Assembly (NCBI GenBank): GCA_028277665.1
Contig: JANQFU010000112.1
Location: forward strand, 1 to 35,481
From: Alphaproteobacteria bacterium
Lineage (GTDB): Bacteria > Pseudomonadota > Alphaproteobacteria > Micavibrionales > Micavibrionaceae
Direction of reading: 5' to 3'
Length of the DNA stretch: 35,481 nt
Shown here: positions 1 through 35,481 of the stretch, one piece after another
Layout of the letters: each line of letters opens with the position of its first letter
How positions within the stretch are numbered: position 1 is the first letter of the stretch
Position numbers and translations under genes: made by a program
Notes under the pieces: model-generated
The model's input: only the letters and a program-made list of their open reading frames with translations
Database searches by the model: none
What the model was told of the DNA's origin: nothing

Positions 1-181
1 TCTCCTCAAGATCGATGTAGCCGAGATCATAATGCATAAAGGAGACGAGCCAGATGGCGTCGTCGATCTCGCGCAAGCCGAGTTTCTGTCCGGCAAAGAC
101 GGTAGAGATATTGATTTTTTTTCTATGCAGACACAGGCGTCCACACGCTGTCACGAGGGCTTCGTGGGGGCGCTCGTCGTT
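1..181 (-). pseudogene. C-terminal fragment of IS481-type transposase
   Basis: Read on the minus strand, about 60 codons run out of the left edge of the window. They start with NDERPHEAL, the end of the integrase core of IS481-like transposases. They pass directly into VTACGRLCLHRKK and then STVFAGQKLG, DDAIWLVSFMHYDLGYIDLE, the small beta-rich C-terminal domain of the same proteins. In intact members about 40 residues lie between these two blocks, so this copy appears to carry an in-frame internal deletion. It has no N-terminal DDE domain in the window and cannot be an active transposase. The family is inferred from remembered motifs; the reading frame and the joined motifs are seen directly. 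Confidence 0.7.
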
Positions 182-234
182 AACCTGAACTATGGATAAG
201 ACTTTAAAAGTCCTCTTATTCATGGCTGGGTTTG
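181..234. repeat. Palindromic dispersed repeat, left copy
   Basis: TAACCTGAACTATGGATAAG at 181-200 is followed by an imperfect inverted copy ending near 234 (CTTATTCATGGCTGGGTT), so the segment could fold into a hairpin. An inner near-palindrome of about 24 nt spans 196-219. The same 20-mer with one mismatch recurs at 35382-35401. It abuts the transposase scrap and could be an IS terminus or a REP-type repeat. Confidence 0.55.
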
Positions 235-256
235 ATATGTGTTCAACAATGCATCA

Positions 257-285
257 TTCCCAATAGACATTGTATGTTCTATAGT
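257..285 (+). promoter_or_regulatory. Candidate sigma-70 promoter for dnaB
   Basis: TTCCCA (257-262) and TATAGT (280-285) are separated by 17 nt, matching the -35 consensus at 4 of 6 and the -10 at 5 of 6 positions. They lie 58 nt upstream of the dnaB start. This is by inspection only. Confidence 0.4.
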
Positions 286-342
286 CAGGGTCCGGATTTG
301 AGAGAATCGCAAAACAAATAAAACGGGGCGGAGCAAGCCGGG

Positions 343-1818
343 ATGACAGGCAGCAGTGTATCAGCATTACAGACGGAAACCGGTGCGGAAGAGCCAGGTG
401 TTTCTTACCGGACGCTGCCGCATAATATGGATGCCGAACAGGGGCTTCTCGGCGCTTTGCTGGTGGATAACCGCGGATATGAGAAAATCGGGGATTTTCT
501 TGTCCCCGATCATTTTTTCGTCCCGGCGCATCAGCGAATTTACAATGCGATCGTGACTTTGCTTGAGCGCGGTCATACGGCCAGTCCCGTGACGCTCAAA
601 GGCTATTTCGAGACGGACGAGGATCTGGCCGATGTCGGCGGGGCCGCCTATCTTGCCGATCTGGCGGCGGGTGCGATTACCGTGATCAACACGCTCGATT
701 ATGCCCGGACGATCTACGAGCTTCATTTACGCCGGGAAATGATCGCGCTTGGCGGAGATCTTGTGAATGACGCGTTCGCGCATACGCTGGAAAAAAACGC
801 TGAAGACCTTCTGGAAACGGCAGAAGCCAAATTGTTTTCTCTGGCGGAGACGGGTTCTGTGCGCGGTGGTTTTGTGACCTTGCGCGAATCCGTCCTGACT
901 GCGATCCAGATTGCCGAGAAAGCTTACAAATCAGATACGAGCGTAACCGGCATTACGACAGGTTTAAGGGATCTGGATCAGCAACTTGGCGGATTTCATA
1001 ATTCGGACCTGCTGATTCTTGCGGGACGGCCATCAATGGGAAAGACGGCGCTGGCGACGTCTATGGCCTTTCGTGCCGCACAGAAATATGCGGAGACGGG
1101 CGGCAAAGAGGGCGGCCGGGTCGGATTTTTTTCTTTGGAGATGTCAGCGGACCAGCTTGCTCTTCGGATTTTGGCCGATGTTTCGGATATATCGGGGGAT
1201 GCTCTCCGGAAAGGAAATATGACGGAGGCCAGCTTCCGCAAATTCATCGAAGCTTCGCACAAACTCTCGCAGGTTCCTTTGTATATTGACGATACGCCGG
1301 CGTTGTCGATCGGCGCCGTCCGGACGCGTGCGCGTCGTCTGAAACGGCAGCACGGACTGGACATGATTGTGGTCGACTATCTGCAGCTATTGCGGGGGAC
1401 AGGCTCACGGCAGTCAACGGAGAACCGGGTTCTCGAGATTTCAGAGATTACGCGGGGATTGAAAGCGATTGCCAAGGAACTGGAGATTCCCGTTATTGCG
1501 CTTTCCCAGCTTTCCCGGGCTGTTGAACAGCGCGAGGACAAGCGCCCGCAACTTGCGGATCTCCGGGAATCGGGATCGATCGAACAGGATTCGGACGTGG
1601 TTATGTTCGTTTACCGGGAGGAATATTACCTGATGCGGACGATGCCGGAAATCGGCACGGATAAATACCTGGGTTGGCAGGAGCGGATGGACAAAGTTCA
1701 TAATATCGGAGAATGCATTGTCGCCAAACAGCGCCACGGGCCGATCGGGACCGTTCGGATGCATTTCGAGCCGGACTATACGCGTTTTACAGATCTCGAA
1801 GAGCGGTACGGCGAGTAG
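343..1818 (+). CDS. dnaB: Replicative DNA helicase DnaB
   Basis: This is the hexameric ring helicase that unwinds the replication fork using ATP. The protein is 491 aa, normal for the family. An N-terminal helical domain begins around residue 24 (LPHNMDAEQGLLGALL), the typical DnaB start. The RecA-like motor has Walker A GRPSMGKT at residues 228-235 and Walker B MIVVDYLQLL around 341-350. The stretch ISEITRGLKAIAKELEIPVI and the later QLSRAVEQR are standard DnaB motifs. The last part (AKQRHGPIGTV, then FEPDYTRF) is the conserved C-terminus, so the gene is complete. The ATG at 343 has a GGAG about 11 nt upstream. A 24-residue extension precedes the core, which is common in alphaproteobacteria. 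Confidence 0.97.
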   Translation: MTGSSVSALQTETGAEEPGVSYRTLPHNMDAEQGLLGALLVDNRGYEKIGDFLVPDHFFVPAHQRIYNAIVTLLERGHTASPVTLKGYFETDEDLADVGGAAYLADLAAGAITVINTLDYARTIYELHLRREMIALGGDLVNDAFAHTLEKNAEDLLETAEAKLFSLAETGSVRGGFVTLRESVLTAIQIAEKAYKSDTSVTGITTGLRDLDQQLGGFHNSDLLILAGRPSMGKTALATSMAFRAAQKYAETGGKEGGRVGFFSLEMSADQLALRILADVSDISGDALRKGNMTEASFRKFIEASHKLSQVPLYIDDTPALSIGAVRTRARRLKRQHGLDMIVVDYLQLLRGTGSRQSTENRVLEISEITRGLKAIAKELEIPVIALSQLSRAVEQREDKRPQLADLRESGSIEQDSDVVMFVYREEYYLMRTMPEIGTDKYLGWQERMDKVHNIGECIVAKQRHGPIGTVRMHFEPDYTRFTDLEERYGE

Positions 1819-1878
1819 AGTCAGAACCCGTAAATAATACCGCACCCGAGTTCACGTATTCTCTGCGGGCCTTGTGAC

Positions 1879-1908
1879 TTGCAAAATGTTTTCGGGACGC
1901 GATATAGT
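1879..1908 (+). promoter_or_regulatory. Candidate sigma-70 promoter for yqgE, possibly leaderless
   Basis: TTGCAA (1879-1884) and TATAGT (1903-1908) are 18 nt apart. Transcription would be expected to start at about 1915, which is the ATG of the next gene. There is no Shine-Dalgarno sequence before that ATG, so the mRNA may be leaderless. Confidence 0.4.
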
Positions 1909-1914
1909 GGCCTC

Positions 1915-2508
1915 ATGATGAATTTAAAACACAGTAAAGCCGGAAACGGGTTGGCCGGGACGTTGCTTGTCGCGATGCCCGGAATGGGGGATCCGCGTTT
2001 TTCGCGGGCGGTTATCTATATGTGCGCGCATGACAATAATGGCGCGATGGGGCTCGTCATCAACAACGTGATGCAGGGTTTCAGCCTCGAAACGCTTCTC
2101 GAGCAACTGGATCTGGACGATCAGGATTCGCTGGCCAGGGGCGCGCTCAGACAATCTGTATTCAGCGGCGGACCGGTCGAACAGGCACGCGGATTCCTCG
2201 TCCATTCAGCCGATTTTCGCACAGGCGACACCGTCACGCTGGATTCCGAAATCGGGATCACCGGAACGCTGGACGCTCTGCGGACGATTGCCCAGGGACG
2301 CGGCCCGGAGAAATCTCTTCTGGTCCTTGGATACTCCGGATGGAGTGCCGGACAACTTGAATCAGAGATTCAACAAAACGCCTGGTTGACCGTCACGGCA
2401 GACCAATCGATCGTCTTTCATGAAAATCCGGACGAAAAATGGTTGCTTGCCGTCCGCAAACTCGGTGTCGATCCGGCGATGTTATCGGCTTCGGCCGGGC
2501 GCGCGTGA
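1915..2508 (+). CDS. YqgE/AlgH family protein (UPF0301)
   Basis: This is a small cytosolic protein of the YqgE/AlgH family, whose biochemical role is unsettled. The family signature is clear: GTLLVAMPGMGDPRFSRAVI near the N-terminus, then NNGAMGLVINNV, GGPVEQARGFLVHS, and a C-terminal LVLGYSGWSAGQLESEI. The open frame extends upstream to a TTG at 1879, but that region overlaps a good -35/-10 pair. I therefore choose the ATG at 1915 (197 aa); a second ATG at 1918 is equally possible. Neither has a ribosome binding site. It sits 96 nt after dnaB and 66 nt before ettA, all on the same strand. Confidence 0.92.
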   Translation: MMNLKHSKAGNGLAGTLLVAMPGMGDPRFSRAVIYMCAHDNNGAMGLVINNVMQGFSLETLLEQLDLDDQDSLARGALRQSVFSGGPVEQARGFLVHSADFRTGDTVTLDSEIGITGTLDALRTIAQGRGPEKSLLVLGYSGWSAGQLESEIQQNAWLTVTADQSIVFHENPDEKWLLAVRKLGVDPAMLSASAGRA

Positions 2509-2574
2509 TAACCTGCATCATGCTCATATCTTTAAATATATCTTGTTTTTAGCGAACACGAGGAAACGATCGCA

Positions 2575-4245
2575 ATGGCTTCATACCAATATGTCTATGT
2601 CATGAACGGTGTCGGCAAATCCTATCCGGGCGGGCGGAAAGTTCTTGAAAACATCACGCTGAGCTTCCTGCCCGGCGCAAAAATCGGGGTTTTGGGCCCG
2701 AACGGGGCCGGGAAATCGACGTTGCTGCGGATCATGGCCGGACAGGACAAGGAATATACGGGCGAAGCCTGGTCCGCAGACGGCGCGCGGGTCGGCTACC
2801 TGCCGCAGGAGCCGCAACTCGATTCCTCCAGAACGGTTCAGGAGAACGTTCTGGAAGCCCTGTCCGGAGTCAGGGACATGGTCGACCGGTACAATGCTGT
2901 CAGTGCCGAAATGGCCGATCCGGATGCAGATTTCGATGCGTTAATGGCGGAAATGGGGGAGCTTCAGGAAAAGATCGATGCGGCCGACGGCTGGGAACTG
3001 GACCGGACTGTCGAGATGGCGATGGACGCTCTGCGCTGCCCGCCGGGAGACGCCAAAGTGGACAGCCTGTCCGGCGGGGAACGTCGCCGCGTGGCGATGG
3101 CGCGTCTTCTTCTTGAAAAACCCGACATGCTCCTGCTCGACGAGCCGACAAACCACCTGGATGCAGAAAGCGTTGCGTGGCTCCAGCGTCACCTCCTTGA
3201 ATATCCGGGAACGGTCATCATGGTCACGCACGACCGGTACTTCCTCGATAATGTGACAGGCTGGATTCTCGAGCTCGACCGGGGCCGCGGGATTCCGTAT
3301 GAGGGGAATTATTCCGCATATCTCGACAAGAAGCGCAAACGTCTCGAGCAGGAAGCCAAAGCCGAAGCGACCCGACAGAAAACACTGGAGCGGGAACTGG
3401 AATGGATTCGTCAGACGCCGGAAGGCCGCCGCAAGAAATCCAAGGCGCGGATCAGTTCCTACGAAGAATTGCTGGCCGGCGCACAAAATCAGGACGTTCG
3501 CAACGCACAGATTGTCATTCCCGCGCCGCCGCGTCTTGGAAACCTTGTCATTGAAGCCGAACATCTGCGCAAGGGATTTGGCGAAAAACTTCTGATCGAC
3601 GATTTGGGATTCCGGTTGCCGCCGGGCGGGATCGTCGGCGTGATCGGCCCGAACGGGGCCGGGAAAACGACGCTGTTCCGGATGATCACCGGACAGGAAG
3701 AGCCGGACACCGGAACGTTTACCGTCGGCGACACGGTCCGGCTCGGCTATGTCGATCAAAGCCGGGATTCGCTCGATGCGAAAAAAACCGTCTGGGAAGA
3801 AATTTCCGGCGGAACGGATATCCTGAAGCTCGGGAAGATCGAGATGCAGTCCCGCGCCTATGTCGCGGCATTTAACTTCCGCGGCGCGGATCAGCAGAAA
3901 AAAGTCGGCGACCTGTCCGGCGGGGAGAGAAACCGTGTCCACCTTGCCAAAATGCTGAAAAGCGGTGCAAACGTCCTTCTGCTCGACGAGCCGACAAACG
4001 ATCTGGATACCGAGACGCTTTCCGCGCTGGAAGAGGCTCTGGAGCAATTTCCGGGATGCGCCGTGGTCATCTCGCACGACCGGGCGTTCCTCGATCGTCT
4101 GGCGACCCATATCCTTGCCTTCGAAGGCGACTCGCAAGTCGTCTGGTTCGAAGGGAATTACGAGGATTACGAGAAGGATTACGAACGCCGTCACGGAGCC
4201 GGCGCCCAGCCGCACCGAATCAAGTACAAACCGATCAGCAAATAG
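2575..4245 (+). CDS. ettA: Energy-dependent translational throttle protein EttA (ABC-F)
   Basis: This ABC-F ATPase binds the ribosomal E site and gates the first elongation steps according to the ATP/ADP level. It has 556 aa, essentially the length of E. coli EttA. It contains two ABC cassettes and no membrane segments. The first has Walker [10 protein letters not shown] (about residues 41-49), signature [15 protein letters not shown] and Walker [12 protein letters not shown]. The second has GPNGAGKTT, signature [15 protein letters not shown] and [11 protein letters not shown]. Between them is the charged ABC-F linker rich in Lys, Arg and Glu (about residues 255-300), with the EttA-like segment [32 protein letters not shown] precedes the ATG and supplies a ribosome binding site. 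Confidence 0.96.
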
Positions 4246-4332
4246 GCCGGAAAATAAGAATGTGCGTTTGAGATCTTTTTTGTGCTAAAATTTTTAATAG
4301 AGAAGACGGTTTAGAAGATCCTCTGAGGGGCG

Positions 4333-6405
4333 ATGGCCATATTCGCGCAAAATTCCGCCGGAACGGCAAGACAGCCGGTCTGCAAGAGACCGGTAGTGTA
4401 TGTATGTCTGTTCGCTTTGCTTCTTTCCATTGTCCCGGCACGTGATTCCGATGCTGATGATGATTCATGGGTCACGATCGATACATCCGGTTTTCAGTCC
4501 GGGATTGATGACTTCAAAACTGAATATGAAGGGGTTTTAGATAATATAGGAACGGAAGTCCAAGGATTTACGGACGGCGCTGCGGATTTTACGAACGACC
4601 TTATATCAAATATTCCCGATCCCGATACGATGATAAGCGGATTTGAAGATATCACCGGAGATCTTCCCGACATGACAGGGATTGCCAATGACATACAAGG
4701 AATTACAGAGGGTTTTGACGACACGATATCGGGGATCACGGACTCTCTTCCCGATGCCGCGGATTTCGAAGAGTTTGCAGACACGTACAACAATCTGGCC
4801 GGAGACCTGCAGGAGACGATCGATTGGGGGAAAGAGGGCGTTCAGGATGTCATGGATTATATTTCCGACAATCCGATCTCTGACGAGCTTGTTGAGCAGT
4901 ACGGAGAGTTAAAATCCCTTCTGGACGAAGGCACGACGGAAGCTCTTGCAGAAGCAAAAGAGCTTTTGGGTTCGGACACGTTCGAACAGCTCAGCGAGAT
5001 TACGGATTACCTTTCGGAACTTGACAATATTACGGCGGCACTGGGTGTGATCGGAAATCTTCCGGCGGCGCTGGAGGGCGATATTATCGCTATGTTCAGC
5101 ATGTTGCAGGATCTTGCCCAGCTTGCGGGTATGGCCGACATTCTGGATGCGTATACGGACCAGCTTCTGGAAGCCCTCGGTATCGATTTCGGAACGGGCT
5201 CTCTTTGTCCGTCCTGTCCGGCAGGCGGATGCATCGTTGATGCTCATCTTGGCGTTATTTTGAAATCCTATACCGAGCACAGCAGTACACAACGTAAATT
5301 CTCGGCGGAAGAACAAGCGTTCAAAGCATACGTGCTGACGAGCTTGTGGGCCGGAGAAGTCCTGCCCTCTTTGATGAAAATGACAATGCAGGCTGTTGTT
5401 GATGTCACATTGCAGACTTTCATGATCGGAAGCCAGATTGATGCCCGCATTCAAATCGGCCATCAGAGAAAGGTATTCAGTCATACCGCGCAGAGCAGTC
5501 TTGACTATACGCCGGACGAAGACGTCTGCACGATTGCAACATCCGTCCGGTCTCTCGCTGCGTCGGAAGACAAGGCTGAATTCGCCGTTATTCCTCTTGT
5601 GCAGGCAACCCTCTCCCGGCTCTTGATGCTGGGAGACGATCCGGCTGCGCCCGGTCCCGCGGCGGACAGAGAAAACCGTCATGCGACCTATACCGAGAAA
5701 TTTTGCAGTCCTTATGAAAATAATTCCCAGATGCGCTCCGTCTGTCCGGAAGGCGCCGGCGCCGATTCCAAATGGGATGCCGATTATGCGCGCTGGGGAA
5801 CGGCAGGAACCGTTCCCGTCGATTTCTCCGGAGAAGATGAGGAAGGAGAAGACGGAGAGGCGGTCCCGACGGCGGAAACGGCCGCCTTTGAATTTATGAA
5901 GAACATGTTCGGAGACGATCTTCCGGCACGTTTGAGCGCTGAAGATTTAAAGGATGAAACAAATCAGATTCGCTTGATCGAGGAGCGTTCCCTGATCGCG
6001 AAAAGGATGGTAGCCGCCACAAGCGGCGCGCATTATCTCGCAATGAGGAGTGCGGGTACGGAGAAATCAGCAGAATATCTTGAGCCGATATATACGGCTC
6101 TCGGCGTGTCGGAAGAGGACGCCGAAATGCGGCTCCATGGAGAAGAAGGGGATACGCCGCCGAGTTATTTTGCGCAAATGGAAACATTGACCAGAACTGT
6201 CTATCAAAACCCCGATTTTTTTACAGGTCTGACAACGTTAAGGCCGAGACTGCTGCAAAAAGAAGTGGCGATGAAAGCCATAGGCGTGATGCAGGAAATG
6301 GATCATTTCGATTGTGAGCTTCGCTCGGAAATGCTGTTTGCGCTTTTGCTGGAGATGGCGCTGATTGAGGCACAGGAAAGAATCGAAAGCGAAGAGGACG
6401 CATAG
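4333..6405 (+). CDS. Secreted Cys-motif paralogue 1, long acidic N-terminus
   Basis: I do not recognise a named family. The 690-aa protein has a signal sequence (hydrophobic core about residues 20-36). Residues about 45-285 form an acidic, mostly helical extension with short Asp/Gly/Ile-rich periods such as GFEDITGD and GFDDTISGITD. A cysteine cluster CPSCPAGGC follows at 292-300. The part shared with the next three genes starts around 335: a helix with LPSLMKMTMQ, DEDVCTIAT (C399), EKFCSPYENN (C458), a third Cys at 471, an acidic linker, and a C-terminal helical domain (551-684) with PPSYFAQMETLTR, VYQNPDFF and ELRSEMLFALLLE. C661 aligns with a Cys in paralogue 4 only. TGAGGGG lies before the ATG. 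It is the first gene of a tight four-gene operon and is probably periplasmic or surface-exposed. Confidence 0.88.
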   Translation: MAIFAQNSAGTARQPVCKRPVVYVCLFALLLSIVPARDSDADDDSWVTIDTSGFQSGIDDFKTEYEGVLDNIGTEVQGFTDGAADFTNDLISNIPDPDTMISGFEDITGDLPDMTGIANDIQGITEGFDDTISGITDSLPDAADFEEFADTYNNLAGDLQETIDWGKEGVQDVMDYISDNPISDELVEQYGELKSLLDEGTTEALAEAKELLGSDTFEQLSEITDYLSELDNITAALGVIGNLPAALEGDIIAMFSMLQDLAQLAGMADILDAYTDQLLEALGIDFGTGSLCPSCPAGGCIVDAHLGVILKSYTEHSSTQRKFSAEEQAFKAYVLTSLWAGEVLPSLMKMTMQAVVDVTLQTFMIGSQIDARIQIGHQRKVFSHTAQSSLDYTPDEDVCTIATSVRSLAASEDKAEFAVIPLVQATLSRLLMLGDDPAAPGPAADRENRHATYTEKFCSPYENNSQMRSVCPEGAGADSKWDADYARWGTAGTVPVDFSGEDEEGEDGEAVPTAETAAFEFMKNMFGDDLPARLSAEDLKDETNQIRLIEERSLIAKRMVAATSGAHYLAMRSAGTEKSAEYLEPIYTALGVSEEDAEMRLHGEEGDTPPSYFAQMETLTRTVYQNPDFFTGLTTLRPRLLQKEVAMKAIGVMQEMDHFDCELRSEMLFALLLEMALIEAQERIESEEDA

Positions 6406-6413
6406 AGAACGTC

Positions 6414-7715
6414 ATGTCGATTATTAATAGAATGCGAACAAGAAGAACAAACGGGCCTGTCCTTTCAAGACGCCGTCCGGCAAAGAAAAAATGGGGACGG
6501 CTCGCCGGTTTGACGTGTCTGGGCATTCTGGCCGGCGGGGTTCTTTTTGTCCAGTCAGCCGCTGCTTCGCCCTGCTGTACGTGTATTGCTCTTGCCGCTC
6601 TTGCAACGCGTGCCGCAATCGTGGCTTTCCATGCCGATACCCGTTCCTACGTGTCTGATGAAATGAAAAAAGAGCAGGAATGGTGGATCGATGAGGTCAT
6701 GGAAGGGCATGTCAGGCCCGCGCTTCAGAGAATGACCCGTACATTTGTAACGCTGCAAAAGCTTGTTACGGTTGATTACTACAAAATGACCGATGTTGAG
6801 AATCTGTTGGAAACGTCTCAAACATACGGATTGAAACAGGCCGAAATTCATAAAAAATTTCAGTCCTCCCAGGAGCTGTGTGAGATCGGAACGTTGGTTG
6901 GCGGGCTTGCCGCAGCCCGGGAAATTTCGCGCGGGACGACACTGTCCATGAGCGAATACGGAATCAAACGCGACTTGTTCGACGCCGGCGCGGTGTCGGC
7001 CGAAGGCCGGGATGAAGATATGGCCGCACGTCTGGAGCAGTTCAAGACAACATATTGCGATCCCCGCGCCCAGAATTTCGCTTTGGAACAGGTCTGCGGC
7101 GAGGGCGGCCCCCCCGCCCGGCGGAACCGGGACATCCATTACGCCATGATGGCCGACATTCCAAAAACGCTGGATGTTTCAGCGGTCGGGGCTGCCGATC
7201 CGGAAGGAGGGGAGGAATACCTTGAGGATCTTCAGGCGCTTGAGGTTAATCTTTTCGGAAGCGAGGTCCTTTGGCCGATTGAAGATCTGGAAGGGAATGA
7301 AAAGAAACACGAAAAACTTCTCAGCATTGCCGCCGCGCGCAGCGTGGCGCGAAACAGTTACTGGCGGCAGGTTGGTTTGAAGGCCGCCGGTCCTCCCAAC
7401 CGACGGGAATTTATGGCTGCCGTTCTCAAGGAGCTTGGCGCTGAAGACGATGCCATTAATGCCTATATGAGCAAAAATCCGAGTTTTTACGAACGTCTGG
7501 ACGTATTGGCGAAAAAATATCTTCAAAAACCTGGTTTTTATATCGGCCTGAATGACAAGCCCGGCAATCTGGTCCGTAAAAGCGCCGCTCTCGACATGAT
7601 TAAACTGATGATTCGGGGGGAACGCAAAAAGACCCGGGAAGCGTCTTCCGCCACCGCGGCAGTCTGGTTAATGACGGAACTGAATGCTGCGCAGGACCGG
7701 GTTGAAAACAAGTAA
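6414..7715 (+). CDS. Secreted Cys-motif paralogue 2, compact
   Basis: This 433-aa protein is of the same unnamed family as its neighbours and begins 8 nt after paralogue 1. An unusually long, Arg/Lys-rich leader (residues 1-27) precedes a hydrophobic segment (about 30-50) ending in SAAAS, a likely signal-peptidase site. The mature protein would start with a cysteine cluster PCCTC (54, 55, 57). Then come a helix with EVMEGHVRPALQRMTRT, the family motif HKKFQSSQELCEIGT (C156), TYCDPRAQN (C215) and a third Cys at 228. The C-terminal domain shows ARSVARNSYW, EFMAAVLKELG, NPSFYERLDVL and KPGFYIGL. It lacks the long acidic extension of paralogues 1 and 4 and the C-terminal Cys. No membrane helix is visible besides the signal. 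The function is unknown. Confidence 0.87.
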   Translation: MSIINRMRTRRTNGPVLSRRRPAKKKWGRLAGLTCLGILAGGVLFVQSAAASPCCTCIALAALATRAAIVAFHADTRSYVSDEMKKEQEWWIDEVMEGHVRPALQRMTRTFVTLQKLVTVDYYKMTDVENLLETSQTYGLKQAEIHKKFQSSQELCEIGTLVGGLAAAREISRGTTLSMSEYGIKRDLFDAGAVSAEGRDEDMAARLEQFKTTYCDPRAQNFALEQVCGEGGPPARRNRDIHYAMMADIPKTLDVSAVGAADPEGGEEYLEDLQALEVNLFGSEVLWPIEDLEGNEKKHEKLLSIAAARSVARNSYWRQVGLKAAGPPNRREFMAAVLKELGAEDDAINAYMSKNPSFYERLDVLAKKYLQKPGFYIGLNDKPGNLVRKSAALDMIKLMIRGERKKTREASSATAAVWLMTELNAAQDRVENK

Positions 7716-7753
7716 GGGCGAATTGCCCGAAGAACCGGAAGAGAGGACATATC

Positions 7754-9079
7754 ATGATAACGGCAAAAACAAGACATGAAAAAGTAAGGATCCGGGGACA
7801 CATCCGGCGTAGCGTTTTTTCCGCGACCCTTTCCGCCGTTTTGTTTGTCTCTGCATTCTTTTCCGTTCCTTCGAATTTTTCCGCACCCGGCGGCATTCGT
7901 CCTGCGTACGCGCAACTCTGCGCGGAATGTTGTGCCTGCGTGGAAGCAAGCTCATGGAATACAAGATGGCTCGTGATTTTTCCCTTGCACATCATGCTTC
8001 GTAACCATATTTCCGGCCTGTTTGAGGAACAGAAAAAATTCGTTGTCGATGAATTTTATATGGGCCATGTCGTTCCGGCCATGCAGGATATGACGCGGGA
8101 ACTTGAATCGAACGGACAAATGTTTACGGTCGATCTTGCGAAGATGATGGACGCGGACAATTTCGTGGAGGCAACCCAGGCAAAAGCGGAAATGAGAGCG
8201 GACATCCATATGGAGTTTCAGCCCTCTGACGAGCTTTGCAAAATCGGAACGCTGACCCGGGATCTTGCCGCAGCGGAAAGTAAAGCGCGTTACGCAACCT
8301 TGATGCTGGCTGAATCGTTTACCAAGCGTCAGGGCTACGAGGCCGGGAGTGTCTCGGCGGACGGGCCGGATGCGGATGTGAAAGCCAGACATCAGCAGAG
8401 GCAGACTACGTTCTGTAACCCGCATTTCAATAACGGGAGAAATCAGGACGTAGAAGGCTGTACGGAAACGGATCCGAAATACCGGGGCGCTGATGTCAAT
8501 TTTACCCAGACAATCTGGTCGCCTCTGACCATTCCGATTGAAACCCTGACATCCGGAGAGACAACCATCGAGCAAGAAGCGGTTGAAGCTTTTATCAATC
8601 ATCTGGTTCCCGTGTTGCCCGGGCAAGTCCCGGACGGAGACAGTACGGCAGGCAAAGAACGTGAAATGGACCAGCAATCCCTGTCTGCCAAATTCAGTGT
8701 TGCGACCTCTGTTCTGGCTCACCTGGCCGGGATGAAAGCATCCGGCACCGGGAACGGAGCGGAATTTCTGAGAGCCGTCTACGCCGCTATGGGTATTCCG
8801 GACGGGAATACGGAACAGCTCGGTGAAAACCCAAGCTATTATGCGATTATGGAAGTTTTGACGAGCGCTCTGCCCAAAGATCCCTCTCTTTACTTAAATC
8901 TTGGAGGATCTCCGGAGAACGCGACCCGGATGATGGTTGCCATGCAGGCGATCATGCTCATGCTCTCCCGCGACATGTATAAAACCGATTTGCAGATTTC
9001 TGCGGTTCTCGCTGTGTTGCTTGCTACTGAGCTGGATTCTCTGCAGCGCCGCTTCGTCGAAAACACTTCGGGGGCCTGA
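7754..9079 (+). CDS. Secreted Cys-motif paralogue 3, compact
   Basis: This 441-aa protein is of the same unnamed family. A basic leader and hydrophobic core (about residues 18-45) end in PAYA-Q at 53, a convincing signal-peptidase I site. The mature N-terminus carries the cysteine cluster LCAECCAC (56, 59, 60, 62). The shared elements follow in order: FYMGHVVPAMQDMTRE, IHMEFQPSDELCKIGT (C162), TFCNPHFNNG (C221), C236, DVNFTQTIWSPLTI, and the C-terminal domain with SVATSVLAHLAGM, EFLRAVYAAMGI, NPSYYAIMEVLT and LAVLLATELDSLQ. It may be the least diverged copy, since it matches the others best across each motif. It lies 38 nt after paralogue 2 and 5 nt before paralogue 4. ATTGCCCGAAGAACCGGAAG precedes the start, with GGAAGAGAGG as the likely ribosome binding site. 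Confidence 0.88.
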   Translation: MITAKTRHEKVRIRGHIRRSVFSATLSAVLFVSAFFSVPSNFSAPGGIRPAYAQLCAECCACVEASSWNTRWLVIFPLHIMLRNHISGLFEEQKKFVVDEFYMGHVVPAMQDMTRELESNGQMFTVDLAKMMDADNFVEATQAKAEMRADIHMEFQPSDELCKIGTLTRDLAAAESKARYATLMLAESFTKRQGYEAGSVSADGPDADVKARHQQRQTTFCNPHFNNGRNQDVEGCTETDPKYRGADVNFTQTIWSPLTIPIETLTSGETTIEQEAVEAFINHLVPVLPGQVPDGDSTAGKEREMDQQSLSAKFSVATSVLAHLAGMKASGTGNGAEFLRAVYAAMGIPDGNTEQLGENPSYYAIMEVLTSALPKDPSLYLNLGGSPENATRMMVAMQAIMLMLSRDMYKTDLQISAVLAVLLATELDSLQRRFVENTSGA

Positions 9080-9084
9080 TTGCA

Positions 9085-11076
9085 ATGCCGGATCGTCAAA
9101 CTACATATTGTCAGAAGATTTTGCCGGTTGCCGCGGTTGCTCTGGTTTTCGTATTTTCCGGAACAACAACGGCTCTCGCCGATGAGGATACGGGCTCGTC
9201 GCATGTCTGGGGAGAAAGTTTTGGCGCGGATATTGATGCAGCCGGAAGCGCCGTTGGCGACGCGGCGGGAGACGCCTACGATTATGTTTTCGGAAGCGAT
9301 ACATATGACGATGTGGAAGAGCTTGGGAGCGATGCCATTGGCTACACAGGAGACGTCCTCGACGGCGCGGGCGATCTGAAGGGAGAGCTTGAAGGGACAA
9401 TCAAAGACGCAAATGAGGCAATCAGTGAGACTGTTGGAGAGTTCAATGAATTATCAAACAAGACGCTGGGCGAAATTCAGGAACTGCGTGATCAGACGGT
9501 CGGTAAAATCAATGAAACATATGACAGGGTGTATGACGAAACGATCGGTGAATATGTAGATCTCTATGATTTGACAATCCGGGAATTTGAAGAGCTCTAT
9601 GACGTAACAATCGAGAGTGCCGAAGGCCTTTATGACATGACGATCGGTCAGCTTGAAATTTTCTATGATTTGACGATCGGTGCGCTGATCGACATAACGG
9701 AAGGGCTGTACGACATGACGATCGGCTCGGTTGTCGAGCTGGTCGAAGACCTGTCCGATAAAACAATCGAGACGATCGAAGATTTATTTGATGCGTTGTA
9801 TGACGGGACGATCGGGGCGGCAACTGATGCCATCGAAGATTTTTTCGAAGGGATTTATGACGAGACGATTGGAACGATCGCCGATCTTTTCGGCTTTGAT
9901 GATGATGAAGAGCTTGAGGAACTGGCGCATAAATTATGGACCGGCTCTATGAGCGACATGTCCCGGGAAGTGGCGACAAACCGCTTTATGACGGCGGCCG
10001 ATACCGCAAAGATAATCGATGCATCGGAAATGCAACGTTCCATGCTCGAAAAAAACCGTTTGCGGGCGAAATATCACCATGAGCTTCAACCCAGTGAACT
10101 GGTTTGCAGTATTGGAACGGTTATCCGGCCTGTGTCGGCAACACGGGATGGGGCGCGCGCAGCGTCAAACTCAATTCAGTCGACGGGCCTGAACCGGGAT
10201 CTCGGCTCGGTAAGCGTTTCGGAGACGGGCGAGGAAGCGATTACCGAGTCCAAAGAAATGAGAGCCCGGAGAACTCAGTATGACGAAAGATATTGCTCTC
10301 CTCATGAAGGCGGGATTAACGCAATGGAAGAACGTTGCCAGGCTGAACCGGGATCGCGGCGGAAAAATATGGACTTTTCCGCCACGATCGACGTTCCGAT
10401 GACGATTGCCGAGTCCGGTTATCTGGAATCAGAATCTTCCGATGATGTTGGATCCGGAAAAACCGATACGGATGCGCTCTTAACGAATCTTGTCGGATAT
10501 GACCTGTCCCGGCGGGCAAGCTCGACCGGCGTTAGCGAAGAAGCCGAGGCCGGAGATCCAAAGACGGAGAGCCGGACCTGGCAGCAAACACGGTCCATGA
10601 GTCTTTTGCGCGGACCTGCCCGTGACGCAATTGCGGCAATCATCGCGGAAAAAAGCGAAGGAGTTGAACAGAACGGAGAATTCATTCGTTCTGCGTTTGC
10701 GTCAATAGGAATGGGGGAAGAGGAAATCAGGGACCTCGTCGGGGAAAAACCGAGTGCTTACGCGGTCGGTGAGGTGATTTCAAAAATACTGTATCAAAAT
10801 CCGGACTTCTATGTGGCATTGGGAGAGGGCATTAACGGAGCGACGGCTGCGGGCGTTGCGATGCTCGCGGCTCAGTTGATGGAAGACCGCAACAGATACG
10901 AAGCCTGTTTGAGGACGGAAATGGTCCTTGCGGCTCTCCTTGAAGCGAAACTCCGGGGATGGCAGGAAAAACTCGATGCACGGCGCCAGACGACACAAAG
11001 AGGAACCGGCTCCGGGAACAGCCCCGACACTGACGCAGATTCCGGCTCCGGGTCTGAAGAAGAAACAGACACATAA
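9085..11076 (+). CDS. Secreted Cys-motif paralogue 4 with hendecad stalk
   Basis: This 663-aa protein is of the same unnamed family. A signal peptide ends at TTTALA-D (about residue 32). A Gly/Ala/Asp-rich stretch follows, then residues 124-271 hold eleven repeats of the type YD-x-TIG spaced by 11, 15 or 19 residues. The family core begins near 310: HHELQPSELVCSIGT (C341), RYCSPHEGG (C404), C418, MDFSATIDVPMTI, then the C-terminal domain with EFIRSAFASIGM, KPSAYAVGEVI, LYQNPDFYVALG and CLRTEMVLAALLEAKL (C608, matching C661 of paralogue 1). It lacks the N-terminal Cys cluster found in the other three. The tail (about 636-663) is Ser/Gly/Asp/Glu-rich and disordered. It is the last gene of the operon and may be a fibre or stalk subunit; that role is inference. 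Confidence 0.88.
   Translation: MPDRQTTYCQKILPVAAVALVFVFSGTTTALADEDTGSSHVWGESFGADIDAAGSAVGDAAGDAYDYVFGSDTYDDVEELGSDAIGYTGDVLDGAGDLKGELEGTIKDANEAISETVGEFNELSNKTLGEIQELRDQTVGKINETYDRVYDETIGEYVDLYDLTIREFEELYDVTIESAEGLYDMTIGQLEIFYDLTIGALIDITEGLYDMTIGSVVELVEDLSDKTIETIEDLFDALYDGTIGAATDAIEDFFEGIYDETIGTIADLFGFDDDEELEELAHKLWTGSMSDMSREVATNRFMTAADTAKIIDASEMQRSMLEKNRLRAKYHHELQPSELVCSIGTVIRPVSATRDGARAASNSIQSTGLNRDLGSVSVSETGEEAITESKEMRARRTQYDERYCSPHEGGINAMEERCQAEPGSRRKNMDFSATIDVPMTIAESGYLESESSDDVGSGKTDTDALLTNLVGYDLSRRASSTGVSEEAEAGDPKTESRTWQQTRSMSLLRGPARDAIAAIIAEKSEGVEQNGEFIRSAFASIGMGEEEIRDLVGEKPSAYAVGEVISKILYQNPDFYVALGEGINGATAAGVAMLAAQLMEDRNRYEACLRTEMVLAALLEAKLRGWQEKLDARRQTTQRGTGSGNSPDTDADSGSGSEEETDT
9454..9897 (+). 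repeat. Eleven YDxTIG hendecad/pentadecad repeats within paralogue 4
   Basis: This is a coding repeat for residues 124-271. Repeat starts fall at about residues 124, 135, 150, 161, 172, 183, 194, 209, 224, 239 and 258, giving periods of 11, 15 and 19. Typical units are YDLTIREFEEL, YDMTIGQLEIF and YDETIGEYVDL. Periods of 11 and 15 correspond to 3 and 4 helical turns, which is typical of straight or right-handed coiled coils. At DNA level the units are only partly conserved, so the array is not recent. Confidence 0.85.
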
Positions 11077-11091
11077 ATTCTGCTTCTGATC

Positions 11092-11107
11092 TGGCACCTT
11101 TCTTGCA
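11092..11107 (+). promoter_or_regulatory. Sigma-54 (RpoN) promoter for flgK-flgL
   Basis: TGGCAC, five bases (CTTTC) and TTGCA match the -24/-12 consensus, with GG (11093-11094) and GC (11105-11106) separated by exactly 10 nt. It lies 15 nt after the stop of the preceding gene and 53 nt before the flgK start, and so would begin a transcript at about 11118. Sigma-54 control of late flagellar genes is well known. A bacterial enhancer-binding protein would be needed. Confidence 0.82.
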
Positions 11108-11160
11108 GTTATCCATGCGGAACATCTTGACCCTGATACGAACGGACAAGGTAAGAGCGC

Positions 11161-13584
11161 ATGTCTTTGGGTGCTATGGATTCGGCGCTGTCCGGTCTGC
11201 GGATCGCGCAGCAACAGTTAAATATCGTTTCGACGAATATCGCCAATGTCGGTACGGACGGCTACACGCGCAAGATCCTGCCTCAGTCGACCGTTGCGAT
11301 TAACGGCGAAGCCGTTGGCGTCACATCGGAAATCGTGACACGCTATGTCCGTGCCACACTTGCGCGCGAGGTCTGGACGCAGGTCAGCGTTACTTCGGGG
11401 CTTGAAGTTACGCAAAGCTACCTCGACAACATCCAGAATTTTCACGGACCGTCCGATGCCGAGGTCTCTCTATCGGCAATTATTTCCGGCCTCCGGGATT
11501 CTTTTTCCCAATTGTCGGATCTGCCGGAGGATGATTTCCTTTTGCGCGAAACGCTCAATCAGGCGCAAAGCACAGTCTCCAAGATCAACGATTTTGCCGA
11601 TCTTCTGATCGATCAGCGCAACGACACCCAGACGGATATTCAGGTCGCGGTGAACCGGGTGAATGATTTGCTCGAACAAATCGAAACCCTGAACGACGAT
11701 ATCAAGGGGAATACGGCTCTGAACAAGACGACGGCCCAGCTTGAAGACCAGAGGGATATTGCCGTCAAAAAACTCTCGGAACTGATGGAAATTACATTCT
11801 TCACGCGCGGCGACGGCCTGATGGTCATCCAGACCGCGCGGGGAGAACAACTCGTCGATGACGATGTGACGCCGCTTTATTTCAGCCCGAGCCCGATCGG
11901 GACACAATCTTCCTATCCGGAAAATGTTGCGGGAATCTGGCTTGGCGGCAATCCGGCTGAAACGGCGAATGCGTCGGATATCACGGAAACCGGCCTCGGC
12001 GGAAAAATCGGTGCGCTTCTGGATTTACGGGACGAAGTTCTGCCGCGCTATCTCGCACAGCTTGACGAATTTTCGCATAAACTCGCCACTCGTTTCGCCT
12101 CGCAAGGCCTTGAGCTGTTCACGGATCCAAGCGGAACGGTCCCGCCCGATACGGAGCCGACGCCGGATCCGCCCGGTCCGGCAACGGCCGTATCCTATGT
12201 CGGGTTTTCTACGAGCATTCAGGTCAACGACGCCGTTGTCGCCGATCCGTCCCTGATCCGGTCGGGGACGGTGACAAGCGACCGCCCGGTCCAGACCGGA
12301 TCGAACGAGGTAATTCGCCGGATCGTCGAGTTTGCCTTCGGTGATGTCGCTTATCAGGAGGCGGTTGGAACGAACGATATCCGCGCGCAGGCGACCGGTG
12401 GTGTGACATTGCAGGAATGGCTCGGGATTTACTCTACCAATCAGGTGACAGGGACGACCAGCGTCGAGCAGTACAGCGATATCGCCACGCTGTTCGCATC
12501 CGGCGGGGATATTTTTATTCCGGCCGCTCCGCCTCCGGCCGAGACGGATCAGTTCCAGTTGACGTTCGATAACTATAACGCCGCAGGATCGACGACGATC
12601 ACAATCGACCTCAGCGATGCGGCCGCCAATTATCCGATCGGAGTCGGGATTAATGACGCGCTGGACCAGATTATCAGCGAAATCAACAACCAGATTGCGC
12701 TGGCGGGGATTCCGGCGGATGTTGCGGCAAGCGCCTCCCGGAACGCTTACGGCCAGCTTGTTCTAAACAGCCGCGCCGATATCACTGTGACCGGCTCCGG
12801 GTTTGCAGCCGAGGCGATGGGAGATGACGGCCTTGAATATCTGGGTTTGAGCGAAGGGACCTATCAGGCCGAAGATCCCTATTTCGAGATCCAGATTGGA
12901 AACAAGGACCGCGTGAAAATCACAATCGAGCCCGGCGATACGGAAACGGATCTTGAGAACAAGCTGACGTGGGACACGGCGAGCGGGACCGGCGTTCCGG
13001 GATTGTATGTTGATATCGATGCGTCCGGGAACCTGACATTAAGGCCCGGAAACGACGACAGCAACGGCGGGCCGGTTTTCGGGGGCGATATGAAACTCTT
13101 TGCCGGAACGATCGATGCCGACGGGACGGGCGGAATCGGCGTCCCGGCCGGTGTGAATATCATCTCGACCCTGTTCGGCAGTTATACGGCCGGTCCGCCG
13201 CTTCAGGAGTCTTCTCCGGTAAACGATGTGACCTACGGGTCTCTGGAAAGCTCGGTTGCCGGAGCAGGAACGGTCCAGTTCCGCAGTGAATATCTCGGGC
13301 CGAATGCAACGGTCAGTACGCAAATTACGGGTGCAACAAATTTGATCGATTACGCTCAGCGGATTATCGCCCAGCATGCCGAGGAAGCAACCCAGAGGAC
13401 CGAGCAATACAAGGACGAACAGACCTATCTCGAACTGGTCGAGCGTCAGCTTGCCGATGAGTCAGGAGTCAATATTGATGAAGAGCTTTCGCACATGATC
13501 GTGATTCAGACGGCCTATAGCGCCGCCGCACGGGTTCTGACCGTTGTTGATGAAATGTTCGCACAATTGATTGAAGCTGTATAA
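11161..13584 (+). CDS. flgK: Flagellar hook-associated protein 1, FlgK
   Basis: This is the hook-filament junction protein, secreted through the flagellar type III system without a signal peptide. The N-terminus has the flagellar rod/hook motif LRIAQQQLNIVSTNIANVGT around residues 13-32, followed by DGYTRK. The C-terminus has SGVNIDEELSHMIVIQTAYS and ARVLTVVDEMFAQLIEAV, the matching amphipathic helix of FlgK. At 807 aa it is much longer than E. coli FlgK (about 547 aa). The extra length sits in the surface-exposed middle, including a Pro/Thr linker (VPPDTEPTPDPPGP, about residues 327-340) and an Asp/Thr/Gly-rich beta-type region around 440-700. ACAAGGTAAGAG precedes the ATG. It has its own sigma-54 promoter and is followed by flgL. 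Confidence 0.93.
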   Translation: MSLGAMDSALSGLRIAQQQLNIVSTNIANVGTDGYTRKILPQSTVAINGEAVGVTSEIVTRYVRATLAREVWTQVSVTSGLEVTQSYLDNIQNFHGPSDAEVSLSAIISGLRDSFSQLSDLPEDDFLLRETLNQAQSTVSKINDFADLLIDQRNDTQTDIQVAVNRVNDLLEQIETLNDDIKGNTALNKTTAQLEDQRDIAVKKLSELMEITFFTRGDGLMVIQTARGEQLVDDDVTPLYFSPSPIGTQSSYPENVAGIWLGGNPAETANASDITETGLGGKIGALLDLRDEVLPRYLAQLDEFSHKLATRFASQGLELFTDPSGTVPPDTEPTPDPPGPATAVSYVGFSTSIQVNDAVVADPSLIRSGTVTSDRPVQTGSNEVIRRIVEFAFGDVAYQEAVGTNDIRAQATGGVTLQEWLGIYSTNQVTGTTSVEQYSDIATLFASGGDIFIPAAPPPAETDQFQLTFDNYNAAGSTTITIDLSDAAANYPIGVGINDALDQIISEINNQIALAGIPADVAASASRNAYGQLVLNSRADITVTGSGFAAEAMGDDGLEYLGLSEGTYQAEDPYFEIQIGNKDRVKITIEPGDTETDLENKLTWDTASGTGVPGLYVDIDASGNLTLRPGNDDSNGGPVFGGDMKLFAGTIDADGTGGIGVPAGVNIISTLFGSYTAGPPLQESSPVNDVTYGSLESSVAGAGTVQFRSEYLGPNATVSTQITGATNLIDYAQRIIAQHAEEATQRTEQYKDEQTYLELVERQLADESGVNIDEELSHMIVIQTAYSAAARVLTVVDEMFAQLIEAV

Positions 13585-13606
13585 GGAGAAAGAAGAGGAA
13601 ATCGAC

Positions 13607-14680
13607 ATGACATATATTTCAACGATGGGCCAGGCGCTGGATCAGATCGAACGTCTGAAAAACATGCAAAGCCAGCTTTCCACTCTGCAATATCAATTGT
13701 CTTCCGGAAAGAAGGCGGACTCGTTCAGCGGTCTGGAAACGGATACCCTGCCGCTTCTGCGGGCCCGCACAAAGCTTCAGGCTTTCGAGACATATGAGAT
13801 AAACATTACACAGGCCGACCGGCGGATCGGTCTGATGGTTACGGCCATTAAGGAGTTTAAAACGCAGGCGCAGAACGTTGAAGAAGCCGTGATCGGTCAG
13901 ATTCAGCAAGGAGAGGTCGATATGGGAGTGGTCACGGACCTGTCCAACAATATCGACGATTTTTTGATCGATCTTGTGAACACAAAAGATGGAGAACGCT
14001 ACCTCTTCGGCGGCGCAGACGGCGGCAACAAGCCGCTTGAGAACACAGGCTTGCTTGACACGTTCACGCAAAGTCAGGTTGACGACTGGATCAACGGCGT
14101 GATCGATACGGATACGCTGATTGCCAATATCAAGGACCGGACGGTTCTGAACGATACGACAGCTGGCTACAATGCGGCGCTGGCCAGCAGCGAGGCCGGA
14201 AACGTTTTTGTCCGGGTCGATGAAACGACGGAGCTCGATTATACGGTCAAAGCCAATAACGATGGATTCCGCGATATTGTCGTTGCCGTGTCCATGCTGC
14301 GCTCCATCGGCGCACAGATCGATCAGGTCAAGCTCGGCGACAGCGATCCGGCAACGACGGTCATTCCGCCCGGAACCGACGATCAGGACCGGACCGATAA
14401 TTTTTTCGAGCTTTACAACGAACTCGCCCGGATGATCAATCAGGGCGTGACCGATCTCGAGGGGGAGAGCGAGCAAATTCAACAGGTGCAGGCCCAGGTT
14501 CAGGCACTGGAAGAGGACTATCTGGTTGCCAAGGATAATTACCAGACAATCGTCTCAAACATTGAAGACGCGGACATGACCGAGGTTGCGCTGAAGATAA
14601 ATACGTTCATGATTCAGCTCAACGCCTCTTTCCAGACGACGGCATCCTTGCGCGACCTGACGCTCGTGAATTTTATTTAG
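13607..14680 (+). CDS. flgL: Flagellar hook-associated protein 3, FlgL
   Basis: This is the second hook-filament junction protein and a relative of flagellin. The N-terminal helix MTYISTMGQALDQIERLKNM, followed by QLSTLQYQLSSGKKA, is typical of FlgL/flagellin. The segment FLIDLVNTKDGERYLFGG (about residues 121-138) is a hallmark of the family. The C-terminal helix ALKINTFMIQLNASFQTT closes the D0 domain. The open frame extends to 13571, overlapping flgK, but GAGGAAATCGAC directly before the ATG at 13607 and homology at MTYIS favour that start (357 aa). It lies 22 nt after flgK and is surely co-transcribed from the sigma-54 promoter. Confidence 0.92.
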   Translation: MTYISTMGQALDQIERLKNMQSQLSTLQYQLSSGKKADSFSGLETDTLPLLRARTKLQAFETYEINITQADRRIGLMVTAIKEFKTQAQNVEEAVIGQIQQGEVDMGVVTDLSNNIDDFLIDLVNTKDGERYLFGGADGGNKPLENTGLLDTFTQSQVDDWINGVIDTDTLIANIKDRTVLNDTTAGYNAALASSEAGNVFVRVDETTELDYTVKANNDGFRDIVVAVSMLRSIGAQIDQVKLGDSDPATTVIPPGTDDQDRTDNFFELYNELARMINQGVTDLEGESEQIQQVQAQVQALEEDYLVAKDNYQTIVSNIEDADMTEVALKINTFMIQLNASFQTTASLRDLTLVNFI

Positions 14681-14691
14681 ACCGTGTTTTA

Positions 14692-14877
14692 CTATTGCTC
14701 AACAGGAGCGGACGCATCGCCCTGCGGCTGGGCCTCGACGCGGTCGGCGACCAGATCGTAAATCCGGGCGTTTTCCTGCATTTGTTCGTTCAGATCGGCG
14801 TTTTGCTCGCCGATGGTCCGGAAGAAGCTTCCGGCCTGACGAAGGAGTTGTGCGGCGATTTCAGCGTTTGTCGGCAT
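14692..14877 (-). CDS. Small conserved-looking protein, 61 aa
   Basis: This short protein is of alphaproteobacterial type, with the pattern NAEIAAQLLRQAGSFFRTIG, then EQNADLNEQMQENARIYDLV and ADRVEAQPQG. It looks like two amphipathic helices with no signal peptide or membrane segment. I recall similar small proteins in Rhodospirillales, but none with a known function. AGGAT lies before the ATG at 14877. It is convergent with flgL (11 nt between the two stops) and lies 105 nt after gyrB's end on the same strand side, so it could be read from a transcript of its own. The clean charge pattern and Ala/Leu/Gln composition suggest a real gene. Confidence 0.68.
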   Translation of the reverse strand: MPTNAEIAAQLLRQAGSFFRTIGEQNADLNEQMQENARIYDLVADRVEAQPQGDASAPVEQ

Positions 14878-14982
14878 CAGGACGATCCTGTCTGTTCGTT
14901 GTTTCTCTTAAAACCTCGTGAAGCCTAACACATCAACATAAGGAATCAACCGCCCCGGACCGGGTTTTCTTTATGCGGAGGC

Positions 14983-17478
<2,496 letters not shown>

Positions 17479-17497
17479 TCATTTAAAAAGGCTCCAG

Positions 17498-17523
17498 GGG
17501 GACACAATCTAGATTGTGTCCCC
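17498..17523. repeat. Perfect 26-nt palindrome
   Basis: GGGGACACAATCT is followed immediately by its exact reverse complement, with no spacer. It lies between gyrB's start and the 3' end of the membrane-protein gene. It could be a REP-type element, the core of a terminator, or an operator. The symmetric TCTAGA is at the centre. Confidence 0.8.
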
Positions 17524-17535
17524 ACAAGCACTCTC

Positions 17536-17565
17536 TTCTGGATCCCGGCTTTCGCCGGGATGACG
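17536..17565 (-). repeat. 30-nt dispersed repeat with CCCGGCTTTCGCCGGG hairpin
   Basis: This sequence contains the stem CCCGGC-TTTC-GCCGGG. Its exact reverse complement, 30 of 30 bases, occurs at 35430-35459. It begins 12 nt after the 26-nt palindrome. Such GGATCCCGG...CCGGGATGAC elements are common extragenic repeats in many proteobacteria. Confidence 0.8.
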
Positions 17566-17647
17566 GGGAGAAAAATGTTTTCAACCCTTTTCCGAATTTA
17601 TAGCAGTCCGGGCTTCAGAATAACAGGATTAAACGCCCGAAAAGGCT

Positions 17648-18556
17648 TTAAAACTGGGTAAAAACGACCAGAGCGGCAACACTGGCGACAATCCCGAACC
17701 CGGAGAGCAAATCGGCCTCTTCCCGCTTTCCCTTCAGGCGGTCGTAAAGCAGGATCCAGACCGGAACGCTGAGGTAAAACATCGTCACATAAGCGGGATT
17801 CTCAACCATCGGAATCGCGTACCATTTCGGGATAACGCCGCCGATCCAGAGGAGGGCCATCACGATCCCGAAAAAAATTGTCCGTTTTGAGAAAAATCCG
17901 GATGTGATGCGTGTATCGCAAGGCAGGCGCCGGGTAAAGGCCGGAAAGAGCCGAATCGCAATATAGCAGCAAAAAACGATGGAGCATTGTGCCGTGACAT
18001 AAACATATGCCGCGTATTCATGCGAGCCTTTGGCGTAGTCGATCGCATAGCGTCCGCAAAAAAAAGCGATGATGTGTATAAGCAGAACCGGCAGCACGGT
18101 TTTGAAGACCGGGAAGCTGATCGGACATTTGCGCAAGCGAATGGCGAAATATACCGCGGCCAGAAGAGATAGCGTAATTCCGGCCGTCCGGCCGGGGGTC
18201 TCCAGATAATCGAAAAACAAAAGCGGGTTGAGCGCGATCCAGACGACAAACACCATGATTTCGTTAAAAGGGAGGAAGCGACTGACGAGTCCGGCTCCGC
18301 TCTTTGAAATCAGTCCGATAAACACCAGATCCGCATAAGAGACGAGAAGAGCGTTTCCGGCCATCAGGGCATAAAATTGCCAGGCCTGCGGCCAAGCGAC
18401 AAACGGTGCGAACGGCAAAAGCATCAACACACAGAAAAGCCGCATCCAGAACGCGAGATCTTCCGCCCGGACGTGCGAGACTTCGTTCACAATCCTGTAG
18501 ATGACGGTGGCAAGGACACAGATTGAGGCCGCAAAGATCCAGATGGCATCAGACAT
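17648..18556 (-). CDS. DMT/EamA-like integral membrane protein
   Basis: This 302-aa, very hydrophobic protein has about ten transmembrane helices, the layout of drug/metabolite transporter superfamily members. The N-terminus MSDAIWIFAASICVLATVIY is the first helix. The last segment is YVTMFYLSVPVWILLYDRL, a cytosolic KGKREEAD, then a final helix GFGIVASVAALVVFTQF. Two-fold internal similarity is suggested, with re-entry around residue 150, but the substrate cannot be read from sequence. No partner genes point to a function. The start has a second copy of its locus directly upstream (18572-18716), so the two were once a tandem pair. Confidence 0.75.
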   Translation of the reverse strand: MSDAIWIFAASICVLATVIYRIVNEVSHVRAEDLAFWMRLFCVLMLLPFAPFVAWPQAWQFYALMAGNALLVSYADLVFIGLISKSGAGLVSRFLPFNEIMVFVVWIALNPLLFFDYLETPGRTAGITLSLLAAVYFAIRLRKCPISFPVFKTVLPVLLIHIIAFFCGRYAIDYAKGSHEYAAYVYVTAQCSIVFCCYIAIRLFPAFTRRLPCDTRITSGFFSKRTIFFGIVMALLWIGGVIPKWYAIPMVENPAYVTMFYLSVPVWILLYDRLKGKREEADLLSGFGIVASVAALVVFTQF

Positions 18557-18571
18557 ATATGCTATTTTCTG

Positions 18572-18716
18572 CTACATAAACTGCGTAAAAAAGACCAGTG
18601 CCGCGACACAGGCAACTATCCCGAACCCGGACAGCCTCAAAGAAAATGCGCGACAGAACCGTTCCAAAAACGAGGACCAGAGACGCCGCCACCCAGGATA
18701 AGTCCGTTAATCCCAT
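18572..18716 (-). pseudogene. Deletion remnant of a second DMT-like gene
   Basis: On the minus strand, MGLTDLSWVAASLVLVFGTV from the ATG at 18716 resembles the start of the neighbouring membrane protein. After about 27 codons the sequence jumps to LSGFGIVACVAALVFFTQF, nearly identical to that protein's last 19 residues, but in the +1 frame, ending at the TAG at 18572-18574. About 250 codons are therefore missing and the join is out of frame. At DNA level the 3' part matches 17651-17707 closely. This is a decayed tandem paralogue. Confidence 0.82.
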
Positions 18717-18816
18717 AACCTAAACCCCTTTCATGTTTATGCTAAATGACACAATTCTGCGTGTATTGGAACAACTGTTTTTATAGTTATTCGCGATAAA
18801 AATTATACACCTTGAA

Positions 18817-18856
18817 TTGTCATTGCGAGCGACCAACGGGAGCGTGGCAATGACAA
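18817..18856. repeat. REP-like hairpin beside the IS
   Basis: TTGTCATTGC (18817-18826) and GCAATGACAA (18847-18856) are perfect 10-bp arms around a 20-nt loop. The TCATTGCGAGCGA type of repeat is widespread in alphaproteobacteria. It ends 12 nt before the insertion sequence. Confidence 0.65.
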
Positions 18857-18868
18857 AAACTGATTCGC

Positions 18869-20176
18869 CCACGGCTCGGAATCCATGGTTAACGCGGTTT
18901 AATTTTCAGGATGCTCAAGAGGATAGAAACATCCCAGCCTGCTGATTTTCTTCGTGTTTTTACGCTTCCCTTCCCCTGATCCCGGCGGACAAGGTCCAGT
19001 GCAAACCGCCTGACGACAGCCATATTTTTGGCTCCGCTCCCGCTCCGGTAGCGCGAATAATCGTCTTTGAACGCGACATCCAGAAGCCAGTGCATGCTTT
19101 CCACGCCCCAATGTCCTCGGCTGCCCGCCGCAATCCTCTCAATATCAGGAGCCAATGAGCAAATATAATATCGTGTATCTATAGTACACTTGTTTTTATA
19201 TTCTGTCCTATTCACAACTTTCACTATGGACTTTATGTGCGAGAAGCGCATTGCGCCCGGATAAGACTTTGAGCCGCATAGCCATTCCACCTCTCCGGAG
19301 ACAATGTATTCCCGGCCTTCAATTCGTCCATGCCCCTTCTCAAGGGTCGTTTTCCGGATCAGTCGCTCTTCCGGTGCCGTCCTGAAATAATCGGCAATTT
19401 CCTTTTCCAGATTCCTTTGGTTGCCTTTGACCATAAGGAGAAAATCGGCTCCGTGAGAGACAATCCGCTCGGCGATTTCAACCTGACAACCCATGGCGTC
19501 GATGGTCACCAGAGAGCCCTTTAATTGCTTCTTTTCCGCCAGCTCATCGAGGAGTTCCGGTATGGCTGTAATCTCGTTCGTTTTCTCTGGAACGCCAATC
19601 TGAGCAAGGACCAGACGTGCATTTGTTGCATACGCACTGAGCGTGTGAAGGGGCTTGATGCCCTTCGCCTTGTCGTGTGTCCGTCGGGATGTTTTTCCAT
19701 CTATGGCGATATGATCATGTGCGTCCGGCCACAGGTCTGCGGTCCAGTCATCAAAGCACCGGGCAAACAGGGCGGGAGGAACACGGTTTACCAGAGCGCG
19801 TATCCATCTGGCGCAAGGAATGCCATTTTCATATGCAGAAAATTGACGCAGAAAAGGAAGATTATGCTCTCCCCATGCGACAATATCGTCGAAGTCATCA
19901 CAAGAAGAAATCGTTGCGCATGTAAGTAAAAACAATATTTCGTTAAGTGGAAACATGACCCGGTACGGATCGCGCTGATCGTCAATCTCTGAAAAATGGC
20001 GTAAAAGAAGGGCTACGCGATCTTTGACTAACTCCTCATCGCTGGGCTCCGGGAAAAGTAATTCTATGTTGGATGTCATGGGGGCTCTCTGTTGGGGATG
20101 GCGAATCACCCTCAAAGAGAATCACATCTCAAATAGCAAGGCAAAAGTTTCGTTAACCATGACTTCCGAGCCGTGG
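18869..20176. mobile_element. ISAs1-family insertion sequence, about 1308 bp
   Basis: The ends at 18869-18894 and 20151-20176 are inverted repeats of 26 nt with two mismatches, beginning CCACGGCTCGGAA. They enclose one transposase gene. The transposase stop codon (18889-18891) lies inside the left repeat. The flanks (TGATTCGC on the left, AACAAATA on the right) show no 8-10 bp target duplication. This suggests either a deletion or recombination next to one end, or ends placed slightly wrongly. Confidence 0.88.
18889..20079 (-). CDS. ISAs1-family transposase (DDE)
   Basis: This is an intact transposase of 396 aa from the ATG at 20079. A TTG-started extension to 20115 is possible but has no support. 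The N-terminal DDE_Tnp_1-associated domain contains FSEIDDQRDP and LLTCATISSCDDFDDIVAWG. The catalytic RNase H-like domain has HIAIDGKTSRRT (first Asp about 127), LVTIDAMGCQ (second Asp about 194) and RGHWGVESMHWLLDVAF (Glu about 327), the order and spacing of ISAs1/H-repeat transposases. No frameshift or stop is seen, so the element may still move. Confidence 0.93.
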   Translation of the reverse strand: MTSNIELLFPEPSDEELVKDRVALLLRHFSEIDDQRDPYRVMFPLNEILFLLTCATISSCDDFDDIVAWGEHNLPFLRQFSAYENGIPCARWIRALVNRVPPALFARCFDDWTADLWPDAHDHIAIDGKTSRRTHDKAKGIKPLHTLSAYATNARLVLAQIGVPEKTNEITAIPELLDELAEKKQLKGSLVTIDAMGCQVEIAERIVSHGADFLLMVKGNQRNLEKEIADYFRTAPEERLIRKTTLEKGHGRIEGREYIVSGEVEWLCGSKSYPGAMRFSHIKSIVKVVNRTEYKNKCTIDTRYYICSLAPDIERIAAGSRGHWGVESMHWLLDVAFKDDYSRYRSGSGAKNMAVVRRFALDLVRRDQGKGSVKTRRKSAGWDVSILLSILKIKPR

Positions 20177-20244
20177 AACAAATATCACTTGCGCTTTTCA
20201 AATCTTGTGATTTGATACAAAAATCGGTTCGCAGACCGGGAGAG

Positions 20245-20521
20245 TTAGGGGCAGGACCTATAAATAATATCGCATTCTGTTCCCCGAGAACGGTAAAGAT
20301 GTCAGGAAAGCAAGCGAAAGCATAGTTTCCCCTACGGTGAGCTTGCTTGACGACGCAGATTTGCCGTTCACGGAGAACCTCTGTGAGGCGCGGCAAATTT
20401 TTGCATCTGTGCGCTCAAATCTCTTGACCGTAGCCCCGCTACGCTCTGCGAGATTTTCCCGCGCATCTGTCAAAAATTTGACACGCGCAGAATCGACATT
20501 ATTTATAGGTCCTGCCCCTAA
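20245..20521. mobile_element. MITE-like element, 277 bp
   Basis: The 28-nt ends at 20245-20272 and 20494-20521 (TTAGGGGCAGGACCTATAAA...) are inverted repeats with a single mismatch. The outermost TTA/TAA may be a duplicated target or part of the repeat. There is no transposase inside. A minus-strand frame of 71 codons (20258-20473) spans the interior, but it has no recognisable domain. The element lies 68 bp from the IS and 37 bp from the next gene start, so it could supply or alter that gene's promoter. Confidence 0.82.
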
Positions 20522-20558
20522 GGAAATTCAAAAACATATACGCTAAGGAGACAATACA

Positions 20559-20954
20559 ATGACGAAAACAATCAAATCATTCATGCTGGGCGCCGCCGCC
20601 CTTGCTTTCGGCGCCATCCTGTCCACATCCGCCATGGCCGAAAATCCCGCCAAATCTGCAATGGAAACAGCGAAAGAGCAGATGAAATCCGCAAAAGAGC
20701 AAATGCAATCGGCAAAAGAAGACGTCAAAGACACAAAAGACATGTCGGAAGACACCAAAATGATGGCTGAAGAAGCAAAAGCCATGGAAAAGGACGCCGA
20801 AGAAATGGCCCGGGAAGCTGATGAGTTAGGGGCCGAAATGGATCATATGACAGATGAACTTGATCAGATGCATGAAGAAATGGACAGCGAAATGGAAGAG
20901 GCTGATTATGGAGAAGAGCACGAAGACTCCCATGATCGTGAGGACGCACACTGA
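20559..20954 (+). CDS. Exported 12-heptad acidic coiled-coil protein
   Basis: This 131-aa protein has a clear signal peptide (MTKTIKSFMLGAAALAFGAI, cleaved after SAMA at about 27). The mature part is one uninterrupted run of 12 heptads from residue 33 to 116 (SAMETAK, EQMKSAK, EQMQSAK ... SEMEEAD), with Ala/Met at the core positions and Lys then Glu/Asp outside. The charge shifts from mixed to strongly acidic toward the C-terminus, which ends in a His/Asp/Glu tail (EEHEDSHDREDAH). It should form a periplasmic coiled-coil oligomer, perhaps metal-binding at the tail; both points are inference. No lipobox is present. CTAAGGAGACAAT gives a strong ribosome binding site. It is boxed between MITE sequences. 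Confidence 0.85.
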   Translation: MTKTIKSFMLGAAALAFGAILSTSAMAENPAKSAMETAKEQMKSAKEQMQSAKEDVKDTKDMSEDTKMMAEEAKAMEKDAEEMAREADELGAEMDHMTDELDQMHEEMDSEMEEADYGEEHEDSHDREDAH

Positions 20955-21034
20955 TTTTTCTGTAGAAATCAGGGACCATGCTCGCCGGTCTCGTTTAATA
21001 CAGACGCAGGACGTGTTATTCTACCCCCTGCCCG

Positions 21035-21069
21035 TCTGCAAGATTTTCCTGCACATCTGTTAAAAAATT
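21035..21069 (+). repeat. Partial decayed copy of the MITE interior
   Basis: This stretch (TCTGCAAGATTTTCCTGCAC, then ATCTGTTAAAAA) matches 20445-20479 inside the MITE with four substitutions and one inserted base, in the same orientation. No terminal repeat is recognisable here. Confidence 0.6.
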
Positions 21070-21071
21070 CC

Positions 21072-21105
21072 CCGGGAAAGCCTTTGCGCCTTTCCGGTTT
21101 TTTTT
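21072..21105 (+). terminator. Rho-independent terminator downstream of the coiled-coil gene
   Basis: CCGGGAAAG pairs with CTTTCCGG (one bulge) around a 9-nt loop and is followed by an eight-T run on the plus strand. The opposite strand has a run of As/Ts too, so it may also end the convergent pentapeptide-repeat operon. Confidence 0.65.
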
Positions 21106-21111
21106 ACGGCG

Positions 21112-22458
21112 TTATTCTTTCTGTCCGCCCAAAGTAAACAAGCGGAAAGCCCCCTCGTCAAAACTTGCCCCTTCCGTCTGAGCCTCATCCAGAATGGTTT
21201 TCTCGAGTTTCGCCCCTCTAAAATCGGCCTCGCGGAGATCACAGCCCTGCAGATTGGCATAGGACAAATCTGCGCCAGACAGAATGGCGCTCTTGAAATT
21301 GGCGCCGGACAAATCCGCATAACGGAAATTCGCGCCCTCAAGGTTGCAGGGATTAAAACGTTTCACGCCGCTGCCGCCACCGCCGAACATCAAAGCCGAG
21401 AAATTCGTGCGCCGCAGGCGGGCATGGGCAAACATGGCCCCTTTGAAACTGGAGCCGCGCAAATCGGCCTCTTCCATATCGCAGCTCCGGAAATCCGCCT
21501 GATCCAGAAGCGCGCTTTGCAAATGAACCTGGTACAGATTCATGCCGAAGAAACGCCCGCGCACGGCCTTAATGGCTGTCAATTGCTCTTGCTTCAAAGA
21601 CTTGAGAGGACGAAGGTCAAAACCGCTCAGATCAAGTTGCCCTCCCTCTTTTCCTGCTGTCGTTACCCAGAGCCGATGCTCCTCAATCATCTGCGCCAAA
21701 GGATTTGTCAGCTCCATCACGGAGGTGCCGATATTCTCGTCCGTCACGGCGCCGGTCAGATCCGCGTCCAGTCCCCGCAATTCATTGACGTCGACATCCG
21801 TCAGAATCGCCGAGGTCAGATCCGCCCCTTTCAGTTTGCAATCCGTGATTTCTGCACCGGACAGGTCCGCTCCTTCGAGACGCGCGCCGGACAGGTCCGC
21901 CCGGCTGATATTGACGCCCGCCATAATCGCATCGGAAAAATCCGCCCGGTTTGCAAGCGAACCCGCCAGGCGTGCCCCCGACAGATTGGCTCCCCGGAAA
22001 CAGGCGCTTTGACCCGAATCATATTCTCCATCCGTAGAGAACCCGCCGACTCTCAAATCCGCCGAGTCCAGATTGGCCTCTTCAAGACTGGCGCATTCAA
22101 TACGGGCGCCTCGCATATCCGCCCGAACGAAGCTTGTCCGGTTCAGGTTCGCATTTTGTAAATTGCAAGCGTATAAAACAGATTCCTGAAAATTCGCCTC
22201 ACTCAGATCCATGCCTTCCATGTTACAACCGGTAAAATCAGCCTGACGCATATCCTGCCCGGCTAAAGACAAGCCCGACAAATCCGTTTTACGAAGCACG
22301 GCACGCCGTCCGCCAAGGCGCCCTTCCATATAACGTTCATGCAAACGAACGAGGGCATTCAACTGGTCTTGTGAAATCCGTTCAAGGCCCTCGCGTCCGT
22401 CCAGAGACGGAGACGATGAGGAAGATTGCGGAGGGAGTGTTGTTTTATCTATTGGCAT
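21112..22458 (-). CDS. Pentapeptide-repeat protein
   Basis: This 448-aa protein has two arrays of A(D/N)LXX pentapeptides, which fold as right-handed quadrilateral beta-helices. The first runs from about residue 58 to 235 (TDLSGLSLAGQDMRQADFTG, later SRADLSGARLEGADLSGAEI). A non-repeat helical insert follows at about 236-310, containing NPLAQMIEEHRLWV. The second array runs from about 315 to 435 (LQSALLDQADFRSCDMEEAD, later LEGANFRYADLSGANF). The N-terminus (1-30) is Ser/Pro-rich with no signal peptide. The biochemical role is unknown; DNA-gyrase mimicry is known for some members but nothing specific points to it here, despite gyrB being nearby. It lies 8 nt after the TlpA-like gene and is clearly in one operon with it. 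Confidence 0.9.
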   Translation of the reverse strand: MPIDKTTLPPQSSSSSPSLDGREGLERISQDQLNALVRLHERYMEGRLGGRRAVLRKTDLSGLSLAGQDMRQADFTGCNMEGMDLSEANFQESVLYACNLQNANLNRTSFVRADMRGARIECASLEEANLDSADLRVGGFSTDGEYDSGQSACFRGANLSGARLAGSLANRADFSDAIMAGVNISRADLSGARLEGADLSGAEITDCKLKGADLTSAILTDVDVNELRGLDADLTGAVTDENIGTSVMELTNPLAQMIEEHRLWVTTAGKEGGQLDLSGFDLRPLKSLKQEQLTAIKAVRGRFFGMNLYQVHLQSALLDQADFRSCDMEEADLRGSSFKGAMFAHARLRRTNFSALMFGGGGSGVKRFNPCNLEGANFRYADLSGANFKSAILSGADLSYANLQGCDLREADFRGAKLEKTILDEAQTEGASFDEGAFRLFTLGGQKE

Positions 22459-22466
22459 CAGGTTTC

Positions 22467-23084
22467 TCAGTTCTCCGGGGAGGCCCCTTTCTCGTGATTT
22501 TCGATCATTTTTTCAAGAGATGTGCGCGCTTCAATCCCGGACCAGTCCGCATCTCCCTCGAATCTATATAATACCCGCCCGTCCGGACCGATGAGAAATG
22601 TCGTCGGCATACCCCTGAGTGGCAAACGGTCGACAAGTCCGCCATCTCTGTCAATATACCGGGCGACACCTCCAAGACGGTTGTCCTCAACGAAAGAAAA
22701 AACGTCCGCCGGCGTTTTGTTTTCATCAATGGAAACCGCGAATATTTTCAAACGGGACGGATCACTGCGCTGCGCAAGCCGATCCAGAGAGGGTAACTCC
22801 ATAACACAGGGAGGGCACCAGGTCGCCCAGATATTAAGAAGAACATAACGCCCTTTATAAGCGGACAGGGAAACCCGGCCTTCCCTGCCAAAAAAAGATA
22901 TACTTTCCGGAAGACGAATGGCCTCTTCGCCCTCATAGTGCACAACCCCGGCAAAAACATCCAGAAAATCCCCGCGGACTCGGGAATCACGGGTTTCCAC
23001 ATGCCAGTCCCAGACCGTTTTTCCCAGAACAAGGACGGTCAGGACAAGAAGGATAACCAATATGGACCACAGGCGCTGGATCAT
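22467..23084 (-). CDS. TlpA-like thioredoxin-fold disulfide reductase, membrane-anchored
   Basis: This is a thioredoxin-fold protein of the TlpA/ResA/DsbE group. The N-terminal anchor is MIQRLWSILVILLVLTVLVL, which places the catalytic domain in the periplasm. The active site is ATWCPPC (C90 and C93 from this start), followed by VMELPSLDRLAQR. The cis-proline loop appears as LRGMPTTFLIGPDG. It should reduce periplasmic disulfides, for example in cytochrome maturation. A GTG at 23129 would add 15 residues; neither start has a good ribosome binding site, and the ATG puts the anchor directly at the N-terminus. In many alphaproteobacteria tlpA is divergent from argH-lptM-lysA; here argH is absent between tlpA and lptM. 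Confidence 0.9.
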   Translation of the reverse strand: MIQRLWSILVILLVLTVLVLGKTVWDWHVETRDSRVRGDFLDVFAGVVHYEGEEAIRLPESISFFGREGRVSLSAYKGRYVLLNIWATWCPPCVMELPSLDRLAQRSDPSRLKIFAVSIDENKTPADVFSFVEDNRLGGVARYIDRDGGLVDRLPLRGMPTTFLIGPDGRVLYRFEGDADWSGIEARTSLEKMIENHEKGASPEN

Positions 23085-23205
23085 CTGGCGAACCGGAAAG
23101 GGCAAAAGAATGGGTCTGGACGAAAGCACAAGACTTTGCGAATATCATCATAGCCCTTGAAAAGGCGCCGGACAACAGACAAAAAAACAACCGGAAAAAT
23201 CGAAG

Positions 23206-23430
23206 ATGTCAAAAAAACAGCGAATAGAGATAGATTTCATCCTGAAAAAGCAATATGTAACAATATTGCTGGGAACCGTCCTTTATCTGGGCGCCGCCCC
23301 GCTCTCCGCCTGCGGGATCAAGCCGGACAGGCTCTCCCCTCCGGAGACCGCAAAAGACTCTCTCTCCGCGCCGGAAAAGGAAAGAATGGAAAATTTCCCG
23401 AATACATATCCCGATCCGGATACGTTATAG
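23206..23430 (+). CDS. lptM: LptM/YifL-type small lipoprotein
   Basis: This 74-aa lipoprotein precursor has a basic N-terminus, a hydrophobic segment VTILLGTVLYLGAAP and the lipobox LSAC with the lipidated Cys at 36. The mature start CGIKPDRLSPPE fits the LptM pattern of Cys-Gly, short loop and Pro-rich tail, ending in YPDPDTL. E. coli LptM binds the LptDE translocon and helps form its native disulfides. It is placed 12 nt before lysA, the position usual for this gene in alphaproteobacteria. The family call rests on size, lipobox and position, as the sequence is too short for more. Confidence 0.82.
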   Translation: MSKKQRIEIDFILKKQYVTILLGTVLYLGAAPLSACGIKPDRLSPPETAKDSLSAPEKERMENFPNTYPDPDTL

Positions 23431-23442
23431 GATCTCTCCGAC

Positions 23443-24750
23443 ATGCGCCCGGACATAAACTACAATCCCCAAAACAAAGATCTTGAAATCGGCGGCCTTT
23501 CCGCCGCCGCGATTGCCGAAAAATTCGGCACGCCCTGCTACGTGTACAGCGCGAACGCCATTCAGGCGCGCCTGAAAACCCTTCAGCGCGCCCTCGGCGC
23601 AGCAGGAATCGGAGAGAGAACAACGATTTGTTTTGCCTGCAAGGCCAACGACCGGCTCGGCGTTCTGGCCGAAATCGCCGCCCTTGGCGGCGGCGCGGAC
23701 ATCGTCTCCGGCGGGGAGCTCAAAAAAACGATGAGTGCCGGAATCCCGCCCGAAAAGATCGTATACTCGGGCGTCGGAAAATCCCGCGAAGAATTACAAT
23801 CCGCGCTTGACGCCGGGATCCTGCAGATCAATGTCGAAAACGGACAGGAACTAAAACTGATTTCCGAAATCGCAAAAAGCGCGAAAGCGCACAAACCGCA
23901 TGGAACTGGAATTTCCCTGCGCTACACGCCCAACATCTCTTCAGACACGCACCACAAAACGGCGACCGGACACACCGAAAACAAATTCGGGCTAAGCGAA
24001 CACGCCGTAACCACACTGGCGCGCACGGCAAAAGAAGCGCCGCATCTGCGCATGCAGGCAATCTCGATCCATATCGGATCCCAGATTGTCAATCTCGACA
24101 ATTATGACACTGCCTTTCAAAAACTCCGCGCGCTCGTGGATAAACTCGCGGAAGAAGGAATCACCCTCTCGCATATTGATCTTGGCGGCGGCATGGGCAT
24201 TTCCTACGGCCGCGGAACAGAAATCGATATCGAGGCCTACACGCGCCTGATCGCCAGACATTTCGGCGACACAGACCATAAACTCATCATCGAGCCGGGC
24301 CGTTATCTTGTTGCCGAGGCCGGAGTCTTGATCGGAAAAGTCCTGTATACCAAGGAACGTGCAAGCAAAGCCTTTGCCATTCTCGACGCCGGAATGGATG
24401 CACTGATGCGCCCGGCCCTGTATGACTCCTGGCATGACATCGTGCCTCTTCATGCACCGGACAAAGACGCGCCGCTCAAAACATACGATATCGCGGGCCC
24501 GATCTGCGAGACGGGCGATATCTTTGGCAACGCGCGGACATTGCCGGAGCTCCGCCCCGGAGATCGTCTCGCGGTCCTTGATACCGGAGCATACGGCGCG
24601 ACAATGTCGAACCGCTACAATGCTCGCCCGTCCATCCCGGAGATTCTGGTCAAAGACGGAGCCTGCCGCCTGATCGTGCAGCCCCCATCCATCGACGACA
24701 TCATCGACGCCGAAAGAAAATTGGTCTTTGAGTCCAGGGTAAAGACGTGA
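23443..24750 (+). CDS. lysA: Diaminopimelate decarboxylase
   Basis: This PLP enzyme decarboxylates meso-diaminopimelate to L-lysine, the last step of the pathway. The 435 aa make an alanine-racemase-like TIM barrel followed by a beta domain. The PLP lysine is K67 in FACKANDR. Other signatures are GGGADIVSGGELKK, HIGSQI, DLGGGMGISYG (phosphate loop), EPGRYLVAEAG, and the substrate-binding ICETGDIFG with the active-site Cys. The end has DTGAYGATMSNRYNARPS. The family usually has CESGD; here it is CETGD, a mild change. AGGATCTCTCCGAC precedes the ATG. It is co-transcribed with lptM and the following gene. Confidence 0.96.
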   Translation: MRPDINYNPQNKDLEIGGLSAAAIAEKFGTPCYVYSANAIQARLKTLQRALGAAGIGERTTICFACKANDRLGVLAEIAALGGGADIVSGGELKKTMSAGIPPEKIVYSGVGKSREELQSALDAGILQINVENGQELKLISEIAKSAKAHKPHGTGISLRYTPNISSDTHHKTATGHTENKFGLSEHAVTTLARTAKEAPHLRMQAISIHIGSQIVNLDNYDTAFQKLRALVDKLAEEGITLSHIDLGGGMGISYGRGTEIDIEAYTRLIARHFGDTDHKLIIEPGRYLVAEAGVLIGKVLYTKERASKAFAILDAGMDALMRPALYDSWHDIVPLHAPDKDAPLKTYDIAGPICETGDIFGNARTLPELRPGDRLAVLDTGAYGATMSNRYNARPSIPEILVKDGACRLIVQPPSIDDIIDAERKLVFESRVKT

Positions 24751-24762
24751 GATCCTTCCCGA

Positions 24763-27192
24763 ATGATGAAGGGACTTCGACTGACATTTCTGAAAATCCT
24801 GACAGGCTGGGCAATCCTGAGGGAACATTACGGACCCGCACTTTTGCGTCCGGCGATGGCCCTTGGAAGCTACGCAATCCTGTGCTTTTACGGATTCAAC
24901 ACGCTGTATCTGGCCCTCGGCGTTGCCGGCTACATTCTTTACACCCTGATCCGGGCCGTCCGTGCGCCCGCTCCCGACCTTAAACGCCGCGCAATCCTGC
25001 GCCGGATCGAACAGGAAAACGGCCTGCGCCACCGCCCCCTGACAACGGCGGACCAGACATTCCCCTCTTCGGAACAAAATACGCTCTGGCGGCGAGAACA
25101 AACCCGCCGGAGAAACGACATCACCGCAAAAGCCGCAACGCTGCGCGCCGCCCGCGCCATTCCGGCATGGGCCCGGCAGGATCCATATGCGCTGCGCTAC
25201 CTCATCGCCGCCGTCATCCTCCTCGGGATCGTCATCAACGGCCCGCAAGAAAGTCTCTCGCGCCTGATCCCGCAATGGCCGTTTTCGGCATCGTCATCCA
25301 CCGGAGAGACCGGGCCACGGCTTGTTCTGCGGCTTGTCCCGCCGGAATACACCGGCCTGCCCCCGTTCGAGATCACAGACGAACATATCCACAGTGTCAA
25401 TGCACCGGAAACGATCCCCTCAGGAACGGTTCTTGAAGCGCTGACAACCGGAAAATTTTTGACGTATAATGTGAACATCGACGGCCAGAACATTCATAAA
25501 AAGAAAGAAAGTGGAAACCTCTACTCCGCGACCCAGATCCTGACCGCCGAAACGGATCGGGACCTGACCCTCAAAATCAAAAAAACGTTCCAAACAGTTG
25601 ATATCTATCACATAAAAATCGTAACGGACAAACCCCCGAAGATCCGGATCGCCGATCCACCGCGCACAACGTCTCTTGGCGAATTGCGGGTCCCCGTTCA
25701 GGTTTCAGACGATTACGGCCTGCGCAAACTGGTCCTGCACGTATCCTTTCCGGAGGATCCGTCGGCGGAAGATTTCAAGATATCCCAGGATGTCTGGCTG
25801 GCCACGCCGGACAGCGAAGCGGCCTCATTCTCCCCCCTGTTCGACCTCTCCGGCCACCCGAAAGCCGGAGAAAAAGCCGTCATCCGGATCCGGGCCGTCG
25901 ACGCGGCCGGCCAATGGGCGGACAGCAAACCGGTGACGGAGGTCACGCTTCCGGTCCGGATTTTTCGGGATCCCGTCGCCCGCCGCCTTGCCGAAATCCG
26001 CAAAGATTTGCTCCTCCACACGGACAACGAAACCCTTGTCAACAGCATCAACGGAATCGAGCACATCCTGCGCCGCCCGGACATGTTTGATTTTAACCCC
26101 GTTGTGACGATGGGCCTGCGCAGCGCCATCTCGATGCTCGCCTACTCTTTCCCCGAACCGGATAACATAGAAAGTGCCGCATTGCTTTGGGACCTCGCCG
26201 TCCGGATCGACAGCCGGGGCCTTGGCGACGCGATTCAGGATCTCCGCCAGGCCGCCGAAAACATGCAGGCCATGATCCGGAACCCGTCCGCGACCTCCCA
26301 TGAAATCATGCGCGCAATCGAAACCTATCAAAAAGCCCTCGCCCGCTATCTTCAGACGCTTCAATTCGACCTTCTCCGGCAGGCCGATATGGATGATCTT
26401 GCCGACATGCTCTCTGCGATGCAGCAGGGTCAAATGAACGCGAAGCCGCCCAAAACGCTTCAGGATCTCCTTCAGGACCTGCGGGAAGCCGCGATGCGCG
26501 GAGATCACGAAAAAATGCAGGATCTCATGAGCCGCATGCAGAATTTTATGGAGAACCTCAATTCCGGAATCCAGTCCATGCCGCTCGGGCAAATGGCGCA
26601 AAGCGCCGAAGCCCTGCGCGATCTCCAGAACATCACAAGCGAACAGGAAAACCTCCTCCACAGCACGGAGAACGCGCGCCCCGAGGACGTACAGACGCGC
26701 GGCGCTTTGGAACAAGAACAGAGCCACTTGCGCGAAAGGCTGGAATCTTTCCTGAACACAATGGGCCCCCGCCTGCCGAAAGACGTAAGCGACACTCTCG
26801 GCACGGCAGGGGACCACATGGCGCAAGCCTCAATTGCTCTGGGCAGTGAGGGAGAAAACGAGTCTCTCGAACCGGCAAAAGACGCCCAGAAAATGGCGCT
26901 CGACGCCTTGAACAACGCGGCAGGAAAAATCACGGAACAACTCAAACAGCAGATCCGGCAAAGCATCGGGATGAGCGTTTCCCTCGGCTTCTCACAAGAC
27001 CGCAGCCCACTCGGGAATCAGGGAGGACAGGGACAAGGCACGGTCAGTGATGACCGGAATGTGACCCTCCCGCAGGAGCGTCGTGAGCGTCTGATTGATG
27101 AGATTGCGGATGAAATTCGCCGCCGTGCATCGGAGCGTGATCGTCCTGATCCGGAACGTGAGTATCTTCAGCGTCTTCTGGAACGGTTTTAG
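24763..27192 (+). CDS. TIGR02302/DUF4175 membrane protein
   Basis: This large 809-aa protein of the TIGR02302 (DUF4175) family is characteristic of alphaproteobacteria and usually sits beside lysA. Two membrane segments lie in the N-terminal fifth (about 31-65 and 145-162). Between them is the family motif RRIEQENGLRHRPLTT. The rest is periplasmic: a beta-rich part at about 190-410 (VPPEYTGLPPFEITDEH, VSDDYGLRKLVLHVSFPED), then a Gln/Met/Leu-rich helical region at about 500-740 (QDLLQDLREAAMRGDHEKMQ). The C-terminus DEIRRRASERDRPDPEREYL, then QRLLERF, is the conserved family ending. The function is not known. Its last 149 nt overlap the convergent zinc-ribbon gene. Confidence 0.93.
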   Translation: MMKGLRLTFLKILTGWAILREHYGPALLRPAMALGSYAILCFYGFNTLYLALGVAGYILYTLIRAVRAPAPDLKRRAILRRIEQENGLRHRPLTTADQTFPSSEQNTLWRREQTRRRNDITAKAATLRAARAIPAWARQDPYALRYLIAAVILLGIVINGPQESLSRLIPQWPFSASSSTGETGPRLVLRLVPPEYTGLPPFEITDEHIHSVNAPETIPSGTVLEALTTGKFLTYNVNIDGQNIHKKKESGNLYSATQILTAETDRDLTLKIKKTFQTVDIYHIKIVTDKPPKIRIADPPRTTSLGELRVPVQVSDDYGLRKLVLHVSFPEDPSAEDFKISQDVWLATPDSEAASFSPLFDLSGHPKAGEKAVIRIRAVDAAGQWADSKPVTEVTLPVRIFRDPVARRLAEIRKDLLLHTDNETLVNSINGIEHILRRPDMFDFNPVVTMGLRSAISMLAYSFPEPDNIESAALLWDLAVRIDSRGLGDAIQDLRQAAENMQAMIRNPSATSHEIMRAIETYQKALARYLQTLQFDLLRQADMDDLADMLSAMQQGQMNAKPPKTLQDLLQDLREAAMRGDHEKMQDLMSRMQNFMENLNSGIQSMPLGQMAQSAEALRDLQNITSEQENLLHSTENARPEDVQTRGALEQEQSHLRERLESFLNTMGPRLPKDVSDTLGTAGDHMAQASIALGSEGENESLEPAKDAQKMALDALNNAAGKITEQLKQQIRQSIGMSVSLGFSQDRSPLGNQGGQGQGTVSDDRNVTLPQERRERLIDEIADEIRRRASERDRPDPEREYLQRLLERF

Positions 27193-27994
27193 CCGCTCCC
27201 GCTTTCGTTCCCGCCTTCACTTTCCCAAGCGCGAAAGACAGGCTCGCCGTCGCGGTCTGCTCCGGCACATCCTCCAGAACCGCATGAATCTGAACGGCTC
27301 CTTCCCCCTCAAGCATCCTGACCGGGCGCGCGATGACCTGCGTCCCGACATCATGGCCGAATTCATCCAGAAACAAGACGCGAATATCGGGAACGGAAGA
27401 CGGCTCCCCGCGCAGATTGATCAGCGCGCCATCAAGAGAAATCCGGGGGTGGGCTCCCCCCTCTCCGTTAGCCATGACCCGGTCGAACACGACCCCGGAG
27501 CCGGGCACGTCAACCTCCATACCAAGGAGCATATAGAGCTGTGCCGAAGGAGGCCAGACAGAGACCATCGCATCTTTTAAAGGAATAAGCCCGGCGAACA
27601 ACAGGACACACAAAGCCCCCGCGGCGGCGTAGCCGAATATCTGCGCTTGCGGATGATCCTCCGGCTCCGGCGGCGGAGATCTCCTGCGCGCTGCGGAACG
27701 CATCATTCCGGAATCGGCTTCTCCGGACCCGGAAGCGCCGGTCTCCTCATGTTCAACAAGAGCAACCTCGATATCGGACTCTATGTGCACAGCCTCTCGC
27801 GGCGGTTCGTCGTAATCCTCGACCGGCTCGTCATCAACCGGATCATCAGTTTGAATTTCGGAAACATCTCCTTCTTCCGGCCCCTGATGCCAGACATGGC
27901 CGCAAACGCCGCATTTAACCTGACGCCCGTCCTCACCGATCAGGTGAGAGGCGATCAAAAAACGCGCAGAACATTCAGGACAGGAAAGAATCAT
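27044..27994 (-). CDS. MJ0042 zinc-ribbon/DUF3426 protein with His-rich tail
   Basis: This 316-aa protein starts at the ATG at 27994. The N-terminal MJ0042 zinc ribbon is MILSCPECSARFLI with C5, C8, C28 and C31 (CGVCGHVWHQ). An acidic linker follows (DDPVDDEPVEDYDEPP), then a transmembrane helix (FGYAAAGALCVLLFAGLIPL) and a DUF3426-type periplasmic domain with INLRGEPSSVPDIRVLFLDE. The last 50 or so residues (DAEDTHVPDQDDHAPMHGGE and on to HSGHH) are rich in His, Asp and Gly and are coded antisense to the end of the DUF4175 gene. The upstream frame to 28078 contains no better start. The function of this family is unknown; the tail might bind metal, but may simply be read-through sequence. Confidence 0.85.
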   Translation of the reverse strand: MILSCPECSARFLIASHLIGEDGRQVKCGVCGHVWHQGPEEGDVSEIQTDDPVDDEPVEDYDEPPREAVHIESDIEVALVEHEETGASGSGEADSGMMRSAARRRSPPPEPEDHPQAQIFGYAAAGALCVLLFAGLIPLKDAMVSVWPPSAQLYMLLGMEVDVPGSGVVFDRVMANGEGGAHPRISLDGALINLRGEPSSVPDIRVLFLDEFGHDVGTQVIARPVRMLEGEGAVQIHAVLEDVPEQTATASLSFALGKVKAGTKAGAAKTVPEDAEDTHVPDQDDHAPMHGGEFHPQSHQSDAHDAPAGGSHSGHH

Positions 27995-28069
27995 CGTTTC
28001 CGGCTTCAAAGTAGCAAGACAATACTTTATTCTAGGCATCCTGCCCCAGAAAACAAGAGACGAGTCTCC

Positions 28070-29056
28070 ATGCGCCATTTCCCAAGATCGAGTTTTTCAT
28101 TTTCTTTTTTCATTTCATCACTCCGGAAAGGGCGCACAGCTTTCCGGAAAAAAGTTAGTACGCAATCCCGGAACCTATATCGAGCTTTGAAAATCAAGGA
28201 TTTTCATTTGGCGAGATTTGGTATCCGGGATCTTTTCCGGAAGCCCCCGGCTCTGCGCAAAATCTCTGTTTACACAGATCTTTTGCTTGTCCGGGGTTGC
28301 GCTTTTGGAGGCTTTGACAGGAATAACGGATATACAAATTTTTTCCGAGGAAAGATCTCTATTCTTTTTATCTGTATACTCCTGACGATTGCCTCTCCGG
28401 GAAACGGCTTACATGCATCCCCTCCTTGCGCCCCGCCGGAGAACCGCGCCTGCCTCCTCGCCGAGCTTGAGACCGCCGCGAACGAGATCAATGATCCGGA
28501 CTGGCGGGACAAAGTCCTGCGGGAACTCGCCAAGACTTACGCCTCCGACGGCGCATATGAGAGAGCTATTGCCCTCCTTCCGCAAATCAGATCCCCCGAC
28601 ACGAAAGCCATGACAATCCGGGGGATTGGCATGGCTTTCGCCGAAAAAAACCCGGAGACTTTTTTCGCACGCCTGCGCGCGGAAGCGGATCGCATTGACC
28701 ATCCCCCCTCCCACGCAATTGCGCTGACATACATTTCCATGGCGCAAGCCCGCGCCGGAGACGATGCGGGCGCGGCCCAAACGGCCGCAGAGATGAACAA
28801 TCCCGCCCTGCGGAACAAGGCATATGCAGAAAACGCCGAGATACAAGCCGAACGCGAAGACCTGGTCGCCGCCTTCAAAAGTATCGAAATGATCGACGAT
28901 CCGGCCTTCCGGGACAAGGCGCTAAGGCTCGTCAGTGAGATTCTGGCAAAAGAAGGCAACGCAACGGGCGCACTGGTCGCCGCCAGAGACATCGAAGACC
29001 CGCTGCAAAGAGCGCAGGCCCTGCAGCTTTTTCTCGACGTCCAGACGGCAGAGTAA
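28070..29056 (+). CDS. Exported helical-repeat (TPR/Sel1-like) protein, start uncertain
   Basis: The C-terminal 220 codons look real. A hydrophobic signal (FRGKISILFICILLTIASPG) ends near GNGLHA, followed by helical repeats of about 30-40 residues with the theme I-D-P-x-W/F-R-D-K-L and a following A-x-x-G-x-A. Examples are INDPDWRDKVLRELAKTYAS, MNNPALRNKAYAENAEIQAE and MIDDPAFRDKALRLVSEILA. These resemble TPR-like units, with a role in protein-protein contacts. The ATG at 28070 would add about 85 odd, basic residues before the signal; the frame reads on upstream to 27647 in antisense of the zinc-ribbon gene. No ATG, GTG or TTG occurs between 28286 and the hydrophobic core. CGAGGAAAG lies just before an in-frame ATC/ATT at about 28355-28363. 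The true start is undecided. Confidence 0.62.
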   Translation: MRHFPRSSFSFSFFISSLRKGRTAFRKKVSTQSRNLYRALKIKDFHLARFGIRDLFRKPPALRKISVYTDLLLVRGCAFGGFDRNNGYTNFFRGKISILFICILLTIASPGNGLHASPPCAPPENRACLLAELETAANEINDPDWRDKVLRELAKTYASDGAYERAIALLPQIRSPDTKAMTIRGIGMAFAEKNPETFFARLRAEADRIDHPPSHAIALTYISMAQARAGDDAGAAQTAAEMNNPALRNKAYAENAEIQAEREDLVAAFKSIEMIDDPAFRDKALRLVSEILAKEGNATGALVAARDIEDPLQRAQALQLFLDVQTAE

Positions 29057-29275
29057 TTGTCTGAGAAAATTTATCCGGCTCAATCTATTGAATGAGGAAC
29101 GGTATAAGAGTCGAGACGGCGGGCCGTGCCAATTTGTCGCGGAGATTATCTGTGACCGGATTCCCGCCCCTCTAGCCGAAAGCCTGTAAATCCGCTAGAC
29201 TTCCCGCAACTGACCGGACGCGGCCGTTCGCCCGCAAAACGCATCACACAAAAAGCTATCAGGGGATCAGACACC

Positions 29276-31000
29276 ATGAGCGGAAATCTTCACGCCCTCC
29301 ACAAATCTCACATTGTTGCCAAAGACGGCTTCAACCGGTGGAAAGTCCCGCCGGCAGCGATTGCCATCCACTTGTGCATCGGCTCCGTCTATTCATGGAG
29401 TATTTTCAACCCGGCTCTGATCCGCTCGATCGGCGTCGCGGCCCCGGCCCCGGAAGACTGGGCGCTCTCCTCCGTCGTCTGGATTTTTTCCGTTGCCATT
29501 GCGTTTCTCGGCCTCTCGGCGGCCTTCGCCGGAAAATGGCTGGAAAAGGTCGGCCCGCGCATGGTCGGCGTCGTCGCAGCCTGTTGCTGGGGCGGCGGCT
29601 TTCTCGTCGGCGGACTGGGCATTTTGACACACCAGCTCTGGCTCCTGTATCTCGGATACGGGGTCCTTGGCGGTTGCGGGCTCGGCCTTGGATATGTTTC
29701 ACCGGTCAGCACGCTGATCCGCTGGTTCCCGGACCGGCGCGGAATGGCGACCGGCATGGCCATTATGGGCTTTGGCGGCGGAGCCATGATCGGCGCACCG
29801 CTGAAGGAATTTCTGATCAAGACGTTTTACAAAGCGCCGGAATATCTCGGCAGCGTCGCCAGTAACAACCTGATCACCGAAGCCGGACGCCGCTTTGTCG
29901 AAACGGCAGACGGCCTGAAAGAAGTTGTTGTCGTCACCGCCTCGGACGTCCACTCAATGATCCGGCCCGGCCCGGAAGGCGTCTACCTCGCCGGAACGGG
30001 GGATGTCGGCATCTCGGGCGCGTTCTTCACGCTCGGGGTGATCTACTTCATCGTCATGTTGATCGCGGCCTTTGCCTTCCGCGTCCCGGCCGAAGGCTGG
30101 GCCCCGAAAGGCTGGACCCCGCCTTCCGACGAAGAACTGACACGGAAAATGCGGACCGTAAAACACGTCCACATTGATCAGGCCCTGCGCACCCCGCAAT
30201 TCTATCTCCTGTGGGTCGTCCTGTGCTTTAACGTGACGGCGGGGATCGGCGTTCTCGGCGTTGCGAAAACCATGATGAACGAGATCTTCGGCACCGCTCT
30301 TCCCGGGGTCGTCGACGGCGCGTTCGCCGCGACCTATGTCATGATGATCTCGGTCTTTAATATGTGCGGGCGATTCTTCTGGGCGTCGATCTCGGATTTT
30401 ATCGGCCGGAAAGTGACCTACACGATTTTCTTCGTCCTCGGCATGGCCCTGTACCTGTCCATTCCGTTTACGGCGGCGCAAATCAGCGTCGATCCGGCGG
30501 TGACATGGCTCGTGGTCTTCTATGCCGTCACGATGACGATCTTCACGATGTACGGCGGCGGATTCGCGACGATCCCGGCCTATCTGGCCGATATCTTCGG
30601 GACAAAATTCGTCGGCGGAATCCACGGGCGTCTTCTGACGGCCTGGAGTGCCGCCGGGATCCTCGGACCGATGGCGATTACGAGCCTGCGGGAAATGTCG
30701 TTGAAAGACGCGGTGCATGACCTCGTAAAAACCGTCGATCCGCAGGCCTTCGCTCAGAAATTCGGCGCAGGCGTCGAACAAATCGACCTCCTCCTCGCCG
30801 AGAAAACGGTCACCATCGGCAAGCTGATGGAAATCGCCCCGGAAGGCACAATCGATCCGACCAGCACGCTATACAACACCACGATGTTCTGTATGGCCGG
30901 CTTGCTCTTCATCGCCCTTCTGGCCAATCTTTCCGTCCGGCCCTGCCATGACAAACACTATATGGACGAAAAAGACGTATTGATCGAAGCGGCCGAATGA
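29276..31000 (+). CDS. OFA-type major facilitator transporter
   Basis: This 574-aa protein has 12 predicted transmembrane helices, from AIAIHLCIGSVYSWSIFNPA near the N-terminus to FCMAGLLFIALLANL near the end. The motif RWFPDRRGMATGMAIMGFGG is typical of the OFA (oxalate/formate antiporter) branch, as are GVLGGCGLGLGYV and MYGGGFATIPAYLADIFGTK. It carries longer loops than usual between helices 5 and 6 (about 185-250) and near the end. The substrate is probably a small organic acid, but the residues do not settle which. GGGGATCAGACACC lies before the ATG. Its stop overlaps the pgpA start by 4 nt (ATGA), so pgpA depends on it for translation. Confidence 0.9.
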   Translation: MSGNLHALHKSHIVAKDGFNRWKVPPAAIAIHLCIGSVYSWSIFNPALIRSIGVAAPAPEDWALSSVVWIFSVAIAFLGLSAAFAGKWLEKVGPRMVGVVAACCWGGGFLVGGLGILTHQLWLLYLGYGVLGGCGLGLGYVSPVSTLIRWFPDRRGMATGMAIMGFGGGAMIGAPLKEFLIKTFYKAPEYLGSVASNNLITEAGRRFVETADGLKEVVVVTASDVHSMIRPGPEGVYLAGTGDVGISGAFFTLGVIYFIVMLIAAFAFRVPAEGWAPKGWTPPSDEELTRKMRTVKHVHIDQALRTPQFYLLWVVLCFNVTAGIGVLGVAKTMMNEIFGTALPGVVDGAFAATYVMMISVFNMCGRFFWASISDFIGRKVTYTIFFVLGMALYLSIPFTAAQISVDPAVTWLVVFYAVTMTIFTMYGGGFATIPAYLADIFGTKFVGGIHGRLLTAWSAAGILGPMAITSLREMSLKDAVHDLVKTVDPQAFAQKFGAGVEQIDLLLAEKTVTIGKLMEIAPEGTIDPTSTLYNTTMFCMAGLLFIALLANLSVRPCHDKHYMDEKDVLIEAAE

Positions 31001-31545
31001 GCCTCCCGCTCCCCTCCTTCGATAAAAAAACATGGGCCGCACACGCCAAAAAGGACGCCGCTTTCTGGGCGGCGACCTGGGGCGGGTGCGGCCTGATCCG
31101 CCCCGCACCCGGCACATGGGGCACGCTCGGCGCAATCCCGCCCGCCTTGATTATCGCCGCACTCGGCGGCCTCCCGGCCCTGATCGCCGGAACGCTGTTC
31201 ATCACGCTTGCCGGATACTACGCCGCCGGAATTTTTGAAAAACGCGCAGGCAAACACGACTCCTCAACCATCGTCATCGATGAAGCCGCCGGAATCTGGC
31301 TGACCTTCTGCATCGCGGGAACCTCGTCCTATGTGCTCGCCCCGGCATTTCTTCTGTTCCGCCTGTTTGATATACTCAAACCCGGCCCGATCGGCTGGGC
31401 GGATAAAAAACTGCCCGGCGCGCTCGGCGTCATGGTGGACGATTTGCTCGCCGGAATTTTTGCGGGAGCACTCATATGGGGAGCGGAAATCCTTGTCAGA
31501 ACAACATCCATATCCACACATGTCCTCCCTGCGCTCCCGGCTTGA
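30997..31545 (+). CDS. pgpA: Phosphatidylglycerophosphatase A
   Basis: PgpA dephosphorylates phosphatidylglycerol phosphate in the inner membrane, giving phosphatidylglycerol. The 182 aa have the PgpA hallmarks PAPGTWGTLGAIPPALI around residues 34-50 and STIVIDEAAGIWLTF around 88-102 (the acidic active-site region). The stretch FRLFDILKPGPIGWADKKLP completes the family pattern. There are about four hydrophobic segments. The start overlaps the transporter stop by 4 nt and the end overlaps pncC by 26 nt, so this is a translationally coupled set. pgpA followed by pncC is a common alphaproteobacterial pair. Confidence 0.94.
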   Translation: MSLPLPSFDKKTWAAHAKKDAAFWAATWGGCGLIRPAPGTWGTLGAIPPALIIAALGGLPALIAGTLFITLAGYYAAGIFEKRAGKHDSSTIVIDEAAGIWLTFCIAGTSSYVLAPAFLLFRLFDILKPGPIGWADKKLPGALGVMVDDLLAGIFAGALIWGAEILVRTTSISTHVLPALPA

Positions 31546-32011
31546 TCGCCTGTTCACCCTTCTGGGCATACAGGGAAAAACGCTTGCAACGGCCGAGTCG
31601 TGCACCGGCGGCCTGATCGGCGCGGCGATCACAGATGTGCCGGGCGCATCCGAATTCTACGAACGCGGTTTCATCACCTATTCAAACGCTGCAAAACAGG
31701 ACCTCCTCGGCGTCCCGGAGCCTCTCCTCGCCGCACATGGTGCCGTCAGTGAGCCGGTCGCCCGCGCCATGGCGGACGGCGTCCTGAATGCCGCCCCGAA
31801 TGCGGATTGCGCCCTGTCGGTAACGGGAATCGCCGGCCCCGGAGGCGGAAGCCCGGAAAAACCCGTCGGCCTTGTCTTCATCGGCTGCGCCCTGCGTGGT
31901 GAAGAGACAATAGTCCAACGCCACGTTTTCCCCGGCGACAGGGCTGCCATCCGGGAACAAAGCGCCGCCGCAGCCCTTGATCTCCTGATCCGCAGACTGG
32001 AGACGATTTAG
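31520..32011 (+). CDS. pncC: Nicotinamide-nucleotide amidase (CinA C-terminal type)
   Basis: PncC hydrolyses nicotinamide mononucleotide to nicotinate mononucleotide in pyridine-nucleotide recycling. It is the stand-alone 163-aa CinA C-terminal domain. Motifs are LATAESCTGGLIGAAITDVP (active Ser region), FITYSNAAKQDLLGV, LSVTGIAGPGGG and KPVGLVFIG. The longer open frame from 31331 is antisense-free but overlaps pgpA fully, so I take the ATG at 31520, where the family normally begins. No N-terminal CinA (molybdopterin-like) domain is present. Confidence 0.93.
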   Translation: MSSLRSRLDRLFTLLGIQGKTLATAESCTGGLIGAAITDVPGASEFYERGFITYSNAAKQDLLGVPEPLLAAHGAVSEPVARAMADGVLNAAPNADCALSVTGIAGPGGGSPEKPVGLVFIGCALRGEETIVQRHVFPGDRAAIREQSAAAALDLLIRRLETI

Positions 32012-32122
32012 GGTCAGCCGGCGCTTGCTTTCCTCCCCCTTTTTGTGGTTTATCCATATCAGGCAGATGTGACGCATATCCTGCCCGATAAACCGCATCC
32101 CATCCCCACGGAGACCGATATT

Positions 32123-34132
32123 ATGAGTGCCTCTTCCTCTCTTCCTTTAAAAGACATGGCCAATGCGATCCGCGCCCTTTCGATGGATGGCGTCGAGAAA
32201 GCCGCTTCCGGCCACCCCGGTATGCCGATGGGCATGGCCGATGTCGCGACGGTTCTGTTTTCGAAATTCATGACCTTTGATCCGTCCGCGCCGGAATGGT
32301 CGGATCGCGACCGGTTCATCCTGTCGGGCGGACACGGCTCGATGCTCCTGTACAGCCTCTTGTACCTGACCGGTTATGAGAAAATGACCGTTGACGAGCT
32401 GAAGAATTTCCGCCAGCTCGGCAGTCTCACTCCCGGACACCCGGAGGTCATGCCGTCCTGCGGGATCGAGATGACGACCGGTCCTCTGGGTCAGGGGATT
32501 GCCACCGCCGTCGGGTTCGCGCTGGCGGAGCGGATGCTCGCCGCCCGGTTCGGTGAAGAGCTTCAGGATCACTACACCTATGTCACGCTTGGCGACGGGG
32601 ATCTGATGGAGGGGATCAGCCATGAGGCCTGCTCTCTGGCGGCCAATCTGAAACTCTCGCGCCTGATCGTTCTGTATGACGATAACGGCATTACGATCGA
32701 CGGGAAAACAGATATTTCTTTCCCGGACGATACCCCAAAACGCTTTGAAGCATACGGATGGGATGTCCAAAGCATTGACGGGCATAACATGGCCGAGATC
32801 GAGGCCGCCATCGCCGCGGCCCGGAAGACGCAGACGCCTTCGCTCATCTGCTGCAAAACGACAATCGGCTTTGGCGCGCCGAACAAGCAAGGGACGTCCG
32901 GCGTCCACGGATCGCCGCTCGGGGCGGAAGAAATTCAGGCCGCCCGCAAAGCCTTGAACTGGCCGCATGCGCCCTTTGACATTCCGGAAGAGATCCTCTC
33001 CGCCTGGCGCGCTGTCGGCGCGCGCAGCAAGGATGCCCGCGCGGCATGGGAAACCCGTCTGGAAAACGCCGCCTGCAAAGCGGCGTTTGAGGCCGCCTTT
33101 ACGCCCGGGATCGCACAGGATGTTCTGCGCCCGCTCATAGATGAGATCAAAGCCGCAGCGGCCAAAGACAAGCCGAAACTCGCGACGCGGAAAGCCTCCG
33201 GCAACGTTCTGGACAAGCTCGTGCCGGCCTTGCCGAAACTCGTCGGCGGATCGGCGGATCTCGGCGGGTCCGTGAACACGCGCGCAAAAGGCAGCGAAGT
33301 TGTCGCGCCGCCGGAATACAAAGGGCAATACGTCCATTACGGCGTCCGCGAGCACGGCATGGCGGCGGCGATGAACGGGATGGCCCTGCACGGCGGGATC
33401 ATTCCCTATGCCGGGACCTTCCTGTCGTTCAGCGATTATTGCCGCCCGTCGATCCGGCTGGCCGCGCTCATGAAAACGCCGTCGATTTTTGTCATGACGC
33501 ACGACTCGATCGGTCTTGGCGAAGACGGACCGACACACCAGCCGGTCGAGCATCTGGCGGCCCTGCGGGCTATTCCGAATCTTCAGGTCATGCGCCCCTG
33601 CGATCAGACGGAGACGGCGGAATGCTGGGAACTGGCCATCCGGAATACAAGCGGCCCGTCGGTCCTTTCCCTGACGCGGCAGGGGCTTCCGGCCGTGCGC
33701 GGAGACCTTCCGCAAGATCAGGAGACAGAAAAAGAGAACCTGTGCGCGCGCGGGGCTTATATCCTCCGGGAGGCGGACGGCGATCTGCAGGCCGTTTTGA
33801 TGGCGAGCGGATCGGAAGTCGAGATCGCGCTGGACGCAAAAACCCTTCTGGAGCGGCAGGGAATCGGAACGCGAGTCGTCTCCGTTCCGTGCCTTGAGCG
33901 GTTCCTGAGGCAGAGCGAACGCACCCGCGCCGAAGTCCTCGGCCCCTCCTCCTGCATCCGCTGCGCGGTCGAGGCCGGTGTGCGTATGGGATGGGATGCG
34001 CTTTTGGGAGAATCCGGCCTGTTCGTCGGGATGCGCGGGTTTGGCGAATCCGGACCGTATAAAGAGCTTTACGCGCATTTCGGAATCACCGCCGAAGATA
34101 TCTGCGAAAAAGTTCTGGCCAATTTATCCTGA
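32123..34132 (+). CDS. tkt: Transketolase
   Basis: This thiamine-diphosphate enzyme transfers two-carbon units in the pentose phosphate pathway. The 669 aa carry the expected landmarks: KAASGHPGMPMGMADVATVL, THP-binding GDGDLMEGISHEA, DDNGITIDG, and in the middle domain HYGVREHGMAAAMNGMALHG and THDSIGLGEDGPTHQPVEHL. The C-terminal domain has LMASGSEVEIALDA and ends normally. The frame runs up to 32045, but GGAGACCGATATT before the ATG at 32123 and the normal SLPLKDMANAIR start support this choice. A hairpin follows and gap is next, the frequent tkt-gap order of alphaproteobacteria. Confidence 0.95.
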   Translation: MSASSSLPLKDMANAIRALSMDGVEKAASGHPGMPMGMADVATVLFSKFMTFDPSAPEWSDRDRFILSGGHGSMLLYSLLYLTGYEKMTVDELKNFRQLGSLTPGHPEVMPSCGIEMTTGPLGQGIATAVGFALAERMLAARFGEELQDHYTYVTLGDGDLMEGISHEACSLAANLKLSRLIVLYDDNGITIDGKTDISFPDDTPKRFEAYGWDVQSIDGHNMAEIEAAIAAARKTQTPSLICCKTTIGFGAPNKQGTSGVHGSPLGAEEIQAARKALNWPHAPFDIPEEILSAWRAVGARSKDARAAWETRLENAACKAAFEAAFTPGIAQDVLRPLIDEIKAAAAKDKPKLATRKASGNVLDKLVPALPKLVGGSADLGGSVNTRAKGSEVVAPPEYKGQYVHYGVREHGMAAAMNGMALHGGIIPYAGTFLSFSDYCRPSIRLAALMKTPSIFVMTHDSIGLGEDGPTHQPVEHLAALRAIPNLQVMRPCDQTETAECWELAIRNTSGPSVLSLTRQGLPAVRGDLPQDQETEKENLCARGAYILREADGDLQAVLMASGSEVEIALDAKTLLERQGIGTRVVSVPCLERFLRQSERTRAEVLGPSSCIRCAVEAGVRMGWDALLGESGLFVGMRGFGESGPYKELYAHFGITAEDICEKVLANLS

Positions 34133-34136
34133 GCCC

Positions 34137-34172
34137 CTTCGCGCCAAAATGCACATTGACTTTGGCGCGAAG
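34137..34172. promoter_or_regulatory. Perfect 12-bp-arm hairpin between tkt and gap
   Basis: CTTCGCGCCAAA (34137-34148) and TTTGGCGCGAAG (34161-34172) are perfect inverted repeats with a 12-nt loop. There is no T-run after it, so it is not a classical terminator. A TTGACT at 34156-34161 lies in the loop and first base of the right arm, which could be the -35 of a gap promoter (weak TCTAGT -10 at 34181-34186, 19 nt spacing). The hairpin may therefore be an operator covering the promoter. Confidence 0.65.
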
Positions 34173-34296
34173 ATTTGGTCTCTAGTGATACGGGGATCCT
34201 CGGTTCCCGACACAATGCATGCACGTCTGCAACATCAATCTGTATCTAAATCTGACTTCCAAAAATTCTTAACTTATCCAAGGGAGAGGGAAAGAC

Positions 34297-35307
34297 ATGG
34301 CTACTAAAATTGCGATTAACGGATTTGGCCGCATCGGTCGTCTCGTTTTCCGGGCGCTGTACGAATCCGGACGGAACGACATGGAAATCGTGGCAATCAA
34401 CGATCTCGCGCCGATGGAAACAAACCGCGTTCTTCTGAAATACGATTCTGTGCACGGCGTCTTTCCGCATGACGTCTCCGCCGAAGGCGAAGACACGCTG
34501 ATCGTCGACGGCAAAAGAATTAAAGTCGTGCAATGCGCGGATCCGGCCGATCTGCCGTGGGGCGAGCTTGACGTCGACATCGTCTTTGAATGCTCCGGCC
34601 GCTTCACGAAGCGCGACGACGCGAAAAAACACCTAGATGCAGGCGCGAAGAAAATCCTGATCTCCGCTCCGGCGACGGACGAAGACATCACGGTGGTCTA
34701 CGGCGTGAACCACGACAAACTGACCGCCGAGCACAAAATCGTCTCGAATGCCTCCTGTACGACAAACTGTCTGGCCCCGGTTGCCTTTGCGGTGAACAAC
34801 GCCGTTGGCATCGAGCATGGCTTCATGACGACGATCCACAGCTACACCGGCGACCAGCGGATTGTCGACACGATGCACAAAGACCTGCACCGGGCCCGCG
34901 CCGCGGCCTGTAACATGATCCCGACCTCGACCGGCGCGGCAAAAGCCGTCGGAAAAGTCCTGCCGGAATTGAGCGGAAAACTGGACGGTGTCGCGATCCG
35001 CGTCCCGACGCCGAACGTCTCTCTGGTCGACCTGAAGTTCGTCGCCAGCCGTGCAACGAGCGTCGAGGAAATCAATCAGGCCGTTATCGACGCCGCCGAA
35101 GGCCCGATGAAAGGCGTTCTGAATTACTACAGCGATCCGCTCGTCTCCAGCGACTTCAACCACCACCCGGCGTCCTCCAGCTTCTCGCTGGCCGGAACAC
35201 GGGTTATCGAAGGCACAATGGTCCGGATCATGTCCTGGTACGATAACGAATGGGGCTTCTCCATGCGGATGCTCGACACCGCCGCGCGCATGATGGAAGT
35301 CGGCTAA
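34297..35307 (+). CDS. gap: Glyceraldehyde-3-phosphate dehydrogenase, type I
   Basis: This enzyme oxidises glyceraldehyde 3-phosphate to 1,3-bisphosphoglycerate using NAD. The 336 aa are complete. The Rossmann motif INGFGRIGRLVFRA is at residues 7-20. AINDLA follows with Asp36, the residue usually conferring NAD preference. The catalytic Cys is C154 in SNASCTTNCLAP. STGAAKAVGKVLPEL, RVPTPNVSLVDL and SWYDNEWGFSMRM complete the family set. AAGGGAGAGGG precedes the ATG. It follows tkt but is separated by a 164-nt gap with its own likely promoter, and a strong terminator stands 26 nt after it. Confidence 0.96.
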   Translation: MATKIAINGFGRIGRLVFRALYESGRNDMEIVAINDLAPMETNRVLLKYDSVHGVFPHDVSAEGEDTLIVDGKRIKVVQCADPADLPWGELDVDIVFECSGRFTKRDDAKKHLDAGAKKILISAPATDEDITVVYGVNHDKLTAEHKIVSNASCTTNCLAPVAFAVNNAVGIEHGFMTTIHSYTGDQRIVDTMHKDLHRARAAACNMIPTSTGAAKAVGKVLPELSGKLDGVAIRVPTPNVSLVDLKFVASRATSVEEINQAVIDAAEGPMKGVLNYYSDPLVSSDFNHHPASSSFSLAGTRVIEGTMVRIMSWYDNEWGFSMRMLDTAARMMEVG

Positions 35308-35333
35308 GGACGGAAAAAAGCACAAGAACAAAA

Positions 35334-35362
35334 AGCCCTGCCGGCCGGCAGGGCTTTTTTTC
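35334..35362 (+). terminator. Rho-independent terminator of gap
   Basis: AGCCCTGCCGG (35334-35344) pairs with CCGGCAGGGCT (35345-35355) and runs into a T-tract to 35362, preceded by an A-tract, so it may act in both directions. Confidence 0.93.
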
Positions 35363-35381
35363 TGCCGGAAAAGAAACTATA

Positions 35382-35401
35382 TAACCTGAACTATGAATAA
35401 G
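35382..35401. repeat. Dispersed 20-nt repeat, right copy
   Basis: TAACCTGAACTATGAATAAG differs from 181-200 at one position. Only half of the palindrome seen on the left is present here. Confidence 0.6.
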
Positions 35402-35429
35402 AATAAGTTACAAAACCAACAAAACCAAT

Positions 35430-35459
35430 CGTCATCCCGGCGAAAGCCGGGATCCAGAA
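35430..35459 (+). repeat. 30-nt dispersed repeat, second copy
   Basis: This is the exact reverse complement of 17536-17565, with the same CCCGGC-GAAA-GCCGGG hairpin. It lies past the gap terminator. Confidence 0.8.
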
Positions 35460-35481
35460 AAACGAAACCAACCATACAGAG

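Follow-up and report, generated by a model that had tools for sequence, protein, structure and literature searches.

What are the products of four consecutive genes that resemble one another and little else? They lie in the window analyzed here, a 35,481-nucleotide stretch of contig JANQFU010000112.1 from a member of the Micavibrionaceae (assembly GCA_028277665.1). The genes (A to D) and the two that follow them are listed in Table 1. Elsewhere in the window are a DDE_Tnp_1-type transposase gene (18889-20115, minus strand), a gene for a 448 aa protein composed mostly of pentapeptide repeats (21112-22458, minus strand), and ORFs of 302 and 469 aa (17648-18556 and 27647-29056) with no Pfam or NCBIfam match.

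Table 1. Window coordinates of the array and its downstream neighbors; 'IcmX/TraW-like' denotes the probable assignment argued in the text.
Feature	Coordinates	Strand	Description	Basis
Gene A	4333..6405	+	690 aa IcmX/TraW-like paralog, long acidic N-terminal extension	BLASTP to B, C, D; family profile
Acidic N-terminal extension of A	4453..5187	+	~residues 41-285, acidic minus basic residues = 55	Alignment of the four; charge count
Gene B	6414..7715	+	433 aa IcmX/TraW-like paralog, core form	BLASTP E 1e-62 to C; family profile
Gene C	7754..9079	+	441 aa IcmX/TraW-like paralog, core form	AlphaFold2 model matches DotA-IcmX protochannel chain 9ngy_AP1
Gene D	9085..11076	+	663 aa IcmX/TraW-like paralog, adjoins flgK, long acidic N-terminal extension	Model core matches 9ngy_AP1
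Eight YDxTI[GRE] repeats in extension of D	9532..9873	+		Pattern count in translation
flgK	11161..13584	+	Conserved downstream neighbor, outside secretion system	Pfam FlgK_D1 3.7e-36
flgL-like gene	13571..14680	+	Conserved downstream neighbor, outside secretion system	TIGR02550 flagell_flgL 1.5e-16, below its cut-off; Pfam Flagellin_N

Organization of the four-gene array

The intergenic gaps A-B, B-C and C-D are exactly 8, 38 and 5 nt. All-against-all BLASTP comparisons relate A to D with E-values from 1.8e-17 (A-B) to 1.2e-62 (B-C) and pairwise identities of 23-33% over ~320-410 residues, and these alignments indicate that the four share a common ancestry. The common core is ~400 residues long, is alignable in its C-terminal part, and includes the PSYYA/YQNPDFY region; C162, C221, C236, P360 and S361 (numbering of protein C) are invariant among the four, with the third conserved cysteine 13-15 residues past the second. 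N-terminal cysteines are usual across the wider family, and each of the four proteins starts with a hydrophobic segment of the signal-peptide type, a putative export signal. A preliminary description of the locus had already recognized four adjacent and divergent paralogs with an alignable core, as the gaps and the BLASTP E-values (1e-17 to 1e-62) confirm. The motifs it listed are broadly as noted there, except that M(E/G)HV is confined to B and C, and NPSYYA/YQNPDFY is degenerate in B, C and D.

The acidic N-terminal extensions, ~240 residues long, are carried by A and D, missing from B and C, and absent from that description. In the extension of D the first five YDxTI repeats begin at residues 150, 161, 172, 183 and 194, giving an 11-residue period; the repeat-bearing part of the AlphaFold2 model of D is of low confidence.

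Database searches and distribution

Scans of A to D against Pfam and NCBIfam return no match at E-values up to 5, and this includes the VirB5/TrbJ sequence families, with which a distant kinship is still compatible. Scanning the four against PHROG was uninformative, 47 family members had only scattered weak matches in Pfam, and no flagellar model matches either set. Neither two family profiles nor TraW matched any PDB sequence, and tblastn searches of C against plasmid and phage collections likewise found nothing. An initial profile scan of genome contigs returned no relative and a narrower alignment recovered them; 153 family members were gathered from related genomes, so the similarity among the four genes is far beyond chance.

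The family was present in 47 of 58 relatives by the first profile and, using a better one, in 98 of the 103 Micavibrionales genomes that are at least 90% complete; among 387 sampled genomes of the class, only five holders lie outside the window's own taxonomic family. Tandem arrays in the Micavibrionales usually contain 3-5 copies, with a median internal gap of 2 nt. The near-universal occurrence of the family in this order, usually in 3-5 copies, is new here. In a tree, the flgK-adjoining copies from the genera sampled group in one deep clade, and copies at other positions are orthologous inside subclades; the duplications are thus old and the copies have been maintained separately. The window's own copies are on long branches outside this pattern of positional orthology. 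The earlier expectations of old, specialized paralogs and of a set rarely present as a single gene are borne out by the tree and by the family counts and copy numbers across loci respectively.

Similarity to IcmX and TraW

A structure search covering 350,542 PDB chains was performed with AlphaFold2 models of two of the proteins. The model of C (pLDDT 84.5, from an alignment of 96 sequences) has as its top match chain 9ngy_AP1 of the Legionella DotA-IcmX protochannel, with a Foldseek probability of 1.00 (next chain 0.18) and a VIA Z of 11.9 (next 6.6). The model of D, built from a separate alignment, finds the same top chain (Foldseek probability 0.99, next 0.08), and its core matches with a VIA Z of 14.3 and 3.7 Å over 243 residues (next Z 6.8). 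These matches have modest Foldseek E-values (5.8e-3 and 0.15), and, as the tool itself warns, Z values of 13-14 can arise between helical proteins through common arrangement. Judging from the entry title and the residue range 23-458, chain 9ngy_AP1 is likely IcmX rather than DotA, and the models predict an IcmX-type fold in the family.

Profile comparisons point to TraW. With hhalign, family profile A3 matches eight plasmid TraW proteins at 97.0% (E 1.1e-10), and two other diverse family profiles do so at 96.1 and 96.5%, the latter over 339 columns; E-values for diverse profiles range from 3e-9 to 1e-10, and all controls (reversed TraW, ten column shuffles and ten control families) are at or below 2.2%. 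The narrow profiles A4 and A5, which represent only the window's taxonomic family, score 1.8 and 2.2% with TraW and give no match. In tblastn searches limited to loci L177 and L178, R64 TraW finds the family gene with E-values of 3.6e-4 and 2.3e-4 respectively. The profile similarity to TraW holds for diverse family profiles and fails for narrow ones.

Structural scores are inflated by long helices, and the IcmX match might reflect a generic long-helix-bundle similarity in an unrelated envelope protein that merely lies near type IVB genes, a reading with which the failure of the narrow profiles to find TraW would agree. However, two models place one chain far above all others searched, this chain comes from the machine encoded next door, and diverse profiles match TraW with clean controls; we consider such a coincidence very improbable.

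Gene neighborhood

In 70 named loci, DotI is the immediate upstream neighbor of the array in 52 and FlgK the immediate downstream neighbor in 51, the latter with a median gap of 105 nt; some of the loci without one or the other are cut by contig ends. Most loci have the array divergent from dotI-dotH-dotG-traP-traQ-dotO and followed by flgK and flgL, beyond which are a TcpQ-domain gene, icmT, dotB, dotC and dotD (DotI, DotH, DotC, DotD and DotG are named from Pfam, and traP, traQ and icmT from gene order and size). DotI also adjoins the array in families f4, f6 and f7 and in an unrelated member of the order. Genomes G353 and G479, from another alphaproteobacterial family, have the gene flanked by DotO/TraU and DotA/TraY, which is the slot of traW in R64.

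Several further genes were noted in these regions. Conserved between a traR-like gene and dotO (L068:474-1160 and equivalents) is a ~230 aa gene that has CxxC pairs, looks HNH-like and matches nothing in Pfam. In several genera (L129, L135, L142, L147 and L151) the last IcmX-like gene is preceded by an inserted ~160-230 aa gene of no recognized family, and in G297 genes for two secreted-looking paralogs (180 and 201 aa, 32.5% identity) separate the IcmX-like gene from DotA (L182:11095-12371). An array of the family is also present in a MAG labelled Verrucomicrobia (L109, JADYZA010000151.1), probably on a misbinned Micavibrionales contig.

Given the predicted fold, the profile similarity to TraW, and the conserved place in or beside type IVB genes, A to D are very probably diverged and tandemly multiplied IcmX/TraW (VirB5-class) subunits of a chromosomal Dot/Icm-like (I-type, type IVB) system of the Micavibrionales. 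The preliminary description saw no recognized family, which is accurate for Pfam and NCBIfam but not for fold, profile and gene position, all of which are IcmX/TraW-like. Its proposal of an envelope assembly agrees with the adjoining dot genes, and profile searches of alphaproteobacterial genomes with the family found the set next to secretion genes and usually in at least three copies. The comparison it offered with VirB5/TrbJ proteins was apt, as IcmX and TraW represent the VirB5 class in type IVB systems (PMC12624023).

Besides the missing Pfam, NCBIfam and PDB sequence matches, the failure of the narrow profiles and the limits of the structural scores, two observations on gene position count against the IcmX/TraW assignment: flgK and flgL are neighbors as constant as dotI, and the array in the window's own genome is not adjacent to type IVB genes. 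In this genome the type IVB genes are dispersed over contigs, whereas they are contiguous in most relatives, with dotI-H-G-traP on C10 (L080), dotD-C-B-icmT on C85 (L187), three DotA genes on C78 (L203), and the IcmX-like array on C81 (the window) with only flgK-flgL; this split over four contigs is why the window itself shows no type IV genes. The position of flgK directly downstream in so many loci, together with an array adjoining fliF, fliG and fliH in family f5, raises the alternative that these are secreted proteins associated with the flagellum and co-expressed with flgK and flgL. This seems extremely unlikely, since the proteins match no flagellar family, arrays lie beside dotI without flgK in L122, L125, L132 and L084 and beside dotO and dotA in another family, the flagellar neighbor varies between families, and the fold and profile are those of IcmX/TraW.

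DotA and other type IVB components

The type IVB parts encoded across these genomes include DotA/TraY, DotB, DotC, DotD, DotG, DotH, DotI, IcmT, DotO, DotM and a TrbC/DotL-like coupling protein that is closest to R64-type TrbC; this list is pooled over genomes, with individual parts checked in subsets of them. DotA/TraY is found above the TIGR04346 cut-off in 55 of 58 genomes, that of the window included, where three tandem DotA/TraY-like genes encode proteins of 947, 922 and 920 aa (L203:3992-12431). A DotA triplet is present in every other genome of the window's taxonomic family whose DotA region was read, and DotA is single copy in other families such as f7; the tripling, too, is new here. 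A 644-aa membrane protein encoded downstream of dotO was considered as a DotA candidate and rejected, as it is YidC, and the 577-aa protein encoded next to the DotA array is an ATPase of the ABC-F type.

The family and DotH are both missing from four genomes (G028, G031, G042 and G080). This was considered as a functional link and dropped, as flgK is missing from the same four; FliF is retained in three of them and DotA in the three searched. A block that was lost together or left unassembled explains the pattern, which is therefore uninformative.

Micavibrio aeruginosavorus ARL-13

The genome that we take, from inference, to be that of M. aeruginosavorus ARL-13 contains an intact set of dotD, dotC, dotB, icmT, dotI, dotH, dotG, dotO and DotA copies, together with DotM/IcmP and a TrbC/DotL-like coupling protein. 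It has two IcmX-like genes and at least three DotA copies, so there is no one-to-one correspondence between the two. In the paper on the ARL-13 genome, no evidence for systems of type III or IV was reported (PMC3189940), and no description of a Dot/Icm system in Micavibrio was found in the open-access literature searched. If the genome's identity is as supposed, its gene content indicates, contrary to that paper, that ARL-13 has a type IVB system.

Possible roles

How epibiotic predators such as Micavibrio attack their prey is an open question, and a type IVB machine with multiplied central-channel subunits is a concrete and testable candidate for prey contact. Subunit composition and arrangement, exposure, substrates and a part in predation we infer as follows. 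The paralogs could assemble into mixed rings or act as alternative tips, the structure may be lengthened or decorated by the acidic extensions of A and D, and the likeliest use would be protein delivery into other bacteria. We suggest, tentatively, that the Micavibrionales have an overlooked contact-dependent type IVB machine, its channel composed of several DotA-like and IcmX-like subunits (as mixed rings or interchangeable tips), with which the epibiotic predators might inject or drain prey.

The same genes could instead constitute a chromosomally fixed conjugation (DNA transfer) system, in which the IcmX/TraW-like proteins are mating-channel subunits with no role in attack. The gene order does track the R64 tra region, and the kinship of the coupling protein to TrbC points the same way, but nearly every genome of the order has the system and in a stable gene order, unlike mobile elements, and C is without a match in the plasmid collection; on balance conjugation is unlikely.

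Some or all of the copies might also no longer be channel parts but surface-exposed recognition-type tips that differ according to the partner cell, a role proposed for Bartonella TrwJ1 and TrwJ2, which are exposed and bind erythrocytes (PMC3406051). By this analogy the separate retention of several old copies and the long acidic extensions on some of them would be accounted for. The core, however, is not faster evolving than DotH or DotG, with 38-44% identity as against 46% for DotH and 43% for DotG in the same genome pairs, and unusual core variability was looked for and not seen. We regard this as a possible but rather doubtful role for what are very probably IcmX/TraW-type subunits.

Comparison with known systems

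Proteins of the VirB5 class (IcmX, TraW and TrbJ) sit atop a stalk of the VirB6 class, in which the equivalents are DotA and TraY (PMC12624023), and the DotA-IcmX channel is pentameric (PMC12857230; PMC12981334). The family described here resembles Legionella IcmX in fold, in a candidate N-terminal export signal, in its dotI/dotH/dotG or dotA neighborhood, and in the presence of DotA in the same genomes. It differs in that Legionella has a single IcmX rather than usually 3-5 diverged copies, some with long acidic extensions, and the PDB search detected no pairwise sequence similarity between them; the window's taxonomic family also differs from Legionella in having three DotA copies. R64-type TraW is matched by profile at 96-97%, with the cysteines and C-terminal motifs aligned, and its slot between traU and traY is the one occupied in G353 and G479, whereas the Micavibrionales genes are chromosomal, multi-copy and moved beside dotI, with very low identity (13%).

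The type IVA proteins VirB5, TrwJ and TrbJ belong to the same functional class, but the ~400-residue core contrasts with the 26-27.5 kDa TrwJ1 and TrwJ2, lacks a Pfam match, and belongs to a type IVB machine. VirB5 homologues are likewise duplicated in Bartonella Trw (PMC12857230), which is a precedent for diversification rather than evidence for the Micavibrionales case. In the Micavibrionales, the VirB5/VirB6 stalk can apparently diversify within one lineage.

Follow-up and report, generated by a model that had tools for sequence, protein, structure and literature searches.

The closest described counterparts of the proteins considered here belong to the Dot/Icm type IVB secretion system (T4BSS) of Legionella. 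According to two reviews (PMC12981334, PMC12857230), DotA and IcmX assemble into a pentameric protochannel, which rearranges to give a trans-envelope conduit, and IcmX is placed in the VirB5 class, a placement through which it can be likened to the pilus-tip or stalk protein of T4ASSs. One review (PMC12981334/PMC12857230) describes a 15-nm extension upon activation and treats the protein that touches the host membrane as unknown. A survey reports protein-secreting T4BSSs in seven Micavibrionales (PMC9418006), so that the Micavibrionales T4BSS is itself already published, and bacterial killing by a T4BSS is shown for Pseudomonas putida in a further study (PMC9519443).

Here we describe a locus on a 35,481-nucleotide stretch of Micavibrionaceae DNA (contig JANQFU010000112.1 of assembly GCA_028277665.1; hereafter the window). 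Micavibrio and its kin are bacterial predators, and little is known about how epibiotic predators of this kind draw on their prey. In our search of the open-access literature, neither a multiplication of IcmX or DotA in Micavibrionales nor a rod fused to IcmX turned up.

An array of four paralogues with a shared three-cysteine domain

Four genes, A to D, lie in tandem on one strand of the window (4333-11076), separated by gaps of 5 to 38 bases and with gene D last (Table 1). Their products have in common a domain of ~350 residues with three cysteines. A Pfam and NCBIfam scan of the four proteins gave no credible match, and neither collection yielded a model for this domain.

Table 1. Features of the array and of other genes in the window; positions are nucleotides of the window and residues are those of gene D.
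Feature	Position	Strand	Basis
Gene A, paralogue, 690 aa; acidic N-terminal extension, heptad-like period 3.49	4333..6405	+	Family search, periodicity
Gene B, paralogue, 433 aa	6414..7715	+	Family search
Gene C, paralogue, 441 aa; cleanest domain model, pLDDT 85	7754..9079	+	Family search, predicted structure
Gene D, IcmX-like protein with hendecad rod, 663 aa	9085..11076	+	Family-profile match, residues 258-633
Putative Sec-type signal peptide of gene D (...TTTALA/DE)	9085..9183	+	By eye from sequence
Predicted single helix, residues 95-239	9367..9801	+	AlphaFold2
Eleven YDxTIG units, 11/15/19-residue spacing, residues 124-271	9454..9897	+	Pattern and periodicity
C-terminal three-Cys helical domain, IcmX-like fold, residues 274-641	9904..11007	+	Predicted structure and fold match
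Cys341 of three-Cys signature	10105..10107	+	Pattern
Cys404 of three-Cys signature	10294..10296	+	Pattern
Cys418 of three-Cys signature	10336..10338	+	Pattern
flgK, conserved 3' neighbour of array	11161..13584	+	TIGR02492, 251 bits
ISAs1-family transposase	18889..20115	-	NF033564, 342 bits
448-aa protein, many pentapeptide-like A(D/N)LxxA repeats	21112..22458	-	By eye

Family matches were found in 34 of 58 genomes by single-sequence search and in 49 of the 58 with a profile built from 31 members. Within the window's own family the array proteins occur in 34 of 37 genomes (own included); each of these gives 2 to 6 matches, and a single gene sometimes accounts for two of them. Copy numbers are lower in sister lineages. 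The further loci that we collected from named records come from Micavibrio, Alphaproteobacteria or Pseudomonadota MAGs, with one contig labelled Micavibrionaceae. One of these 66 contigs (L103), of 3.8 kb and carrying array genes, is titled as a Verrucomicrobia MAG, which is probably a binning error.

A tree of 118 domains places 23 of the 29 'last' array genes in one supported clade. Gene D of the window falls on a long branch in the free trees, grouped with the window's other copies or close to them. When it was constrained to the last-gene clade the grouping was not rejected (p-AU 0.78, in a comparison using 18 of 35 clusters), and the tree with gene D held there scores 20 log units better than the free tree. 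The best reading is that the last array genes represent an ancient paralogue type of their own, with an N-terminal extension that differs between lineages.

The N-terminal rod of gene D

The first-pass annotation had described eleven YDxTIG units in gene D, spaced 11, 15 or 19 residues apart and never 7 or 14. This pattern was reproduced exactly within 9454-9897, and a twelfth unit of the same type (T116) lies just upstream. With the threonine of T[IVL][GER] taken as the register residue, and one additional, out-of-register match at 230 left out, the units are at positions 116, 127, 138, 153, 164, 175, 186, 197, 212, 227, 242 and 261, and are separated by 11, 11, 15, 11, 11, 11, 11, 15, 15, 15 and 19 residues. 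The exact form YDxTI is present in eight copies in residues 120-275, compared with at most two in any of 20,000 shuffles.

A periodicity analysis with 11- and 15-residue periods, as the annotation had suggested, placed both the self-identity and the hydrophobic periods of this region far above shuffled sequences. The self-identity z-scores were 8.0 at lag 11, 6.1 at lag 15, 6.3 at lag 26 and 6.4 at lag 37. Hydrophobic power was highest at a period of 3.71 residues (15.6, where the best of 1,000 shuffles reached 10.6) and was weak at 3.5 (0.23) and 3.6 (1.31). The measured period lies between 11/3 and 15/4, within the 3.67-3.8 residues per turn that had been proposed for the hydrophobic face. 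The region has a net charge of -32 over 148 residues and is free of proline. At the DNA level, TRF detected no more than 2.5 copies of a 33-bp unit with 71% matches; the rod is therefore no recent slippage array. Eleven-residue repeats are also known from membrane-binding proteins, α-synuclein being an example; a membrane-binding reading of the rod's repeats was set aside because the rod is so strongly acidic.

The AlphaFold2 model of gene D, run as a monomer with 109 family rows in the alignment, has one 145-residue helix (residues 95-239) followed by helices at 243-269 and 274-334. As the other alignment rows cover the shared domain only, the rod part of the model comes close to a prediction from one sequence alone. 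Block means of pLDDT were 79-88 for residues 101-150, 43-71 for 151-220 and 71-77 for 221-290, with the lowest values (43-58) in residues 171-220. No confidently disordered or β structure was predicted in the rod. If the 145 residues form one helix, its length would be ~21.8 nm; the suggested rod of ~20 nm agrees with the predicted helix in length, with the reservation that the confidence of the model is low in mid-helix. The globular cysteine domain to which the rod had been said to be joined is also present, with C341, C404 and C418 in a predicted helical domain where pLDDT is mostly ~90. The sequence supports a rod that is helical and has 11/15-residue periodicity.

Among the 58 genomes searched, the YDxTIG rod was absent from all but its own. 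This restriction, the low pLDDT of residues 171-220 and the high net charge would suit a rod that is not bundled at all, namely an acidic helix, solitary or loosely ordered, that serves as a spacer of neutral sequence and whose repeats derive from old duplication. We consider such a spacer rather unlikely, because the hydrophobic face is kept at its 3.71-residue period over ~150 proline-free residues, changes in length of 4 residues preserve this face, and the pattern has been retained while the DNA units diverged.

The predicted fold of the shared domain best matches the DotA-IcmX protochannel

For the gene C and gene D models alike, the first match in fold searches over 350,542 chains (174,310 entries) was 9ngy_AP1, a chain of the Legionella DotA-IcmX protochannel from an in situ structure. 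For gene C, Foldseek gave a probability of 1.00 (E 1.5e-3) and VIA a Z-score of 12.8 over 261 residues, with the next row at 6.0. For gene D, the corresponding values were 0.99 (E 0.14) and 14.2 over 252 residues, with the next row at 7.7. These figures are to be read with the caution that helical models can reach a best VIA Z of ~14 without a clear relative and that the Foldseek E-values are modest. A chance match is nevertheless unlikely, since the first of 174,310 entries is part of the machine whose genes adjoin this family. HMMER searches of PDB sequences with the family profiles gave chance matches only, as they did with TraW, and the fold match thus rests on structure. We infer that chain AP1 is IcmX rather than DotA, because its 417 residues, numbered up to 458, match the size that we take IcmX to have.

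The likeness to IcmX therefore consists of the best fold match of two models, the presumed export of the proteins and the dot-gene neighbours of the family in relatives. The differences are that the array proteins are only 8-9% identical to IcmX in the VIA alignments, that Legionella has one copy where the array family has 2-6 paralogues, and that N-terminal rods, hydrolase and Ig-like modules are found in the array proteins, none of which we found described for IcmX.

The gene D rod shares the 11/3 and 15/4 periods and the hydrophobic face with YadA and tetrabrachion, whose stalks are right-handed coiled coils of 11- and 15-residue repeats. Unlike those stalks, it sits on what appears to be a helical secretion-channel domain without a β-barrel anchor. 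The C-terminal β-barrel anchor of a trimeric autotransporter stalk is likewise missing, the C-terminal domain of gene D being predicted as helical. The first-pass annotation had interpreted the protein as an element of a rod or fibre and had likened its coiled coil to known surface stalks. The helical 11/15 rod of that interpretation stands, whereas a free surface fibre is less likely than an extension of a secretion channel, because the cysteine domain of gene D resembles IcmX of the T4BSS.

A cysteine signature shared with TraW-type proteins

The pattern C-x56-60-[YFW]C-x10-14-C was found in 207 of 310 distinct family ORFs and in 6 of 8 TraW-type proteins from IncI and related plasmids. Its background was low, with one occurrence in 414 other ORFs of the same loci and none in 310 shuffled proteins. 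A looser three-cysteine pattern was present in 117 of 133 members and in 9 of 183 other ORFs. The family's signature matches the spacing of IncI TraW, C-59-YC-14-C; we take TraW of the IncI plasmids to correspond to IcmX.

Across the 58 genomes the TraW HMM (NF033888) scores best within one of the array genes of G021 (E 1.5e-6), and its next two matches, in G057 (1.6e-5) and G051 (1.1e-4), overlap family-profile matches. None of the 58 genomes reached the 100-bit cut-off of this equivalog, and the window's own genome had no match to the model at E <= 1. Alignment of the family and TraW profiles with hhalign gave probabilities of 2.6% and 1.1%, the first alignment pairing the three cysteines. 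As the cut-off was not reached and the hhalign scores are insignificant, we call the proteins IcmX-like and not TraW equivalogs.

Gene neighbourhood and DotA copy number

Neighbouring genes in relatives were named by curated models for DotG, DotH, DotI, DotB, DotC (Pfam T4SS_TraI), DotD and DotA. In the 58-genome set, dotI, H, G, B, C or D is near the array in 26 of 35 loci, flgK/flgL in 23, and one or the other in 30; for the named-record loci, a set that overlaps the first in part, the figures are 57, 53 and 61 of 66. In the window itself flgK/flgL lie 3' of the array and there are no dot genes, which are on other contigs of the same genome (G000): dotI/H/G on C10, dotB/C/D on C85 and a VirB4-class ATPase on C64.

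The proximity of flagellar genes, which in the window are the 3' neighbours with no dot gene near, raises the question of whether the array encodes parts of a surface or flagellum-associated filament, with the rod as an adhesive stalk and the dot-gene neighbours as incidental. A stalk would indeed need a helical rod. Such a filament is distinctly improbable, however, because the DotA-IcmX channel tops both fold searches while flagellar proteins come far below, level with unrelated helical proteins, because the TraW-type cysteine signature is present, and because the array-type gene of one sister-family genome (G047), present there as a single copy, abuts dotI on one side.

This G047 gene encodes an IcmX-like protein of 427 residues, lies between dotI and flgK and has cysteine spacings of 59 and 14; its domain spans residues 41-412, leaving no room for a long N-terminal module. 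In G043, of the same sister family (f7), no array gene is beside dotI. Of the DotH-positive genomes of f7 (G043, G047, G049, G052 and G055), a clear array gene occurs in one, a weak match (E 4e-10, with no array gene adjoining its dotI) in another, and neither in the remaining three.

DotA is present in 55 of the 58 genomes. The window's own genome has three tandem DotA paralogues of 947, 922 and 920 aa (L150, G000:C78:3992-12431), and among the matches listed three copies are frequent in the window's family, as in G000, G021, G009, G013 and G035. The sister-family genomes G047, G037 and G049 have one DotA each among the matches listed, and G023 and G036, from the window's family, have none among them. 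We count the single IcmX-like gene of G047 in the dotI/flgK slot, together with its one DotA, as polarity evidence for amplification. Against tight linkage, G026 has DotH and DotA without the array, and G028 and G031 lack both the array and DotH and have kept DotA. As the array and dotH adjoin in most relatives, a single loss or gap would suffice for the latter double absence.

Other features of the T4BSS genes were noted. Most of the 58 genomes encode a second, weaker DotI/IcmL-domain protein besides the strong DotI, on another contig or far away. The T4BSS block of several relatives contains, near the VirB4-class ATPase, a small protein that looks CxxC/HNH-like by eye (L133:5474-6160, L035:18274-18951) and could act in assembly or as an effector. 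In L133 the block also holds a TraQ-like protein (6565-7641; NF033883, 45 bits, below the 80-bit cut-off) beside a small two-helix protein that is pilin-like by eye.

N-terminal modules across relatives

At least 180 residues precede the domain in 79 of the 310 distinct family ORFs. Several of these extensions looked M23-like or transglycosylase-like by eye, but among 81 extensions of at least 150 residues Pfam confirmed just one Phage_lysozyme (40.8 bits) and one M23, with one B5 in addition. A DWAG-like pattern, Ig-like in appearance by eye, was present in 28 extensions. Repetitive extensions also occur elsewhere, for example with 7-residue units in L082. The family member at L034:4134-6746 (minus strand) has a 480-residue extension in which a 13-residue unit recurs (z 9.1 at lag 13), perhaps as a helical solenoid. 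The N-terminal modules thus vary by lineage and include rods, lysozyme, M23 and, as judged by eye, Ig-like domains.

Modules that change from lineage to lineage, among them a lysozyme and an M23 domain suited to attack on cell walls, would also be expected if the array proteins were T4BSS substrates whose modules, rods included, are released or injected into prey and whose IcmX-derived domain serves for export. A shortened form of IcmX is itself found in the supernatant, according to a review (PMC12981334). We regard substrates of this kind as improbable, because the position by dotI/dotH/dotG and the high copy number in parallel with DotA suit a structural part, and because the protein that occupies this slot as a single copy in G047 has no long module.

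Discussion

Our preferred reading, to which we give a probability of roughly 60%, is that the array encodes an amplified and probably heteromeric IcmX-like protochannel, the last-encoded subunit of which bears a lineage-specific rod. The C-terminal domain that the four proteins share would sit stacked on the ring of DotA, a VirB6-class protein, as the periplasmic part of the protochannel. In the window's own genome both partners are amplified, with four IcmX-like and three tandem DotA genes, which makes a heteromeric channel, or alternative versions of it, probable. Multiplied VirB6 genes are known from the Rickettsiales, to which the tandem amplification of DotA can be likened; unlike in the Rickettsiales, the VirB5-class partner is multiplied here too.

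The N-terminal module of the last gene may form or decorate the distal tip of this channel. In gene D, the acidic, proline-free helix of ~22 nm would most likely be bundled with its neighbours, in a straight or right-handed arrangement, and might lengthen the channel in the direction of the outer membrane and of the prey cell. A helical bundle of 22 nm would be of the right order of length for bridging to prey.

A more specific proposal is offered tentatively, as a possibility that we hold with low confidence. Predators of the Micavibrio family might build a heteromeric protochannel from three DotA and several IcmX-like proteins, with a distal subunit whose interchangeable N-terminal tip bridges the distance to the prey and determines reach or prey specificity. 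The tip would be a right-handed bundle of ~22 nm in the present genome, and a cell-wall hydrolase or Ig-like domain in relatives. If our preferred reading is right, evolution has multiplied the gatekeeper channel of this T4BSS and equipped it with changeable tips, and the question of what reaches the recipient cell would become testable through deletions of single genes of the array.
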